NCBI GenBank assembly: GCA_022508375.1
Contig: JAFLVJ010000001.1
Coordinates: forward strand, 254,857 to 318,856
Reading direction: 5' to 3'
DNA: 64,000 nucleotides
DNA from: Clostridiales bacterium
Lineage (GTDB): Bacteria; Bacillota; Clostridia; Christensenellales; CAG-314
In this document: positions 1 to 64,000 of the stretch, piece by piece
How positions within the stretch are numbered: position 1 is the first letter of the stretch
Layout of the letters: every line of letters starts with the position of its first letter
Notes under the pieces: model-generated
The model's database searches: none
The model's input: only the letters and a program-made list of their open reading frames with translations
What the model was told of the DNA's origin: nothing
Translations under genes and position numbers: made by a program

Positions 1-148
1 TGGATACTGTATCTATAGTGTTTGTAAGAGGCAAAACTATTGCCAAAACGATAAACGCCAAGCATACGACGCACGACAATATATACAGCACCTTTGAGAT
101 AATACCGCAAGCTTTTGCTGTTTTAACTATTTTTTGTTTTGTTTCCAT
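1..148 (-). CDS. membrane protein, N-terminal fragment
   Basis: The first 49 codons of a gene that runs off the left edge of the window. The start is fixed by a GGAGG ribosome binding site (plus strand CCTCC, 159-163) before the ATG at 148. The N-terminus is basic (METKQKIVKTAK) and is followed by one strongly hydrophobic stretch from about residue 15 to 41, so a membrane segment or uncleaved signal is expected. Too little is present to name a family. It is the last gene on the minus strand here and has its own promoter region. Confidence 0.75.
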   Translation of the reverse strand, partial: METKQKIVKTAKACGIISKVLYILSCVVCLAFIVLAIVLPLTNTIDTVS

Positions 149-178
149 GTTGAAATACCTCCAATCAAAGTATAAAAA

Positions 179-239
179 AAAATAGCACAAAAATTATCGT
201 TTGTCAATAATTTTTTGCACTATTATATCGTTTATCAAT
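179..239 (-). promoter_or_regulatory. sigma-A type promoter with a 14-bp direct repeat
   Basis: On the minus strand TTGACA (207-202) lies 17 bases before TATTTT (184-179), upstream of the gene that starts at 148. A 14-bp sequence reading ATTGAYAAACGATA on the minus strand occurs twice (195-208 and 226-239), 31 bp apart, which is three helical turns. One copy overlaps the -35 box. This could be a two-site operator. The promoter call is fair; the operator call is inference. Confidence 0.45.
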
Positions 240-245
240 ATTTTT

Positions 246-1541
246 TTACTTGCTGTAATAACTATTGAAACGGTCGTTGACGGTAAGGGTGCCGTAGTTA
301 GTGTCGTCAAGGCTTATTTGTATCACTGTTACGCCCTTTTCCATTTGATTGCCATCTTCGTCCGTCCACAGGTTGGCGTTGTAAAGCACCTTGCTTGTAA
401 ATATCTTGGGATTGTTGAAGAATGGATACGTATGATAACCGCAACACAGTCCATACCCGAGATATACGCCGTCGTAATAGCCCTTGAGGTTGTTTACGTG
501 GTCGTGTCCGCAAAATAGCGCCTTGGTGCAATCCAAATCCTTGATATACCTAAACACGTCAGGATGATCCGTTACGCCTTCGCAATTGCCTTGGTAAAAG
601 ATTCCTACCGTGTAGCCTTCGTCACCGTACACGTATTCACTGTCCTTTTTGTCACTTTCGCGCACTACTCCCTTGACATCCCGTATCTCTACGTCGGGAA
701 GTTGACTTTTGACAATATCGGACACTTCGCGACCGCTATTCAGTTCGTTGAGGTAGTACATGTTGGCAAATTCCTTGATGGGAATGTGGAAAAACATGCT
801 CGTTTGAATATCCGACTTAATATCACACAGTCCGTTGACCGCCCAAGTGTACCAGTCCATTTGACTTTGCTTAATCCAGTCGTACACCCAATCGGATAGC
901 GACGCGTTGTCCGACTCGGGATACATACCGCTGTCCAATAGCACCAGACTGTATATGAGGTTATCAGGATTGTAACTATCCTTGAAAACGTTAACAAGGA
1001 AGTTGCTTTCGCCGTCAATATTAGTTGGTCCCGGGCTAAACAGGCAATGATCGTAATTAGCCAACAGACGCCATATAGCGTACTTGCTGCAATCGAACTG
1101 ACTGTCATGATTGCCGTATGTAAACGTCCAGTACTGTTGACGCTCCTCCATAAACTTGGCAAAGTAATTAAAGGCGTCGTAAGTAAATATGGATAACGCA
1201 AGGTCACCCGTTACCACGCAAATATCCGGCTTTTCCGTCCTGATTGCGCGATCCAACAAATCCATAGTTTTACGGTCGCGCGTAAAATTGCCGAATTTTA
1301 TTTGCGGGTCGGCAATTTGCATTATTTTGAGTTCGTCAGCGTCCTTGTCCACGATAAGCGACGGAAACAGGTCCAAGTCAAACAGTTTGTCACTGCTAAA
1401 TCCGTAATTACCGTAGCCATCAGTTGGACTTTTGCTATGAATTGCCCAACGCACTGCACACACGGCTACGAATATCATTATCATGGCAATTATCAAACCG
1501 ATAATGGTCCAAGCCGTCCTTCTTCTGCGATTAGTTGCCAT
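246..1541 (-). CDS. membrane-anchored calcineurin-like metallophosphoesterase
   Basis: 431 residues. An arginine-rich N-terminus and one membrane segment (about residues 11-34) anchor the protein, with the catalytic domain probably outside the cell. The metallophosphoesterase motifs are present in order: IADPQ (in place of the usual DxH), VTGDL, YGNHD, FHIP and GHDH near the C-terminus. These build the two-metal phosphatase/phosphodiesterase centre, so the enzyme is probably active, though the substrate cannot be told. The domain resembles the Dcr2/purple acid phosphatase-like branch. An AAAGGTGA-type RBS precedes the ATG. It lies just downstream of the zinc ribbon gene on the same strand (9-base gap) and may be co-transcribed with it. 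Confidence 0.85.
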   Translation of the reverse strand: MATNRRRRTAWTIIGLIIAMIMIFVAVCAVRWAIHSKSPTDGYGNYGFSSDKLFDLDLFPSLIVDKDADELKIMQIADPQIKFGNFTRDRKTMDLLDRAIRTEKPDICVVTGDLALSIFTYDAFNYFAKFMEERQQYWTFTYGNHDSQFDCSKYAIWRLLANYDHCLFSPGPTNIDGESNFLVNVFKDSYNPDNLIYSLVLLDSGMYPESDNASLSDWVYDWIKQSQMDWYTWAVNGLCDIKSDIQTSMFFHIPIKEFANMYYLNELNSGREVSDIVKSQLPDVEIRDVKGVVRESDKKDSEYVYGDEGYTVGIFYQGNCEGVTDHPDVFRYIKDLDCTKALFCGHDHVNNLKGYYDGVYLGYGLCCGYHTYPFFNNPKIFTSKVLYNANLWTDEDGNQMEKGVTVIQISLDDTNYGTLTVNDRFNSYYSK

Positions 1542-1550
1542 TTGTCACCT

Positions 1551-2258
1551 TTATTCGTCTTTGTAGATAATGCGTCCGCAATGTTCACACCGCATGTAGG
1601 ACTTGCCCGCCATTTGCGTATCTACTACCGCCTTGGGCATTTCCATTTGACAGCCTCCGCAGCGGGAACCGTCGCGCAACGGAACGAAAACAGGATGCAA
1701 TCCGCCTTCGGATACCTTTTTGTATATTTCAAATAACGACGGCTCAATTACCTTTTTCAACTCGGCTTGCTTGAGCTTGAGTTCCGTTACTCGGGGTTTA
1801 ACCTCCTCAGTTGCCTTGTTAAAGTCTTCGTTTGCCTTTTTGTAAGCAACGACAATCTTGGGAAGCTTAGCGTTAATTTCATCAAAGGACTTGGCAATTT
1901 CCTCACCTTCGCGAATAATACGCTTGATATCCTTGTCAACATTTGACAAGTCTGTCAATTGCACGTTGAGTTGCTTGTTCATGTAGTTAAGCTCGTCAAT
2001 ATCCTCGAGTGCTGCAATTTCCTTGCTGTGTTCTTCTATTACCGCGGTAATTTTTTCCATAGTAACTTTCGCTGCAGCAAGTTGGTTTTTGAGTTCCTGC
2101 GCTTTTGCGTCCAGCTTAGCAAGATTTTCTTCGCACTCCTGACTTAACGCCTTGAATTGTTTACGTTTGATGAAACTGTCGTTTTTCTTCAGTTCCTTTT
2201 CGATACGGTTGAGTTCGCCATCCAGCGATTGATATTGAATCATTTCCTGTTGTATCAT
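1551..2258 (-). CDS. coiled-coil protein with C4 zinc ribbon (COG1579/DUF164)
   Basis: 235 residues. About 180 residues are long charged helices with heptad-like Lys/Glu/Leu spacing, predicted to form an antiparallel coiled coil. The C-terminus has four cysteines in a zinc ribbon (CGGC near residue 200 and CEHC near 224). This is the architecture of the zf-RING_7/DUF164 family, common in Firmicutes and of unsettled function; nucleic acid binding has been suggested. An AAAGGAG RBS supports the start, although a second in-frame ATG follows at codon 6. It follows trmK by about 50 bases and probably ends the dnaG-sigA-trmK transcript. Confidence 0.88.
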   Translation of the reverse strand: MIQQEMIQYQSLDGELNRIEKELKKNDSFIKRKQFKALSQECEENLAKLDAKAQELKNQLAAAKVTMEKITAVIEEHSKEIAALEDIDELNYMNKQLNVQLTDLSNVDKDIKRIIREGEEIAKSFDEINAKLPKIVVAYKKANEDFNKATEEVKPRVTELKLKQAELKKVIEPSLFEIYKKVSEGGLHPVFVPLRDGSRCGGCQMEMPKAVVDTQMAGKSYMRCEHCGRIIYKDE

Positions 2259-2310
2259 TGTGTTATGCTCCTTTATGTATGTTTGTCATCTCAACATCGG
2301 GACGAAAGTG

Positions 2311-2961
2311 TTATATATTTTGGGTTAAAACCAGCTTGAGTGTTTGCTCCACAAGGTTGCGTTTAGATACGACTTCCGAGTCGCGCGTACCTTCGAGTAT
2401 TTTGTTAAGTTTATTTAGTTCAAGCTGCAAATAGTTGATAAAGTCTTTTGACGGATGTACAAGATTAGTTTTGCCAAATTCCAACTCCAACTCGGTAAGT
2501 CGCGTAGGTTTGACGCACCTTTCGGCAACTATTGCGTCGTAATACTTTCCGTCGCAAAACTTTACGTCCGTTACAATGTCGTAATTGTTGGCTGTGAGGT
2601 ATGCTCTCACGTCACGTTGGTTGCGCATAGGTTGCAGAACTAACCTGTCGGGTAGATACTTGGCGCATTTCAAGATGGAAATTACTTCCAATCCGCCCAT
2701 ACCTGCAATAATTGCACAATCGACCTTGAGCGAACCAAGTCCATCCTGACAGTGGAAAGAAACTACATCATTAAACTCTTTAGGACAGTTACTACGCGCC
2801 TTTAACAGGCTTGGTTGTGATATATCCGCAAAAGCGACCTGTTTGGCTATACCCAAACGTAACGCCTCAATACCCACGTAACCGTGGTCGCATCCAACGT
2901 CCGCAAGCAAGTTGCAACTTGGTATCAACGACACCAATGTAGCTAGTCTTACGCTATTCAT
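2311..2961 (-). CDS. trmK: tRNA (adenine-22-N1)-methyltransferase TrmK
   Basis: 216 residues. The SAM-binding motif LADVGCDHGYVG lies at about residues 20-31, with IIAGMGG (motif IV region) near residue 88. These are hallmarks of TrmK, which methylates N1 of A22 in some tRNAs in the cytoplasm. Its ATG overlaps the sigA stop codon by one base (TGATG), so the two are translationally coupled. The sigA-trmK order is common in Firmicutes and supports the call. The C-terminal third is helical and probably binds tRNA. Confidence 0.93.
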   Translation of the reverse strand: MNSVRLATLVSLIPSCNLLADVGCDHGYVGIEALRLGIAKQVAFADISQPSLLKARSNCPKEFNDVVSFHCQDGLGSLKVDCAIIAGMGGLEVISILKCAKYLPDRLVLQPMRNQRDVRAYLTANNYDIVTDVKFCDGKYYDAIVAERCVKPTRLTELELEFGKTNLVHPSKDFINYLQLELNKLNKILEGTRDSEVVSKRNLVEQTLKLVLTQNI

Positions 2962-4010
2962 CAGTCAAGATAGTCGCGCAGTTTCTTGGATTTGGACGGA
3001 TTGCGCAGTTTACGCAATGCCTTGGCTTCAATTTGGCGGATACGTTCACGCGTGACGTTGAACTCCTTACCGACTTCCTCGAGCGTCCTTTGTTTGCCGT
3101 CGTCTAAGCCGTAACGCAGACGGATAACCTTTTCCTCACGGGGAGTAAGCTTGTGCAACGCCTGAATCAGCTGTTCGCGTAGCATAGCCTGAGCCGCCAC
3201 GTCGCTTGGAGGCGCAGCCTTGGTGTCTTCTATGAAATCGACAAGGTGACTGTCCTCTTCCTCACCTATAGGCGTTTCAAGGCTGACGGGGTCTTGAGCA
3301 ATCTTTTGAATTTCCACAACCTTTTCGGGAGTGATACCCATATATTCGGCAATTTCCTCCGGCGTAGGTTCACGTCCAAGTTCCTGCAACAGCGTCCTTT
3401 GCGCGCGTACCTGACGGTTGATTGTTTCCACCATGTGAACGGGAATTCGTATTGTGCGCGCCTGATCGGCAATTGCACGCGTGATGGCCTGTCTTATCCA
3501 CCAGGTAGCATATGTACTGAACTTAAAGCCCTTGGTGTAGTCGAACTTCTCCACCGCCTTCATAAGTCCCAGGTTACCTTCCTGAATCAAGTCAAGGAAC
3601 AACATTCCGCGACCGACGTAGCGCTTGGCAATGGATACAACCAAACGCAAGTTTGCCTCGGACAGCTTTTGCTTAGCGTCTTCGTCCCCTTCCAACATGC
3701 GTTGTGCAAGTTCCGCCTCCTCTTCACTGGTAAGCAGGGGAACCTTACCGATATCCTTCAAATACATCTTGACGGGGTCGTCCACCGCCACGTCGCCAAT
3801 GTTACGGTACAATGCGGAATTGTCCTTTTCGAACGTATCTACAATCTTAATACCGTTTTGTTCGAGATATTTGTAAATTTCGGCGTTTTGTTCGGGCGTA
3901 ATGTTGGTTTTTTCCAAACGGGATTCCAATTCCTCGTATGAAATCTTTGTTGCGCCGCCACTCTTTACGTCCTCAAGTAGATTTTTCAAATATTGTTCTG
4001 TAATTTCCAT
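2961..4010 (-). CDS. sigA: primary sigma factor SigA/RpoD
   Basis: 349 residues from the ATG at 4010, chosen because AGGAGG stands 4 bases upstream; a longer frame starting at 4034 has no RBS. The protein has an N-terminal acidic region 1.1-like part, region 1.2 ([11 protein letters not shown]), region 2 with the -10-recognising segment ([14 protein letters not shown] then [13 protein letters not shown]), region 3, and region 4 with the -35-recognising helix ([17 protein letters not shown]). It is the housekeeping sigma of RNA polymerase, consistent with the many TTGACA-17-TATAAT promoters in this window. It lies 64 bases after dnaG, the classic macromolecular synthesis operon order. Confidence 0.97.
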
Positions 4011-4074
4011 AGGTCCTCCTTCGCCACACCACACTTGAATACTAATTTTCGGTCAATTCAAGCACGTTATACAT

Positions 4075-5841
4075 TTACCTGATATCGTTAATTTTTTTGC
4101 TGAGTATAGACAGCTCCGCCAATAGCGAACTGTCTTCGGGGTTGTCCCGTATCTTTGCCATGAGTTCTTCGCGCTGCCGTTTGAGTTTTTCCACCGTGAC
4201 GAGGCGCCTGCACTCATTGAAATACCGTTCGTTTTTTTCTTGACGTTTTTTGGAAAAATCCCATTCGAGGATTTGAGCGTACTGCTCGCTTTGAGCGTTA
4301 GGACACACGGTATATAGCATGTCCATCGACGGCTCAACGTTGCTTTGCTTACATTCGAGCAGATAGTCGTACAAAGCTGACAAAAACGCCGAATTACAAA
4401 TGGGTTTTTCAGTTATGTCGGCGTAACTTTCACCATGCAATATACACGCCGCAATAAAATACTTTGCCTTATCCTCTTGTGAAAGCTCAGTGCCTGTAAC
4501 ATCGGGTAAAGGCTCGTCCGTTGTTTCTTCGGTAAGCTTTCGACGGAAGTAGTCTTCCGAGTAACCCGTTTTGAGCGACACAGCGGTTATGTACCGTGCC
4601 TGACGTACGTCGTCCAAAGCCTTTAGCATTGTAAGAGCTCCCTGAACGTACTTAGGCAATGCGTTGTTGCGCACAGTTTGGTCGTTGCTGCCGATATCAA
4701 ATGCATTGTCCAGTAACTTCAACTTGTAGTCGGGCAACGGTAGCGCCTGCTCAATCAACTGCTCAAACGCATCTTTACCGTACTTTTTTATGTATTCGTC
4801 GGGGTCAAGCTTTTCAGGGACAGTCATGACGCGCACTTCCAATCCTGCGCGGTCCAATATGTCCATTCCGCGAACGGTTGCCTTTTGTCCTGCCGCGTCG
4901 CCGTCGTAACAAATGTAAACGGTATCCGCAAGTCGCGACAGCCACTTGGCTTGATTTTCCGTCAGTGACGTTCCCATACTTGCCACTGCCCGTTTGAAAC
5001 CTGCCTGATACATGGCGATAACGTCCATGTATCCTTCCACTACCACAATATTGGGTAATGCCGTTTGTTGCTTTTGCTCCTTGGCAATGTTAATGGCAAA
5101 TAAATTTTGATTTTTTACAAATAGCGGGGTTTCCGACGTGTTTTTGTACTTGCCACGCGCAATCGTCTTATCGTCCAGTCCACGTCCGCCAAAGGCTATT
5201 ACCTGCCCTTGCATGTTGAATATAGGGATAATCAACCGTCCGAAAAGTGCGTCAGAGTAGCCGTATTTGCCGTTTTGAATGACTCCGCACTTTACACAAT
5301 CTTCCAGATTGTACTGTTTGCTTTTCAAATACTTCACAAGCGATTCGATATCGGGCGAATAGCCTATGCCGAACTTCTTGACCGTTTCGGCATCAAAACC
5401 GCGCTGTTCGATGTATTTGCGCGCTATAGCTCCTGTCGGCGAATAGTAGCACTTGTAGTAAAATACTGCCGTATCGCGACAAATCTGCAAATAGACGTCC
5501 TTTTTCTTTTTGCGTTCGCTGAAATCTTTGTCCTGTTTTTGCGCAACCGTTTCCGGCATTTTGAGATTTGCACGTTTTGCAAGGATTTCCAACGCTTCCA
5601 TAAAGGTACAGGATTCGTACTTTTCGATAAACTTGATTACGTCACCACTTTCACCACAACCGAAACATTTGTATATTTGCAAGTTGCGGTTTACGTTGAA
5701 GCTGGGAGTCTTTTCGCCATGGAAAGGACAGCGGGCCATAAAGTTTGCCCCACTGTGCCTTAGTTCCAGATGTGAGCCAATAACGTCAACAATGTCGTTA
5801 GCGCGCTTGACCTGTTCAATGAAATCTCTCAAATCTGCCAT
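4075..5841 (-). CDS. dnaG: DNA primase DnaG
   Basis: 588 residues, normal for the family. The N-terminal CHC2 zinc-binding domain uses Cys38, His41, Cys59 and Cys62. The catalytic core follows, with the Toprim acidic residues in VVEGYMDV and YDGDAAG. The C-terminal ~150 residues form the helical helicase-interaction region, which is poorly conserved as usual. It makes RNA primers at the replication fork together with DnaB helicase. The start follows an AAGGA RBS that is shared with a short upstream ORF (5851-5895). Confidence 0.97.
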   Translation of the reverse strand: MADLRDFIEQVKRANDIVDVIGSHLELRHSGANFMARCPFHGEKTPSFNVNRNLQIYKCFGCGESGDVIKFIEKYESCTFMEALEILAKRANLKMPETVAQKQDKDFSERKKKKDVYLQICRDTAVFYYKCYYSPTGAIARKYIEQRGFDAETVKKFGIGYSPDIESLVKYLKSKQYNLEDCVKCGVIQNGKYGYSDALFGRLIIPIFNMQGQVIAFGGRGLDDKTIARGKYKNTSETPLFVKNQNLFAINIAKEQKQQTALPNIVVVEGYMDVIAMYQAGFKRAVASMGTSLTENQAKWLSRLADTVYICYDGDAAGQKATVRGMDILDRAGLEVRVMTVPEKLDPDEYIKKYGKDAFEQLIEQALPLPDYKLKLLDNAFDIGSNDQTVRNNALPKYVQGALTMLKALDDVRQARYITAVSLKTGYSEDYFRRKLTEETTDEPLPDVTGTELSQEDKAKYFIAACILHGESYADITEKPICNSAFLSALYDYLLECKQSNVEPSMDMLYTVCPNAQSEQYAQILEWDFSKKRQEKNERYFNECRRLVTVEKLKRQREELMAKIRDNPEDSSLLAELSILSKKINDIR

Positions 5842-5850
5842 AGCATATCC

Positions 5851-5895
5851 TTAGTAAATTGTATCACTGTAGTACCGCCGTTGCGACAGCAACAT
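5851..5895 (-). CDS. possible 14-codon leader ORF before dnaG
   Basis: A 14-codon frame (MLLSQRRYYSDTIY) starts 54 bases before dnaG. A 14-bp segment (AAGGATATGCTATG on the minus strand), containing RBS, spacer and ATG, precedes both this ORF (5893-5906) and dnaG (5839-5852). The ORF's stop codon TAA overlaps the dnaG ribosome binding site (TAAGGA), an arrangement that would allow translational coupling. It has no recognisable homology. It may be a real regulatory ORF or simply a local duplication of the translation start. Confidence 0.35.
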   Translation of the reverse strand: MLLSQRRYYSDTIY

Positions 5896-6071
5896 AGCAT
5901 ATCCTTTATATTCACAAAACGGTTACAAAACATATTTTTGCGCAAACAGCACAAAAAGTAAGTAATACGCGACAAAATACGTCAATTTAGTAAAATCATA
6001 CTTTTACCTATTTATAAATACCGCTAAAAAAACAAAATTCCCCTAAAATATTAAAAAAATATATAAATATA

Positions 6072-6102
6072 AAATGACTTCTCCGTGCAAGAGAAGTCAT
6101 TT
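6072..6102 (-). terminator. intrinsic terminator of the V-ATPase operon
   Basis: A 12-bp stem (AAATGACTTCTC at 6072-6083 with GAGAAGTCATTT at 6091-6102) and a 7-base loop, followed on the minus strand by a T-rich tail. It lies directly after the subunit D stop codon. The remaining AT-rich gap up to 5850 probably carries the dnaG promoter, but no convincing -35/-10 pair was seen. Confidence 0.8.
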
Positions 6103-6120
6103 GTTTGTTGTTTCAATCTA

Positions 6121-6747
6121 TCAATTATTGAGTATGTCTTTGACTTTCATTAGGCGAACTGTAGCTGCGCGTTCGCTTTCGTCCAGTTTCATCTTGATGT
6201 ACTTGATTGTTTCGCTCAGTTGCGGAATCATGATGTTTTCCAGCGCGTTTACGCGACGTTTGTTCTTTTCGATTTCTTCCGCAAGCATGTTGCAGGTCTT
6301 TTCCGTTTCGGCAAGCTGTACCAACTTTACCAACACTTCGGACAGTCCCCTTACCGAGTCGTCCAGTTGTTCGGTGACGGTAAGGAAACTGTACGGATAC
6401 ATATCGCCGTTTGAAGTTTCGGAAATACTGATCTGCGGTACGTCAATACCCATTACCTTGCGTTTGGAGCAATCAAGCGTAACTTTCTTAGCGGGCATGA
6501 GGATTGCCTCCTCCACCACGCGTGCGTCCGCCGTAGCTTTGGCATCGGAAAACGCCGAAAGAGCGTGACAAAGTTCCCTTTCCGTTTCAATTCGCAGTCG
6601 CTTATTTTCTTCGGCAAGGGTTATGAAACGGCGAATCATTTCGTCCGTCTTGTCCTTCAACAATTTGTGTCCACGCGTTGCGGTCTTGAGACGCGCTTGC
6701 AGACGTTTCATCTCCATACGCGTGGGGTTAACGTTCATTACAGCCAT
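6121..6747 (-). CDS. ntpD: V-type ATPase subunit D (central stalk)
   Basis: 208 residues. It begins with the family signature (NVNPTRMEMKRLQARLKTA) and is almost entirely alpha-helical. Subunit D forms the rotating central coiled-coil shaft that couples the A3B3 head to the membrane rotor. It is the last gene of the operon, 5 bases after subunit B, with an intrinsic terminator just downstream. Confidence 0.95.
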   Translation of the reverse strand: MAVMNVNPTRMEMKRLQARLKTATRGHKLLKDKTDEMIRRFITLAEENKRLRIETERELCHALSAFSDAKATADARVVEEAILMPAKKVTLDCSKRKVMGIDVPQISISETSNGDMYPYSFLTVTEQLDDSVRGLSEVLVKLVQLAETEKTCNMLAEEIEKNKRRVNALENIMIPQLSETIKYIKMKLDESERAATVRLMKVKDILNN

Positions 6748-6752
6748 CTATT

Positions 6753-8138
6753 TTACTCCGATAAAGGTTTATAGTATTTATCTAACATTTCTTCGGAAAT
6801 ACGTTTCAGTTCGCTACGGGGCAGTATTCCCAATAGTTCCCAACCAAGGTCGAGAGTTTCCTCTATTGTGCGGTTGGTGGTAAAGCCTTGCGCTATGTAA
6901 CGCTTTTCAAACTCTACAGCGAACTTCGCATACAGTTTGTCAACGTCGGACAGTGCCGCTTCACCCAAAATTGCCGAAAGCTCCTTAGCTTCCTTGCCTT
7001 GCGCGTACGCGCTGAACAACTGGTTCATGGTGCTGGCGTGATCTTCGCGTGTTTTGCCCTTACCTATACCCTTATCCTTCAAACGGGACAAACTGGGCAA
7101 AACGTCTATCGGCGGATTGAAACCGCGCTTGTACAATTCACGGGACAAGATAATTTGTCCTTCGGTAATGTAACCAGTCAGGTCGGGAATGGGATGCGTC
7201 TTGTCGTCTTCCGGCATGGACAGTATCGGTATCTGCGTGATACTTCCTTTGCAGCCGTGAATACGTCCTGCGCGTTCGTACATTTGCGCAAGGTCGGTGT
7301 ACATGTATCCGGGATAACCGCGACGTCCGGGAACTTCCTTACGTGCTGCCGACGTTTCGCGCAGCGCCTCGGCATAGTTGGTGATATCCGTCAAGATTAC
7401 CAACACTTGCATACCTTTTTCAAAAGCAAGGTACTCCGCCGCCGTCAACGCCATACGAGGCGTGGATATACGTTCGATTGCAGGGTCGTTTGCAAGGTTC
7501 ATAAACATGACAGTACGCTCGATTGCGCCCGTCTTGTTGAAGTCCTTGATGAAGTAATCGGCTTCCTCGTACGTTATACCTATTGCGCCGAATACTACCG
7601 CAAACTTCTCGTCGTTACCAAGCACCCTTGCCTGACGCGCTATTTGCGCAGCCAATTGGGCGTGTGGCAAACCGCTTGCCGAAAACACGGGCAACTTCTG
7701 TCCGCGAACGAGGGTGTTAAGTCCGTCGATTGCAGATACACCCGTTTGGATAAATTCGTTAGGATAATCGCGCGCGTAGGGGTTGATGGGCTGTCCGTTA
7801 ATATCCATACGCATTTCGGCGAGTACCGGTGCACCGCCGTCAATGGGTTCGCCCATACCGTTGAAAACGCGTCCAAGCATATCTTCGGAAACGGCAAGTT
7901 CCAGACTTCTGCCCAAGAAACGGGCTTTCGCAGTGGATATTTTGAGTCCTTGAGTGCCTTCAAACAATTGGACAAGCGCTTTATCGCCGTTTATTTCCAG
8001 CACCTTACCCTTGCGGATTTCGCCGTTTTCCTGCTTGATTTCCACAAGCTCGTTGTAGCTGACGCCGGAAACGTTTTCCACAAGCATCAGCGGTCCTACT
8101 ACTTCACGAATGGTTTTGTATTCTTTAAGCATTGGCAT
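6753..8138 (-). CDS. ntpB: V-type ATPase subunit B (non-catalytic)
   Basis: 461 residues, full length for the regulatory B subunit of the A3B3 head. Family features include the N-terminal beta-barrel ([14 protein letters not shown]), [10 protein letters not shown] in place of a functional P-loop, and the conserved [16 protein letters not shown] region. It alternates with subunit A and shapes the nucleotide sites. Its start overlaps the end of subunit A by 14 bases. Confidence 0.96.
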
Positions 8139-9882
8139 CTCCTTTGCTTATCAATGCGTTGATTTCTTTCTTGATGTTGCGTTGAATTTCGTCAAAGCGA
8201 ACAAGCGACGCTTCTTCAATATATTTACTACGTCCAATTTGCTCGCGAACGGACAAGTTTAACAAATCGCTCAACTCTACGCCCTTATCGAGAGCATCCG
8301 TTGCCTCGTGATAGAACCCAAGAATCAATTTCATCATCTTGTACTGCTTTTCAAGTGAGGTGTAGGTATCTACGTCGTGGAAAGCGTTTTGGTGCAGGTA
8401 GTCCTCACGAATGGACTTCGCTGTTTCCATTGTAAGTCTGTCGCGAGCGCCCAAAGCGTCCATACCGACAAGACGTACGATTTCGTTAAGTTGATTTTCC
8501 TCTTGCAAAACGTAACTGAGTTCGCTCTTCAAGGCGTTGAAGTCCTCGGCAACGTTATCGGCGTACCAGTCCGCCAACTTATCGTCGTAAAGCGAGTAGC
8601 TAGTCAGCCAGTCGATTGCGGGGAAATGACGCTTATAAGCAAGGCTTGCGGACAACCCCCAGAAGACTTTTACAATACGTAGCGTTGCTTGGGAAACAGG
8701 TTCGGACAGGTCGCCACCCGGAGGAGATACGGCGCCTATCGCGGAAACCGCGCCCACTGTGTCGCTACTTCCCAACACCTTTACGATACCTGCACGCTCA
8801 TAGAACTCGGCAAGACGGCTGGCAAGGTATGCAGGATAGCCTTCCTCGCCCGGCATTTCTTCAAGACGTCCACTCATTTCGCGCAACGCCTCCGCCCAAC
8901 GAGAAGTACTGTCTGCCATGATTGCTACGGTGTAACCCATGTCACGGAAGTATTCGGCAATGGTTATACCTGTATAGATACTTGCCTCACGCGCTGCCAC
9001 AGGCATATCACTTGTGTTGGCGATAAGTACGGTACGCTTCATCAAAGGCTCATTGGTCCTTGGGTCGTTCAACTCGGGGAATTCACGCAAAACGTCCGTC
9101 ATTTCGTTACCGCGTTCGCCACAGCCGACGTAAACAATGATATCTGCATCCGCCCACTTTGCAAGCTGATGCTGAACGACTGTTTTACCGCTTCCGAACG
9201 GTCCGGGAACTGCCGCTACGCCACCCTTTGCAATGGGGAACAGCGTATCGATAACACGTTGACCGGTAACCATTGGAAAGTCGGGCGCCATCTTGGACTT
9301 GTACGGGCGTCCCTTACGAACGGGCCACTTTTGCACCATCGTAAGTTCCTTATCCTCTACCTTTGCGATAACCTCCGCAACGGTGTAAGTACCCTCGGAA
9401 GAAATGAAAGTTACTTTCCCTTCAACTCCAAACGGTACCAAAATCTTGTGCAAAACAACCTTAGTTTCCTGCACAGTGCCGAGAACGTCGCCTGCCGTGA
9501 CATGATCGCCCTCCTTGACCGAAGGTATAAAATGCCACTTTTTGTTGCGGTCGAGCGAGTTCACCTCGATACCGCGACCGATACGGCTTCCCGATACCTC
9601 CATCAGTGTATTGAGGGGGCGTTGTATTCCGTCGAAAATACTTTCGATAAGTCCCGGTCCAAGTTCTACCGACAAGGGCGCGCCTGTTGAAATAACCTCA
9701 TCGCCCACCGTCAAGCCACTTGTTTCCTCGTAAACCTGAATACTTGCTTTGTCGCCACGCAGTTCGATAACTTCGCCGATCAACTTTTTGTCCGAAACCT
9801 TTACCACGTCGTACATTTCAACGTCGGCAAGTCCCTCGGCTATGATAAGCGGTCCGCTGACTTTAACTATTTTTCCAATCAT
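8125..9882 (-). CDS. ntpA: V-type ATPase subunit A (catalytic)
   Basis: 585 residues. The Walker A motif GPFGSGKT lies around residue 230 and the conserved [18 protein letters not shown] segment near residue 320. The family-specific non-homologous insertion between barrel and nucleotide domain is present (about residues 115-190). This is the ATP-hydrolysing subunit of the membrane ATPase on the cytoplasmic face. The start codon shares one base with the subunit F stop codon (TAATG), so the two genes are coupled. Confidence 0.97.
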
Positions 9883-10214
9883 TATTTGTCACCTTTATTA
9901 AATATGATATCTACACCGATTGCTTTTTCCACGTCGCTCTTTATGCCGGACAATCCAAACCCGCTGGGTGTAGCCGTTGTAGGAATGGGCACCACCGCAG
10001 GATAAGTTTGGAGTTTGGCTTTCGTAAGCGTTTCGGGAATAAGCTCGGCAAGATCTTCCGCAATGAGCAATACGGCGTACTGTCCCGTTTGCGAAAGTTT
10101 TTTTACCAGATTGCTTGCCTGCTCGGCTGTCGTAGCGTCGTGAACTTCCACGCCCACCGCCTTGAATGCAAGCACGCTATCTTTATCTCCGATAACTGCA
10201 ATTTTACTTGGCAT
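9882..10214 (-). CDS. ntpG: V-type ATPase subunit F
   Basis: 110 residues with the Rossmann-like start of the family ([19 protein letters not shown]) and the LLIAEDLAE strand-helix unit. Subunit F binds subunit D at the base of the central stalk. In the Enterococcus operon this position belongs to ntpG, and the order C-F-A is the same here. It lies about 50 bases after subunit C. Confidence 0.9.
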
Positions 10215-10264
10215 TACTTAAATATGTCCTTTAATTTGTGTTTAACTCAACCGCTTAAAATGCG

Positions 10265-11203
10265 TTACTTACTATTTTTAACAGCAATAAGCGTGCGACG
10301 AACTCTTTCCGTTTCGTCAACCTTTGCGTAAAAGTACTGCAAAGCAGGTTGAATGGTTAAAAAATCCTGATACTCCGCAATAAGATTGTTGCGGTAGGTT
10401 ATTTGCTCCTGTTCGGCAAGCTTAAGCGAAGTATTTGCCGAAGAACACAACGCATAAAACTTGCGGTACTGTTCGGGCAAATCCATTGCCGACGATTCGT
10501 TATCCCACACGTTAAGTAGCGTTGCGCGTTTTAAACTTGCACCGTCAACTATCCACTTTTCGTATTCCTCTTTGCTATAGCCCGCCTTCTTCAAACGGTA
10601 TATAAGCATGAGGTTGGACGTGTTGGTAAACCAATCGTACAGCTTGTAAACGACGCGGCTGCTACTGCGTTTAGCGTACTTGCGCATTTCGTCAAAGCAT
10701 GCTTGATCGAGCAGTTTGTCCACCACCTGCGGACTGCGATTGCCGTTAGCGTATTCGGCGTCAATTTGATCGCAAGCGCGAGCCATAAACTTACCGTAAT
10801 CGACGTAGCTATCGTTCAAAAACGCTTGTTGCATTGCATGCTTGTCGTAACTGGCATTGTCAAAGCAGTACGCCGTGAAATCCTCACGCATGTACTTGCC
10901 CTTCATGAGCAGTTTCGCGTTGATGTAATCGTACTTGCACAGCATATACTTTACCGCGTTTTTGTCATAGCAAAGCTCTTTAAGCTCAGATATTGCGTTG
11001 TCCAGCTCATTTTTGAGCAGTTGTTCGTACTCGTTGGGGTTGGAGAGCGTTACTCCGTTACCGTAACCGCTTTCCTGCAACACTCTCACCGCTTCGATAA
11101 GCGATTTGCTGTCGGATAACCGTTGATACTTATCCGCGCCGAGTAGCTTGGTGGATAGCACGGCAATACGACCGTTTGCATATAGTTGATCGCTATTCAT
11201 CAT
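10265..11203 (-). CDS. ntpC: V-type ATPase subunit C (AC39/d type)
   Basis: 312 residues, mainly helical. It has the usual N-terminal NGRIAVLSTKLL and the YDYINAKLLMKGKY motif typical of the funnel-shaped C/d subunit that joins the central stalk to the membrane ring. It overlaps the end of subunit E by 11 bases, suggesting coupled translation. Confidence 0.9.
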   Translation of the reverse strand: MMNSDQLYANGRIAVLSTKLLGADKYQRLSDSKSLIEAVRVLQESGYGNGVTLSNPNEYEQLLKNELDNAISELKELCYDKNAVKYMLCKYDYINAKLLMKGKYMREDFTAYCFDNASYDKHAMQQAFLNDSYVDYGKFMARACDQIDAEYANGNRSPQVVDKLLDQACFDEMRKYAKRSSSRVVYKLYDWFTNTSNLMLIYRLKKAGYSKEEYEKWIVDGASLKRATLLNVWDNESSAMDLPEQYRKFYALCSSANTSLKLAEQEQITYRNNLIAEYQDFLTIQPALQYFYAKVDETERVRRTLIAVKNSK

Positions 11204-11774
11204 GTGCTCCTAACAGTAACTCGACAACCTTGTTTTCCGTCTGCTCGCGAAGATATTTTACTACGCTTTTTAACGTCAAATCCTTTTCGTAGCCGTTGCC
11301 TTCCAGTACGATACCGCCGTCCGCCTTGATGTACTTTTTGCCCAAAGTAAGATTCTTTTCAAATCCGTTTAGCCACACTTGCGTAACAAATTTGGCGTCC
11401 GCTTGCGTAACGTAAACCGTCTCGCCTGCTTCGGCATACTTTTCGAGCAACGAACCGATGAGTCCCTGCCTTTCTTCGTCGGACATGTGAACCAACTTGT
11501 CATATACAAGTTCGTAACAACGCGAAATCAACTGTTGCTTACGCTCCAGCGTATATTTCTTGGCGTCCAGTTCGGCAGTAGCCTTGCGGTTTCTTTGACG
11601 TTCGGCAGCAACAGTCTGTAAACGCTGTTCAAGCGCTTGTCTGTCGCCTGCAATTGCTTGCTCCGCCTTGTCAATGATTGTCTGCGCGCTGCTTTCGGCT
11701 GCGGACAAAATTTCGGCTGCCTTAGCGTCAGCATCGGAAAGAATTTTGTTAATGATATTTTCTTTGCCGTTCAT
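11193..11774 (-). CDS. ntpE: V-type ATPase subunit E (peripheral stalk)
   Basis: 193 residues. The N-terminal ~100 residues form a long Ala/Glu/Lys-rich helix (IINKILSDADAKAAEIL) and the C-terminal part a small alpha/beta head. This is the peripheral stalk subunit that pairs with the G/H-type helix protein encoded at the start of the operon. It is separated from subunit K by an unusual 163-base spacer. Confidence 0.9.
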   Translation of the reverse strand: MNGKENIINKILSDADAKAAEILSAAESSAQTIIDKAEQAIAGDRQALEQRLQTVAAERQRNRKATAELDAKKYTLERKQQLISRCYELVYDKLVHMSDEERQGLIGSLLEKYAEAGETVYVTQADAKFVTQVWLNGFEKNLTLGKKYIKADGGIVLEGNGYEKDLTLKSVVKYLREQTENKVVELLLGAHDE

Positions 11775-11826
11775 TGTAACCTCATAGTTATACTTGTTTA
11801 CACCGTCATGTGCTATTTGACAGTCA

Positions 11827-11858
11827 CTCAGTCACCTAACGGTGCCAGCTCCCCTTAC
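11827..11858. repeat. degenerate dispersed-repeat fragment in the V-ATPase operon
   Basis: The 163-base spacer between subunits E and K contains CAGTCACC-taac-GGTGCCAGCTCCCCTTA, a small hairpin followed by a CTCCCCTT block. From memory it resembles the end of dispersed repeats seen in many gut Clostridia genomes, and it shares the CTCCCCTT block with three terminators in this window. No ORF or RBS is visible in the spacer. It is probably a decayed insertion in the operon; the call rests on pattern memory only. Confidence 0.35.
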
Positions 11859-11937
11859 CACGCAATTTTCAAGCAAATACGCTGGGGGTCGGACTACGTC
11901 CTCGCCGCAGAGGAGCCTATAGTTGACTCTTGTATAA

Positions 11938-12531
11938 TTACGCTCCAATAAGCGTGAGAACTGCTTTTGTTGCTTCTTCCACTGCGGGTTTAACCGTGAT
12001 GTTGGCAACGTCAGCTATAGGCATGTTGTTAAACATCATGATGGATACAACCAAGCCAAGCAATGCGTAGAACTCGATCATTGCAGGGAAGATGATGGAC
12101 TTGGACGCAATTTCGCCCTTCTTGCCAACAGCTATGATCGTGCTGGCAGCTGTACGTCCTTGCAAAAATGCGGAAACAGCGCCACCAATCATCATGGGAA
12201 GGCAAGCCCAAAAAACGTTCCAACCTTGCGCGTTGATTTGCGCAGCTCCGATTGCCGCGTTAGCACCTGTAACTTGTTCGAGAATACCTGCGGCTTGAAG
12301 ATTGGCAACCGTGGGCAAATAACTTGCACCGAGGATTGCAATAAGGAAACCGTAAATACCCTGAGTTGCGGGCAACAGCGAAAGCACGATAACCTTGCTG
12401 AACTTGCTGGGATCCTCAGCAAGTACACCTGCCGAAGCCTTACCTGTAGCCTTGAGTCCCAGTCCCGAACCGATACCGCACAGCAGTACGGTCAAAACAA
12501 GACCGATGATACCTATTGTTAAACCTGTCAT
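11938..12531 (-). CDS. ntpK: V-type ATPase subunit K (proteolipid rotor ring), Na+-type
   Basis: 197 residues, four membrane segments as two hairpins, longer than the ~155 residues of Enterococcus NtpK. All Na+ ligands of that protein have counterparts: Leu53, Thr56, Gln57 and Tyr60 in the LPATQGIYGF segment, Gln124 in FLQG, and the essential Glu153 in PAMIEFYALLG. This predicts Na+ rather than H+ coupling. A ~35-residue insertion (about 69-103) lies between the hairpins, and a C-terminal tail of ~30 residues follows the last segment. A GGAG RBS precedes the ATG. Confidence 0.93.
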   Translation of the reverse strand: MTGLTIGIIGLVLTVLLCGIGSGLGLKATGKASAGVLAEDPSKFSKVIVLSLLPATQGIYGFLIAILGASYLPTVANLQAAGILEQVTGANAAIGAAQINAQGWNVFWACLPMMIGGAVSAFLQGRTAASTIIAVGKKGEIASKSIIFPAMIEFYALLGLVVSIMMFNNMPIADVANITVKPAVEEATKAVLTLIGA

Positions 12532-12625
12532 ATTATTTTCCTCCGTTAGGTTTAATTTTAAATTTGTTTTTATATTGTCAAGAATTTCATTCTTGTTATT
12601 TCCGTAAAATTTGCTCCATTGAGCA

Positions 12626-14656
12626 TTACTTTACTAATGAATACCTAGTGTCGCTGCCAAATGGCACGAAAAGCTGTCCGTCGCCGGTGTAGAACTTGCC
12701 GAAGAACTCGACGTATTGCAATCTGCCGTTGTGAATATAGACGCTGAGTAGTCCCATCACAAGATTGAACAAATGCGCAAATATCAATACGATAGCTGCA
12801 AACAGATAGCCTATTCCACCGCCGCTCATTATCATTGACGACAGCGTGTTTATAACCTGTCCCATGATTGCCGAGCTCAACATAAGTCCGAATACGCGGA
12901 TATAGCTCATAATATCCGAGAAGTAGTTGATGATGCCGTACGCACTACCGAAACTTTTCATCAGTTTACCAAGTATGCCCTTGGAACCGAGTCCGGCAAA
13001 TATCAACGCTACCGCAAGGGCACCAAGACAAACGTACAAGCCCACTTTGGAAACAATGGACGGCAATCTTAACACTTCGTACGGTTCGTACGCCGCCATA
13101 TCCAGCGCCGCGTTGAAGATGGCAATTACAAAACCTACGAAGACGATAATCCACGGGAAATCCGCAAGCCACGCGGCAAGATGCTGTTTGTGCTTAATCT
13201 TTACAGCCATGTTACAGCCGATACCTGCCATGATGTGCACGACACCGAACAACAGGCTTATTATCATCATAACCATTGGATATTCGCCCGGATCGGGAAT
13301 AAGCGCGTGATCACCGTACAACGGAATTATTGCCGCATCCCCGTACATCGGACAGGAGAAGAAACTTCCAAACATGAACCCGACGACGATGGCGGATATT
13401 CCGCAAATGCCAAACAGTTGCAGCATTGTTTTAAGCCCTGTGGATTGCTTGATGACAACCGCAGCAAATAAACCTATAAGCAAAAGCAACAAACCGTATC
13501 CGACGTCGGCAACCATCAGTCCGAAAATGATGAAGTAAAATACGGACATCACAGGGTTGGGGTCCACTTCGTGGTAGTCGGGCACGGAATAGGAATTGGT
13601 AACAAATTCGAATTGCTTGGTAATCTTGTTGTTGCGCGTAAGCGTCGGCGCAAATTCATCCTCCGCTATTTCGTCGAACATCAGTACGATGTTGTTCGTA
13701 ACGCGACGGATTGCCTCATTTACCTTTTCTTCCGATTCGGCGGGGTAAAAACCTTCCAACACGAAGGTGCTTGCAGTATTTTGCAAGTCACCGTCGGCAG
13801 CAAGCTTCTTTTCGCATAGCTCAAGATAATCTACATATACCTTCCATGTGGCAACGTGATCGACAAAATGTGCAATCTCGCAAGTAATGCTGTCAATTTC
13901 GTCATCTATGCCGTTGAGTTGACGCTCTATACCTTCCATCATAACCACTGGCAAAACGTCCGTAACAAGGTTACACTTGACAAGTCCGTATGCCGCCGCT
14001 TTTTCGAAGATTTCCGCCTGAGTACGATGCGCCACAACAACAACCAACGCCGTTGACTTGGTGTCATCGACAATTTCCAACTCAACCGAGTCGTATTCGC
14101 TCACAAGCTTGGTTAAATTAGCCAGTTCACTATTGGGAAGTTGACACAACTGCACAATTACGCTTGCCGTGTCTTTATACCAACTCGTCGGGTGCGGTAA
14201 ACGCTCGTAACTGCTCAATTTGTCGTATTCGGCACGCTTGGACGCCTTTAACACATTGAGTTCGGCTATTTTATCCTTTAACTTGTACAGTTTGGACAGC
14301 GTTTGTTCGATTTCGGGAACGTATTGCCCGAAGTTGAGGAAGTAATCGAAGTCAATTTCCCTCTTGGGACGGGCAAAACTTGCCTTTTCGATTACTACCT
14401 TCGAACCCTTGTCGCGCTTGTGTGCAAGGTTGAAGTTTTGCGCAACTTCGTCAACGTAATGGATAGCATCCTCTACGCGAGCAATCTTGCCCAACACTTC
14501 TTCGCGCTCCACCGAAACGTCAACACTCGCGCAGCTTTCAATATCCGCGCTACGCTTGAGTTGAACGGAACCCGTACGAACAATGGCGTCGTATATATTG
14601 TCCTTGTCGGCAGCTATAGCCAACAAGGTTAGCCTTTTCATCTTTACAATTGCCAT
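12626..14656 (-). CDS. ntpI: V-type ATPase subunit I (a-type stator)
   Basis: 676 residues. The N-terminal ~340 residues are soluble, alpha/beta and coiled coil; the C-terminal half has about seven or eight membrane segments (from YFIIFGLMVADVGYG onward), including the ESR-like region with the conserved Arg facing the rotor (SYIRVFGLMLSS). This subunit provides the ion half-channels against the K ring. It starts one base into the stop codon of the upstream G/H gene. Confidence 0.95.
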   Translation of the reverse strand: MAIVKMKRLTLLAIAADKDNIYDAIVRTGSVQLKRSADIESCASVDVSVEREEVLGKIARVEDAIHYVDEVAQNFNLAHKRDKGSKVVIEKASFARPKREIDFDYFLNFGQYVPEIEQTLSKLYKLKDKIAELNVLKASKRAEYDKLSSYERLPHPTSWYKDTASVIVQLCQLPNSELANLTKLVSEYDSVELEIVDDTKSTALVVVVAHRTQAEIFEKAAAYGLVKCNLVTDVLPVVMMEGIERQLNGIDDEIDSITCEIAHFVDHVATWKVYVDYLELCEKKLAADGDLQNTASTFVLEGFYPAESEEKVNEAIRRVTNNIVLMFDEIAEDEFAPTLTRNNKITKQFEFVTNSYSVPDYHEVDPNPVMSVFYFIIFGLMVADVGYGLLLLLIGLFAAVVIKQSTGLKTMLQLFGICGISAIVVGFMFGSFFSCPMYGDAAIIPLYGDHALIPDPGEYPMVMMIISLLFGVVHIMAGIGCNMAVKIKHKQHLAAWLADFPWIIVFVGFVIAIFNAALDMAAYEPYEVLRLPSIVSKVGLYVCLGALAVALIFAGLGSKGILGKLMKSFGSAYGIINYFSDIMSYIRVFGLMLSSAIMGQVINTLSSMIMSGGGIGYLFAAIVLIFAHLFNLVMGLLSVYIHNGRLQYVEFFGKFYTGDGQLFVPFGSDTRYSLVK

Positions 14657-14961
14657 TACAACGACTCCAAAATCACCTTTACGGTTTTTTCAACGCGTTT
14701 TTCCAGTACGCTCAACTCACTATCCGTTTTTGCCTTAAGTTCGTCGAGCAACTTGTCGGCTTCTTTTTCCGCTTGGGCGTCCGCTTGAGACAAACGCTGC
14801 GCCTGATACTCTTTGTTGCTTTGAGTAGCATTTCTTTTCATACTTTCCGCTTGCATTTCCGCTTGCGCAATGATTTCGCCCGCCTTTACCTCGGCGTCCG
14901 CTACACGGCGCTTAGCAACGTCTTCCGCTTCCAGTATTGAATTTACAACTTCTTCAATCAT
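14656..14961 (-). CDS. ntpF: V-type ATPase G/H-type peripheral stalk subunit
   Basis: 101 residues forming a single long amphipathic helix rich in Ala, Glu, Gln and Lys. It fits the helix that winds around subunit E in the peripheral stalk. Its position as first ATPase gene directly before subunit I matches ntpF in the Enterococcus ntpFIKECGABHDJ cluster. Sequence alone is low-complexity, so the assignment rests mainly on gene order. Confidence 0.8.
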   Translation of the reverse strand: MIEEVVNSILEAEDVAKRRVADAEVKAGEIIAQAEMQAESMKRNATQSNKEYQAQRLSQADAQAEKEADKLLDELKAKTDSELSVLEKRVEKTVKVILESL

Positions 14962-14970
14962 ATCTTCACC

Positions 14971-15402
14971 CTAATCTTTATCTATCTTGTCAACCCTAGT
15001 TGCGTGTACGCCTCCCTCAAACGGAGTGTTCAAAAAGTTATCTACAATTTGCTTAGCCGTATCGATATCAACGTACTTTTGTCCCAATGCAATGATGTTG
15101 GCGTTGTTGTGAGCGCGCGTCATCTTTGCCATGTCGGGGTTAACGCACAACGCGCACCTTACACCCTTGACCTTATTTGCAACCATGGATACTCCAATAC
15201 CCGTCGTGCAAACGAGAATTGCGCGTTCACATTCACCGTTAGCTACTGCCAACGCCGCAGGGCGTGCGAAGTCGGGATAGTCGCACCTTTCCTTGCTGTA
15301 TGTTCCGTAGTCCACTGCGGTATGTCCCAATTCTTTAAGATAATCCGCTATTTGTTTTTTCAGTTCGAGACCGCCGTGGTCGCTAGCTAAAGATATTCGC
15401 AT
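14971..15402 (-). CDS. rpiB: ribose-5-phosphate isomerase B
   Basis: 143 residues, the usual RpiB size. The start MRISLASDHGGLELK and the CTTGIGVSMVANKVKGVRCALC segment carry the catalytic cysteine and phosphate-binding residues. It interconverts ribose-5-phosphate and ribulose-5-phosphate in the pentose phosphate pathway. It lies between tsaC and the V-ATPase genes with short gaps (14 and 9 bases), so it is probably on the same transcript. Confidence 0.94.
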   Translation of the reverse strand: MRISLASDHGGLELKKQIADYLKELGHTAVDYGTYSKERCDYPDFARPAALAVANGECERAILVCTTGIGVSMVANKVKGVRCALCVNPDMAKMTRAHNNANIIALGQKYVDIDTAKQIVDNFLNTPFEGGVHATRVDKIDKD

Positions 15403-15416
15403 AATCGTCCTCGATT

Positions 15417-16409
15417 CTATATGATATTGCCGCCCGCTGCTCTTACAAGACGGTTAAGTATGCTTTGCCCAAAAGCAGTACGCGACGTAAAGCTTGCAAC
15501 GATGTAGTCGTACTTTTCCTCCAAAACGCGCAAGTTTTCAAATAGACTTTGCGCAACCTGTTCGTCGTTATGTCCAATTGGGTAAACGTTGCGCGCACCA
15601 TACTTGTGCGGTTGTTCAACAAGCAATACGGGATTGAACCCCCGTTTCACCAAGTCGTCGTAAAAGGCAACAAGTTTAGAAACCTCACCGCTCGTATCCA
15701 ACGCCATGGGCACCTTAGGCGCGTAATGCTTGTACCGCACACCCGGCGAATTTACTTTCGACTTGGGATTTATTACCACTTCAACGCGTTTACCCACCAC
15801 TTGCTCAATCTGCTCGCTTGTGACTACTCCGGGACGAAGTATCCGAGGTTTACTGCCTGTCAGATCCAAAACGGTGGATTCGATACCAACGTCGCAGTCC
15901 TCTCCGCAAAGAATGGCGGCAATGCGTCCATCCATATCCTGCTTGACCCGTTGCCAGCTCGTTGGACTGGGGCGTCCGCTAAGATTGGCGCTTGGCGCCG
16001 TTACGGGAACGCATGCGTAACGAAGAAATTCCCTTGCTTGCATTGACCTTGGCATGCGTATCGCCACCGTGTCCAGCCCTGCCGTTATCGCATCGGAAAT
16101 TGTACTCCGTTTGGGCAACACAATTGTAAGGCTTGCGGGCATAAGACAGTCAATTATCTTTTTCGCGTCGTTATTTACCTCACGCGCCACGTCATATATC
16201 TGACCTTTGTCCCAAACGTGAACGATAAGCGGATTGTCACTTGGTCTGCCTTTTGCAACGTAGGTGCTTTTTACCGCGTGTTCGTCCAAAGCGTTCGCGC
16301 CCAACCCGTACACCGTTTCGGTAGGAAATGCCACCAGTTCGCCTTGACGAATCAATTCACCCGCAAGTTGCAAGTCGGCATTGTTAAATTGTAAATACTT
16401 TGTATCCAT
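15417..16409 (-). CDS. tsaC: L-threonylcarbamoyladenylate synthase (Sua5/YwlC type)
   Basis: 330 residues. The N-terminal YrdC domain has AFPTETVYGLGANA and KGRPSDNPL, followed by VTAPSANLSGRPSPT. The C-terminal Sua5 domain (after about residue 215, from SPGVRYKHYAPK) makes it the longer Sua5 form. It makes threonylcarbamoyl-AMP for t6A37 tRNA modification. It is the first gene of the tsaC-rpiB-V-ATPase run. The upstream RBS is weak. Confidence 0.94.
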   Translation of the reverse strand: MDTKYLQFNNADLQLAGELIRQGELVAFPTETVYGLGANALDEHAVKSTYVAKGRPSDNPLIVHVWDKGQIYDVAREVNNDAKKIIDCLMPASLTIVLPKRSTISDAITAGLDTVAIRMPRSMQAREFLRYACVPVTAPSANLSGRPSPTSWQRVKQDMDGRIAAILCGEDCDVGIESTVLDLTGSKPRILRPGVVTSEQIEQVVGKRVEVVINPKSKVNSPGVRYKHYAPKVPMALDTSGEVSKLVAFYDDLVKRGFNPVLLVEQPHKYGARNVYPIGHNDEQVAQSLFENLRVLEEKYDYIVASFTSRTAFGQSILNRLVRAAGGNII

Positions 16410-16456
16410 GAAATAATTTCGACCTTTACAAAACCGCCTATTTTACATTATAAATT

Positions 16457-16485
16457 ATTTTATCATAAATAAAGAAATTTGTAAA
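16457..16485 (-). promoter_or_regulatory. probable sigma-A promoter of tsaC-rpiB-V-ATPase
   Basis: On the minus strand TTTACA (16485-16480), 17 bases, then TAAAAT (16462-16457), about 48 bases upstream of the tsaC ATG. A second TATAAT lies at 16452-16447 without a good -35. The rest of the AT-rich gap from 16486 to 16637 shows nothing else. Confidence 0.5.
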
Positions 16486-16637
16486 CCTAGTGCAACTTAA
16501 TATAATTTATTTATTTTATAGTAACTTTACATTTCGATGAAAACACCAAGCACATAATATACGTTAACAAAGTGCAATCGGAATATAAACTTGCAAGTAC
16601 TACTGACAAATGGAAATCACACCGTACAAAAAGCAAA

Positions 16638-16668
16638 AAGCGACACAGCTTAATGCCGTGTCGCTTTG
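16638..16668 (-). terminator. intrinsic terminator after the beta-helix lipoprotein gene
   Basis: Ten-base arms (AAAGCGACAC at 16638-16647, GTGTCGCTTT at 16659-16668) around an 11-base loop, followed on the minus strand by a T-rich tail. It sits 24 bases after the stop codon of the lipoprotein gene. Confidence 0.8.
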
Positions 16669-16691
16669 TAAATCAACTATTATATTGTTGT

Positions 16692-18569
16692 TTAACGGCC
16701 GGGTCTGCTTCCGGGACCTCCGGGACCGCCCGGACCACCGGGGAAGGTGCTACCCGAAGAACCCACAGTCGTTATAATTGACGATACCGTAAAGCTTGTC
16801 ATTTGCGTTTGACCGCCGTAAATGTAGTACGTTGCGCCTTTTGTAATTTCGGGAGTACTGATGATGACCGATTGGCAATTTTTCAATACCTGTACGGATA
16901 CAAGAGTGTTACCGCTCTTATCCCTAAGCGACACTGTTGAGCCTGCCGTTATTGTGGATTGATGCGCGTATGACACTACGTACTGCGTGGAGTTGGAAGA
17001 AGGTGTTTCTACCATACCAAGCGTTGAAGTGACAAATACCGTACCGCCTGTGATAACGATACCTTTGTCGGCATCCAGTCCTGCATCACGACCCGTTGTG
17101 GGACCGTGTACTGTTACCATTCCGCCACTGATGAGAATACTGCCGTTGGAGTCTATTCCGTCACCGCTGGCATCAACTGTAACTTCGCCACCGCTGATAA
17201 TTATATGCGGAGTAACCGTCCTGTCGTCACTTGCCGCGTTAATACCGTCGTCAAGCGACATAAGGTCGATTGTGCCGTTGCTAATTTCGACATAAGTACC
17301 CTCAATACCCTCGTAGCAAGTCGTTATGGAAATATTTCCACCGGATATTTTGGTAAGTTCATCGCTTGTTATGCCGTCGTCGTACGTTGCTATTGTGTAA
17401 ATACCGCCTTCAATCAAGACGTTTCCGCCATTTGCATGAATTGCGTCGTCAGTGCTGTTGATATTGAACGTACCGCCCAGTATTACAATAAGGTAATCAC
17501 CGTCCGAAACAGCATGCGTTACGCCCGCGTCGTCCTCGTACTCAATCACGCCAACCTTGATACCCTTGCAGCCTTGTGCAAGCGCGTATTTCGTTGCGCT
17601 TGTTCTTTCATCACTGGCTATACGTTTGTAATCGGAGCCGTTTTGGATAAATATGAAATCGTCAGCTACTAAGCCGTATTGTTGTCTGTTAGCTGTAGTG
17701 TCGGCAACAAATTGTCCATTTGTTGTAATGTTGTAGCTACCGCCGTTGATATATACTACCGTGTCCGCCTGTATGCCGTCGCCATCTGTGTTGCAGGTAT
17801 ATTTAACTTCGGACAGCGACACGTAACCCTCGTCCGTAGTAAATTCCGTAGCCTCCTCACATTCGACATTTATACCGTCTTTGCCTGCTTTAAGCACGTT
17901 AATGGTACAGTTTGACGCTATAACTGCTGCACCTGTGATAGCATGATTGATCGCATTAAGGTTGAGTGTAGCATCTACTATCCTAACTTGACCTTTCGAC
18001 TTCAATGCGCTTTTACTTTGAGAAGTTACGTTTAGCGTGCCCTTGCCGTTGATTGCAAGCGTGCCTTTGGCGTGGATAGCGTTTACCGTACCGTCCTCAT
18101 CCTCGCCGGCATTGCTCACAGAGTTTACCGTTCCTTCATTAAGTGTAATAGTAAGCCACGTTTCCTTACCTGATTCAACCGCGATGGCATTTTGCGTTGC
18201 AATTGTCACACCGTTGAAAATCAAGCGCACGTCGCCAAGTTCCTTTTTGACAGATATACCGCCGTATTCTCCCTCAAACAGATAGGTTCCTGTTTTTTTG
18301 ATACTTACAATGTCACTCGTTGGTTTAACCGGCGTAGCGCCGTCACCTGACGTATTATCTTTCAAATCACCAAGATCGGATTTATCCTCAATCTCACCTT
18401 TTACAGTGTCGCTTGCCGAGCTGTCCGCCTCACTGGCTACTTCGCCTTTTCCACCGCCGCCCAATTTGTCGCCGGGATTGACAAACGGATTGTCGTTACA
18501 TGCCGAGAGCACCAAGGCAAAAGAAATAACACAGGCAACAAACACTATTAACCATTTTCTTGTTTTCAT
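16692..18569 (-). CDS. Cthe_2159-like beta-helix lipoprotein (DUF4353)
   Basis: 625 residues. A lipoprotein signal ends in a lipobox (VLSACN, Cys at about residue 24), followed by an acidic linker. The body is a series of repeats with recurring VNG/ING/ISGG and D-D-A-I-H turns, typical of a right-handed parallel beta-helix and of the carbohydrate-binding Cthe_2159/DUF4353 family. In Clostridium thermocellum that protein binds acidic polysaccharides. The C-terminus is a Pro-Gly tract. It is probably a surface protein contacting plant or host glycans. It stands alone with its own terminator. Confidence 0.82.
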   Translation of the reverse strand: MKTRKWLIVFVACVISFALVLSACNDNPFVNPGDKLGGGGKGEVASEADSSASDTVKGEIEDKSDLGDLKDNTSGDGATPVKPTSDIVSIKKTGTYLFEGEYGGISVKKELGDVRLIFNGVTIATQNAIAVESGKETWLTITLNEGTVNSVSNAGEDEDGTVNAIHAKGTLAINGKGTLNVTSQSKSALKSKGQVRIVDATLNLNAINHAITGAAVIASNCTINVLKAGKDGINVECEEATEFTTDEGYVSLSEVKYTCNTDGDGIQADTVVYINGGSYNITTNGQFVADTTANRQQYGLVADDFIFIQNGSDYKRIASDERTSATKYALAQGCKGIKVGVIEYEDDAGVTHAVSDGDYLIVILGGTFNINSTDDAIHANGGNVLIEGGIYTIATYDDGITSDELTKISGGNISITTCYEGIEGTYVEISNGTIDLMSLDDGINAASDDRTVTPHIIISGGEVTVDASGDGIDSNGSILISGGMVTVHGPTTGRDAGLDADKGIVITGGTVFVTSTLGMVETPSSNSTQYVVSYAHQSTITAGSTVSLRDKSGNTLVSVQVLKNCQSVIISTPEITKGATYYIYGGQTQMTSFTVSSIITTVGSSGSTFPGGPGGPGGPGSRPGR

Positions 18570-18596
18570 CTATTTGTTTACTCCTTTTCAATATCG

Positions 18597-18621
18597 AAAG
18601 CAGGCATATTTTGCCTGCTTT
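18597..18621 (-). terminator. hairpin after the TSCPD gene, probable terminator
   Basis: Ten-base arms (AAAGCAGGCA, TGCCTGCTTT) around a 5-base loop, 16 bases after the TSCPD stop codon. The T-tract on the minus strand is short, so this may be a weak terminator or a processing hairpin. Confidence 0.5.
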
Positions 18622-18636
18622 TACGCCATAAAACAA

Positions 18637-18888
18637 TTATGCGTTTTGTGTAGCTAGATACTGTTCGAGCGCGGTTGCAAGTTGATCGGGGCAGGAAGTT
18701 CCCTTCATTCCGCACTTAATACCCTTAAGGCGTTGTATTGCCTCGTGAATATCCATGCCCTCAACGAGAGCCGACAGTCCCTGCAAGTTTCCGTTGCAAC
18801 CTCCAAGATAACTAACACCGTGCAATTTGCCATCCACTACTTCAAACTGTATTTCCCTAGAGCACGTTCCATTGGTTTTATATTTCAT
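18637..18888 (-). CDS. TSCPD domain protein, TIGR03905 family
   Basis: 83 residues covering one TSCPD domain, named after the conserved motif seen here as TSCPDQL near residue 64. Further conserved cysteines are in GTCSREIQF, GGCNGN and IKCGMKG. The same domain occurs at the C-terminus of some class II ribonucleotide reductases, but the function of the stand-alone family is unknown. Four spaced cysteines suggest metal binding, which is inference. It lies between the NadD fusion gene and the lipoprotein gene. Confidence 0.88.
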   Translation of the reverse strand: MKYKTNGTCSREIQFEVVDGKLHGVSYLGGCNGNLQGLSALVEGMDIHEAIQRLKGIKCGMKGTSCPDQLATALEQYLATQNA

Positions 18889-18988
18889 TTTGACAACTTT
18901 CTCCTTTTGAAACTATTTGTTCGCCTAAAGCCATTGATTTCAATTGACCCGTTCGCTTTCCACCCTGGGCGGAATATGCGAGTCTATG

Positions 18989-20500
18989 TTATTCCACGTT
19001 GTAATCGGTCACGTTCGAGCCGTTGTTCCACAGCGTATCAAGCGAATAAACGTCGCGTGTATCCTTGTGGAATATATGAACTATCACGTCACCGTAGTCC
19101 ACCGCTATCCATCTGCCTTCGGCGTAACCCTCCTTGCGAATAGCAAAGCGGTCCTGCTTTTCCAGTTGCTCCTCAAGATGTTCGAATATCGCCTTGACCT
19201 GAGGTATGCTACGTCCCGAGCAAATTACGAAATAGTCGGCTAGATCGCTTACGCCGCTTATATCTACTATCTTGATATCCGTTGCCTGTTTAGCGGCAAG
19301 CAGCTCGCAAATTGTCTTTACTGTAATATCTGCTGTTTTACTTTTTGCCATGTCATTCTCCATTTGTATTGTGTTGTTTTGTGTGCATTTTACATTATCA
19401 TCTACTTTGCAGTAGTAGTCGATGGTCTGTTCGGACAGTGGACAAACGCTATCCGAATGACGTTCCAAACAAACCTCATACGCCTCAATAAGACAACGCA
19501 TAAACATGTCGTCCAGACTGCCCTTTTTTAGATGCGACAGCGGATACGGACGGCTATCTTCCGTTTTGTCGGCGACATATACGATCTTATCCAAACGTGT
19601 CATGTTGGGTCTGCCCGTTGTGTGATATGCAATAGCGTCCAATATTTCTTGATCCGTCACGCCGAAGTCACGCTTCGCCACTTCCGCCCCGAGGAAGGAG
19701 TGAACCACCGACATGGGCATATCGTCAGGCTTAATGAAATTGTATTTGTCATAGTTGGCAGGCGTTATATACTTTGCACAATCGTGAAGTAAGCACGCCG
19801 TAAATACCTTTTCCCGCTCATCTTCCGTTGCCAGTTCCAGTCCGCGCTTTACAACGTAAAAAGTATGCTTGAACCGCTCGGGCGTAAGATAACTACGAAG
19901 TTTTGAAATCATAGCGTCGTGCTTGGAGTACAATCCATGCTCCTCAATGTAGCAGTCAACGCTGGCGGGAACCAAATCAGTATCGGAATAGCCGAAGTCG
20001 TAACAAAGCCTGATTAACGTGGAATTGACTGCCGTTGCCTTGATATCCAATCGCACAATCTTAGCGCCATAGTCCCGTTCGATGCGTCTGACAGTCGCCA
20101 CTGAAGTTTTACGTCCGCGGTCGGCGACAACAAGTGTAGCCATAGCGGCAATTTCCTTGGGACAGTACCACGTGCCAAAGTTTACAAGGCTGTCGCCACC
20201 TATTATAAGATACAGCTCGCTATCTGGATAAAGTTCCGCAAGATGACGGAGAGTATCCACGGTATAACTTTTTCCCATCTTGTTCAGTTCGTAGTCGCTG
20301 ACTTCGGCAATATCCTGAAAGGCAAACGTAGTAAGTTTGAAACGGGTGGCTTTATCAACATCTACAGCCTTGTGCGGAGGATCGCCACACGGCATTACTA
20401 TTAGCTTATCCAATGCAAGCTGTTCAAGCGCAGCCTTAGCTATATTGACGTGAGTTGTATGAGGCGGGTTGAACGTTCCGCCGAAAAGACCTATTTTCAT
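18989..20500 (-). CDS. nadD: NadD-YqeK-RsfS fusion protein
   Basis: 503 residues from the ATG at 20500 (a preceding in-frame ATG at 20506 overlaps the promoter region). Residues 1 to ~200 are nicotinate-nucleotide adenylyltransferase (GLFGGTFNPPHTTH, later VNSTLIR). Residues ~205-365 are a YqeK-type HD hydrolase (CLLHDCAKY, YVADKTEDSRP), the family that hydrolyses Ap4A. The last ~120 are ribosomal silencing factor RsfS (DYFVICSG, DYGDVIVHIF). In most Firmicutes these are three adjacent genes. The linker before RsfS (CTQNNTIQ) looks like former intergenic DNA, and an internal GGAG six bases before the ATG at 19351 could still start RsfS separately. Confidence 0.9.
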   Translation of the reverse strand: MKIGLFGGTFNPPHTTHVNIAKAALEQLALDKLIVMPCGDPPHKAVDVDKATRFKLTTFAFQDIAEVSDYELNKMGKSYTVDTLRHLAELYPDSELYLIIGGDSLVNFGTWYCPKEIAAMATLVVADRGRKTSVATVRRIERDYGAKIVRLDIKATAVNSTLIRLCYDFGYSDTDLVPASVDCYIEEHGLYSKHDAMISKLRSYLTPERFKHTFYVVKRGLELATEDEREKVFTACLLHDCAKYITPANYDKYNFIKPDDMPMSVVHSFLGAEVAKRDFGVTDQEILDAIAYHTTGRPNMTRLDKIVYVADKTEDSRPYPLSHLKKGSLDDMFMRCLIEAYEVCLERHSDSVCPLSEQTIDYYCKVDDNVKCTQNNTIQMENDMAKSKTADITVKTICELLAAKQATDIKIVDISGVSDLADYFVICSGRSIPQVKAIFEHLEEQLEKQDRFAIRKEGYAEGRWIAVDYGDVIVHIFHKDTRDVYSLDTLWNNGSNVTDYNVE

Positions 20501-20506
20501 AACCAT

Positions 20507-20535
20507 ATTTTACAATATTTTCGCCAACTTATCAA
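20507..20535 (-). promoter_or_regulatory. promoter abutting the nadD start codon
   Basis: On the minus strand TTGATA (20535-20530), 17 bases, then TAAAAT (20512-20507). The -10 box directly precedes the first ATG (20506), so transcription would start near 20500, the second ATG, which is also the canonical NadD start. No Shine-Dalgarno sequence is seen. This predicts a leaderless mRNA. Confidence 0.5.
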
Positions 20536-20562
20536 TTAAAAAAGCAAAAAAAGGTCAACAAT

Positions 20563-21351
20563 ATGCGCATGAGTAAAATATTAAACTGCCTACTTAGTTC
20601 GATAATAATATTTTTGCTGTGTTTTATATGGATAGTTTATTGCCTGAAAGACAGAACAATAGCGTTTGCTCTGTCCGCAATAGTTACGCTTGCAAGCGGT
20701 TATCTTATTTGGAAATCGCTATCCCGATTCGAACAAGGAAAAAAACTGAAACAAACGAAAAAAAGTAACGTTGCAAAGTTAAGCGAATATCTGCGTTTCA
20801 ACGAAAACAACGCGGAGCTATTCGCCGACATGTTGCGCTACTATCGCTTTGAAGTAACGCCTGTTGACTACGACAACCTGATTGTTTCCAAAAACGACTC
20901 GACAAGCTACGTTGCATTGCGGTTTGCTAAGGACAGCGTAACTAAGGATGAGCTATGCAAAGCTGTCGTATCCGCTAAACGCGCCAAGTGTAGCAAGCTG
21001 TACGTATTTTCAAACAAAATAGATAGCGCAACCGTAAACCTTGCCGAAAAGTACCTACATACGGTTACCGTGGATATCGCAAACACGTACGCGTTGCTTG
21101 ATAATTGCGAAAAACTGCCCTCTTTACCCAAAAGCGCGCAAAGAAAGTCCTCCGTCATTGCAAGTTACGCTTTTAACAGAAGGCGGTTCGGGTTGTACTT
21201 GCTGAGTTGTCTATTTATGCTTGCCGTATCCGTTGTCGCCTACTTCCCCTGGTACACTATGGGTTGGGCAACGGTAAACTTTATCTTGGCAATGTACAGT
21301 CTGCTCAACACACGGTACAATACGCCACCGACAAACATCACCTTGGACTAA
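20563..21351 (+). CDS. membrane protein with restriction-endonuclease-like core
   Basis: 262 residues, not assigned to a named family. Two membrane segments lie in the first 50 residues and two near residues 215-248. The middle (about 85-180) has the strand-helix-strand pattern of Mrr-like domains: ELFADMLRYYRF, then SYVALRFAK at the usual catalytic strand, then KCSKLYVFSNK. The typical QxK catalytic pair is not clear (ALRFAK), so activity is doubtful. It is divergent from the nadD fusion gene, has an AAAGG RBS, and its stop codon overlaps that of spoIVFB by four bases on the opposite strand. The domain call is inference. Confidence 0.7.
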   Translation: MRMSKILNCLLSSIIIFLLCFIWIVYCLKDRTIAFALSAIVTLASGYLIWKSLSRFEQGKKLKQTKKSNVAKLSEYLRFNENNAELFADMLRYYRFEVTPVDYDNLIVSKNDSTSYVALRFAKDSVTKDELCKAVVSAKRAKCSKLYVFSNKIDSATVNLAEKYLHTVTVDIANTYALLDNCEKLPSLPKSAQRKSSVIASYAFNRRRFGLYLLSCLFMLAVSVVAYFPWYTMGWATVNFILAMYSLLNTRYNTPPTNITLD

Positions 21352-22187
21352 ACAAATTTACTCAGCTGCGTATCCAACGGATTGTCGATAATTAGGGCTT
21401 CCAGTTCGGCAACGCTGAAACTGCCCAGCGTTACCATATCCGAATCTACCACTTCCAAACAATACAAAAAATTCCCTTGCATACGCTTTGCTACGTCGGC
21501 AAGAGTATTGTGCTGATAAAATACAAGAGTTTTCTTTTCCATACCTCTTTTTAAAAACCGTTTTTTATTTGTTGCAAAAACCGTCCTTTCGTATGTTTCT
21601 CTCCCACGCGCAAATACGCCGGAAAACAGACCTATTGCAAACAGTCCCAAGCTAAACAGATTACCACCGACAAACAGTGAAACAACGAACACGCCAAACA
21701 CTGTCAACGAAAAAATAATGGTAAACTTTTTCGTCAAGGTCAGCGCTTTGTCGCCGAGTTTTTTGTCCAACATCCCCGTAAGAACACGACCGCCGTCCAA
21801 TGGATAACACGGAAGCATATTAACGCACGCCATGGTGAGATTGGCAGTGAAGAAACTTTCAACGTAGTAATACGTTACAGGCGCTATCCACCACAGCGCA
21901 AGGCATGATAGACACAATATAAGATTTGTGAGCGGTCCTGCCAACGCTATCTTTATTCGATCCGTACCGTTGACATCCTGAAAGTCACCGTAAAGAACAG
22001 CGCCGAATATCCCCAGCTGTATTTCCTTACAGCGGTAAAAAAGCCTGCTTGCCACAACATAGTGAGCAATCTCGTGTAGCAACACCGCAAAAGAATACAT
22101 GGTAGCGAAGTATCCTTGTCGAAATACTATCGCTACCACGAGAAATATCCAAAAGCTGGGTTTTATTACAATCTTTACACGTACCAT
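21348..22187 (-). CDS. spoIVFB: SpoIVFB-like site-2 intramembrane metalloprotease
   Basis: 279 residues. The zinc motif is HEIAH (His38, Glu39, His42) in the first part and the distal ligand Asp131 is in YPLDGG, positions close to those of Bacillus SpoIVFB (His43, Glu44, His47, Asp137). About six membrane segments are followed by a ~70-residue soluble CBS-like tail. In sporulating Firmicutes it cleaves pro-sigma-K in the mother cell. It overlaps the upstream spoIVFA-like gene by 13 bases, and the minD-minE-spoIVFA-spoIVFB order matches known synteny, supporting the sporulation role over a generic S2P. Confidence 0.87.
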   Translation of the reverse strand: MVRVKIVIKPSFWIFLVVAIVFRQGYFATMYSFAVLLHEIAHYVVASRLFYRCKEIQLGIFGAVLYGDFQDVNGTDRIKIALAGPLTNLILCLSCLALWWIAPVTYYYVESFFTANLTMACVNMLPCYPLDGGRVLTGMLDKKLGDKALTLTKKFTIIFSLTVFGVFVVSLFVGGNLFSLGLFAIGLFSGVFARGRETYERTVFATNKKRFLKRGMEKKTLVFYQHNTLADVAKRMQGNFLYCLEVVDSDMVTLGSFSVAELEALIIDNPLDTQLSKFV

Positions 22188-22801
22188 GTAAGTTGCGATT
22201 CACTGCCTATAACGTCCTTGACAGTTTCGCCTGCAACGCTCAGCGTTGCCGTAAAGGTTCCGTCATATTTACCGATGAGTGAGTTTACGCTGACAGTGTC
22301 ACCCACCGAAACATATACGCCGGTCAGATTGTCATATGTAATACATGTCGTATCGTCTATTGCAACAATTACCGACGTATCGGTAACCTGTGTAACTTTA
22401 CCCGCAGTAAAGGATAATGTTGCTCTACCACCGTCAAACGTCGCTACGCCGTCAACAACGTCAACAAGATTTGCGTTTGCGGGGATTGCCACCGTTTGCG
22501 CAGTTACGTCTTGTTCGGGCTTGTCGAAAACAGACGAAACTACAGCCGCTTTTGCCGTCTGAAATACGTCTGACGCGAAGTTGCCGTCGATAAACAGCAA
22601 AGCCGCAAGTATTGCCACGCAAAGCACCGCGACAATTGCAATCTTGACAGGCTTAGATAGTTTAATGTTTATTTTGGGTATCTTTAACCTGCTTTTCTTG
22701 CGCTCAGGTTCGGCAACATAATTGCGTTCCGAATATGATACGTCAAGCCAATCATTTTCTTCTGCATCACATACGATACTGTTTACACCGTCAAAATCCA
22801 T
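22175..22801 (-). CDS. spoIVFA: SpoIVFA-like membrane protein with degenerate LytM domain
   Basis: 208 residues from the ATG at 22801, chosen because GGAGG lies 9 bases upstream; a longer frame from 22825 has none. A charged cytoplasmic N-terminus, one membrane segment (about residues 68-88), then an extracytoplasmic beta-rich domain resembling M23/LytM folds (VDGVATFDGG, TGVYVSVGDTVS), without the zinc ligands. Bacillus SpoIVFA, the inhibitory partner of SpoIVFB, has this layout. Sequence similarity is weak; context carries the call. Confidence 0.65.
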   Translation of the reverse strand: MDFDGVNSIVCDAEENDWLDVSYSERNYVAEPERKKSRLKIPKINIKLSKPVKIAIVAVLCVAILAALLFIDGNFASDVFQTAKAAVVSSVFDKPEQDVTAQTVAIPANANLVDVVDGVATFDGGRATLSFTAGKVTQVTDTSVIVAIDDTTCITYDNLTGVYVSVGDTVSVNSLIGKYDGTFTATLSVAGETVKDVIGSESQLTWYV

Positions 22802-22854
22802 AAAGCTACACCTCCGTATTTTCACGGTAGTACTCTATGAGTCAACATTTCCCT

Positions 22855-23073
22855 TTATGCCAATGGAGAAGAATTTGGCTTGATTTTTTTAACAGAAACA
22901 GTTATCAACATGTTGGCTTGCGAACCCTTGCCCACCTCCACCGTCAACCCGTCATACTGCATGTAACGGGAAATCAACTTAGACAGTTCGCAAAAAAACT
23001 CCGTTTGATGGTAGTTAAATTTATCTTGAAGCACCATGGTCTGCGCTCTTTGGTAAACTCTTGATTGTTTCAT
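22855..23073 (-). CDS. minE: divergent MinE, cell division topological factor
   Basis: 72 residues. The pattern RAQTMVLQDK at the MinD-contact segment, then a helix (FFCELSKLISRYMQYD) and a final strand (LTVEVGK...ITVSVKKIK) follow the MinE fold. It is shorter than the ~88 residues of E. coli MinE and lacks most of the N-terminal membrane-targeting segment. It begins 7 bases after minD with a GAGGT RBS. MinE stimulates MinD ATPase and drives Min oscillation. Context strongly supports the call. Confidence 0.75.
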   Translation of the reverse strand: MKQSRVYQRAQTMVLQDKFNYHQTEFFCELSKLISRYMQYDGLTVEVGKGSQANMLITVSVKKIKPNSSPLA

Positions 23074-23080
23074 ATTAACC

Positions 23081-23842
23081 TCATGCGTTTCGCTTAATTT
23101 TACGCTTTAGTCTGCCGAAGATCCCTTTGTATGGCGCAACACAGTCGTAAATATCCACTATCCCCGTATGAAGATTGTTTGCCAAAACGTCAAATGCGCG
23201 ACTTTGTTGTAATTTAAGACAGCAGTTGACGTCATCGTTTTCCGGCAGTACGCCAAGAGCCGTGTGACCTAGCAAACTGAAGATTTCGAAGGAGGACAGC
23301 ATTTCACCGCTTGCAACGAGGTCTCCGCGCACACGGTTGACAACTACATTGATGGGCAAACTGCTACCTAGCTCTGCTATAGTTTTATCTGCATCGCGAA
23401 CGCTACTTAAATGCGGCGTAACTACGACAATTGCCTCGTCAGCACAAGCTACCGCTCGGCGAAAGCCTGTTTCCAACCCCGCAGGACAATCAATAAGCAG
23501 ATAATCAAATGTATCGGATAATCTATCTACTACTTTTTTGACTGCGTCGGCAGTTATTTGGCGCTTGGCAATGTGACAGTTGGGCATGACGTACAGCGTG
23601 GGTTCGTCGGCATTTTGTATGAGTGCTTGGCTAGGTCTGCAACGGTTTTCCACCACGTCAATAAAGTCAAACACTACCTTATCCTCTACCTGCATTACAA
23701 CGTCCAGATTGTTAAGTCCTATATCCAAGTCCATCAGTAACACTCGCAGTGACTTCTTGGCAAGTGCCAACCCGAGATTTGCGCATACCGTTGTTTTGCC
23801 TACTCCGCCCTTTCCGCTTGTTACGACAATTTTACGCGCCAT
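23081..23842 (-). CDS. minD: septum site-determining ATPase MinD
   Basis: 253 residues from the ATG at 23842, preceded by AAGGAG 8 bases upstream; a longer frame to 23941 would run through the ppx terminator and is rejected. It has the deviant Walker A (TSGKGGVGKTT), the signature LLMDLDIGLNNLDVVM, LLIDCPAG, and a C-terminal basic amphipathic membrane-targeting helix (GRLKRKIKR). It binds the membrane in its ATP form and positions division or asymmetric septation. No minC is adjacent. Confidence 0.95.
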   Translation of the reverse strand: MARKIVVTSGKGGVGKTTVCANLGLALAKKSLRVLLMDLDIGLNNLDVVMQVEDKVVFDFIDVVENRCRPSQALIQNADEPTLYVMPNCHIAKRQITADAVKKVVDRLSDTFDYLLIDCPAGLETGFRRAVACADEAIVVVTPHLSSVRDADKTIAELGSSLPINVVVNRVRGDLVASGEMLSSFEIFSLLGHTALGVLPENDDVNCCLKLQQSRAFDVLANNLHTGIVDIYDCVAPYKGIFGRLKRKIKRNA

Positions 23843-23914
23843 AATATCACTCCTTAATCTTACTGTAAGCAACATTGTATTACGATTGATACGCGTATAA
23901 TGACATAAAAGCAA

Positions 23915-23949
23915 GAAAAAAGGCTCCCCTTGTTTGTTCAAGGGGAGAC
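23915..23949 (-). terminator. intrinsic terminator of ppx
   Basis: Nine-base arms (CTCCCCTTG at 23924-23932, CAAGGGGAG at 23939-23947), 6-base loop, and a run of six T on the minus strand. The CTCCCCTT core recurs in terminators at 25824-25855 and 39516-39548. Confidence 0.88.
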
Positions 23950-23982
23950 CTTGTGTCGTTTTATGCGTAATACCCGAACCTG

Positions 23983-25494
23983 CTACAGTATTTCGAGGTT
24001 CTTTTTGAAAACTTTCTTGAAATCCAATGCAAGGTTGTTTGCCGCGTTGAGTTCCAAGTTGGCGTCACCGTTGAGTTCCGTTTTCATGATGACGCTATCG
24101 CCCAATACGTCGCAAGTAACTTCCGTAACCGCGTTACGCATGCCGAAATCCAAGGCTATGGCAAGCTTGAGCATAACCGCCAACTTCTTTACCGCCTCGA
24201 CATCCTCGGAGGAAAGTATCGTATTGTACTTTGCCCACTCGGTGTAGTTGACTTCTTCCTTGTTATATACGTCCGTTACCATTGCGGCAAACACTATATC
24301 CTTGTGGGATATACCGTACAAGTTGCTGTTAAGAATCATATACGACGTATGTTTTGCATGATTGTAAAACTTGAACGACTTGCCTATGTCGTGTAACATT
24401 GCACAGACACGCAATACCTTGACGTACGCACGCGGGAACTTGTGCAGTACACGCAGTTGCTTAAACAACTGTACACACAAGTTGAACGTTTGCTCTGCGT
24501 GAGATACGTTTACACCCATGTGACGTGCAAAAGTTTGAAGGCTGTACCCTAACGTGTCGGAAATGGGTTTTTCCAGCGTTTGCGGAACAACGTAGTTAAA
24601 CATTACGCCTTCGCGAAGCCCCGAGCCGCTTGCTACAATCTTGGTAAAGCCCATGTAGTCCACAAACGCCTTGATAACGGCGAGCGCCGATGGGAATACG
24701 TCTGCGCGGGCAGAGCTAAGTCCCTTGATACGACGTTTCTTGTCAAGGTCGAGCGTCCTGACCATATTGAACACGTAGTCGAAATCCTCAACGTCCATGT
24801 TGAAGTTATGCACCATATCCAGAGGGTATTTCTTGACCTTGCGAATGATACGTGCAAGGTTACGGCAGCTTCCGCCTACACCGATAAGTTGAGTGTCGGG
24901 ATCGATTTCCTTGAACCACTCCACCTGTTCCAACTGCTCACGAACGTACGCCACCATGTCGTCGGTGCACTGTTCCGGCGTTTTGTCGGGAGACACAAAC
25001 ATATTGGTAAGCGTAACCGCGCCAAATGGCATTATATGAGTGTGCAGGATAGTCCTGCGGTTGTAGTAAACAAACTTGGTTGAGCCGCCGCCGATTTCAA
25101 GAATCAGTCCACGTGGAATATCCATCGAGTTGACTACGCCCTGATAAACGTAATTTGCCTCCTCGTCGGGTGATACGACGGTTATCCTGATTCCCGTAGC
25201 GTTGTAAACGTCACTAAGGAAAGTTTTTTGATTGCTGGCTCTGCGCACTGCCGCCGTTGCCACAGCCAAGATACGGTCAACGTGCTTGATAGCGCACATT
25301 TCCTTGAAGCTCTTGAGGGTTGCAATAGCTTGCATGATACGCGTCTGCTTGAGACTACCGTCAGGCTCCGTTTCGCCAAGACGAACAGGCTCGCGACGTT
25401 CTTCGGATACAATAAAGTATCCGCCGTTCAACACGTCGTAAATTACCAACCTTGCAGTATTTGATCCAAGATCGATCAAAGCAATTTTTTCCAT
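23983..25494 (-). CDS. ppx: Ppx/GppA phosphatase (exopolyphosphatase)
   Basis: 503 residues from the ATG at 25494, ten bases after GGAG; a GTG start at 25503 would sit one base from that RBS. The N-terminal actin-like fold shows IALIDLGSNTARLVIYD and LEIGGGSTKFVYY. The C-terminal HD-like part has LHDIGKSFKF. The enzyme removes phosphate from polyphosphate and/or converts pppGpp to ppGpp. It appears to be a single-gene unit with its own terminator and a 390-base upstream gap holding an inverted repeat. Confidence 0.92.
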   Translation of the reverse strand: MEKIALIDLGSNTARLVIYDVLNGGYFIVSEERREPVRLGETEPDGSLKQTRIMQAIATLKSFKEMCAIKHVDRILAVATAAVRRASNQKTFLSDVYNATGIRITVVSPDEEANYVYQGVVNSMDIPRGLILEIGGGSTKFVYYNRRTILHTHIMPFGAVTLTNMFVSPDKTPEQCTDDMVAYVREQLEQVEWFKEIDPDTQLIGVGGSCRNLARIIRKVKKYPLDMVHNFNMDVEDFDYVFNMVRTLDLDKKRRIKGLSSARADVFPSALAVIKAFVDYMGFTKIVASGSGLREGVMFNYVVPQTLEKPISDTLGYSLQTFARHMGVNVSHAEQTFNLCVQLFKQLRVLHKFPRAYVKVLRVCAMLHDIGKSFKFYNHAKHTSYMILNSNLYGISHKDIVFAAMVTDVYNKEEVNYTEWAKYNTILSSEDVEAVKKLAVMLKLAIALDFGMRNAVTEVTCDVLGDSVIMKTELNGDANLELNAANNLALDFKKVFKKNLEIL

Positions 25495-25554
25495 TTTTGC
25501 CACACTCCTATATACGTTAATACATGGGATTTCGAGTCACGCGGTTATTGAAAT

Positions 25555-25621
25555 CTGCACGGATTCGACAGTGCTACAATCGGTTGTTTTATTCCAAAAT
25601 GTAACCGAATTCAATCCGCAG
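25555..25621 (-). other. nested inverted repeat in the ppx leader
   Basis: Outer arms CTGC-ac-GGATT and AATCC-GCAG enclose inner arms CGGTT and AACCG, giving a ~67-nt two-stage stem-loop in the presumed ppx 5' leader. No T-tract follows, so it is not a plain terminator. No clear sigma-A promoter was found between it and 25823. The rest of this gap is AT-rich and holds only the thiT terminator; a 64-codon plus-strand frame there is not credible. Confidence 0.4.
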
Positions 25622-25823
25622 ATTACAATAGCCAAAAATAAGCAACCATAGTATATCATACAAAAATAACTTTGTATAGATGGTTTTGAAAAAAAGTTTC
25701 AAAAAAATAGAAAATTTTTCAAAAATTTTCCTTTCAAAACGGTTCTTATGCCAAAATAATACAAAAATAGCAGGATTGTGTTATTATTTCGGGGATTTCG
25801 AAAAAGAATCCCCGCGTAGTAAC

Positions 25824-25855
25824 ATAAAAAAAGGCTCCCCTATGCAAGGGGAGCC
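25824..25855 (-). terminator. intrinsic terminator of thiT
   Basis: Nine-base arms (GGCTCCCCT, AGGGGAGCC) with a 5-base loop and seven to nine T on the minus strand, 31 bases after the thiT stop codon. Confidence 0.9.
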
Positions 25856-25885
25856 GTATGCGTTAGCAGACTGAAAGGCCGTTAG

Positions 25886-27004
25886 TTATTGCTGCGCCTC
25901 AACTATTGTTCGACGGAGCGTCTTAGTAGATAAGGCAAGTATGCCGATAACAAGTACGATTGCAAGATCCGCGAATACGAACATATTGTAAACGAATGCC
26001 CAAGACACAGCCGTGTAGCCTTCCATTGCCCAGGAACTGAATACGTAATAACCGCTTACAACGTGGGCAAAGTATCTGAGCAATATTGCGACTGTCGCGC
26101 CCACTGCAAATTCGGCAAGCATCTTACCCTTTATAAATGGAATCTTGCGCGCAATACCTGCTACTCCCAATGCACCAAACGCGATGGGATAATCCAGTAA
26201 CGCCTGCATAGGTTGATAGAATTGCGGCGACTGAATAAATTGTAGCATACCGTAAACAACGCCCACAACCAAGCCGCGGCGAGTGCCAAACATATATGAA
26301 TAAAGAATGATAGGCAACATACTTGCAAAGGTTACCGATCCGCCCTGTGGTAACGAGAAAAACTTGATGTAGGACAGCGCGTAAGCAAGCGCTACGCAAA
26401 TGGCTCCGTAGGTGAGCGCCTTGGCGTCGTAGCCGTCGTCCTTTTTACCGCCGAGAACGGATAAAGCAACGATTACAGCAACCAATACCACAGTTACAAC
26501 TGTCATTTGCCAATTTTGACCGTCGAGCGGCGCATAATCATCGTCTATTGCAGGAACGCTGAAAGCCAAAGCAATTGCATACACTACAAACGCAACAGCA
26601 AAAGCCAATGCGACCCATTTATATGCTTTTATTTGTTTCTTTTTGAGGATAAGAGTAACTACAATACCAACAATCATTAGCGCTATCAAGCCGATAAACA
26701 TCCAGTAATATTTGTTGATGTCGCCGGACCATATTTGATAAGCCACTTCCAAAAAGCCGAGTATGGATATTACTCCCACCGAGTAACCGATAATTACACC
26801 TACAATTGTCTTGCGGGACTTAGCAAGATGATCTTCGTCACGGTTGCGGATAATGATTGCATAAACAATTATTGCTACAGCTACGGCTATCGTTGCATAC
26901 AAAGCGAAGCTTCCAAGCAACGTGCGAATTGTCTTGAAAGTGGATTTGTCAATAGACTCGTCACCGCTTGCAAAACGTTTGAGAATTTCCCACAGTTCTT
27001 TCAT
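25886..27004 (-). CDS. thiT: ThiT-like thiamine ECF transporter S component, extended
   Basis: 372 residues, about twice the usual ThiT length. The C-terminal half (from about residue 195) matches ThiT: LPQGGSVTFASMLPI, the GTRRGLVVG turn, and YQPMQALLDYPIAFGALG, including thiamine-site residues known for the family. The first ~190 residues add five or so membrane segments joined by charged loops and do not belong to the usual domain. ThiT captures thiamine and docks on a shared EcfAAT module, whose genes are not in this window. A TPP riboswitch upstream (27124-27208) confirms the thiamine role. Confidence 0.88.
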   Translation of the reverse strand: MKELWEILKRFASGDESIDKSTFKTIRTLLGSFALYATIAVAVAIIVYAIIIRNRDEDHLAKSRKTIVGVIIGYSVGVISILGFLEVAYQIWSGDINKYYWMFIGLIALMIVGIVVTLILKKKQIKAYKWVALAFAVAFVVYAIALAFSVPAIDDDYAPLDGQNWQMTVVTVVLVAVIVALSVLGGKKDDGYDAKALTYGAICVALAYALSYIKFFSLPQGGSVTFASMLPIILYSYMFGTRRGLVVGVVYGMLQFIQSPQFYQPMQALLDYPIAFGALGVAGIARKIPFIKGKMLAEFAVGATVAILLRYFAHVVSGYYVFSSWAMEGYTAVSWAFVYNMFVFADLAIVLVIGILALSTKTLRRTIVEAQQ

Positions 27005-27060
27005 ACAAATCTCCTTTTATTATGTAAAAGCAATTTACGCCCCTACAAATATTTCGCCGA

Positions 27061-27096
27061 GAAAAAGAAAAAGTCTTTCTTGCATGAGAAAGACTT
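27061..27096 (-). terminator. riboswitch-controlled terminator before thiT
   Basis: Ten-base perfect stem (AAGTCTTTCT, AGAAAGACTT) with a 6-base loop and a T-rich tail on the minus strand, lying 28 bases downstream of the TPP aptamer and 57 bases before the thiT ATG. It is the expression platform: TPP binding should favour termination. Confidence 0.85.
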
Positions 27097-27123
27097 GAGT
27101 AAAGTACACAACAATAGTAAATT

Positions 27124-27208
27124 CGTGCTTTCCTTACGCAAGTGCTAACTTGACAAGTTCAAAGGGACTCTCTCAGCCGAACCGTACGGGCTCGGCACCC
27201 CCAGCAAG
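27124..27208 (-). promoter_or_regulatory. TPP riboswitch (THI element)
   Basis: Read on the minus strand, the conserved landmarks appear in order: GGGGGTGC, a variable hairpin, CTGAGA, the CCCTTTGAAC block, and GCGTAAGGAAAGCA at the 3' end, with P1 closing through TGCT and AGCA. This is the thiamine pyrophosphate aptamer. Together with the terminator at 27061-27096 it controls thiT by transcription attenuation. Confidence 0.93.
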
Positions 27209-27253
27209 ATTATTTTACTACTGTTACAACAATATGTCAATTATTTAAGTCGG

Positions 27254-28234
27254 CTAAAATAGTACCGGTATATACACCGACAACACAAAGCCCAGCCCAC
27301 CGGAAACTACGTTAGCCGCAAGCGCGTAAACAAGCGCCTTCCACAATGGTACGCCCTGCTTCCGTAGCGCGATTGCGTAGGTAACAGCCTCAACAAATAT
27401 TACGCCAAGCTCCAACGGCAGATATAAGATAAGCAACATCAGCATACCGTCGAAGTAGCACAGCACGTTTAGCGCAACGTTAAGCGCTATTTGCGTTACG
27501 ATGTTAGTAACAAGAATTGTTATGTACGACTTACGCCCTTTAATGCGGAAAAGTAGCGCAATTAAAAGCTCAACAAGTATCGTTAACGCAATACGGATAA
27601 GCAGTGCCGTTATTTCGGTCACGTAGTCGTAATTGTTTTTCAGTTCCAGTTCTACGCCGTCAAACCAATCGCCGTGATTGCCGTCGCCGTGAGACAAATC
27701 GGGATTAAGCAGCACGTCATTTACGACGGACAAATCTACCTTGTAATAGCTATCGAAGGCGTAACGCTCGTAAACACGACTGGAAACAAAAGCATTGCTT
27801 TCGGGATAGTACAGCAACACCTTGAAACTGTACGGCGGGTAATAGCCCCAACGCACGTCGCTACTGTCTTTATCAATCTTCCACCACAGTTGCAGGAAGT
27901 AATAACCGTCCGCGTCTTGATAATCTACAAACGTTTGCCAAATACGCTCCACTTCCTCGTTATGGTAGTCGGGATTGTCGATATAATTCGAGTCGTACCT
28001 TGCAAAATCCACATAATCCCACCCTTGATCGGGATCGTATGCGCTGTACGGTCCTGTCGTTATGTGTTGAGACAGGATTGTTACGTAGCACGTCTCATCG
28101 CCCATATTGTCAAACGATATATTTATTGACGGCTTCGGTCCCATATCCGCGTTTGCCACCTGCGGTTGAGCAAAAGCCAGTACGGCAAATAGCGCAACTA
28201 TACTAAATATAATCAAAGTTTTATTTCTGTTCAT
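27254..28234 (-). CDS. secreted-domain membrane protein, unknown function
   Basis: 326 residues, not recognised as a named family. A signal peptide (residues 1-30, ending near NADMGPKPS) is followed by an extracytoplasmic domain of ~170 residues rich in Tyr, Asp and Trp. The last ~110 residues hold about four membrane segments. A conserved-looking ADMGPKPSINI at the mature N-terminus resembles motifs seen in other clostridial hypothetical proteins. It lies upstream of the TPP riboswitch on the same strand but is not obviously linked to thiamine. Confidence 0.7.
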   Translation of the reverse strand: MNRNKTLIIFSIVALFAVLAFAQPQVANADMGPKPSINISFDNMGDETCYVTILSQHITTGPYSAYDPDQGWDYVDFARYDSNYIDNPDYHNEEVERIWQTFVDYQDADGYYFLQLWWKIDKDSSDVRWGYYPPYSFKVLLYYPESNAFVSSRVYERYAFDSYYKVDLSVVNDVLLNPDLSHGDGNHGDWFDGVELELKNNYDYVTEITALLIRIALTILVELLIALLFRIKGRKSYITILVTNIVTQIALNVALNVLCYFDGMLMLLILYLPLELGVIFVEAVTYAIALRKQGVPLWKALVYALAANVVSGGLGFVLSVYIPVLF

Positions 28235-28263
28235 ATTTCCTCGTTATAAGCAAACTTTATACA

Positions 28264-28294
28264 AGCACTCCCGCATAGCTTTTGCGGGAGTGCT
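28264..28294 (-). terminator. strong hairpin after the VWA gene, probable terminator
   Basis: Perfect 12-base arms (AGCACTCCCGCA, TGCGGGAGTGCT) around a short loop, 13 bases after the VWA stop codon. No good T-tract follows, so it may protect the 3' end or act with Rho. Confidence 0.55.
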
Positions 28295-28306
28295 CACTTG
28301 TTAGTA

Positions 28307-29821
28307 TCAGTCTGCGTGATAGTTATAAAGCACGTTCGCTTTCTCGACCAACCTGTAGAAGTCAAGTTTGAAGTCGTCTTGTGTAAGATATACAGTCAAC
28401 TGTTCCAGACGGGAAAGTACAGCGGTAAAAGATGCATCACCCTTGTACTTGGATTGTCTTAGTATCAGGCCGTACTCCAGCACGCAACCGATAAACACGC
28501 AGTCGTCGCTTGGCGTTTCGGTGTAATCGGATGTTTTGAAAGTGATTGACACGCTCTTATTTTGCTCAATACCGTCGTTAGACATAGCAGGTTTCTTATA
28601 TTTAACCTCGGCAGTTGCAATTTCGCCTTGGACTATTTCGCCGTCGCGGTTGGACTTAAGTTCTATTTCGTACACGGCTGTTACAGTATGACCTGAGCCG
28701 ATTTCACCTGCGTCGGTCTCGTCGTCTTCAAATTGTTCCTCGGTAAGTAACTTTGTATCGTATCCAAGCAAACGGTACTTGGACACAACGCCGGGATTGA
28801 ACTCTACGCCAATCTTTGCATCCTTAGCAACGGTTACGAGCGTACCGTTGAGTTCGTTTACAAGCACCTTTTTTGCTTCCAAGATACTGTCCAGATACGC
28901 GTAATTTCCGTTGCCGTTGCGCGCAAGTGTTTCCATTGTGGTGTCGTTGGTATTGAGCATACCTACACCGAGCACCGACAGATATACACCGCTTTCACGC
29001 TTTTGGCTGATCAATTTTTCCAATCCGAGCTTGCTACTTACGCCCACGTTGAAATCGCCGTCGGTTGCAAGTATAACACGGTTGTTGCCGTTAGGAATAA
29101 AGTGTTTTTCAGCAATCTTATAAGCATTTTGCAATCCGCCCGCACCGTTTGTGGAGCCTCTTGCCTGCAAGTCTTCGATGACGCTGGCAATCTTTACTTT
29201 GTTTGTGGCAGGTTCGCCATCCAAAGCCACGCGGCTGTCGCCGGCATATGTTACAACGCTGATTACGTCACCTTTACCAAGACTTTCAAGTAGCATTGTA
29301 AAAGCCTGTTGGATAAGTCCAAGCCTGTCAGCGCCATACATTGAACCGCTTGTATCAATGAGGAAAACTATATTGTTGCCTTGCGTACTGTCAAATTTAA
29401 GTTCCTCGGCAGCAACGGATACGGACAGTAATTTGTGATTCGTATTCCACGGACAATCGAAAACGCTTCCACCCAGAGCCAACGCGTTATCGCCCGTAGG
29501 ACGGGCGTAGTTGTAAGTGAAGTAATTGACGTATTCTTCAAGACGAACCGAGCCTGCCGAAAGCTTCATGCCGCTTTCTATCTGTCTGCGCATGAGCGAG
29601 TAGGACGCCGTGTTGCGATCCAACGAGAAATAGGACTTTGTTTCATCGTCGGTGGATACGAAAGGCTGTTCCACTATCGACTCGTATTGATAGTTTTCAC
29701 CATCAGCTCCCATTGAAAAATTGGGGAAGTAGTAGTCACCGGGTCCACCGTTACACGCGGCAAACAGCGCAATACAAAGAGCTAACAGTACGGATAATAT
29801 TATGACTGAAGTTTTTTTCAT
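28307..29821 (-). CDS. VWA-domain lipoprotein, YfbK-like
   Basis: 504 residues. Lipoprotein signal with lipobox (LFAACN, Cys at about 23). The N-terminal part has EEYVNYFTYNY and CPWN, as in E. coli YfbK-type proteins. The von Willebrand A domain follows with a complete MIDAS (FLIDTSGSM, then the conserved Thr and ATDGDFN). The C-terminal region matches DUF3520. It is an outer-surface metal-dependent adhesion or assembly protein. It is encoded downstream of an ECF sigma/anti-sigma pair with an AAGGAGG RBS and may be part of that regulon. Confidence 0.87.
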   Translation of the reverse strand: MKKTSVIILSVLLALCIALFAACNGGPGDYYFPNFSMGADGENYQYESIVEQPFVSTDDETKSYFSLDRNTASYSLMRRQIESGMKLSAGSVRLEEYVNYFTYNYARPTGDNALALGGSVFDCPWNTNHKLLSVSVAAEELKFDSTQGNNIVFLIDTSGSMYGADRLGLIQQAFTMLLESLGKGDVISVVTYAGDSRVALDGEPATNKVKIASVIEDLQARGSTNGAGGLQNAYKIAEKHFIPNGNNRVILATDGDFNVGVSSKLGLEKLISQKRESGVYLSVLGVGMLNTNDTTMETLARNGNGNYAYLDSILEAKKVLVNELNGTLVTVAKDAKIGVEFNPGVVSKYRLLGYDTKLLTEEQFEDDETDAGEIGSGHTVTAVYEIELKSNRDGEIVQGEIATAEVKYKKPAMSNDGIEQNKSVSITFKTSDYTETPSDDCVFIGCVLEYGLILRQSKYKGDASFTAVLSRLEQLTVYLTQDDFKLDFYRLVEKANVLYNYHAD

Positions 29822-29934
29822 GATGTTGCCTCCTTTTAGCCTGCGTGGCTATGTTTTTCACCAATACAACACCTCGAGGTTTTGGTTTGTCCCACGTTTT
29901 TGTGATTTTTTTAAACTGCGTCTAAAGCTTTCAT

Positions 29935-30657
29935 TCAAGCAAGCAGTTGCAGAATATCCTGTGCCACTTCAGTGCGCTGACCGTTGCGCGCAGCTACGTA
30001 GAAATGCCAGTCGCGTGCAGCGAAATAGGCTTGCGTTACGTACTCGCCACTCTTGTCGTAGTCACCGTCAATGCTCAATCCGTCAACGTCACTGTAACTG
30101 TGATAAATATCCTTCAAATCATTGCGGACGTATCCGTCAACTTCGCCTATAAGCTCCAATTCGGTAAATATACCGTCAGGCGAACGCACGCCAAGATACA
30201 CCTTGACGTAACGAAGCTCATTGCTGTCGGTAAAGAAAGCGTAACACTTTACACCAAGTATTTCGTAACCGTTGTCGCTAAGCTTGCTTATGTGCAGTAC
30301 GTCGTCGTAATCACTGAGATTAGCGCTTCTCCCCTTGACGTCGGCGTAGGTGTAGTAAGCAACAGTAGGCTTGACAGAAACTGAGGGGTTCTCGCCCTGG
30401 TTTGTCGAGCTGTCAGGCAAAGTGAACATCGGTAGGCTAAACAAAACGACAACAAGCACAACAAAAACCGCAACCGTCGGCGTTATCCAGGCAAAATTGC
30501 GCCAAAACGTCGATTTTTTGCGCGCGGAAGGCAATGGCTTGGCTTGTTTAGCCACCATTTCCATCTTGGCTTTTTCTGCAAGATTCTCACACGGTTTTAG
30601 TTCCTGCGCGTAATCATCAAACAGTTTTTGTATGGTTTCGTCTTGTTTCTTCATCAC
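29935..30657 (-). CDS. membrane anti-sigma factor-like protein
   Basis: 240 residues. A ~55-residue charged cytoplasmic N-terminus, one membrane segment (about residues 57-77) and a ~160-residue extracytoplasmic domain. This topology and its position two bases after an ECF sigma gene fit an anti-sigma factor that holds the sigma at the membrane. It lacks the His-x3-Cys-x2-Cys motif of zinc-binding anti-sigma proteins. The sensory domain is not recognised. The role is inferred from context. Confidence 0.65.
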   Translation of the reverse strand: MMKKQDETIQKLFDDYAQELKPCENLAEKAKMEMVAKQAKPLPSARKKSTFWRNFAWITPTVAVFVVLVVVLFSLPMFTLPDSSTNQGENPSVSVKPTVAYYTYADVKGRSANLSDYDDVLHISKLSDNGYEILGVKCYAFFTDSNELRYVKVYLGVRSPDGIFTELELIGEVDGYVRNDLKDIYHSYSDVDGLSIDGDYDKSGEYVTQAYFAARDWHFYVAARNGQRTEVAQDILQLLA

Positions 30658-30659
30658 TA

Positions 30660-31223
30660 TTACAACCCACTATTCGGCGGATTTGTCCCGCCCTTCAAAT
30701 AATTTTTTATCTTTTCTTCCGCCGAGGCTATCGCCCTTTGCACCGCCGACTTGGATTTACCTAGGCTAGTTGCGCTATCCCTGACGGTGAAATCCATAAA
30801 GTACTTTTGGTAAATAACCCGTTTTTCGAAGTCGGTCAAAGTACCCATTGCTTGCTTTAGCGCCAAATGCGTTGTTGACTGTTCGGCAACGTCATCGTCG
30901 CTTGACAAGTTGAAGTAGTCGTCTATGTTTTCCGAACGCCGTCGGTTTTCCTTGCGCAGAGCGTTCAAAGCGACGTTTTGCGTAATCTTACATATCCAAG
31001 CGTAACCGTTTGTTTGAGGTTTAAACAGATAAGCGCTGTTGACAATACGCAAAAAACTATCCTGCACGACGTCTTCGGCGGTAGCTCTGTTTTTGACAAC
31101 GGACAAAGCAATAGATAACATTCTTGCGGACACAAGGCGCGACAAACCCTCCAAGGCGAACGTGTTGCCTTGGGAGATTTGCACAATGAAGATATTTATT
31201 TGTTTGCGCATTTCGTCCGTCAT
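30660..31223 (-). CDS. ECF-type RNA polymerase sigma factor
   Basis: 187 residues. Region 2 shows VVQDSFLRIVNSAYLF and YAWICKITQNVALNALRK; region 4 shows MDFTVRDSATSLGKSKSAVQRAIASAEEKI. The order sigma, anti-sigma, VWA lipoprotein suggests a cell-envelope response. There is no Shine-Dalgarno sequence; a good promoter lies so close to the ATG that a leaderless message is predicted. Confidence 0.9.
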   Translation of the reverse strand: MTDEMRKQINIFIVQISQGNTFALEGLSRLVSARMLSIALSVVKNRATAEDVVQDSFLRIVNSAYLFKPQTNGYAWICKITQNVALNALRKENRRRSENIDDYFNLSSDDDVAEQSTTHLALKQAMGTLTDFEKRVIYQKYFMDFTVRDSATSLGKSKSAVQRAIASAEEKIKNYLKGGTNPPNSGL

Positions 31224-31230
31224 AAATTGT

Positions 31231-31259
31231 ATTGTAGCACAACGACAAACTTAAAGCAA
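31231..31259 (-). promoter_or_regulatory. sigma-A promoter at the ECF sigma start codon
   Basis: On the minus strand TTGCTT (31259-31254), 17 bases, then TACAAT (31236-31231). The predicted transcription start falls at about 31224, next to the ATG at 31223. Confidence 0.55.
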
Positions 31260-31275
31260 GATGAAAATAAGTGAA

Positions 31276-31307
31276 AAGGACGCATTGCTTTCAAACAATG
31301 CGTCCTT
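31276..31307 (-). terminator. intrinsic terminator after the DUF1624 gene
   Basis: Twelve-base perfect arms (AAGGACGCATTG, CAATGCGTCCTT) with an 8-base loop and a short T-tract on the minus strand, 26 bases after the stop codon at 31333. Confidence 0.75.
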
Positions 31308-31332
31308 GATTTTTGCATTAGCAAAATTTCAT

Positions 31333-32289
31333 TTATAATACGTTAACCACTTCATGTAAAAGGTAAATCACCCCGTACATCACAACCTGACTTATGAAGT
31401 ACACCCACAGTGAATATCTGCCGCAAAATGTAACAGGGCAAACGTACTTGGGGTTGACAGACGGGAATATACTTTTACGCTCACGGTATAATGCCTTGCC
31501 AAGCACTACGCCCACTAAGAACCAACCGAAATCGGGCAAAAACGCCAGGTAATCGCCCCCGCCGTAAAACTTTTTGATAACGGCTGTGCGCCAACCGCTT
31601 TCGCCAAAGATGAGATTTGTCCAGTGGATGTTCATGTACTTTGCGCAGTGTCCCACAATAAGTGCAGTCATCGTAATAGCGAAGAAAATCACTCCGAAAA
31701 TGTTTTTTTGCCAGTTTTTGGTAAGTTTCGACCAAATCCATTCGATTGCTGTATATATCAATACCGACAGCGCCACAACGTGAATAACATTGAAGTAAAT
31801 TGTTAATTCGTCCTGTAATATTGCGGACAATGCGTAAGTAACTGCGGAAAACAGTACTGCAAATGCACACATCTTGATTGCGCGTTTACCGTTACTGCGA
31901 CTGAAACTACATGACACGCCACTTGTCAGCACAAACAAGGTGACGAAAACGTCGTGGGTGACGTTTCTCAACGCTCCGCTGTAGTAATCACCGCCAAGTT
32001 TGTAAAGCCACTGAAATAGCGCCGTGTTGTAGGAGGAGGTGAAACCGAAGTACACGTCCCACATAAAGTGATCCCACACGACAAACAGTATCATCAATCC
32101 ACGCACGAAGTCCACTTCCCATATGCGCTCTCGCTTGTGGGTAGCTGCAAGCTCGTTTATTTCCTCTTCTACCTGTTCGGGAGTGAGCTGTTCGACAGCA
32201 ATACTGTCAACCGTTTGCAGATTTTCTACATTTTGCAACTTTGACTTGCACTGTGTAGATTTATTCTTTTGTTTATTTTTTTTACTCAT
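31333..32289 (-). CDS. DUF1624 / heparan-alpha-glucosaminide N-acetyltransferase-like membrane protein
   Basis: 318 residues from the ATG at 32289; the frame is open to 32364 but the upstream part has no credible start. After a ~50-residue Lys/Gln/Glu-rich cytoplasmic segment comes the family motif RIWEVDFVRGLMILFVVWDHFMWD, then about seven membrane segments. Relatives transfer acyl groups across the membrane to sugars. The substrate is unknown; cell-envelope glycan modification is a reasonable guess. The RBS is weak. Confidence 0.8.
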   Translation of the reverse strand: MSKKNKQKNKSTQCKSKLQNVENLQTVDSIAVEQLTPEQVEEEINELAATHKRERIWEVDFVRGLMILFVVWDHFMWDVYFGFTSSYNTALFQWLYKLGGDYYSGALRNVTHDVFVTLFVLTSGVSCSFSRSNGKRAIKMCAFAVLFSAVTYALSAILQDELTIYFNVIHVVALSVLIYTAIEWIWSKLTKNWQKNIFGVIFFAITMTALIVGHCAKYMNIHWTNLIFGESGWRTAVIKKFYGGGDYLAFLPDFGWFLVGVVLGKALYRERKSIFPSVNPKYVCPVTFCGRYSLWVYFISQVVMYGVIYLLHEVVNVL

Positions 32290-32429
32290 ACTTTTTAATT
32301 TACATCCGAAATAAACTATCGCATACCGCAACAGGGGAGGCGAGTGTGATCCGCTACAAAACAATCTGCAACGAGCGATTGTCCGCTATAAGTGATAATT
32401 TATATCACCCAAACGCAGTAAAGCCGTTT

Positions 32430-33509
32430 TTAGCGGAACATGCGAGTCACCTCATCTATTGTTGCCCCGCCGATACACTTGTCTTTATCGTAAAACACGA
32501 CAAACTGTCCCGGAGTTACCGCGCGTTGCGGTTCATGGAAATATACCTTGACCTTACCGTCATTGCACAGCTCCACGTCAACTCCCTGTTCGCTTTGTCT
32601 GTATCTGAACTTTGCCGTGCAACTGAATTTATTGCTCGGCGGACTCGGTATCCAATTGACACCGCTTGCAATCAGACTCTTGGACAACAGTACGCTTTCG
32701 TCACCGTGGCTAACTACAAGACGGTTGCGCTCCATGTCCTTATCCACAACGAACCATCTGCCTTGTCCTTCGGACGTTCCGCCAAGACCCAGACCCCTAC
32801 GTTGTCCGAGAGTATAGTACATCAGTCCGATATGCTCGCCGACGTGTTTTCCGTCAATATCTACAATTTCACCCGGTTGATTGGGAAGGTAGTTTTGCAA
32901 AAAGGCGCGGAAGTTACGTTCACCTATAAAGCATATACCGGTGCTGTCCTTTTTCTTGGCGTTGACAAGCCCCAGCTCGTCGGCAATTTGTCGAACTTCG
33001 CTCTTTTCAACGTTGGCAAGAGGGAACAACACGTCCTTTAGTTGTGCTTGCGACAATTGATTGAGGAAATACGTTTGATCCTTGCTTTGATCCTTGGCTT
33101 TGAGTAGGTAATGAACTCCGTTATCGTGCAGAATACCGCAATAATGTCCTGTTGCAATGTAATCTGCCCCAAGAGCCTTGGCGTATTCAAGAAACGGTCC
33201 AAACTTTATTTCACGGTTGCACAACACGTCGGGATTTGGGGTGCGCCCTTTGGCGTATTCATCGAGGAAATAACTGAACACGCGCTCCTGATACTGCTTG
33301 GCGAAATTTACAGAGTAATACGGTATGCCGATCTTGTCCGATACGCGCTTGACGTCCTCGTAGTCCTGCTCGGCAGTACAGCATCCGTCCTCCGTCTCCT
33401 CCCAGTTGTGCATAAATAGTGCTATTACGTTGTATCCTTGGCGTTTGAGCAACCACGCTGACACTGCGCTGTCAACGCCGCCGCTCATTCCCAATACTAC
33501 AGTTTTCAT
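32430..33509 (-). CDS. mnmA: tRNA-specific 2-thiouridylase MnmA
   Basis: 359 residues. The PP-loop [15 protein letters not shown] is at the N-terminus, the first catalytic cysteine is in [13 protein letters not shown], the second in [12 protein letters not shown], and the central domain has [13 protein letters not shown]. It introduces sulfur at the wobble uridine of Glu, Gln and Lys tRNAs. A GAGGT lies rather far (~13 bases) upstream of the ATG. It stands between rho and the DUF1624 gene. Confidence 0.96.
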
Positions 33510-33569
33510 ATGTGCTGATATGACCTCATTTTCAAATCATACTTGAAATCACAGTGGATAAATGTGTTT

Positions 33570-34994
33570 TTAAGATTTTTTCATGGCTTTGCGTTGCGCG
33601 GCAGACCGTACAAGTCGCTTCAACGTATCTATAGTGTCGTCGTTGTTTTCCGTAGTCATCACAACTTCCAGTAGTTCTTCCGTTGCCTGTACTGCATCTT
33701 CGCGCGCAAGCATACGTCTGACAAGATACATTCCCTCCAGTTGCGATTGAGTAAGCAACAGCTCCTCACGGCGTGTTCCGCTACGGTTTAGGTCCACAGC
33801 AGGGAAAATGCGTTTTTCGCTCATGCGACGGTCTAGCTGGATTTCCATATTGCCGGTGCCCTTGAACTCCTCGTAAATGATATCGTCCATCTTACTGCCT
33901 GTATCAATCAACGCCGTTGCAAGTATCGTAAGACTTCCGCCGTTGCGGGTATTTCTGCCTGCACCGAACATCTTTTTCGGTTCCTGCAAGGCAGCGATAT
34001 CCAATCCGCCGGTGAGAGTTCTGCCCGTTTGCTCGGCGATTTGGTTATAAGCGCGTCCAAGACGTGTAATACTGTCCATTAAGATCATCACGTCCTGTCC
34101 CTGCTCCACGCGGCGACGAGCGTTTGCAAATACCAACTCGGCGACACGGCAATGGTTTTGCGGTTGTTGATCGAAGGTGGAATACACTACTTCGCAATCC
34201 ACGCTTTCCTTGAAGTCGGTAACTTCCTCGGGACGTTCGTCAATGAGCAGCACCGTCAAGTGAATTTCGGGGTGATTTGCCTTGACCGCCATTGCAATCT
34301 TCTTGAGAAGGATAGTTTTGCCTGTTTTGGGCGGAGCAACGATAAGACCGCGTTGTCCCTTGCCGATAGGCGCAACCAAGTCAAGTACGCGAAGCGAATA
34401 GTCGCTTTTGTCCGTACGCATGTTGATACGTTGATTGGGGAAACACGCCTCAAGCGACTCGAACGGCGTGCGCGTAATGCTGTTGCAGGGCATGTCGTTT
34501 ATTTCGTCGATGAAGATTACCGTCGGGGCAGATCTATCGGGATACTGGCGAATAGCCACCTTGAGTTTGTCGCCCGAAGTCACCTTCATACGGCTTATCA
34601 TGTTAGCGGAAACGTAGTAATCCTTGTTTTGCGTGTTGGAGTAGTTGTGAGTACGCACAAATCCGTATCCGCCGTCGGCGTTGATTTCCAATATTCCCGT
34701 GCGCGGAAGCGACGGATCAACGTTATCCGCCGAGGACGCGTCCTCGTCCTTGATTTCGACTTCGAGATCGGGTCTTTTTAACCTGTCCACATCTCTTGGC
34801 GGACGGCCGGATTTGATGGGAATTTCCTCATCGATTTCCCCTTTCAGCCTGGCGATGATGACCTTGATAAGGTCGTCACGTTTGCGTTCACGCGGATACA
34901 CGCCCACACTACGCGCTATTTTGCGCAAATCGTGAACGTTGACGTCCGGTAGAGCTGCCAAAAACTCCTCCACACTGGCAAATTGGATAGACAT
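33570..34994 (-). CDS. rho: transcription termination factor Rho
   Basis: 474 residues from the ATG at 34994, five bases after AGGAGG; the longer frame to 35015 is not supported. N-terminal Rho-N helices, an acidic/basic linker, the cold-shock-like RNA-binding domain ([15 protein letters not shown]), and the hexameric ATPase with [15 protein letters not shown], the Walker B region ([13 protein letters not shown]) and the Q/R loops. It terminates transcription at untranslated RNA. It has its own promoter and a ~140-base AT-rich leader, suggesting autoregulation. Confidence 0.97.
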
Positions 34995-35143
34995 ATTTTC
35001 CTCCTGAAAAAACAAAAAAAATCCTTTTTTACGGTAACTTACAAACGTTAAAAGTAACTACAAATAAAAAGCAAAATATACGCCGTCTTAAAAAGATAAA
35101 AACAAAGAAGATTCAACTAGACGTCGCAAAAATCTTTTTACTT

Positions 35144-35172
35144 ATTTTATTATATATTTTACTCTTTGTCAA
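35144..35172 (-). promoter_or_regulatory. sigma-A promoter of rho
   Basis: On the minus strand TTGACA (35172-35167), exactly 17 bases, then TAAAAT (35149-35144). Transcription should begin near 35137, leaving a long AT-rich leader before the rho ATG. No other element was seen between 34995 and 35235. Confidence 0.7.
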
Positions 35173-35235
35173 TATTAAAAATACCCAATATATTGTGGAA
35201 AGTTATCGCAAGTTGTAACAAAAGTAACAAAAATA

Positions 35236-35267
35236 AAAATGCGTAAAGATAAGCTTTCACGCATTTT
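35236..35267 (-). terminator. intrinsic terminator of the ricT-yfcE operon
   Basis: AAATGCGT-AAAG paired with CTTT-ACGCATTT with a one-base bulge, followed on the minus strand by TTTTTATTTTT. It lies 14 bases after the yfcE stop codon. Confidence 0.82.
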
Positions 35268-35280
35268 ATTTTATATGAGT

Positions 35281-35817
35281 TTATTCAAATTTTTGACTAA
35301 GAATAGCTTGGTCGTCCATGTCGTAGATTGTTGCGCCCTTTTCATCAACAATACAGTATGCCGACTTGTCCTTGGGAAGACTTGCACTGCTAACGTTTAT
35401 GCAATATACGCCCGAGGCAACCTCGCAGTGATTTTCGTGGAAATGTCCGTAAATCATTACGTCGCCCTCTTTTATCATGGGTAAGTGATGACTGTTGTAA
35501 ACGTGACCGTGCGTCAAAAACAGACGGCGATGACCCAACGGAATTATGTTATTTTCCACAAATGGAAATTCGCTTATCATTTCGTCCACAGCGCTGTCGC
35601 AGTTGCCACGCACCGAAATAACCTTGTTGGAAATGGCGTTGAGCATCTCAGCCACCTTCATGGGAGCGTAATCCTTGGGGAAGGGATTGCGCGGTCCGTG
35701 GTTATACACGTCGCCTAGCAGTATCAAAATATCCGCCTTGGATTGATTAAACTTTTCTATTATAAGCTTGGTATAATACGCCGAACCGTGCAAGTCCGTT
35801 GCAATAAACAATTTCAT
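35281..35817 (-). CDS. yfcE: YfcE/MJ0936-type phosphodiesterase
   Basis: 178 residues. The metallophosphoesterase motifs are ATDLHGS, LLGDVYNHGPRN, RGNCD, THGHVY and YGHFHE. This small class hydrolyses phosphodiester bonds in vitro; the natural substrate is unsettled. It is the last gene of the tmk-holB-ricT-yfcE run, 8 bases after ricT, with a terminator behind it. Confidence 0.92.
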   Translation of the reverse strand: MKLFIATDLHGSAYYTKLIIEKFNQSKADILILLGDVYNHGPRNPFPKDYAPMKVAEMLNAISNKVISVRGNCDSAVDEMISEFPFVENNIIPLGHRRLFLTHGHVYNSHHLPMIKEGDVMIYGHFHENHCEVASGVYCINVSSASLPKDKSAYCIVDEKGATIYDMDDQAILSQKFE

Positions 35818-35825
35818 ATACTATC

Positions 35826-36737
35826 CTACTCTTCCGTGTCGGGCAAAATATCGGTGTCGTCCTCGTCATCAGGATCGCCGTCATTGTTTTGGCAATCGGC
35901 GCAACCCGAACACCTGTCGGGATATACGGGAGTGATACCCAGTTGCTCAAGGTTGTATTCGTCGTTGACAACCGTTTCGGACGCGTCGGTCGTTTTTACG
36001 ACAACCGTTTGTCGCAAAACGTCAATACTTACCACAACGCCTTTACCCTTGGGTGTGACAATTTCGCTGCCTACCTTGGGCATAAACTTGAGTGTATCGG
36101 CGTAGTAATCGTCTTCGAACTTCAAGCAACACATAAGCCTACCGCACAATCCGGAAATTTTGCCGGGATTCAAACTGAGCCCTTGGTGCTTAGCCATCTT
36201 AATGGAAACACGTTCGAAGTCGTTCATATAATCGTTACAACAGCACACTCTGCCACAGGGTCCCAAACCGCCCTTCATCTTGCACTCGTCGCGTATGCCT
36301 ATCTGACGAAGCTCGATGCGCATGTGGAAGGTAGCAGCCATTTCCTTTACCAAATCGCGAAAGTCTATGCGGTTGTCCGACGTGAAATAGAACAACACCT
36401 TACTGTTATCAAAGGTAAACTCCGCATCCACAAACTTCATGTCTAACTTGCGTTTGTTTGCCATTTCCTGCGCGGTCCTGATAGATGAGTGACGCTTGTT
36501 AAGATTCTCTTGATGTTTGGCAATATCCTCTGCCGAAGCTTTGCGTACAACGGGTTTCAAGTCGCCCTTGATATCTGCGTCAGGTACGTCTGTATTTGCA
36601 ATGACAACAGTACCGAACTCCATTCCGCGGGCGGTTTCCACAATTGCGCCTTCGCCCTTTTCGAAGGTCAGTCCTTTCGGCGCAAAGTAATACAGTTTGC
36701 CTGAATCTTTAAATTTAATTCCAACTACTTCCGACAT
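35826..36737 (-). CDS. ricT: RicT (YaaT), PSP1-domain protein
   Basis: 303 residues. The PSP1 domain has the family cysteine cluster CKMKGGLGPCGRVCCC followed by GRLMCCLKFE, which bind an iron-sulfur cluster in the RicAFT complex. In Bacillus this complex directs RNase Y mRNA maturation and affects sporulation and biofilm. The C-terminal tail has an extra CSGCADC and a very acidic end, which is unusual. Position after holB (13-base overlap) matches the tmk-holB-yaaT order of Bacillus. Confidence 0.95.
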   Translation of the reverse strand: MSEVVGIKFKDSGKLYYFAPKGLTFEKGEGAIVETARGMEFGTVVIANTDVPDADIKGDLKPVVRKASAEDIAKHQENLNKRHSSIRTAQEMANKRKLDMKFVDAEFTFDNSKVLFYFTSDNRIDFRDLVKEMAATFHMRIELRQIGIRDECKMKGGLGPCGRVCCCNDYMNDFERVSIKMAKHQGLSLNPGKISGLCGRLMCCLKFEDDYYADTLKFMPKVGSEIVTPKGKGVVVSIDVLRQTVVVKTTDASETVVNDEYNLEQLGITPVYPDRCSGCADCQNNDGDPDDEDDTDILPDTEE

Positions 36738-37708
36738 CTATATCGTATCTCCAATATCGTATTTAACAGTTGATCGACAACAACGGTTACATTCCCGTTG
36801 TCGATGAGTCTTTTTTGGGCCAAGTTTATCTTTTCTATACAAATCTCACATGCTGCTATAGTGTAGCTTGAGCAAATTTGGGCAATAGTATCATGTAGAT
36901 GAGGCAATATGCACAGACTCGGCTCCAACCTGTACACAATACTTTCCCTAAGTATCGTCGTCAAAAAACCTAAACAATCGGATATATACTCTTTATTCGC
37001 AAGTATTTCCGATGCAAACTTCAAGGCGTTTTTGGTAGAGGTCATTTGCGTTGCAATACCAATTGCCGTATTGTACGCATTGAAGATAGCGGGATTTGCC
37101 AATATACGTTCGCCTGTGTTGACACTACCACCCGACATTGCCGCGGCCATTTCACAAGAAACGAGGTTAAAACTCTTTTCTTGTAACGCTAAACGCACCT
37201 GCTCAACAGTAAACTTGGTTTGTTTGAGCACCTGACAGCGACTGCGCACAGTAGGTAATAGCGCTTCCGCATCCGTTACACCCACAAATATATACACGTT
37301 GGGAGTCGGTTCTTCCAGCGTCTTTAACAGCTTATTTTGCCACAGTTCACTGCCTATTCCCGATGTGGAACTGCTGGCATCCACCAGAAAGACACGCTGA
37401 GAACTTGCGTCAACGGGACGCTTGTAGCTTTCTTCCACAAGGTAAGCTATATCTGCTACACTCAGTCTTGCCTTGGATTGATCGAGAGGCAAACGAATTA
37501 CGTCCTGATGGGACGCGTCCTTTACCTTTTTGCACGCTTCGCAATCGTCGCCAACGTGGTTGTAACACATAGTGACAATGGCGCACTCCTTCAATAGGCT
37601 CGGCAGATACTGCTTTTCGCCTACTACAATGTAAGCGTGTACGGCACGTCTTTCGGCAAATGCCGTCGAAAGGTAAGCCCCAATGTTTTTGTCAAAAGAG
37701 GCGTTCAT
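36725..37708 (-). CDS. holB: DNA polymerase III delta' subunit
   Basis: 327 residues. It has the AAA+ clamp-loader fold with a zinc-module-like Cys set (CYNHVGDDCEACKKV), LLKTLEEPTPNVYIF, and the sensor-1 region TVRSRCQVL. The Walker A is degenerate, as in delta' (ATPase-inactive). It helps load the beta clamp. It overlaps tmk by four bases (ATGA) and ricT by 13, so all are coupled. Confidence 0.93.
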   Translation of the reverse strand: MNASFDKNIGAYLSTAFAERRAVHAYIVVGEKQYLPSLLKECAIVTMCYNHVGDDCEACKKVKDASHQDVIRLPLDQSKARLSVADIAYLVEESYKRPVDASSQRVFLVDASSSTSGIGSELWQNKLLKTLEEPTPNVYIFVGVTDAEALLPTVRSRCQVLKQTKFTVEQVRLALQEKSFNLVSCEMAAAMSGGSVNTGERILANPAIFNAYNTAIGIATQMTSTKNALKFASEILANKEYISDCLGFLTTILRESIVYRLEPSLCILPHLHDTIAQICSSYTIAACEICIEKINLAQKRLIDNGNVTVVVDQLLNTILEIRYRCRK

Positions 37709-38331
37709 CGTATAATCCCTCGGCGGACAAGTATCTCGCGCAGTTTTGCTTGCGTTTGCTCTTTACTGCCCGACGCGTCAACTACTTCGAACCGTTCGGG
37801 ATGCTCGGCAATCAACTGCTTGTAGCCTTGATATACGCTCAGATGAAATGCGTAGTCCACCGCTTCCATGCGATCGGTTTTGTCCGCGCCACCCTTACGC
37901 TTGAATGCCTGTTCGGGGGACAAATCGAGAAAAATCGTAAATTCGGGCATGTATTCACCGACGGCAAGTTCGTTGAGCTTGACAATCTTGTCCAGTCCTA
38001 AACCTCTGCCAATGCCCTGATATACGTAGGACGAATGTACGAAACGATCGCAAAATACCACCTTTCCTTGGCAAAGCGCCGGTTTTACAATGTCCTTGAG
38101 GTGCTGGATACGGGACGCCGCGTACAAAAACGCTTCGCAAAGGTCATCCATTGCGCTATTGTTGGCATCAAGAAGTATTCGACGGATTTGTTCGGCAATG
38201 TCGCTTCCGCCCGGTTCGCGGGTGAAAACAACGTTATCGTAACCGTTTTCTTCACAGTATTGTTTGAGCATCCTCATCTGATACGTCTTGCCGACGCCTT
38301 CACAGCCCTCAACGGTAATAAAATTGCGCAT
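37705..38331 (-). CDS. tmk: thymidylate kinase
   Basis: 208 residues from the ATG at 38331, five bases after GGAG; the longer frame to 38367 has no RBS and would overlap the divergent promoter region. P-loop EGCEGVGKT, the DRFVHSSYVYQG motif, and the LID segment near FLDLSPEQAFKRKGG. It phosphorylates dTMP to dTDP. It is the first gene of the operon. Confidence 0.95.
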   Translation of the reverse strand: MRNFITVEGCEGVGKTYQMRMLKQYCEENGYDNVVFTREPGGSDIAEQIRRILLDANNSAMDDLCEAFLYAASRIQHLKDIVKPALCQGKVVFCDRFVHSSYVYQGIGRGLGLDKIVKLNELAVGEYMPEFTIFLDLSPEQAFKRKGGADKTDRMEAVDYAFHLSVYQGYKQLIAEHPERFEVVDASGSKEQTQAKLREILVRRGIIR

Positions 38332-38404
38332 ATCTTCTCCTGTAACACTGTCTAAACAGATAATCACAAATATGATACCATATTTTTCGCAATCTTACAA
38401 GTCA

Positions 38405-38433
38405 TTGACAAAAAGCGGTAAAAATTATATACT
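38405..38433 (+). promoter_or_regulatory. near-perfect sigma-A promoter of the MGMT-like gene
   Basis: TTGACA (38405-38410), 17 bases, TATACT (38428-38433). The predicted start at about 38440 lies only ~4 bases before the ATG at 38444, leaving no room for a ribosome binding site. Confidence 0.75.
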
Positions 38434-38443
38434 TAAGAAGCGC

Positions 38444-38752
38444 ATGAATGGCTTTTTTAATAATGTATATGAAATAGTAAAACAGATACCGCGGGGCAAG
38501 GTTACCACGTACGGGGCAATTGCAAAACTACTGGGAAACCCGCGCATGTCCCGTCAGGTTGGATGGGCATTACACGTCAATCCCGAGCCATACATTGTGC
38601 CGTGCCACCGCGTAGTCAACCGAGATGGAAAACTGGCGGGAGCGTTTGCTTTCGGCGGTAAAAACGTTCAACACGACTTACTTGCGGAAGAAGGCGTGGA
38701 ATTTATTGACGAAGATACAGTAAACTTAGCCAAACACCTATGGGAGGGTTAA
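38444..38752 (+). CDS. MGMT/Ogt-like DNA-binding domain protein
   Basis: 102 residues from the ATG at 38444; the frame continues upstream but the promoter excludes that. It is a single alkyltransferase DNA-binding domain with GKVTTYGAIAKLLG and the active-site motif PCHRVV, so the acceptor cysteine is kept, unlike the PWHR of Atl proteins. It either repairs O6-alkylguanine or flags it for excision. It has no N-terminal Ada-type domain. Its stop codon abuts the ATG of the next gene, forming a three-gene plus-strand operon. Confidence 0.87.
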   Translation: MNGFFNNVYEIVKQIPRGKVTTYGAIAKLLGNPRMSRQVGWALHVNPEPYIVPCHRVVNRDGKLAGAFAFGGKNVQHDLLAEEGVEFIDEDTVNLAKHLWEG

Positions 38753-39118
38753 ATGCTAGATAAAAAAACCGACGCAGTACTGGAACTACTCACCGAAAAA
38801 GTAGGCAACAGCTATAAAGTACTTAACAAAAATCAATTACTGGACCAACTCCCCAAAAAACTGGGCATTGATATGCAAGGTTTATTGGGCATTATTACTT
38901 TTTTGAAAGAAAACGAATACGTAGATGTAAAGTATCAGGACAAGGAAGAAATATGCCTTTCCACCACCGTCAAGGCGGAAAGTTACGTCGAAGGTGAAAA
39001 AAACATCACTCAAAAGGCAAAGATAACCAACGGACAAGTTGGGTTGTTGATGCTTGGAGTATTTGCTGCGGCGTTTTTGGGAGCGCTGATAGCAACGCTT
39101 ATCGGAAAGCTGTTTTAA
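38753..39118 (+). CDS. small winged-helix-like protein with C-terminal membrane anchor
   Basis: 121 residues, unnamed family. The first ~75 residues look like a winged helix (AVLELLTEKVG, LLDQLPKKLGI, IITFLKENEYVDV), and the last ~25 form one membrane segment (GLLMLGVFAAAFLGALIATLIG). It starts directly after the MGMT stop codon. The next gene encodes a protein of the same layout, so the two are probably distant paralogues acting at the inner face of the membrane. Function unknown. Confidence 0.72.
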   Translation: MLDKKTDAVLELLTEKVGNSYKVLNKNQLLDQLPKKLGIDMQGLLGIITFLKENEYVDVKYQDKEEICLSTTVKAESYVEGEKNITQKAKITNGQVGLLMLGVFAAAFLGALIATLIGKLF

Positions 39119-39139
39119 ACTTGAAATAAAGGAGTCGCA

Positions 39140-39508
39140 ATGCTAAACAGAAAAGAAATCGCAGTTATGCGCGTGATATACGACGTATGTAGCAAAAACA
39201 ACGACAGCGGGATAATATCCGACGACTTTATCCTGGAGAGCACGCCGGAGAAATTCAAACTTACAAGCGCGAAAGTAGATACAATACTCAACCAACTCGA
39301 GTACGACGGATACTTCGAGTGCACCAAGTCGGAAAGAAAGGGCGAAACGGTAAACGTAATCACGTTGAAGCAAAAGGGCAAGGCGTTCAAGCGCGAGCTC
39401 ATTCAGCGCAGACGAAAGCTTATAAATGACATGTTTTGGCGCATCGTTTTCGCAGCAATGGGTGCTGTTGTTGCACTTATTGTAAACAAAATACTCAACA
39501 GTTTATAA
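39140..39508 (+). CDS. small winged-helix-like protein with C-terminal membrane anchor (second copy)
   Basis: 122 residues. Predicted helices and wing (EIAVMRVIYDVCS, VDTILNQLEYDGYF, VNVITLKQKGKAF) are followed by a basic segment (KRELIQRRRKL) and one membrane helix (FWRIVFAAMGAVVALIVNKI). An AAAGGAG RBS lies before the ATG. It ends the plus-strand operon, with a terminator 8 bases later. Function unknown; a membrane-tethered DNA-binding role is possible. Confidence 0.72.
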   Translation: MLNRKEIAVMRVIYDVCSKNNDSGIISDDFILESTPEKFKLTSAKVDTILNQLEYDGYFECTKSERKGETVNVITLKQKGKAFKRELIQRRRKLINDMFWRIVFAAMGAVVALIVNKILNSL

Positions 39509-39515
39509 AATATTA

Positions 39516-39548
39516 GCTCCCCTTGCACAGGGGAGCCTCATTTTTTTG
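39516..39548 (+). terminator. intrinsic terminator of the MGMT operon
   Basis: GCTCCCCT and AGGGGAGC arms with a 5-base loop, then a run of seven T. It has the same core as the ppx and thiT terminators. Confidence 0.88.
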
Positions 39549-39629
39549 AAACAAATTATTCTATTAGTTAATTTAATCACCATTACTTGCAATCCATTCA
39601 CAATATAACGAAACAAAGCATGCCAACGC

Positions 39630-40748
39630 TTATAACCGCTTCAAAAAACAGCGGCGACGCTTGTTCTGCACCGCGTCGAAGTATTTCCACGCATTTTGAA
39701 TGGGAATATTGTGTTCCAAGTTTAGATTTGTTTCGGCATGCTCCACGTCATTGACAAGCACGTCACCCAGTTCGGCTAGCATGGACGCGGGCAAACCTTT
39801 GTTTTTGTATTCGTCCGTAACACCTATTACAGCCAAGTCCACCACCTTGGGATGACGGACAGCCTTGAGTATCCGCACGATACAAGGTAATGTCAATCTT
39901 CCGCCGGAAGGACGAACCGCATCGGAAATGGATGGGAATGCCACGCCAAAGGCTACTACCTTTCCATTTTCGTCAAACAAAACACGCAAAAACTTTCTGT
40001 TGATTATCAGCTTAAATTGCGAAATCATGGATTTCTTGAGTTTGTCGGTAAATGGGACTGTGCCGTAAATTTTTTCGTAAGTTTCATCCCAAATATTAAA
40101 CATATCATTCGCATATTTGTCGATAAAACGACGAGTGTTGCGCGCATGACCGAAATGCAGGTTGTATTTTTTAAGCATCATTTCGCCGATTCGTCTGTAC
40201 TTGGGGTTAAAACCTTCCTTAGGCGCGCGCAACTGATGTTCTACCCAGTCCACGTCCTTACCGTAACCGCAGTTCTCTATAAGACGTTGGTAATACGGAT
40301 AGTTGTACTGCTCCTCGAAGGTATTCATCTGGTCAAAGCCCTCGATGAGCAATCCTTCGCGCTCCAAGTCGGAAAATCCCAACGGACCGACAACTTCTTC
40401 CATACCCTTGTCGATTGCCCACGCTTCCACCGCGCCCAAAAGCGCGTCCGCCACTTCCTGATCGTCTATGGCATCGAAACGGGTAAACCGAACTTGTTTT
40501 TGCTTCCATTTTTTGTTGGCTGCATGCTGTAAAATACCACTTATACGACCAACTATCACGCCGTCGCGGTAAGCGTTGAAATACACCGCTTCCGCTTGTT
40601 CGTAGTACACGTAGTTGGGCGAAAATATCTTCATTTCGTCGCCATAAAGTGGCGGAACAAAGTACTCGTTGCCCTTGTACAGATTGAGTGGAAATTCAAC
40701 AAACTGCTTACGTTCTTTCTTCGTCTTTACTTCGCGAATTTCAACCAT
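39630..40748 (-). CDS. GNAT-fold conserved protein
   Basis: 372 residues from the ATG at 40748, five bases after GAGGAG. It belongs to a widespread uncharacterised family with an N-terminal region (KQFVEFPLNLYKGNEYFVPPL), a middle EVVGPLGFSDLEREGLLIEGFD segment, and a C-terminal acetyltransferase-like part (DLAVIGVTDEYKNKGLPASML, where a CoA-binding helix would start). The substrate is unknown. It is a single-gene unit on the minus strand, divergent from plsX. Confidence 0.8.
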   Translation of the reverse strand: MVEIREVKTKKERKQFVEFPLNLYKGNEYFVPPLYGDEMKIFSPNYVYYEQAEAVYFNAYRDGVIVGRISGILQHAANKKWKQKQVRFTRFDAIDDQEVADALLGAVEAWAIDKGMEEVVGPLGFSDLEREGLLIEGFDQMNTFEEQYNYPYYQRLIENCGYGKDVDWVEHQLRAPKEGFNPKYRRIGEMMLKKYNLHFGHARNTRRFIDKYANDMFNIWDETYEKIYGTVPFTDKLKKSMISQFKLIINRKFLRVLFDENGKVVAFGVAFPSISDAVRPSGGRLTLPCIVRILKAVRHPKVVDLAVIGVTDEYKNKGLPASMLAELGDVLVNDVEHAETNLNLEHNIPIQNAWKYFDAVQNKRRRCFLKRL

Positions 40749-40838
40749 ATGCACTCCTCAAAGTAATCTTAAAGTACAATTGTATATTACCACCTTTGTA
40801 GAATAATGTCAACAAATGTAAACAAAGGTGAAATTTTT

Positions 40839-40857
40839 TAGTTAGCGTGACTAACTA
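40839..40857. promoter_or_regulatory. operator-like dyad upstream of plsX
   Basis: Perfect 7-bp arms TAGTTAG and CTAACTA separated by CGTGA, ending directly at the plsX -35 box. Size and spacing resemble FabT- or FapR-type fatty-acid operators, though the sequence matches neither exactly as I remember them. Confidence 0.5.
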
Positions 40858-40886
40858 TTGACTAAAGTGCAACAAATTGGTAAAAT
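40858..40886 (+). promoter_or_regulatory. sigma-A promoter of plsX
   Basis: TTGACT (40858-40863), 17 bases, TAAAAT (40881-40886). Transcription should start near 40893, just before the GAGG ribosome binding site of plsX. Confidence 0.7.
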
Positions 40887-40909
40887 ATTGATATCTTGTG
40901 AGGTGCATC

Positions 40910-41914
40910 ATGATAAAAATCGTAGTTGACGCAATGGGTGGTGACAATAGCCCTATTGTAAACGTAAAAGGCGCCGTCAGGGCGCTCAACGAGATAAGTG
41001 ACCTGTCTGTAGTACTTGTTGGTGACGAGCAACAGCTTCAAGCCCTGTTGCAAGCGGAAAAATACGACGCTAACAGGCTATCACTACTGCACGCGCCCGA
41101 CGTCATATCCTGCAACGAGAGACCCGCGGAAGCTATTAAGACCAAGACGGACAGCAGCATGACCAAGTCATTTGAGCTGTTGCGTAACGACCCCGAAGCT
41201 CGCGGTATGGTAAGTATCGGTTCGACAGGCGCACTGCTTGCAGGTACAATTGTAATGCGCATAGGCCGCATACGCGGCGTAAAGCGCCCTGCGCTTTGCC
41301 CTATACTACCAACAGTAGTACCTAACAAAATCGTTGCAATTTGCGACAGTGGCGCCAACGTGGATTGCGACCCGCAGTATCTGCAACAATTTGCCGTGAT
41401 GGGCAGTCTGTACCTCAATAAATCATTTGGCATACAAAACCCGCGCGTAGCCTTGCTCAACGTCGGCGTTGAGGAGGAAAAGGGCGACGCGCTCCGCAAG
41501 GAAACGTATCAACTGCTGTCAAATACGCCGTCCATCAACTTCGTAGGCAATATGGAAAGCCGAGACTTGCTGTGTGGCGATATCGACCTTGTTGTGTGCG
41601 ACGGCTTTGCGGGTAACGTCCTACTTAAGTCCACCGAAGGCGCGTGTATGGAACTCATGCGATTGCTCAAGCGTAGCATGATGAGCAGCTTCAAGTCCAA
41701 GATTGGCGCACTACTTATCAAAAAGAAAATGTACGAAGTCAAGGACTTGATGGACTACAACAACTACGGCGGAGCAGTACTGCTTGGCGCGGCAAAGACC
41801 ATTGTCAAGGGTCACGGCAGCAGCAACGAAACAGCTGTGTACAATTGCATCAAGCAGGCGTACACCATGGAAGCTAACAACCTCATCGAAGCCATCACAA
41901 ATGAAGTTCAATAA
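40910..41914 (+). CDS. plsX: phosphate acyltransferase PlsX
   Basis: 334 residues from the ATG at 40910, five bases after GAGGT (a GTG at 40898 is less likely). It begins IKIVVDAMGGDNSP and has VSIGSTGALLAG and VVCDGFAGNVLLKS, all PlsX signatures. It makes acyl-phosphate from acyl-ACP for phospholipid synthesis. In many Firmicutes plsX sits in a fap/fab operon; here it is alone, with its own promoter, operator-like dyad and terminator. Confidence 0.95.
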   Translation: MIKIVVDAMGGDNSPIVNVKGAVRALNEISDLSVVLVGDEQQLQALLQAEKYDANRLSLLHAPDVISCNERPAEAIKTKTDSSMTKSFELLRNDPEARGMVSIGSTGALLAGTIVMRIGRIRGVKRPALCPILPTVVPNKIVAICDSGANVDCDPQYLQQFAVMGSLYLNKSFGIQNPRVALLNVGVEEEKGDALRKETYQLLSNTPSINFVGNMESRDLLCGDIDLVVCDGFAGNVLLKSTEGACMELMRLLKRSMMSSFKSKIGALLIKKKMYEVKDLMDYNNYGGAVLLGAAKTIVKGHGSSNETAVYNCIKQAYTMEANNLIEAITNEVQ

Positions 41915-41944
41915 AAAAGACCCCTTGCAAGGGGTCTTTTTTTT
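41913..41944. terminator. bidirectional terminator between plsX and the TauE gene
   Basis: AAAAAGACCCCTTG pairs directly with CAAGGGGTCTTTTT and has A and T tracts on the two sides, so it can serve both convergent genes. It overlaps the stop codons of both. Confidence 0.88.
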
Positions 41945-42749
41945 AGTATAGTAATAAGTTAACCAGTATTAGTGCGATACTTAGCGCCGTTAGCAAAATG
42001 CCGACGACAAGGTTGAGTATCTTGTTCTTGACGCGGTTGGCAATGACGGACGCAATCTGCGCAAAGCCGAGCGTAGATAGCACACAGCCGATAAGTACGC
42101 CCCAGTGATCGACAAGACCGCTAGTGTTAATTGCAAAGTGCCCTACTGCGCCTGTAAGCGCCGTAAACGTCATGATGAACACACTTGTACCCACCCCCGT
42201 CTTGACATCGTAGCCAAGCACGCTGGTAATGAGGAGCAACATCATTATTCCACCGCCTGCGCCGACAAATCCGCAAACAAAACCGATGGCTAAACCGCAT
42301 AGGATCGAACGGACAACGCGATTGGTACGGGACAGACTGAGCATCTTTTCGTTACCACTCTTTGGCGGAAACATCACAAAGCGCAAACCCAAAAACAGCA
42401 TTGCGTATAGCGAAAACCACGTCATGACACTGTTACCCGCGTTGGTACGCGTAACAAAGTGCGCAGCTATACTACCGCCGACGGTTGCAACAATTACCGA
42501 TACAAACAGTACCCAGCTGTGTTTGATGTCGATATTTTTGTGCTTGGCATAGGTGACGGTAGAAATTGCGCTTGCCAAAACGTCGCTTGCCAAAGCGATA
42601 CCAACCGCAGTGAAGTGGTCGATACCGAGGAAAACGGTCAACATGGGCACAATGACTGCCGCAGCAGACATACCTGCAAAGCCAGTTCCGAGCCCTGCGC
42701 CCAAGCCTGCAAATATACAAACTAGTACTCTTACGTAAATGGGTGGCAT
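41943..42749 (-). CDS. TauE/SafE-family membrane exporter
   Basis: 268 residues with about eight membrane segments in two halves. The halves have related starts (GLGAGLGTGFAGMSAAAVIVP and GLAIGFVCGFVGAGGGIMMLL), the internal duplication typical of TauE/SafE. Family members export sulfite, sulfoacetate or related anions. No sulfur genes are adjacent, so the substrate is open. The RBS is weak (GAGAT). Confidence 0.88.
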   Translation of the reverse strand: MPPIYVRVLVCIFAGLGAGLGTGFAGMSAAAVIVPMLTVFLGIDHFTAVGIALASDVLASAISTVTYAKHKNIDIKHSWVLFVSVIVATVGGSIAAHFVTRTNAGNSVMTWFSLYAMLFLGLRFVMFPPKSGNEKMLSLSRTNRVVRSILCGLAIGFVCGFVGAGGGIMMLLLITSVLGYDVKTGVGTSVFIMTFTALTGAVGHFAINTSGLVDHWGVLIGCVLSTLGFAQIASVIANRVKNKILNLVVGILLTALSIALILVNLLLY

Positions 42750-42875
42750 AATATCTCAATTATAGGTTAACACAAAACAGTTATTTTGTCAATATATAGC
42801 GTAACACCCATTGCTTGAACTAAACTGCAATCCCACACTCCACGCCGCCAAACATTTAAACACAGTAAACAAAGC

Positions 42876-42907
42876 AAAAGGAAGGGCAGGTCGTCTGCCC
42901 TTCCTTT
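42876..42907 (-). terminator. intrinsic terminator of the giant lipoprotein gene
   Basis: Thirteen-base arms (AAAGGAAGGGCAG, CTGCCCTTCCTTT) with a 5-base loop and a T-rich tail on the minus strand, about 43 bases after the stop codon. Nothing else is visible between 42750 and 42875. Confidence 0.83.
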
Positions 42908-42949
42908 GTTGTGTTGTAATACTTAATTTTGTAAAGTCAATTACTAACT

Positions 42950-45900
42950 TTACGCTTCATAGTAGGAAACAGTTATTGTCTTTATTTGACCGTTGTAACT
43001 ACTTACTTGAGAAATATTGAAGTAAGAACCTCCCTGTGCTTCATCAACTTCTGCAACCATTTTATTTCCTGTTCCCAATCCCTTCTGGTTTGCTGTCGTA
43101 CCAGTCGACTTCGCTTCTAACATTTGTGTAGTACCAATCGTTATATAGTAAGCTGCGCTACCACTCGATCCACTTTGGATTGTAAATTCAACTTTTACAA
43201 TAGTACCATCGATTTTTGTTTCATTTGCAAACCATGAGGAAGACTTATTGAACATAACATAACCGGAGTTTTGCTTGAGGTTCAAATATTTATATGTAAT
43301 TCCATTTAATTGTGTTGATGCAACAGCAGTGTTTGCAGTACTACTGATACCACTTGTTGTTGTACTCGTTAAATCAATGGTAAGTGTTTTAAGCACCTTT
43401 TGGGTTGCTTCTGCGAAGTTAACAACAATTTCGTTCTTGGCTACTGTAACGTTAAACTTATAGGTATTGTCATTTACTTTTGTCGCTCCAACACCGTTGA
43501 ACGTTACCGAGCCGACTTTGTAGTTAGCATTCGGGGTAACGGTTATTGTTACTTCGTCACCATAAACAAGTCCTGTGGACTGTGAAAGACTTACTTGACC
43601 TAGCGTATCATTGTACGTCAACTTGACGTCGTACAAGATATTTGCAGCAACTTCCATCTTGTCAATATAGTAGGAGTAGTAATTGCTGAATGACGTGTTG
43701 TAAGCAACGCCAATCTTGATTTCGTCGCCTGCTGCAAATTGACTTTTTATGTCTTGGAACGCTTTTGGATTGGTAAACTTGTATTCACCGGTTGCGCTGT
43801 TGTACGAAAATGCACTTTCCGTCGGAGCCATACCGTATATTACCAACTCGTTGCCGGAACTCTTGTCGATAAGTTTGCCGTTACCGTATTGGTCGCTGTC
43901 GTTGCCTGTGGGAACCCAAATACCCGTGACTTCATAGATGTACTTGAGATTTTCGGGAGCGTTTGCAACTAAATCGTCAATTTCTTTGTCGGTAATATGA
44001 GCGGGAATTTGAGAATCATGTCCTTTGCATTTATTTAGACAAGCTTCTTGTTGACAAGAAGTATTTGTACATAGTTGACACGTTGTACATTTGCTTGTGC
44101 AAGTGTGTTGATCGGGATCGGTTGTTCCACCACCGGTTGTGCCATCATCATATCTATAGATTTGAATTGCCGTTTGACTTGCCGAAGCATAACAATTAAA
44201 TATAGGCGAACCATTATTTGCATTGTACTGCATTGTGTTACGAGTGTTGGTACCAGTTGCCACAATAGATGCCGTACCATTAGTAACAGTTATCTTCCAC
44301 AAGCCATTGGCATTATTTGTAGATTGTGTCTTTAATTGATTAGAACTACTTGAAGATGCATACAAGTAACCTGTAGTTCCTGTAACCATATGCAATGCAT
44401 AATTACCGGAAGAATCACGTTCCAAAACAATTTCTTGTACACTTTCAGTCATAGTGATAGTGTTGTCTTTTTTGGTTATAGCAGTACCGGTTCTATTGCT
44501 GCTAGCTTGGTTAGTTGACAATGCGATTTCAACATCTTTACCAACGATAACAATCTTATCCCCATCAGACAATTCACTTGTACTGTTCACAAGCACCCAT
44601 TGCGGTTCGGATTTTTTGTATCCGCACTTGCTGCATGCGCCTTCATCACCTTCGTCGTCATGAGGATTGCTCAATGAAATTTCGCAAAGTTCATCGTCGC
44701 ACGTGATGCTGTGTTGTCCGTTTTCAAGGTCGGTGTACTTGCTGTTGTGAGTTGCGGTAAGGCTGCATTCGTCGCACTTTGCAGTGTGTTGCTTGTTGTC
44801 GCCATCCTCGTACTCCGAGTTGCCGGAATAACTGTGGGTTCCTCTTGTATTGTCAACTTCTTCGCCGCAAGTATCGCAGATGCGCCAGTGTTGTTCACCA
44901 TCACTTGCCCACTTGTTTTGCTCGGTTGTGTGAGTAGTATGCGTGTTGGGATTGGGTTTACCGCAAACGCAGGTGTCATCGGTTTCGTAACTGTGACCTT
45001 CCTCTGCGCCCTTCAAGTCACAACCGTCGTTACAAATGAACCAGTGGTTGTTATCGTCTTTGCCGTAGGACTTATCGTGACTGGAAATTGCTCCTTGGTA
45101 CTCGTCACAGTTTCTGCAAAGTTCTTGGTGTTGATCGTCGCCCAGTGACTTTAAGTACTTTTCGTGAGCAAGTTTTTCGTCGATGGACTTGGTCATTTCT
45201 TCCGCATCGTCAGCGGCAGACGTAAACCACTTGGTACACTTGGTGCATTCGTAGTGGGAAACCCAACCTTGTTGCGTGCATGATGCAACTTGTCCGTTTT
45301 TCAGTTCGATGTTGTGGTTGACAACGGTTTCCGTCTTGTCAATTCCACAACGAGCGCACTTGTATGTAACTTGCGATGCGCAATCTACTTCGGGCGTTCT
45401 GCTTTGTTCTTGCCAGTTGTGATCAACTGTATCAACGTCGTAGTAAATAACGATTGACGTGATATTCATTGAACCACTTACGCTAAACGAAACACTTTCC
45501 GCCGTGCCTTCCCAAGTACCCTTTGTTCCGCTGCTCGTGTAACCATCTGCATTAAGATAATTGCTTCCACGATAGTTAACTACTATCTTTGTGAGGTTGT
45601 TTGCAGTAATTGTGAAACTGCTGTTGTTGTAAACGCGAAGTTCAATGGCTCCGGTTGTACTGTATTGGAACCATCTTATAGCGGTATTGCCCGAACCTTG
45701 ATTGAAAGTAATTGTGATACCTTTATCTTCGCCAAACTTGAGTGTGGCAGTTGAATTGGCACCGCTTGTAATGTTGTCACCACTTGCAACTTTGCTGCTG
45801 TCGGCGTAATCGGACGGTGTAATTGTGAAATCGCCAGGTTGTGCCGTGTAACACCAGTCACCGCATACGCAAGCGTGTCTTTCGCCATCTTTGCCGTAAT

Positions 45901-48900
45901 CGTGAGGACCTTCAACGTCGTATCCGCAGTCGCAAGAACCCATGTGTTGATCGTCAACGGAAATCCACTCCATCTCGTGCGATTGAATATCTTGTTCGCC
46001 ACAAACGCAAGCATATGTGTGTGTTTCGTTGTCACGAGTAACGTAGGTTGTGTATGTATGACCAACTACCTTATCCTTATCTTCGTATTCACACTCGGAA
46101 CACTTATTCCAGTGATTGTCACTATTGTGACCGTAAACTTCTCCGTAATAACCGTCGTGAGTATCGTACAAGTAATGAACGTTACAACCTTCTTGAGCGC
46201 ATACGTACCAGTGACCTTCGCTGTCGTTATCCATTACTTCGTCATTCACGTCGTGACCGACTTGAGTCGTTGTATAAGTGCACTCCGTGCATTTTTGCCA
46301 GTGATTGTCATCGCTCCACTTCCATTCGAGGTCGCATTGTACGGCTTCGTCATGGTGAGAGGGATCGTTGTTACATACGTGGTAATGTTTACCGGGGTTT
46401 TCCTTATCCTCGGTGTATTCTTCCGCGTAGTCGTGACCGAGAGCCTCACCTTCAACGTCGTCACTGTCGGTGAGCGCGGTTACACTTGCTGACCAGTGGT
46501 CTTTGTCAGTCTTTTTGAAACCTTGCATTGCTGCAACTGTAGCCATTTCGGCGTTGATTGTGTAGGTTGTTACTTCCTTGACGGTACACGTCGCATTGGT
46601 TGTTACTTGATGGGTGATAACTTCGCTAAGCGTGATATCGTTGGTTTCGCCACATTCACCGTTGTCACACACAAGATGAAGCGTTACAGTTTCGTGGTTA
46701 TCTGCCCAAGTCCAAGCGTCTTGAGCTGCAAGCTTCCAACTGTGACCAGTTGCAGATTGCAAACCGTCGAAGTAGTTGTCGTCAACCGGTTCGGCACTAT
46801 CTTGCGTTGCAAATGCTTTGTGACAATTGTCGCATTCCCAGTAAGCCTTTAGTTCGTCCGTCGTGCAGGTTGCAGCAGCAGCCTTATGTTCGGTACGGCT
46901 TGAGTGCGCGCAGTACTTGGGATCTTCATTGCCACAAGCGCACTTGCCGCCTTGTCCGTCTTCATTTTGAACGTATTCGTGAGCTTCGTTGTCGCGAATT
47001 ACAGCATGGCAAACGCTACATTTAACGGTATGAGTGTTGTTGACATTGATAACGTACTCTTTTTCGTCGTGCGCTTGCTTGGTGCTTTCATCGATAGATT
47101 CGTCGAATTTGCACTTCTTGGCGTGTTGACCTTCGCCGATATCTACGTAGCTTTCGTAAACGTGTTGACCTTTTACATTGTCGGAAATACTTTCAAGTAC
47201 GGAGTGCTCCTCATTGAAATACTTGCTGCATACCGAACATTGATAGTACGCTACGTTACCTTCGTGTTGACAGTCTGTTCCGCCAACTGCAGGATGTAAT
47301 GTACCGTAGTCGTGAGCGCCCTTTGTATTGTCGGAAAGGCTTTCAAGTACGGTGTCTTTAGCCTCGTTGAAGTACTTGTCGCATACAGAACATTGATAGT
47401 ACGCTACCGTACCTTCGTGTTCACAATCTGTACCGCCAACTGCAGGGTGTAATGTACCGTAGTTGTGAGCGCCCATTGTATTGTCGGAAAGGCTTTCAAG
47501 TACGGTGTCTTTAGCCTCGTTGAAATTCTTGTTGCATGCCGAGCAATGATAGTACGCTACCGTACCTTCGTGTTGACAGTCTGTACCGGGCACAGCAGGG
47601 TTCAACGTACCGTACTTGTGCGCTGTAGGAACTGCCGGGGCAACGGTTTGTTGCTGTGTGATTTCGTTGCCGATTGCGTTGTTGTTATCTGCAAAGTACT
47701 TTTGGCAAGTGCCGCAGTACCAGTAAGCAATGTTACCTGCATTTGTACAATCGGGGGCAACCGCAGGCGTCAATTGAGCGCCAACGTGTTCGCAAGCAGG
47801 TTGAGGATTGCGTGCGATAAGGTTACAACCTGTCAACTCTTTGTCGCTATTGTAGATTGTGAGCGTACCTGAAATAACCACTGTATCGCCAACAACTATC
47901 GAAGTGAGATCGTCGCCGTTTTTAAGTTGGTAAACGTAGATGGATTTGCCACCTGTGGTCATATCAAACGAAATACCGTAGTTGGAAGTCCACGTGTATC
48001 TTATCTTTGTAACTTCGCCAGTAAGTTTGTAGGTGCCGGGCAATGAACCGCTTTCCCTTGCGTAGATAGCGTCAACTGCCTCTTTGTCGGTGTAGGTGTA
48101 TTCGCAAGTGGGACATACACTGAGAATAGGTGAGCAATTTGCCGTTTCCGTTTCCTGACACTTGCTGCAAGTACGCGTGTGCGTCCAAGCGTTGTCGTTG
48201 TGGGTCCACTTCCAATCGTGAGCGCATTCGCCCTCGCCAAGAGGAGCAAGGTACTCTACGTCGAACTTCATCATTCTTCTGTGACCGCTTGAACCACCAA
48301 CGGTTAACGTAACGCTGGAAGTCTTGCCTGTCCATACGCCGTTGCTGTATGTACCTCTATTTGCAGTAATCGCATTAGCGCCGCCATCACCGTTGTCATC
48401 CTTACCGAAAGTAATGGTAATCTTGGTAATGTAGTAACCAACGGGAACGGTTACGGTAACATTGCTACCGCCGTAAACTCTGACAGCCGTGCCGGTGTTG
48501 TAGTATTTACTTCCGGATGAGAAAGTAAATGTTATGTCGCCTACTACTTTTTCCGTTACGTCTTGCGCATTATCATATCCTTGCGCGGTTGTATCGTAGG
48601 TTGCGTCCTTTTCGGTGAGCACTTCGGGAACGTCCTCAACAACTGTGATGACGATTGCCGTATTGCCTTCAACAACGAATTGGTAACTGCCGTCTGCCTG
48701 TGCATCGAGAAGTTCTCCGTTGATTGTAACCACGCTAATCTTGTAACCTTCGTCACAGGTTACCGTAAAGGTGATGGTTTCTCCGACGTATGCTTTGGTG
48801 ACAATTTCGGAAACGGTTGCGTGTTGAACGTTATTTACCGTGATGTCGTATTCGGGGAATTCAAGTCCTTCGAGTGTGCAATCGACAATTTCCTTAGTTG

Positions 48901-50221
48901 CATAATAGGACTTGAGCGTACCGTGTACGGTAATTACACTACCAACTATGATGTCTGCGGTAGCTTCTTCGCCGTCAACAATACCGTAAGCTTCGATTTC
49001 TCTGCCGTCAACCGTGTACCATACGTTTGTGTAGCTAGCAGTACGTTGAATTCTGGTAACCGTACCTGTAAGTGCAAAGGTTCCGTCCATGGACTTTTCG
49101 ACATTGCCAAGAGCATACAAAGCGTCAACAATTTCCTTTTCGGTATAGGTGTAGTTACAATCTTGACACTTATTAAGTACGATATTGCTACAAGCCGACG
49201 TTGTGCCTTGCTCACCGCATACGGAACACGTTTGAGCGTGCGTCCAAGTGTTGACAACGTGAGTTATAAGCGTGTAGTTGTGATTACCTGTTGCAGGATC
49301 GACAGTATCATCTTCGTCGATTTCGTTACCGGCTACACCGTCATTATCAGCGTAGTACTTTTCACAAGCGCTGCAGTACCAGTGTACAATTACACCGTCG
49401 TCACCGCAAGTGGGAGCTTGCGCGTTGACTTTATCAAGATTGCTGTGTGCACCGTATTCGCCTGCGCGTTCACTTTCGGGTATTACTTGATCGTCTGCGT
49501 CAAGCCACTGGTGACAAACTTCGCATACCGAGTGCGCCACGTCACCTGCGTGTGTACAATCCGTACCAACCGTTGCTTCAATCCACGTACCGGGAGTGTG
49601 CGTTGCGGGGATAATGATTGTTGAAAGTTCAACTTTATCTGCGTCGAAGTTCTTGCCGCATATATCGCAATGATAGTGACCGACCGTGCTTTCCTGCGTG
49701 CAGTCGTTTTTGCGATCTTCGGGAATCCATGTGCCGTAGTTGTGAGCTGCAGGATCCTTAGCGCGAACGGTATCTTCCAATTGGATTTCCGTCGTGGCAT
49801 TGGCATCTGAGAACAGCTTGTTGCACTTGCTGCATTTCCAATACTCGATATTGCCTGCATTTGTGCAATCGGGAGCCTTGGCGGGAACATTATTAAGCGC
49901 GTGTTCACAGCCCGTAACACCGGAATTACGTGTGTCCTTTTGGTGACATACCGAACACTCGCGTTCCTCGACGCCTGCCGTTGAGCCTGCGCCCCATTCA
50001 CCCCAACGGTGATTGCCCGTTGCCGGAATTTGCTCCGTTTGAACCTCACCGCACACTATACATGTACGGGTAAGTACACCGGGATCTCCGCACGTGGGAG
50101 CCTTGGTAACTGCATCTTCCCATTTGTGTCCGTTTGTTTCGCAGCGATTGCAAGCTACAAGGGCAAGAACCATTGCAACTGCCAACACTGCCGACAGCAA
50201 AACTAGGATAGTCTTTTTCAT
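42950..50221 (-). CDS. giant modular Cys-x2-Cys-repeat surface lipoprotein
   Basis: 2423 residues. Lipoprotein signal with lipobox LVAC (Cys at about 24) and AAGGAG before the ATG. The chain alternates ~45-55-residue repeats of the form apxC...G...ywxCxxCxkxF...H.Y (over 20 CxxC pairs) with other modules: OB-like domains near residues 362-455, 715-803 and 2070-2180; InlB-type beta repeats near 456-532 and 2190-2240; beta-sandwich modules near 535-660, 1462-1597, 1872-2025 and 2265-2423. A very Cys-dense stretch (CTSKCTTCQLC) is near 2034. No sortase motif is seen. Similar CxxC-repeat surface proteins occur in gut Clostridia, but the function is unknown; metal binding or disulfide cross-linking outside the cell are possibilities. 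Confidence 0.9.
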   Translation of the reverse strand: MKKTILVLLSAVLAVAMVLALVACNRCETNGHKWEDAVTKAPTCGDPGVLTRTCIVCGEVQTEQIPATGNHRWGEWGAGSTAGVEERECSVCHQKDTRNSGVTGCEHALNNVPAKAPDCTNAGNIEYWKCSKCNKLFSDANATTEIQLEDTVRAKDPAAHNYGTWIPEDRKNDCTQESTVGHYHCDICGKNFDADKVELSTIIIPATHTPGTWIEATVGTDCTHAGDVAHSVCEVCHQWLDADDQVIPESERAGEYGAHSNLDKVNAQAPTCGDDGVIVHWYCSACEKYYADNDGVAGNEIDEDDTVDPATGNHNYTLITHVVNTWTHAQTCSVCGEQGTTSACSNIVLNKCQDCNYTYTEKEIVDALYALGNVEKSMDGTFALTGTVTRIQRTASYTNVWYTVDGREIEAYGIVDGEEATADIIVGSVITVHGTLKSYYATKEIVDCTLEGLEFPEYDITVNNVQHATVSEIVTKAYVGETITFTVTCDEGYKISVVTINGELLDAQADGSYQFVVEGNTAIVITVVEDVPEVLTEKDATYDTTAQGYDNAQDVTEKVVGDITFTFSSGSKYYNTGTAVRVYGGSNVTVTVPVGYYITKITITFGKDDNGDGGANAITANRGTYSNGVWTGKTSSVTLTVGGSSGHRRMMKFDVEYLAPLGEGECAHDWKWTHNDNAWTHTRTCSKCQETETANCSPILSVCPTCEYTYTDKEAVDAIYARESGSLPGTYKLTGEVTKIRYTWTSNYGISFDMTTGGKSIYVYQLKNGDDLTSIVVGDTVVISGTLTIYNSDKELTGCNLIARNPQPACEHVGAQLTPAVAPDCTNAGNIAYWYCGTCQKYFADNNNAIGNEITQQQTVAPAVPTAHKYGTLNPAVPGTDCQHEGTVAYYHCSACNKNFNEAKDTVLESLSDNTMGAHNYGTLHPAVGGTDCEHEGTVAYYQCSVCDKYFNEAKDTVLESLSDNTKGAHDYGTLHPAVGGTDCQHEGNVAYYQCSVCSKYFNEEHSVLESISDNVKGQHVYESYVDIGEGQHAKKCKFDESIDESTKQAHDEKEYVINVNNTHTVKCSVCHAVIRDNEAHEYVQNEDGQGGKCACGNEDPKYCAHSSRTEHKAAAATCTTDELKAYWECDNCHKAFATQDSAEPVDDNYFDGLQSATGHSWKLAAQDAWTWADNHETVTLHLVCDNGECGETNDITLSEVITHQVTTNATCTVKEVTTYTINAEMATVAAMQGFKKTDKDHWSASVTALTDSDDVEGEALGHDYAEEYTEDKENPGKHYHVCNNDPSHHDEAVQCDLEWKWSDDNHWQKCTECTYTTTQVGHDVNDEVMDNDSEGHWYVCAQEGCNVHYLYDTHDGYYGEVYGHNSDNHWNKCSECEYEDKDKVVGHTYTTYVTRDNETHTYACVCGEQDIQSHEMEWISVDDQHMGSCDCGYDVEGPHDYGKDGERHACVCGDWCYTAQPGDFTITPSDYADSSKVASGDNITSGANSTATLKFGEDKGITITFNQGSGNTAIRWFQYSTTGAIELRVYNNSSFTITANNLTKIVVNYRGSNYLNADGYTSSGTKGTWEGTAESVSFSVSGSMNITSIVIYYDVDTVDHNWQEQSRTPEVDCASQVTYKCARCGIDKTETVVNHNIELKNGQVASCTQQGWVSHYECTKCTKWFTSAADDAEEMTKSIDEKLAHEKYLKSLGDDQHQELCRNCDEYQGAISSHDKSYGKDDNNHWFICNDGCDLKGAEEGHSYETDDTCVCGKPNPNTHTTHTTEQNKWASDGEQHWRICDTCGEEVDNTRGTHSYSGNSEYEDGDNKQHTAKCDECSLTATHNSKYTDLENGQHSITCDDELCEISLSNPHDDEGDEGACSKCGYKKSEPQWVLVNSTSELSDGDKIVIVGKDVEIALSTNQASSNRTGTAITKKDNTITMTESVQEIVLERDSSGNYALHMVTGTTGYLYASSSSSNQLKTQSTNNANGLWKITVTNGTASIVATGTNTRNTMQYNANNGSPIFNCYASASQTAIQIYRYDDGTTGGGTTDPDQHTCTSKCTTCQLCTNTSCQQEACLNKCKGHDSQIPAHITDKEIDDLVANAPENLKYIYEVTGIWVPTGNDSDQYGNGKLIDKSSGNELVIYGMAPTESAFSYNSATGEYKFTNPKAFQDIKSQFAAGDEIKIGVAYNTSFSNYYSYYIDKMEVAANILYDVKLTYNDTLGQVSLSQSTGLVYGDEVTITVTPNANYKVGSVTFNGVGATKVNDNTYKFNVTVAKNEIVVNFAEATQKVLKTLTIDLTSTTTSGISSTANTAVASTQLNGITYKYLNLKQNSGYVMFNKSSSWFANETKIDGTIVKVEFTIQSGSSGSAAYYITIGTTQMLEAKSTGTTANQKGLGTGNKMVAEVDEAQGGSYFNISQVSSYNGQIKTITVSYYEA
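47160..47615 (-). repeat. three tandem ~153-bp (51-codon) repeats inside the giant gene
   Basis: Three consecutive nearly identical units encode YGTLxPAVxGTDCxHEGxVAYY(Q/H)C blocks ending in LESLSDN. The first two are 153 bp and the third about 150 bp. Identity is high even at the DNA level, unlike the other repeats of the protein, so the duplication is recent. Boundaries are approximate. Confidence 0.8.
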
Positions 50222-50287
50222 TGCGTTTATCTCCTTATATAAAATTTTTTATAATAATACAACCTTATAAGGTTGGTTATTGCACGT

Positions 50288-50325
50288 AAAAAAATCGCCG
50301 CAAGCGTCAATATAGGCTTGCAGCG
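50288..50325 (-). terminator. attenuator-type intrinsic terminator in the giant-gene leader
   Basis: Minus-strand arms CGCTGCAAGC (50325-50316) and GCTTGCGGCG (50305-50296) with one mismatch and a 10-base loop, followed by seven T. It lies ~170 bases inside the predicted transcript and 66 bases before the start codon of the giant gene, so it must be overcome for expression. Its 5' arm begins at the base after the stop codon of the leader ORF. Confidence 0.85.
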
Positions 50326-50424
50326 TTAAATTATGATTAAAGGTGCGCAAAAAACAGAGTCAATGGTACAGGTGTACACATACTCACAGTCCACAATATT
50401 GTTAGTATCCATTGGGAAATTCAT
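50326..50424 (-). CDS. 32-codon leader peptide of the giant lipoprotein gene
   Basis: Starts at an ATG nine bases after GGAG and encodes 32 residues (beginning MNFPMDTNNIVDC, ending FCAPLIII) with Cys at 13, 19 and 26 and three terminal Ile. The TAA (50328-50326) directly abuts the terminator stem. A ribosome reaching the stop codon would cover the 5' arm. RBS, length and placement are those of a regulatory leader peptide. No homologue is known to me. Confidence 0.6.
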   Translation of the reverse strand: MNFPMDTNNIVDCEYVYTCTIDSVFCAPLIII

Positions 50425-50503
50425 CGGCGGTTGCTCCGTTAACTGAAGGGGCTATTGCTCCATAAATGTGCTATATGATACTATGTGGCTATTCAATAAA
50501 TAT

Positions 50504-50532
50504 ATTATACAAAAACCACCCTTTGATGTCAA
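50504..50532 (-). promoter_or_regulatory. perfect consensus sigma-A promoter of the giant gene
   Basis: On the minus strand TTGACA (50532-50527), 17 bases, TATAAT (50509-50504). The transcript should start near 50497 and carry a ~276-base leader. A 16-bp perfect palindrome (CAACCTTATAAGGTTG, 50260-50275) lies between the attenuator and the start codon. Confidence 0.88.
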
Positions 50533-50633
50533 CCCTAAATGTCCATTTTTACGACAATTTTTGTAAGATTTTTTACCTTAGGACGGTTGCATTTTTTTTA
50601 CGCTATTTTGCATACTAAACGCAGGAGGAAACT

Positions 50634-51839
50634 ATGCAAAAAGAAAGCAATTATAAAGAAGAACGAACGGATTTGATTGTGGGGATAGTAACGATAATCA
50701 TTACGTTGGCATTGTTTGCGTGGCTGGTAGCAAGTATCGGGCGCAACGCGCGACAGGAGATTGCCGCCAACACCGTAGGGGAAATAACCGTAATAGGTGA
50801 AACGCGCAGAGGAAGCGAACAAACGTTTACCTACACGCCCGATAGGACGGATATAATGGACGGAGCATACGTGCAATGGACGGTCGATGGCGAACCTGTG
50901 TACGAAGGTGCTTACCTTATCGGAGAACCGCTAACGCTCAACTACACGCCAACCCAAACCGGCGCGATGGAAATTGGCGTAAAAGTTGGCAACTACCACC
51001 AAATGACGACAGTTGAGGTGCTTTCGCCCCGATTGACCATTACAGCACCCTGTATTACATTGACTTACGGAGAACCATTGCCCAAGGTTGACTACGCGGT
51101 TAGCGGATTTGTACCGGGCGAGGACGTAAGCGACTTTTGTTATGACGGACATTGTATTACCGACTGCGACAAACTGAACGTAGGCGTTTATGAACTGAAA
51201 TTTGAAAACGATTGCTGTTACCGTGACTACGAAATAGAATACGTATGCGGAAAATTGACAATTTTACCAAAGCAATTGCAAGTTACAAATAATTTCGTCA
51301 AGATCTACGACGGCACCAACACCATTGACAATCCCACACTGACGCTTGACGGTATTGTGGAAGGCGACGAAGTGTGCGCCAAGTGCGAAACGCTGTATTT
51401 CGACAATAAAAACGTCGGTAACGACAAGACAATAATGCTTGCCAACGTCTGCCTTGAAGGTAAAGACGCAAATAACTACGTTTTGCCCGACTATGCAAGT
51501 GGAAATGTCACACCACGCCAGTTAAAGGTCGTTGGTATGACAGTTAAAGACAAAATCTATGACGGAACCACCAAAGCCACCATTGACAAGATGGCAACGC
51601 TCAGCGGAGTTATCGACGGGGACAGCGTAGCAATCGGCGGACTCAATGTCAGCTTCGACAACGCAAGTGTAGGCAAACAAAGCGTCACGACGCGCAGCAT
51701 TACGCTAATTGGAGCGGACAAAGACAACTACATTGTAGTTGAAGTGGAAAAACCGACCGCTCACATACGTAACAGCAACGGTTTTTGGGACAAGATACTG
51801 GACCGAGAACCCGTTGCGCAAGGCTCGCAACTCGCATAG
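50634..51839 (+). CDS. membrane-anchored YDG-repeat surface protein
   Basis: 401 residues. A short cytoplasmic N-terminus and one membrane segment (about residues 14-36), then an extracellular beta-rich chain. It contains an Ig-like segment, an MBG-like module (TITAPCITLTYGEPLP) and two YDG modules (KIYDGTNTIDNPTL and KIYDGTTKATIDKM). Such modules occur in large adhesins. AGGAGG precedes the ATG. It is divergent from the giant lipoprotein gene, and both encode modular surface proteins. The C-terminus has no anchor. Confidence 0.82.
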   Translation: MQKESNYKEERTDLIVGIVTIIITLALFAWLVASIGRNARQEIAANTVGEITVIGETRRGSEQTFTYTPDRTDIMDGAYVQWTVDGEPVYEGAYLIGEPLTLNYTPTQTGAMEIGVKVGNYHQMTTVEVLSPRLTITAPCITLTYGEPLPKVDYAVSGFVPGEDVSDFCYDGHCITDCDKLNVGVYELKFENDCCYRDYEIEYVCGKLTILPKQLQVTNNFVKIYDGTNTIDNPTLTLDGIVEGDEVCAKCETLYFDNKNVGNDKTIMLANVCLEGKDANNYVLPDYASGNVTPRQLKVVGMTVKDKIYDGTTKATIDKMATLSGVIDGDSVAIGGLNVSFDNASVGKQSVTTRSITLIGADKDNYIVVEVEKPTAHIRNSNGFWDKILDREPVAQGSQLA

Positions 51840-51920
51840 TCACGCTTTCGAAGCACACTTGTTGCCACAGTTACGGCGTTAAAATGCGTATATTTATACA
51901 AAAAACTTAGTCATTATATA

Positions 51921-51949
51921 TTGCAAATTGCTCGTTTATGTAGTATACT
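51921..51949 (+). promoter_or_regulatory. sigma-A promoter of the SHOCT protein gene
   Basis: TTGCAA (51921-51926), 17 bases, TATACT (51944-51949). Transcription would start near 51956, which rules out the in-frame ATG at 51928 and supports the start at 52006. Confidence 0.65.
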
Positions 51950-52005
51950 GTACTGGAAAATATTTGCCAAAGGGAAAACGTGGCAAAAAAGGAGTGAAAT
52001 TTGTT

Positions 52006-52821
52006 ATGAAAACTCGCAGAGCATTACAAATTATTGTTGGTATTCTTTCAGCGCTGTCACTACTGGCTATCTTGGGAGCGGCGGCTTGTGTTGCGCTTGC
52101 TGTTTTGTTTCCTAGCAACATGCCCTTGCTTCAAGACGGATACAGCACGTTAAAGAACGGCTTCATTTGGGCGGCAAGATACTTCTCCATTGGTGACATG
52201 GCTTACCTTTTGCCCCTGTTTGCGTACGTTTTACCTGCCGAATTGTTTTTAATTTCAGCTATATTGCTGTTTTTGCGTGACAATGGCAAGCAGAAAAAGT
52301 ACATTGCAGGATGCATCTTGGCACTTATCGGTATTGCAATCAGTGCGATATTCACCCTTATGTTTGCCAGCGACTTGGTAGTTAACGTAACTAAACACGC
52401 TTGGTATCATGCTCCTATCGATTGGGCAGGCCCCGACATGATTTTGCGTTTCGTTACAGCAGGATCACTTGCACTGTTTATCATTTTTGTTGGCGCAGCG
52501 TTGGGCGTAAAAGTCAAAGATCAAGCAGTTACAGCGGAAGAACAACCTGAAACCGACGACAGTCAGGCAGTTGTTAGCAAAGAAACTAACGAAACAGTAT
52601 ATGCCAGCAGTGAAGCGCAACAATCACCCGCTGCAATCGAGGATACAACCGAACCCACACAGGAACCCAGCATATCCGAAGTGCGCAGTAGCGTGTACAG
52701 CGATGACGATAACGTATTGCCCTACCTTGACAAGGTTAAAAAAGCGCGTTGGCTGTACGACATGGGCGCAATCACCCAGGAAGAATTTATCATGGTTGTA
52801 AACAGCTACGCTAAGGACTAA
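52006..52821 (+). CDS. four-TM membrane protein with C-terminal SHOCT domain
   Basis: 271 residues from the ATG at 52006, 11 bases after AAAGGAG. Four membrane segments in the first ~170 residues, a ~60-residue Glu/Thr/Ser-rich linker, and a C-terminal ~35-residue SHOCT-like module (KVKKARWLYDMGAITQEEFIMV). SHOCT domains are short oligomerisation units found at protein ends. Function unknown. Shares a bidirectional terminator with the convergent gene at 52886. Confidence 0.75.
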   Translation: MKTRRALQIIVGILSALSLLAILGAAACVALAVLFPSNMPLLQDGYSTLKNGFIWAARYFSIGDMAYLLPLFAYVLPAELFLISAILLFLRDNGKQKKYIAGCILALIGIAISAIFTLMFASDLVVNVTKHAWYHAPIDWAGPDMILRFVTAGSLALFIIFVGAALGVKVKDQAVTAEEQPETDDSQAVVSKETNETVYASSEAQQSPAAIEDTTEPTQEPSISEVRSSVYSDDDNVLPYLDKVKKARWLYDMGAITQEEFIMVVNSYAKD

Positions 52822-52838
52822 TACCGTTTAATTATAAC

Positions 52839-52872
52839 AAAAAAGCGACAGAGCAAGTCTGTCGCTTTTTTT
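52839..52872. terminator. bidirectional intrinsic terminator
   Basis: AAAAAAGCGACAGA and TCTGTCGCTTTTTT arms with a 5-base loop between two convergent genes; A and T tracts on both sides suit both strands. Confidence 0.9.
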
Positions 52873-52885
52873 ACGCTTATTGGAA

Positions 52886-53392
52886 TTATTTTCTGTTATG
52901 CGGTGATTTAAATCTGGGATTGTTTATAATCTCCCCCATCACCATCGCTTTAGCAAGTTCGGTATAATCAACTTCCTCACCGTCGCCCGAGTCATACGCC
53001 ATATCGTGAACAATAAAGCGTACTCCACTGAGGTCCTCGCACCCTTCGTCGTTGACTTCGCCAAGGGAACCTATAATTTCATCGTAGTGCTCTTCCTCGC
53101 CCATGTGAGCGTGCTCATGAGCGTCCTGTACGTGCGATTGGTGTTTTTCAGCTGCGTTTTTTTGCTTTTGCTGTTGACGCAGATACTCCGCTCTCTTACG
53201 CTGTTCGTCCGTCATGCCGCCTTGTCTTGATTGGGCGGTTTGTGACGTTGTGTTTTGCGCGCGGTATTGATCGTACTTTTTTTGCTCTGCTTGATTTTTC
53301 TTCTTTGTCCTAGCTGCAAAAACAAAAATTGCTATGAATATGCCGAAGATGCCGATAAAGAATAATGGTCCTACTATCAATCCAATTTCCAT
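52886..53392 (-). CDS. single-TM protein downstream of floA, unknown function
   Basis: 168 residues. One N-terminal membrane segment (about 5-27), then a Lys/Gln/Glu-rich, probably helical region with a His-rich patch (HEHAHMGEEEHYDE) and an acidic C-terminal part. No family recognised. It follows floA by 25 bases and likely shares the nfeD-floA transcript, so a role at flotillin membrane domains is plausible from context only. Confidence 0.7.
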   Translation of the reverse strand: MEIGLIVGPLFFIGIFGIFIAIFVFAARTKKKNQAEQKKYDQYRAQNTTSQTAQSRQGGMTDEQRKRAEYLRQQQKQKNAAEKHQSHVQDAHEHAHMGEEEHYDEIIGSLGEVNDEGCEDLSGVRFIVHDMAYDSGDGEEVDYTELAKAMVMGEIINNPRFKSPHNRK

Positions 53393-53417
53393 TGTTACTC
53401 TCCAGTCGGCTTAAAGG

Positions 53418-54431
53418 TTATTTCTTGCCGCGTTTACCGTCCGAACCCTCACCGCTGATTGCGTTACGCATAGCAGTGTCTGCTTGAATGTTTTGCATCT
53501 GGTAGTAGTCCATGATACCAAGACGTCCGTTGCGGAAAGCTTCCGCCATTGCCTTGGGAACTTCTGCCTCGGCTTCTACGACCTTTGCACGCATTTCTTG
53601 CGTGTGAGCCTTCATTTCCTGCTCGGTAGCAATTGCCATAGCTCTGCGTTCTTCGGCGTTTGCCTGAGCGATACGCTTGTCGGCTTCGGCTTGATCCATT
53701 TGCAGTTGAGCGCCGATGTTTCTGCCTACGTCAACGTCGGCGATGTCGATAGACAGTATTTCGTATGCTGTGCCTGCGTCAAGACCTTTTTTCAAAACTG
53801 TCTTGGAAATAAGGTCGGGGTTTTCCAACACTTCCTTATGATACTCGGACGAACCAACCGTAGTAACGATACCTTCGCCTACGCGGGCAATTATTGTTTC
53901 TTCGCCTGCACCACCAATCAAACGGGCAATGTTGGCACGAACAGTAACACGCGCTTTGACGCGAAGTTCGATACCGTTTTTCGCTATTGCGGAAATAACA
54001 GGTGTTTCGATAACCTTGGGATTGACGGATACTTTAACGGCGTTCAACACGTCGCGACCTGCCAAGTCAATTGCCTTTGCCGATTGCAACGACAGTTCGA
54101 TATTAGCGCTGTGTGCGGATATAAGCGCGTTTACAACGTTACTTATGTTACCGCCTGCCATTACGTGGCTTTCCAGTTCGGCAATGTCGATATCCAAGCC
54201 TGCTTTACGTGCGCGAATGTAAACGTCAACCAACATTCTGTAACGGATACGACGCATTTTCATACCCACAAGACGGGTCATGGAAACGTGTGCACTACTT
54301 ATTGCCGCAATAAACCAAGTGCCGATGGGCAAAAATATCAGCAAAACGATAATTAGCACCGCAACTACAATGAGTGCTATTGCCCATGTGGGGAAAGTTG
54401 TTGCCCCTAAAAGTGTCAAAATCATGTTCAT
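53418..54431 (-). CDS. floA: flotillin-like protein FloA
   Basis: 337 residues. One N-terminal membrane-inserted segment (about 13-38), then the PHB/SPFH region ([25 protein letters not shown] is typical of FloA) and a helical C-terminus rich in Ala-Glu repeats ([20 protein letters not shown]). FloA scaffolds ordered membrane microdomains. It follows nfeD by 28 bases, the standard pair. Confidence 0.95.
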
Positions 54432-54459
54432 TTACCTCTCATTAAATATTTTTTATATT

Positions 54460-55017
54460 TTATTTATCAATATCGCTTTCAACAACTTCAACGCGCTGTC
54501 CTTCAACGTGCGTTACAATAACCTTAGCGTCCTTCGATATATAACCGTTGCGCGCTACCACATCAACCGTTACGTTGTTGAAGTCGGCGAGACCAATGGG
54601 ATGAAGCGACGTAACCGCAACACCCACTTCGCCAACTAAATCGGAAAAATCCCTCGTGCCTTCCGTTATACCTGTCGGCACTGCGCTATCCACGGAAAAA
54701 AGTGCGCTTTTTTTGAGTCTGCTCTTGGTGATGAGGCGTGAAAACACCCAAAACATCAATATAAACAGCGCCAAAGCTATCAATACCATGTACAGCAGCA
54801 TGAGTAAATCGCCACCGAAAATCATACGCAATACAATCCCTGCTGCTACCAAAACCGATCCGCTGATTCCGAAAAATCCGAATCCGGGAACAAACATTTC
54901 TATTGCACAGAAGATTATACCCAGTATAAACACAGCAATGGTCCAAGCGTTCATCTCCGTGAACAGACGGACAAAGCTGTCGCCGGCAGTGGATAAAAGC
55001 ATTGTTAATACGTTCAT
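54460..55017 (-). CDS. NfeD-like membrane protein
   Basis: 185 residues. About three membrane segments in the first ~110 residues (with VPGFGFFGISGSVL, typical of the short NfeD class) and a C-terminal ~65-residue OB-fold domain (GEVGVAVTSLHPIGLADFNN, VVARNGYISKDAKVIV). NfeD proteins act with flotillins. It is the first gene of the nfeD-floA unit. Confidence 0.92.
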   Translation of the reverse strand: MNVLTMLLSTAGDSFVRLFTEMNAWTIAVFILGIIFCAIEMFVPGFGFFGISGSVLVAAGIVLRMIFGGDLLMLLYMVLIALALFILMFWVFSRLITKSRLKKSALFSVDSAVPTGITEGTRDFSDLVGEVGVAVTSLHPIGLADFNNVTVDVVARNGYISKDAKVIVTHVEGQRVEVVESDIDK

Positions 55018-55127
55018 TTTATTCTCCTATAAATTGCTTCCAACACCAGTCCGCATTACGTCAAGAACGGCAGTGTTCGGGTTGAAGACATCGCAACGCG
55101 CCAAACTTCAACACGAATACGCGAGTC

Positions 55128-55658
55128 TTATTCAATATACGGTTGAAGCAGACCGATAGTTCCGTCCTTACGGCGGTACACTGCTTCAACGTTGCCCGTT
55201 GCACTGTTTACAAATAGGAAAAAGTCGTGATCGACCAGTTCAAGACTTTCCGCAGCCTCTATTGCGGTCATTGTGCCCACTGCAAAGCGCTTTGTTTTGG
55301 CTATGGTTAAGGGCGCAACTTCTACGTCGGATACAAATTCGTACTCAGCAGGACGCTCGGGCATCTTGTGGGACTTGTTGAGTTTTTCACGGTGCTTTAC
55401 AAGCTGACGTTCCAACTTGGGCAAAGCCGCGTCTATATTGTAGTACATAGTGTCGCCAACTACTTCCGAACGAATGTGCGTTCCGTGGTAGTTGATGGAA
55501 ATTTCCATCTTGCACTGTCTGCCCAGGTCGGTCATTACAACCTTGCAGGGAGTGTTGTCATCGGGAAAATACTTATCAAGACGTTTTGTTTTTCCCGTAA
55601 GGATCTGTTCGAGTTTGTCTGTTACGCGATAGTTTTTTGCAACAATTTCCAGTTTCAT
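55128..55658 (-). CDS. hpf: ribosome hibernation promoting factor, long form
   Basis: 176 residues. The N-terminal S30AE domain (LEIVAKNYRVTDKLEQIL) binds the decoding centre. After a linker, the C-terminal dimerisation domain (FVNSATGNVEAVYRRKDGTIGLLQP) forms 100S ribosome dimers in resting cells. It is a single gene with a perfect consensus promoter and a GGAGG-type RBS. Confidence 0.95.
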   Translation of the reverse strand: MKLEIVAKNYRVTDKLEQILTGKTKRLDKYFPDDNTPCKVVMTDLGRQCKMEISINYHGTHIRSEVVGDTMYYNIDAALPKLERQLVKHREKLNKSHKMPERPAEYEFVSDVEVAPLTIAKTKRFAVGTMTAIEAAESLELVDHDFFLFVNSATGNVEAVYRRKDGTIGLLQPYIE

Positions 55659-55730
55659 ACCAAACCTCCAACTTTTATTTGTTACAATAGGTTAATCTGA
55701 TAAAGATTTTTACCAAACTTTCCTGCTTAT

Positions 55731-55759
55731 ATTATATATCAACCGACACCCACTGTCAA
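55731..55759 (-). promoter_or_regulatory. perfect sigma-A promoter of hpf
   Basis: On the minus strand TTGACA (55759-55754), 17 bases, TATAAT (55736-55731), giving a leader of about 65 bases before the hpf ATG. No sigma-H or sigma-B type alternative was recognised. Confidence 0.8.
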
Positions 55760-55828
55760 TACCTACGCTATAGAAATGTTATAAAATTTTCAATATGCCG
55801 ACATAGACAAAACTTCAGGATACCGTCT

Positions 55829-56329
55829 TTATTGCTTAATGGGCGTCTGCAAAAAGCTGCCTTCACTGCGCTGCTTTAACGTATCAAGCCAGTTTTGTTT
55901 GCCCGTATCGAAGTCAACATAAACACGGTCGCCTACATGTATCCCCACTATCGGACAAGTCCAGCCGTCCCATGCAATATACGGGTGTGAGTAGATTGTA
56001 ATTATCGAACCTTCGCCCACAACGTCGAAGAAATCACTTTCCATTAACATTTGATAGGTGCTTTCGCATATCACAAAATGCTGTTCGTAGGGCGCCTTGA
56101 TATATAAGGAGCCCTCGTTGTATTGTTCGAAGTACTTTATTTCGCCGACAGTCACTTCCAACTTGTAGTAATCGCCTACGTCTTCGGCGTAATGATTGTA
56201 CACGCGTCCCCAATCACAGTGAAAGGTTGTCAGATAAATCAAAAACCCAAATGCTGCAATCAACACAACCGTCCCCACACCGCTCAATATGCCAATCACA
56301 ATCCACTTTACTCTTTTCGACTTTGCCAT
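55829..56329 (-). CDS. single-TM exported protein, unknown function
   Basis: 166 residues. A Lys-rich start and one membrane segment (about 9-31), then a ~130-residue extracytoplasmic domain rich in Tyr and Asp. No family recognised. It lies between hpf and two small lipoprotein genes. The C-terminal part (IVGIHVGDRVYVDFD) suggests a small beta-barrel. Confidence 0.65.
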   Translation of the reverse strand: MAKSKRVKWIVIGILSGVGTVVLIAAFGFLIYLTTFHCDWGRVYNHYAEDVGDYYKLEVTVGEIKYFEQYNEGSLYIKAPYEQHFVICESTYQMLMESDFFDVVGEGSIITIYSHPYIAWDGWTCPIVGIHVGDRVYVDFDTGKQNWLDTLKQRSEGSFLQTPIKQ

Positions 56330-56403
56330 AATATACCCCTCTTTTATATATCTGTCATTTATACAACATCAACACAAACACTTTTGTCCCACACTCAATA
56401 CAT

Positions 56404-56431
56404 AAAAAAGCCTGTCAATAAAGACAGGCTG
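56404..56431 (-). terminator. intrinsic terminator after the lipoprotein pair
   Basis: AGCCTGTC and GACAGGCT arms with a 6-base loop and six T on the minus strand, 7 bases after the stop codon at 56438. Confidence 0.82.
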
Positions 56432-56437
56432 TGATAT

Positions 56438-56938
56438 TTATCTGATTGTAATCGTTAATAATAAGTGTCTTCCGTTCAAACCCGGTAAAGCATTAACATT
56501 TATTTCTTTTGTATAGACACCCCTGTCACTAACATAACTGTAATTCTCACTGGGCTTGCCATGTTCTACTTCTTTGGTATATTTACTTTGCACAAAAACA
56601 TCAGCGCCGGCAACGAGTTTAACTCTAGGGTTAAGAAACCAAACGTCACTTAGTTCCGGGTGATCCGACATATTATATTGATACACAAAGTAAGTATATC
56701 CTTTTCCATCATAATCACGTTCTATATCCAGATAATGTGTGTCGGGAGTCACTTTCCAACTTTCCAATGTGATTCCCGAAGGAGTTCCCACAGTATCCTT
56801 TACCTCCTGACATACTACAATTAAAGTTACGTCATAGTTCGGCTCTTCTTTTTTACAACCTACAAATACAAAGCAAACGCTTAGCAATATGAGCGCGCAA
56901 CAAATGACCGCAAAAAGTTTTATATTTTTATCCATCAT
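56438..56938 (-). CDS. small lipoprotein, paralogue 1
   Basis: 166 residues. Lipobox VFVGC at about residues 23-27, mature part beginning KKEEPNYDVTLIVV. Shares with its neighbour the layout CK(x)nYDV...V.C.EV.D......VTPDTHYLDIERDYDGK.Y.YF.Y, so the two are tandem paralogues. Family unknown. RBS GGAGAG lies before the ATG. Confidence 0.75.
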   Translation of the reverse strand: MMDKNIKLFAVICCALILLSVCFVFVGCKKEEPNYDVTLIVVCQEVKDTVGTPSGITLESWKVTPDTHYLDIERDYDGKGYTYFVYQYNMSDHPELSDVWFLNPRVKLVAGADVFVQSKYTKEVEHGKPSENYSYVSDRGVYTKEINVNALPGLNGRHLLLTITIR

Positions 56939-56960
56939 AATTCTCTCCTAATAAATTACC

Positions 56961-57446
56961 CTATACAACAGATATATACAATCGTAAAATTCGAGAATTC
57001 CACTTTTCATATACTTCTTCAGCTTCAGGATGGGAAAACGCATATATTGTCAAACAGTAATTGCCTCTTTCACAAACAGTTTTACACAGCTTTTCTTTCG
57101 GATCACCTTCCCGCCACAGTGAGGAATGTGAAGAGCGAGACCAACTTATCCATTGGTGTACGCCTATAATATCCTTTCCTTTGTATAGGGGGTTTTCGTA
57201 TGCATAGAAATAATAATCATACTCTTTGCCATCGTATTCACGTTCTATATAAAGTTCGTCAGTATCTTTGTCGAAAATAATTTCTCCTAATACCGGTGCA
57301 ACTCGAAATCCATCTTGCACTTCGCAGTAGCACAATTTTATGGCAACATCATATTTCTTGTCCTTACAGCCCGCTACTATAAAGCAAACACTAAGTAAGA
57401 ACAATACGCTCAATACTACAGCTAAAACTTTTTTTAGTTTTGCCAT
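56961..57446 (-). CDS. small lipoprotein, paralogue 2
   Basis: 161 residues. Lipobox FIVAGC, then DKKYDVAIKLCYCEVQD and DELYIEREYDGKEYDYYFY, clearly related to the gene 22 bases downstream. GGAGG lies before the ATG and a sigma-A promoter is at 57480-57508, so the pair forms a small operon of surface lipoproteins with unknown function. Confidence 0.75.
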   Translation of the reverse strand: MAKLKKVLAVVLSVLFLLSVCFIVAGCKDKKYDVAIKLCYCEVQDGFRVAPVLGEIIFDKDTDELYIEREYDGKEYDYYFYAYENPLYKGKDIIGVHQWISWSRSSHSSLWREGDPKEKLCKTVCERGNYCLTIYAFSHPEAEEVYEKWNSRILRLYISVV

Positions 57447-57479
57447 ATTTCGTATCCTCCAAGTTTATCTTATAAAAAC

Positions 57480-57508
57480 ATTATATCAGTAAACGGTGTC
57501 ATTTGCAA
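57480..57508 (-). promoter_or_regulatory. sigma-A promoter of the lipoprotein pair
   Basis: On the minus strand TTGCAA (57508-57503), 17 bases, TATAAT (57485-57480), about 33 bases before the ATG at 57446. The AT-rich DNA from 57509 to 57610 shows nothing else. Confidence 0.65.
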
Positions 57509-57610
57509 CATCACTGTTTTTTTCATTGTTAAGTTTAATTTAGTAACAAATAATCTCCACCTACACACTTTTCATTAAATATACTTTTGAGTTTCGGATT
57601 TGTTAAGCAT

Positions 57611-57649
57611 ATCAAAAAAGTGCAAGCAAATATAATTGCTTGCACTTTT
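57611..57649 (-). terminator. intrinsic terminator of the nucleoside kinase gene
   Basis: Fourteen-base arms (AAAAGTGCAAGCAA, TTGCTTGCACTTTT), 6-base loop and T tail on the minus strand. It lies beyond repeat element copy 1, which would therefore form the 3' UTR of the kinase mRNA. Confidence 0.8.
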
Positions 57650-57683
57650 GAATTATTGTATTTGATTGTCTAAAATTTGTCTG

Positions 57684-57809
57684 TTTGAGGCGGGTAGAAG
57701 CGAGCAAGACGAGGCAAACGAGCATTTTTGAGGAGAGCGTACTAAGCGTACGTGACCCGATGAAATGCGATGTTTAACAATGTATTGCGATGCTTATAGC
57801 TGTCTCAAA
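57684..57809 (+). repeat. palindromic dispersed element, copy 1
   Basis: A 126-bp element with imperfect terminal inverted repeats (TTTGAGgCgGgTAgAAGC at one end, complement of TTTGAGaCaGcTAtAAGC at the other) and a conserved core GAGCGTACTAAGCGTACGTG followed by ACCCG. A second copy in the same orientation is at 61113-61235. Copy 1 abuts the kinase stop codon and lies in its 3' UTR, antisense to that gene. It may be a MITE-like element or a structured RNA. Confidence 0.75.
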
Positions 57810-59456
57810 TTACTCCTCGACTTCGGCGAAACATGAGCCACCGATAAATTCGCGCAGTAGCGAATTGCAAGGCACCCACTTGTCCTCCATATCCTTGAAG
57901 TACTTGAGGAACTTGATTAAGCGGTTTGCCGTGACGTAATGCGGGCTCTCCGGTTTTACTTCCTGCAAGGCGGGCATGGCGTATTTCTTGAGGACGCACA
58001 GCTCGTAAGTCAATGCCGAGTTGTAAACGTAGTTGCAGCCTTCCTGATAGGGGTAAATCCACTTAAACTCACCACGTCTGACGCTTGCCCACATATCGAG
58101 GGTGCGTTCGGCGCTTGCTCCGCGGTACTTCTTGTCGCGCACGATTCGGCGCAACAGTCGGATATCAGTGTAGCTTATCGGGTTGTGGTAGTCGATGTTG
58201 ATCTGGAACTGTGGCGCAATGTAAATCTTGAACTTTTGGTGCTTGGGTATTGCGTAGGACAGTTGGTCGTTGAGCGCGTGTATGCCCTCGATGATAATGG
58301 GCGTATCGGGACCTATCTTGGTCTTGGTACCGTGTTCGGCGCGTCCGTTTTCGAATTCGTAGTTAGGCAGTTCCACCTCTTCGCCGGCAATTAGCCCCGC
58401 CATGTGCTCGTTGAACAAATCCACGTCCAACGCGTTGATATGCTCAAAGTCCTTTTCGCCGAACTCGTCCAGAGGTATCTGATCTCTTTCCTTGTAGTAC
58501 ATATCTAACGATATGCGCAACGGCGTAATTCCGCGCGACATGAGTTCGATACGCAAGCGGTTACTAAACGTTGTCTTGCCTGAGCTGGACGGACCCGCAA
58601 TACATATAAGACGGATATTTTCGATATCATCGGCGATTTTACCACCCAGTTCGTGAAGCATATCGTTGTGCAACGTTTCGTTCATGTTGATGAAGTCAAC
58701 ATAGGTGTCCTCCACAATATGCTCGTTCATCTTGGATATAATTTCCGCGTTGCAAATCTTCGCCCATTTGTGAGCACCCTTGAGTACACGGCTGAAAGTA
58801 GGCTCGTCGTTAAACTCGGGAATTTCACCGTTGGCCTCGTAACGGGGATACTGCGCGATGAAATGTCCGTCGTAGCAAAACAGCTTGTATTTGCCCAGAT
58901 ATCCTGTTGACGGAGCCATGTATCCGTACATGTAGTTTAAGTAGTTGTCGCAACGGTAAAAGTGACAAATCTTTTCGGGACGGTACTGCAAGGCGCCTGC
59001 CTTATCCAGTTGACCTTGCTCAACGAAATAATTGTACGCGTCCGCTTTATCCATTGCCGTACGTGTAAAAGGAATATCCGCTTGGACAATTCGGTCCAGC
59101 TCTGCAACTACAGCTTGAAGCATTTTTTTGTCCATGGTAACCTTAGGACTTACAATGGTAATAAGCAACGAGCGGGAGATTGCATAGCTTATCTTTACCT
59201 GATAGTCGGGATAAAGATTGTGAAATGCCATTGCCAACAGATACCTGAAACTTGTTTCGTAAACCTTGACGCCGTCGCTGGTTTTTAAGTCAAGCAGTTC
59301 GACGTTAGCGTCGAAACTAAGCTCGTATGTCAGCTCGCGCAAGCGGTTATTTACCTTGGCAACAATATATTCCTTGTTCGAATTATCGATTAAATCCAGT
59401 ATGGGAGTTTTTTGTGTAAGTTTGTGTTTTTTGCCTGCAATATTTATTGTAAACAT
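57810..59456 (-). CDS. nucleoside (uridine-type) kinase with TGS and tRNA-synthetase-like N-terminus
   Basis: 548 residues from the ATG at 59456, six bases after AAGGAG; the longer frame to 59507 has no support. N-terminal TGS-like domain (INIAGKKHKLTQKTPI), a middle region resembling the second additional domain of threonyl-tRNA synthetase, then a uridine kinase/phosphoribulokinase domain with P-loop IAGPSSSGKTTFS, SLDMYYKERD and IIIEGIHALND. This fusion is a known Firmicutes family. Probably phosphorylates uridine or cytidine; the role of the N-terminal part is unclear. Confidence 0.9.
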   Translation of the reverse strand: MFTINIAGKKHKLTQKTPILDLIDNSNKEYIVAKVNNRLRELTYELSFDANVELLDLKTSDGVKVYETSFRYLLAMAFHNLYPDYQVKISYAISRSLLITIVSPKVTMDKKMLQAVVAELDRIVQADIPFTRTAMDKADAYNYFVEQGQLDKAGALQYRPEKICHFYRCDNYLNYMYGYMAPSTGYLGKYKLFCYDGHFIAQYPRYEANGEIPEFNDEPTFSRVLKGAHKWAKICNAEIISKMNEHIVEDTYVDFINMNETLHNDMLHELGGKIADDIENIRLICIAGPSSSGKTTFSNRLRIELMSRGITPLRISLDMYYKERDQIPLDEFGEKDFEHINALDVDLFNEHMAGLIAGEEVELPNYEFENGRAEHGTKTKIGPDTPIIIEGIHALNDQLSYAIPKHQKFKIYIAPQFQINIDYHNPISYTDIRLLRRIVRDKKYRGASAERTLDMWASVRRGEFKWIYPYQEGCNYVYNSALTYELCVLKKYAMPALQEVKPESPHYVTANRLIKFLKYFKDMEDKWVPCNSLLREFIGGSCFAEVEE

Positions 59457-59541
59457 TGTATTCTCCTTGATTGTTTCCCACCGCTTGGGTGGAATTGTAT
59501 TATACACAATCCAGAAAAAAAGTCAATACCTAAATTGAAAT

Positions 59542-60483
59542 TTATGCGGCTACAAAGCAGATCGTTTTGTTAGCGCCGTCAACACCCGTCAAACCGAAAA
59601 CCGTTCCGTTGCCTATACGACCGACGTGCTCAAACACCACCGCCACAAACGCCGCAACGCCCTTGGCAAGCGCTTGAGTAGTCATTGGGTTATCGCTATT
59701 ACTAAGCGCAATAAACAACCCATCCAGTACTTTTTCACTCAGTTCACTGTCTTTTCCGTTTACGGACAGGCTTACATAACGCAAATCAATTTCGCCGTCT
59801 GTTGTTACGTTTACGTCGTAATCCAACGCAACGTACACCTTGGAACTTAGCTTACCGAAAAACGGTACCTTCACACCATCAGTATGTTTGGAAATATCCA
59901 TCGACAACAACATTTGCATATGCGGGACATTCCCATTGGTCAGTTCGATTTGCTCCACCGTTACGTCGTACTCATCCAGACAGTTAAGCACGTCTTTGAT
60001 AGCCTTAACTCCCAGATACTCCAACACTTCCGCACTGGTAGCAAGCAAAATATCGCTAGGCGCCTGATTTACGACATTGTTGAGCAATGCCGATAGCTGT
60101 TTGTCTGTCAATAGCAGCAATCTGGGGTTATAAAACTCAGCCGAACGGTAAATAAGCCTACTGTAACGAATTTCCGTCAAGGTCACGATGTCGCTTTTAT
60201 TAAAACAATCGTCAAGCGCTTGTCTGTCGGAACCGTCAGGCGCGTACTTGACAAGCGACGAGTTATCCTTAAACAGCGATTTCGCTAACGGCATCAAATC
60301 CTTAGGCGTGTAGCTACTAAGCTTCATATCCGCTATTGACTTGCCGTTCAATATCGGTTTGTCGCTAAACCCCATTTTATCAAACGTGGTATTGTATAGC
60401 ACTGCAAACAATATTGCAAAAACTGTCGTCAATATTACAAACACAATAACCAACGCCAGTATTACACGTTTTATGCGCAACAT
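59542..60483 (-). CDS. single-TM exported protein, unknown function
   Basis: 313 residues. One N-terminal membrane segment (about 7-30) and a large extracytoplasmic domain with mixed helices and strands; no motif recognised. AGGAG precedes the ATG. It follows ppiB by 13 bases and is probably translated from the same mRNA. Co-expression with a peptidyl-prolyl isomerase is the only functional clue. Confidence 0.7.
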   Translation of the reverse strand: MLRIKRVILALVIVFVILTTVFAILFAVLYNTTFDKMGFSDKPILNGKSIADMKLSSYTPKDLMPLAKSLFKDNSSLVKYAPDGSDRQALDDCFNKSDIVTLTEIRYSRLIYRSAEFYNPRLLLLTDKQLSALLNNVVNQAPSDILLATSAEVLEYLGVKAIKDVLNCLDEYDVTVEQIELTNGNVPHMQMLLSMDISKHTDGVKVPFFGKLSSKVYVALDYDVNVTTDGEIDLRYVSLSVNGKDSELSEKVLDGLFIALSNSDNPMTTQALAKGVAAFVAVVFEHVGRIGNGTVFGLTGVDGANKTICFVAA

Positions 60484-60496
60484 AAAGTCTCCTAAC

Positions 60497-61018
60497 TTAT
60501 TTTACTGTAATAGGAGCAGGGTATTCCACCCCAAAAGTTTCAACGCGTACCGTTGCCATAACTTGCGGTTCGTAGGGCTTGTCGCGGAAGTCGGTATATT
60601 CGTCTGCAATTTCGTCCACTACGTCCATTCCGCTTGTAACAATACCAAATGCCGCGTATGCTCCGTCAAGGTGAGGGGCGTCGGCGTGCATAATGAAAAA
60701 CTGACTGCCTGCGCTGTTGGGCGCCATTGCACGCGCCATGGATATTACGCCACGGGTATGTTTCAACGTATTTTTTACCCCATTTTGCGAAAATTCGCCC
60801 TTGATTCCGTATCCCGGACCGCCGGTACCTGTGCCAAGAGGACAACCGCCCTGTATCATGAACCCACGGATAACTCGGTGAAAAATAAGTCCGTCGTAAA
60901 AGCCTTTATTTGCAAGCGCAATAAAGTTGTTTACAGTGTTGGGCGCAACTTCGGGATACAGTTCCAACACTATTTGTTTGCCGTTTTTCATAGTGATTGT
61001 TGCAACGGGATTTTGCAT
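60497..61018 (-). CDS. ppiB: cyclophilin-type peptidyl-prolyl cis-trans isomerase
   Basis: 173 residues from the ATG at 61018, eight bases after AAGGAG; the frame to 61078 would overlap the promoter. Cyclophilin motifs are [48 protein letters not shown] and [14 protein letters not shown]. It has no signal peptide, so it is cytoplasmic. It is first in a two-gene unit and is divergent from the M29 aminopeptidase. Confidence 0.95.
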
Positions 61019-61049
61019 AGTAAGTACTCCTTGAAAGTGTGATAAATCC

Positions 61050-61078
61050 ATTATACCATTGATTTGTACAATTGACAA
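61050..61078 (-). promoter_or_regulatory. sigma-A promoter of ppiB
   Basis: On the minus strand TTGTCA (61078-61073), 17 bases, TATAAT (61055-61050). Its -35 box overlaps the -35 box of the plus-strand promoter because ATTGACAAT is nearly palindromic. Confidence 0.65.
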
Positions 61079-61100
61079 TACATTGGCAATTTAATATAAT
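61072..61100 (+). promoter_or_regulatory. perfect sigma-A promoter of the M29 aminopeptidase
   Basis: TTGACA (61072-61077), 17 bases, TATAAT (61095-61100). The transcript should start near 61107, six bases before repeat element copy 2. Confidence 0.85.
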
Positions 61101-61112
61101 AGTACTATCATC

Positions 61113-61235
61113 TTGAAACGATAGAAACGAGCAAGACGCAACAAGCGAACATTTACAAGGGGAGCGTACTAAGCGTACGTGACCCGCAGGAAATCGTGAG
61201 CTTACCATAGTATTGCGAAGTTTATATCGTCTCAA
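61113..61235 (+). repeat. palindromic dispersed element, copy 2, in the aminopeptidase leader
   Basis: About 123 bp with terminal inverted repeats (TTGAaACGATAgAAAC against the complement of TTGAgACGATAtAAAC) and the same core GAGCGTACTAAGCGTACGTG plus ACCCG as copy 1. It fills the 5' UTR almost exactly, from just after the predicted transcription start to just before the AAAAGGAG ribosome binding site. Confidence 0.75.
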
Positions 61236-61255
61236 AACGGAAAAGGAGAATACAA

Positions 61256-62488
61256 ATGTTAACAAAAAAACAAATGGAAAAATTTGCAGAGCTGGCGGTT
61301 CTCGTCGGTGCAAATATGCAACCCAAGCAGGAGGTTGTTATTCGTTGCGACGTTCAGTGCGCGGACTTCGCTCACCTCATTGCCGAAAAGGCGTACAAGT
61401 TCGGCGCAAAGCGTGTGCACATGCAATGGCTTGATGAGGAGTTGGCACGTATCGAACTGATGAAAGCGAAAAAAAGCGTTCTATCCAAGGTTCCCGACTA
61501 CGACAAGGCTATAAACAAGTATTTTATCAAACACAAGGTATGTCTCATCTCCATTTCGGCAGGCAACCCCAATATTTTCAAGGGCTGCAAGGCGGACAAA
61601 CTGGAAGCAAGACAGCTTGCAATACTTAAATCCCGCAAAGAAATTCGCAACGCCACCATGTCCAACTATCTTAGATGGACAATTGTTTCCGTTCCCACAC
61701 CGGGATGGGCAAAGCAAGTGTTCCCCGACGTTGACCCACAAGTTGCCGTGAACAAAATGTGGGACGCTATCGGACACATCATGCGCCTGGATACACCAGA
61801 CCCCACTGCTGCTTGGCGTGAACATATTGACACGCTTCACCGCAGGGCAGATTTCCTTAACAGCCACAACTTCGAATACATCCATATGAGAAACGCGCGC
61901 GGAACCGACCTCAAGGTTGGACTTGCAACGGGACACATGTGGATTGCAGCGGAGGAAGAAGGTCAGGACGGAGTGCCCTTCACGGCAAATATGCCCACCG
62001 AAGAAATATTCACCGCACCCCACAACCGCAAGATTAACGGTACGGTAGTAAACGCATTGCCCCTTGTAAATAACGGAAACGTTATCGACAACTTCAGTAT
62101 CACATTTAAGGACGGTAAAGTTGTAGATTACAAGGCAGAAGTCGGCTATGACGCATTGAAAGCAATACTGGAGTCGGACGAAGGCGTGCTGTCGCTTGGC
62201 GAAATTGCGCTCATTGGCAAAAATTCCCCCATTGCGGAAAGCGGAATACTGTTTTACAATACGCTATTTGACGAAAACGCAAGCTGTCACTTGGCGTTTG
62301 GCGCAAGCTACCCCACCACGGTTAAGGACGGCAACAGTCTAACGACCGAGGAACTTGCCGAACGCGGAATGAACAGCAGTATTCAACACGTTGACTTCAT
62401 GGTAGGCACCAAGGATATCGATATTGACGGAATCGGTTACGACGGAAAAGTTGTTCCGTTGTTCCGCAACGGCGAGTGGGTAATATAA
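61256..62488 (+). CDS. pepS: M29 aminopeptidase (AmpS/PepS family)
   Basis: 410 residues. The metal and catalytic residues of M29 enzymes fall at expected places: Glu250 (PTEEIF), Glu316 (LGEIAL), His345 (ASCHLAF), His378 and Asp380 (IQHVDFM), almost the same numbering as Thermus aminopeptidase T. It is a cytoplasmic dizinc or dicobalt enzyme that removes N-terminal residues from peptides. GGAG lies before the ATG. The structured leader (copy 2 element) may affect its translation. Confidence 0.95.
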   Translation: MLTKKQMEKFAELAVLVGANMQPKQEVVIRCDVQCADFAHLIAEKAYKFGAKRVHMQWLDEELARIELMKAKKSVLSKVPDYDKAINKYFIKHKVCLISISAGNPNIFKGCKADKLEARQLAILKSRKEIRNATMSNYLRWTIVSVPTPGWAKQVFPDVDPQVAVNKMWDAIGHIMRLDTPDPTAAWREHIDTLHRRADFLNSHNFEYIHMRNARGTDLKVGLATGHMWIAAEEEGQDGVPFTANMPTEEIFTAPHNRKINGTVVNALPLVNNGNVIDNFSITFKDGKVVDYKAEVGYDALKAILESDEGVLSLGEIALIGKNSPIAESGILFYNTLFDENASCHLAFGASYPTTVKDGNSLTTEELAERGMNSSIQHVDFMVGTKDIDIDGIGYDGKVVPLFRNGEWVI

Positions 62489-62529
62489 GGTTCGGGTATT
62501 GTTCGCAAAACGGCTTCGCTTCGCTCTGT

Positions 62530-62994
62530 TTATTGTGGATATATCGCACACAATAATAACCGCTCGTTGCAGATTGTTTTGCTGCCCAACACCCTCACAT
62601 CTGCTGTTTCGGTCTGCAACACATTATGTAGTTGTATGTTTTTTAAAACCCATATGATACAAAAAGACCGCAAGTTATTTGCGGTCTTTTTTTCTAATTC
62701 TTTGCATCTACATTTTAATTCATTTTCCATTACAGTTGTAATCCACACCATTTCATTTCTGCATTCATCGCAAACTTCAATCGCATCTTCAAATACAGGC
62801 TGTGGGTCGGGGTGAGTACGGACAAGAAACCTTATCATCCAAAGTAACGCATCAGTGGAATTTTCCGAACATTCGAGTTTCATTCTCGCCAAAATCATTC
62901 TATACAATCTGTCAGCAATAATTGGATTTTCATGGGCTACTATATCCTTTAGGATATTTATATACTTGTCTCTTTCCTGTTTATCGTCTTTCAT
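62530..62994 (-). CDS. hypothetical protein, probably read through by a frameshift at its end
   Basis: 154 residues, no family recognised. The first ~100 are helical and acidic, with cysteines in EVCDECRNE and KCRCKELE. The frame then passes through a strong terminator hairpin (62661-62693) and on into low-quality-looking sequence. If the run of seven A at 62687-62693 (minus strand) had eight, translation would end KKDRK-stop inside the hairpin. So the natural protein may be ~106 residues, and the rest an artefact or a recent frameshift. It is divergent from an XRE regulator with shared operators. Confidence 0.55.
   Translation of the reverse strand: MKDDKQERDKYINILKDIVAHENPIIADRLYRMILARMKLECSENSTDALLWMIRFLVRTHPDPQPVFEDAIEVCDECRNEMVWITTVMENELKCRCKELEKKTANNLRSFCIIWVLKNIQLHNVLQTETADVRVLGSKTICNERLLLCAIYPQ
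62661..62693 (-). terminator. intrinsic terminator inside the 3' part of the hypothetical ORF
   Basis: AAAGACCGCAA and TTGCGGTCTTT arms with a 5-base loop and A/T tracts on both sides. Such a hairpin is expected after, not within, a gene, which supports an earlier stop codon. Confidence 0.75.
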
Positions 62995-63020
62995 CTTTCT
63001 CCTGTTAAGTACAACTTAAA

Positions 63021-63098
63021 TTATCAGCAAATGATAGTCTAACTATATTTTATTATCAGCAAATGATAATGTCAAGCATAAACTATCATAAAATGATA
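63021..63098. promoter_or_regulatory. three operator-like palindromes between divergent genes
   Basis: TATCA-n5-TGATA occurs at 63022-63036, 63054-63068 and 63084-63098; the first two have the spacer GCAAA, the third TAAAA. Centres are about 32 and 30 bp apart, three helical turns each. They fill the space between the hypothetical gene and the XRE regulator, the likely binder. Confidence 0.75.
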
Positions 63099-63109
63099 AA
63101 TATTATAAT

Positions 63110-63334
63110 ATGAAAACAAAAAGTTGGAAAAGAGAGAAATTTGCGGATAATCTTAAACTTTGGCGAACTAGTCAAGGATTATCTCAAAAAGAATTGGCAA
63201 AAAAAATAAATGTATCTTTTCAAACAATATCTCACTGGGAAACAGGTTACGCTATACCATCAATAGACGAGCTTGTGGCTTTAGCGGATTTATTTGATAC
63301 TTCTTTAGATGAGCTAATTGGAAGAATTTTGTAA
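63110..63334 (+). CDS. XRE-family HTH transcriptional regulator
   Basis: 74 residues, a single helix-turn-helix domain (LKLWRTSQGLSQKELAKKINVSFQTISHWETG). The recognition helix region is typical of Cro/C1 proteins. No ribosome binding site is visible and a TATAAT lies immediately before the ATG. The local DNA is clearly more AT-rich than the rest of the window. It probably represses itself and the divergent gene through the three palindromes. Confidence 0.88.
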   Translation: MKTKSWKREKFADNLKLWRTSQGLSQKELAKKINVSFQTISHWETGYAIPSIDELVALADLFDTSLDELIGRIL

Positions 63335-63346
63335 TGATATAAAAAT

Positions 63347-63378
63347 AAGCACCCCAGTTGATAATGTGGGGTGCTTTT
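63347..63378 (+). terminator. intrinsic terminator after the XRE gene
   Basis: AAGCACCCCA and TGGGGTGCTT arms with a 10-base loop and TTTT on the plus strand, 12 bases after the stop codon. It may also serve the convergent gene at 63426. Confidence 0.75.
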
Positions 63379-63425
63379 AATATAAATTGATATTTAAGTT
63401 TTAGAAGTAACTACACAATGTTTGT

Positions 63426-63995
63426 TTATTGAGAAACTACGTCTTCCTTTCTGCTCTTGCGTTTGGAGATACCGACAGACACAACGACCACCAACGCTAC
63501 GAAAGATACGCCGGATGCGCCAAACAAAACATAACTTGTTCCGTTGATATCCCACATTGTGATGGGTGTAAATGTATCGTAGTGATCCGAAGTGTAAAGC
63601 ACTAATGAGCCATCGGAGAAAAACACTATTCGCTCGGCGCCACGGCTTGATATACTGCTGGTTCCAGTATAGATATCGCACTCGACAAGTCGTATTCCTT
63701 CGGGATTGTCAATATGTCCTTCGCGGTTGAAAAACGTATCGCCACCGATGTTGTACTTTTTCTTTTCCGTTCCGTCCTTGATGTTGGACGCTTGCTCCTT
63801 GGTGATAAAGTTATCGGGCAGTTCGTGATAGGTGTAAATGTATAGCGCGACGTAATATTTACTGCGGTACCAACCGTCCTCCTGAACGGTACGCAATGTA
63901 CACGCGCCTGCAACGATACACGCCACCACCAACAGGATACACACGCCTATTGCAACATAAAATTTAAAATTTGCCTTTTTCAATTTGCACCCCAT
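63426..63995 (-). CDS. two-TM membrane protein, unknown function
   Basis: 189 residues if the ATG at 63995 is the start; only five bases of upstream sequence are in the window, so the true start could be outside. Membrane segments at about 13-33 and 158-178 enclose an extracytoplasmic domain of ~120 residues with many Tyr and Asp. The tail is basic (KRKSRKED). No family recognised. Confidence 0.65.
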   Translation of the reverse strand: MGCKLKKANFKFYVAIGVCILLVVACIVAGACTLRTVQEDGWYRSKYYVALYIYTYHELPDNFITKEQASNIKDGTEKKKYNIGGDTFFNREGHIDNPEGIRLVECDIYTGTSSISSRGAERIVFFSDGSLVLYTSDHYDTFTPITMWDINGTSYVLFGASGVSFVALVVVVSVGISKRKSRKEDVVSQ

Positions 63996-64000
63996 TTTTC

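Follow-up and report, generated by a model that had tools for sequence, protein, structure and literature searches.

The locus lies in a window of 64,000 nucleotides, by which the whole stretch of DNA analyzed is meant, from a draft genome of 1.63 Mb. A promoter, a short leader ORF, an intrinsic terminator and a giant lipoprotein-like gene follow one another on the minus strand, and a second gene diverges from them on the plus strand. The sequence-only reading had described a TTGACA-17-TATAAT promoter, a 32-codon ORF with GGAG, an abutting terminator and a 7.3-kb gene, with no strand given; all of these are present. In the direction of transcription, with the divergent gene last, the features are:

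50504-50532, minus strand: promoter TTGACA-17-TATAAT, a 12/12 match (-35 box 50532-50527, -10 box 50509-50504)
50434-50437, minus strand: Shine-Dalgarno sequence GGAG of the leader, 9-nt spacer to the ATG; a similar sequence also precedes the leader ATG of the homologues
50326-50424, minus strand: leader ORF of 32 codons, MNFPMDTNNIVDCEYVYTCTIDSVFCAPLIII, ATG at 50424 and TAA at 50328-50326; frame conserved
50357-50385, minus strand: mid-ORF hairpin GAGTATGTGTACACCTGTACCATTGACTC, a candidate pause hairpin, with T6 after it at 50354-50349
50288-50325, minus strand: intrinsic terminator, a stem-loop with a 10-bp stem (50325-50296), an A, and T7 (50294-50288); its pairs covary among the homologues
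50231-50236, minus strand: Shine-Dalgarno sequence AAGGAG of the giant gene
42950-50221, minus strand: giant lipoprotein-like target gene, 2,423 aa (7.27 kb), signal peptide ending LVAC-N
50634-51839, plus strand: divergent neighbor, 401 aa, with an N-terminal hydrophobic segment and YDG/MBG domains, used as syntenic marker for the homologous leaders

Of the sites found in 3 kb, the leader promoter alone matches at 12/12, and transcription would start at about 50497. The terminator stem begins one base after the leader stop codon, and the stem-loop has a folding energy of about -16 kcal/mol (z -3.5 against shuffles of a 47-nt stretch). Since a T-run follows the stem only toward the giant gene, this terminator does not belong to the divergent gene at 50634. 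When the 325-kb contig was scanned for terminators at most 100 nt upstream of a gene, two 5'-UTR terminators other than ordinary gene ends were found, and only at this locus does a short ORF led by a Shine-Dalgarno sequence end at a terminator stem. The giant protein, previously credited with dozens of Cys, contains 102 of them (4.2% of its residues) along with 26 CxxC, 11.2% Thr and one InlB-B-repeat-like stretch, a weak match below Pfam's cut-off. A perfect inverted repeat, CAACCTTATAAGGTTG then TATTATTATA (50260-50275, minus strand), lies between the terminator and the giant gene; it occurs at this place in the window, not in the nearest relative G023, and may serve as an operator or form a second weak hairpin. 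On the plus strand CATACTA is present at 50611-50617, shortly 5' of the Shine-Dalgarno sequence of the divergent YDG gene and too near to it to be an ordinary -10 box; it stands in the same place in many of the relatives read. A TPP riboswitch, above its gathering score, is located at 27113-27212 (minus strand).

Homologous intergenic regions were located through the divergent YDG-domain protein, and 18 leaders, including that of the window, were recovered from 25 genomes of the genus (window, G001, G002, G003, G005, G006, G008, G009, G011, G012, G013, G014, G017, G018, G019, G020, G022 and G023). The arrangement, which the sequence-only reading had proposed to seek before CxxC-repeat lipoprotein genes of related genomes, recurs in 17 other species. 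A DNA search matched one relative, G023, with 72% identity from the start of the leader ORF to the end of the terminator T-run, and a scan of genome contigs yielded five loci only. All 18 leaders stand immediately before a large gene for a Cys-rich lipoprotein, and all these proteins open with Cys repeats of the same kind. Where the contig permits measuring, the open frames reach as much as 7,474 aa; that longest frame, the target in G022 (contig C50), is rich in the same repeats. A covariance model found one leader copy per genome and zero leaders outside the genus, a model that also missed the leader of the window and the divergent ones. Copies of the ATGCGCGCGTTA type elsewhere in G008 and G022 were set aside as chance, having unrelated surroundings and no promoter, and a protein search of viral contigs returned an irrelevant fragment only. 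Thirteen leaders (the window and 12 other species) carry a promoter of 11/12 or 12/12 in the same place; those of G022 and G003 have no recognizable promoter, which counts against an attenuator. The leader ORF is 29-43 codons long, except in G001, where the frame ends at codon 20. Most leader ORFs open with ATGCGCGC, the exceptions being the window and G023, and MRALF...RYIL is common to many of the peptides.

The position of the stop codon supports the reality of the leader ORF. The first frame-0 stop falls between -8 and +25 nt from the start of the terminator stem in 17/18 leaders, and the first stops of these leaders' other two frames do so in 0/36. Given the kinship of the leaders, the nominal Fisher value of 4e-13 overstates their independence, but the neighboring YDG protein shows a divergence of about 0.5 changes per site along each end branch. 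By parsimony the stop has switched between a place before the stem and one inside it at least twice (4 changes), with the range kept. Substitution quality is 0.63 in frame 0, compared with 0.09 and 0.06 in the other frames (column permutation p = 0.02), a modest conservation of frame 0 past the first codons, and 5 of 6 indels within the ORF are multiples of three by hand count on the alignments. Two leaders depart from the pattern and speak against an attenuator. In G023 a net shift of one occurs in the 3' half, although the stop still lies inside the terminator loop. The ORF of G001 has 20 codons only, its stop coming behind a G-run and 45 nt before the stem. Runs of 6-9 G are found inside the leader ORFs of G013 (L018) and G001 (L019), and a one-base shift at the run in G001 would bring the frame close to the terminator; these runs are possible slippage or phase-variable sites. 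A functional microprotein was rejected because the peptide lacks the conservation expected of one, and the terminal Ile, put forward earlier as a residue that might be conserved, is missing from most homologues. By these comparisons the ORF is real and has been kept along with the terminator.

A hairpin within the ORF is predicted in 18/18 leaders, starting at codon 9-18 (usually 13-18) and lying 19-34 nt before the terminator stem in 17/18, with a T-rich stretch after it in most. Its folding energy is under the codon-permuted mean in all 16 leaders tested, though singly often not significantly. Its sequence varies and its place is kept, which fits the expectation for a pause hairpin, and on these folding predictions it probably acts on the polymerase as one. 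NusG of the B. subtilis type recognizes TTNTTT beside such hairpins (PMC12288461); the exact motif is absent from some leaders. In the leaders starting with ATGCGCGC a second hairpin holds the AUG in its loop and pairs the Shine-Dalgarno sequence with UUCUUC of codons 5-6, with compensatory changes, and its loop AUGCGCGC is identical across ten aligned leaders. In the two hairpins together 13 cells changed on both sides, above 500/500 shuffles and all slid controls; the start hairpin is unsupported in the leader of the window itself (z 0.1). A long-range pairing of the AUGCGCGC loop with ACGC of the mid-ORF hairpin, judged by eye, was rejected, since the flanking bases do not covary and the window does not have the loop. 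Like the sequence-only reading, which had seen no antiterminator by eye, a search by duplex folding of the 18 leaders gave no consistent antiterminator pairing and none better than in shuffled sequence. Rfam scans at gathering and permissive settings gave no family at threshold at the leader of the window or at 16 homologous loci.

Taken together these properties make it probable that transcription into the giant lipoprotein gene is attenuated through a ribosome that masks the terminator directly, the mechanism favored at the outset. The strong consensus promoter would start transcription, and the leader ORF of 29-43 codons would be translated as it emerges. The mid-ORF hairpin and the T-rich stretch after it probably hold RNA polymerase until the first ribosome catches up. 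A ribosome close behind the polymerase would then reach the leader stop, where its footprint would cover the 5' arm of the terminator; hairpin formation would be blocked and the polymerase would read through into the giant gene. Should initiation fail, elongation be slow or the ribosome stall further upstream, the terminator would fold and transcription would stop after about 200 nt. The response would accordingly run in one direction, from coupled translation to read-through and from late, stalled or absent translation to termination. With the leader stop occupying its A site, a ribosome would overlap the 5' arm by 5 to 17 nt in 16 of the 17 leaders measured, G001 being the exception; the leader of G022 also fits masking by its stop position. 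No promoter-like site was found between the start of the leader ORF and the giant gene in 17/18 leaders, and the gap from the stem to the giant ATG is 25-43 nt in the homologues and 74 nt in the window, so that transcription must pass the terminator. The comparison shows the anatomy, the conserved reading frame, the geometry of stop and terminator and, in 17/18, the lack of any other promoter.

Experiments in E. coli bear on this geometry. Ribosomes repressed a terminator almost completely when a stop codon lay only a few nt away, a repression that amino-acid attenuators avoid by a spacing of more than 20 bp from stop to terminator (PMC4824070). Terminators in the first 100 bp of a coding region were poorly repressed unless pausing restored coupling (PMC4824070); this limit for short leaders weighs against masking here, where a pause hairpin is predicted. 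In pyrBI the terminator lies inside the ORF and pausing sets the pace (PMC4824070). There, as would be the case here, coupling of ribosome and polymerase decides read-through, but pyrBI senses UTP and feeds pyrimidine synthesis, whereas the target here is a lipoprotein. A close likeness in design is that to tlrB (yxjB) of B. subtilis, in which a ribosome on a leader ORF blocks the terminator directly, without an overlapping antiterminator and synchronized with the polymerase by a pause hairpin and T-rich stretch (PMC6851288), elements for which there are candidates here. Unlike the present leaders, tlrB requires an arrest motif (RYR) at the C terminus, stalled by tylosin, and controls an rRNA methylase (PMC6851288); here the C termini have no motif in common and the gene downstream encodes a giant surface protein. 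The bmrB-bmrCD system of B. subtilis is likewise a Firmicute leader ORF with an intrinsic terminator inside it, where the rate of leader translation sets read-through (PMC4191407), as it may do here. It differs in its predicted antiterminator and anti-antiterminator, in its drug-efflux target and in that inhibition of translation raises expression (PMC4191407). Attenuators of the trp and his type share the leader peptide and terminator, but their runs of regulatory codons, their antiterminator and their stop-to-terminator spacing of more than 20 bp (PMC4824070) were not found here; G001 alone, with 45 nt, lies outside the range of -8 to +25 nt. The anatomy of the masking class, an intrinsic terminator that adjoins or sits inside the end of the leader ORF, is seen in 17/18 leaders, together with an ORF that has its own Shine-Dalgarno sequence and the signs of coding selection given above. 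From the stop geometry, the lack of an antiterminator and the precedents for masking, read-through on coupled translation is the best reading.

As to the input of this putative masking attenuator, the poor conservation of the peptide sequence makes general translation status the simplest fit. A tentative extension is that the leader serves as a gate for translation capacity, a rehearsal ORF of 30-40 codons that would test initiation and whether the ribosome keeps up before an mRNA of 1,000 to 7,000 codons is made. No specific amino acid or drug would be sensed, and the start codon lies in a hairpin in most species.

An attenuator specific for an amino acid, in which the Cys (or Thr) codons of the leader would sense charged tRNA, is unlikely, although the composition of the leaders speaks for it. 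Cys codons number 39/564 in frame 0 and 9/552 and 14/551 in the other frames, Cys makes up 6.4% of leader residues compared with 1.7% in the long ORFs of the contig, and Thr reaches 11.2% over a background of 6.3%, in keeping with a target that is itself rich in both. With masking geometry starvation would lead to termination and turn the gene off, opposite to biosynthetic attenuators, and the Cys-rich giant would be made only with plentiful cysteine. However, the leader of G022 has no Cys at all and nine further leaders have 1-2 only; the positions shift, with 0-3 scattered Cys per leader and no run of regulatory codons, and the enrichment in frame may stem partly from RNA motifs (TTTTTGCAC, TGTGAG) held in that frame. 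The overall compositions of leader and target correlate weakly (0.24), and four other giant lipoproteins of the same genome with related repeats (1.8-4.6% Cys) have no leader. Cysteine supply, suggested earlier as a possible signal, is therefore disfavored, and the idea of the leader as a general device of Cys-rich giants was given up on account of the same four genes. Three of the four have, by eye, a promoter-like sequence about 40-50 nt before the start codon. Two paralogous giant lipoprotein genes (L122, contig C20 of G000) carry inverted repeats GGAAC(CTCG or TTTG)GTTCC between promoter and Shine-Dalgarno sequence and no leader ORF, perhaps a different control common to the paralogues.

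A peptide of the tlrB, erm or bmrB type, arrested by a ligand or antibiotic in the exit tunnel so that the ribosome stalls near the terminator and allows read-through, is quite improbable. The architecture is that of the tlrB leader, likewise without an antiterminator, and MRALF...RYIL is shared by many leaders. Yet this motif sits 15-20 codons upstream, with conservation of its first codons at the nucleotide level; the C-terminal residues, at which the ribosome would need to stall for masking, differ among leaders; and the target is neither a resistance nor a transport gene. There is very little likelihood that a structured RNA, binding a protein or ligand, governs the terminator with the ORF incidental: the covariation of the two hairpins, reached by 0/500 shuffles, and the invariant loop would suit it, but the ORF is needed to account for the stop geometry and for the pattern of frame-0 substitutions, the leader of the window gives the start hairpin no support, the leader belongs to no Rfam family at threshold and the terminator has no alternative pairing. 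Least credible is a small gene or sRNA that stands on its own and ends at its own terminator, with another promoter driving the giant gene: the unit of promoter, ORF and terminator is self-contained and basal read-through alone could supply the giant gene, but a second promoter-like site is missing in 17/18, the stem-to-ATG gap is short in the homologues, the peptide falls short of the conservation of a functional protein, and the leader, at one copy per genome, is always directly upstream of the giant gene.

Bacteria commonly carry 5'-UTR terminators whose inputs are unknown (15,930 candidates in 302 genomes; PMC2965389), which makes this a device of a known kind; new to us are the giant surface lipoprotein as target and the combination of features. 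The leader-peptide attenuators compared control amino-acid or pyrimidine synthesis or antibiotic resistance. Here, conserved across an uncultured gut genus, a predicted attenuator without antiterminator or codon run would serve a giant surface lipoprotein, its leader peptide diverging and the geometry of stop and terminator staying fixed. The contrast of 17/18 with 0/36 between reading frames is a simple test able to find further masking attenuators without expression data, and the leader set offers natural comparative data for the coupling of transcription and translation in Clostridia.
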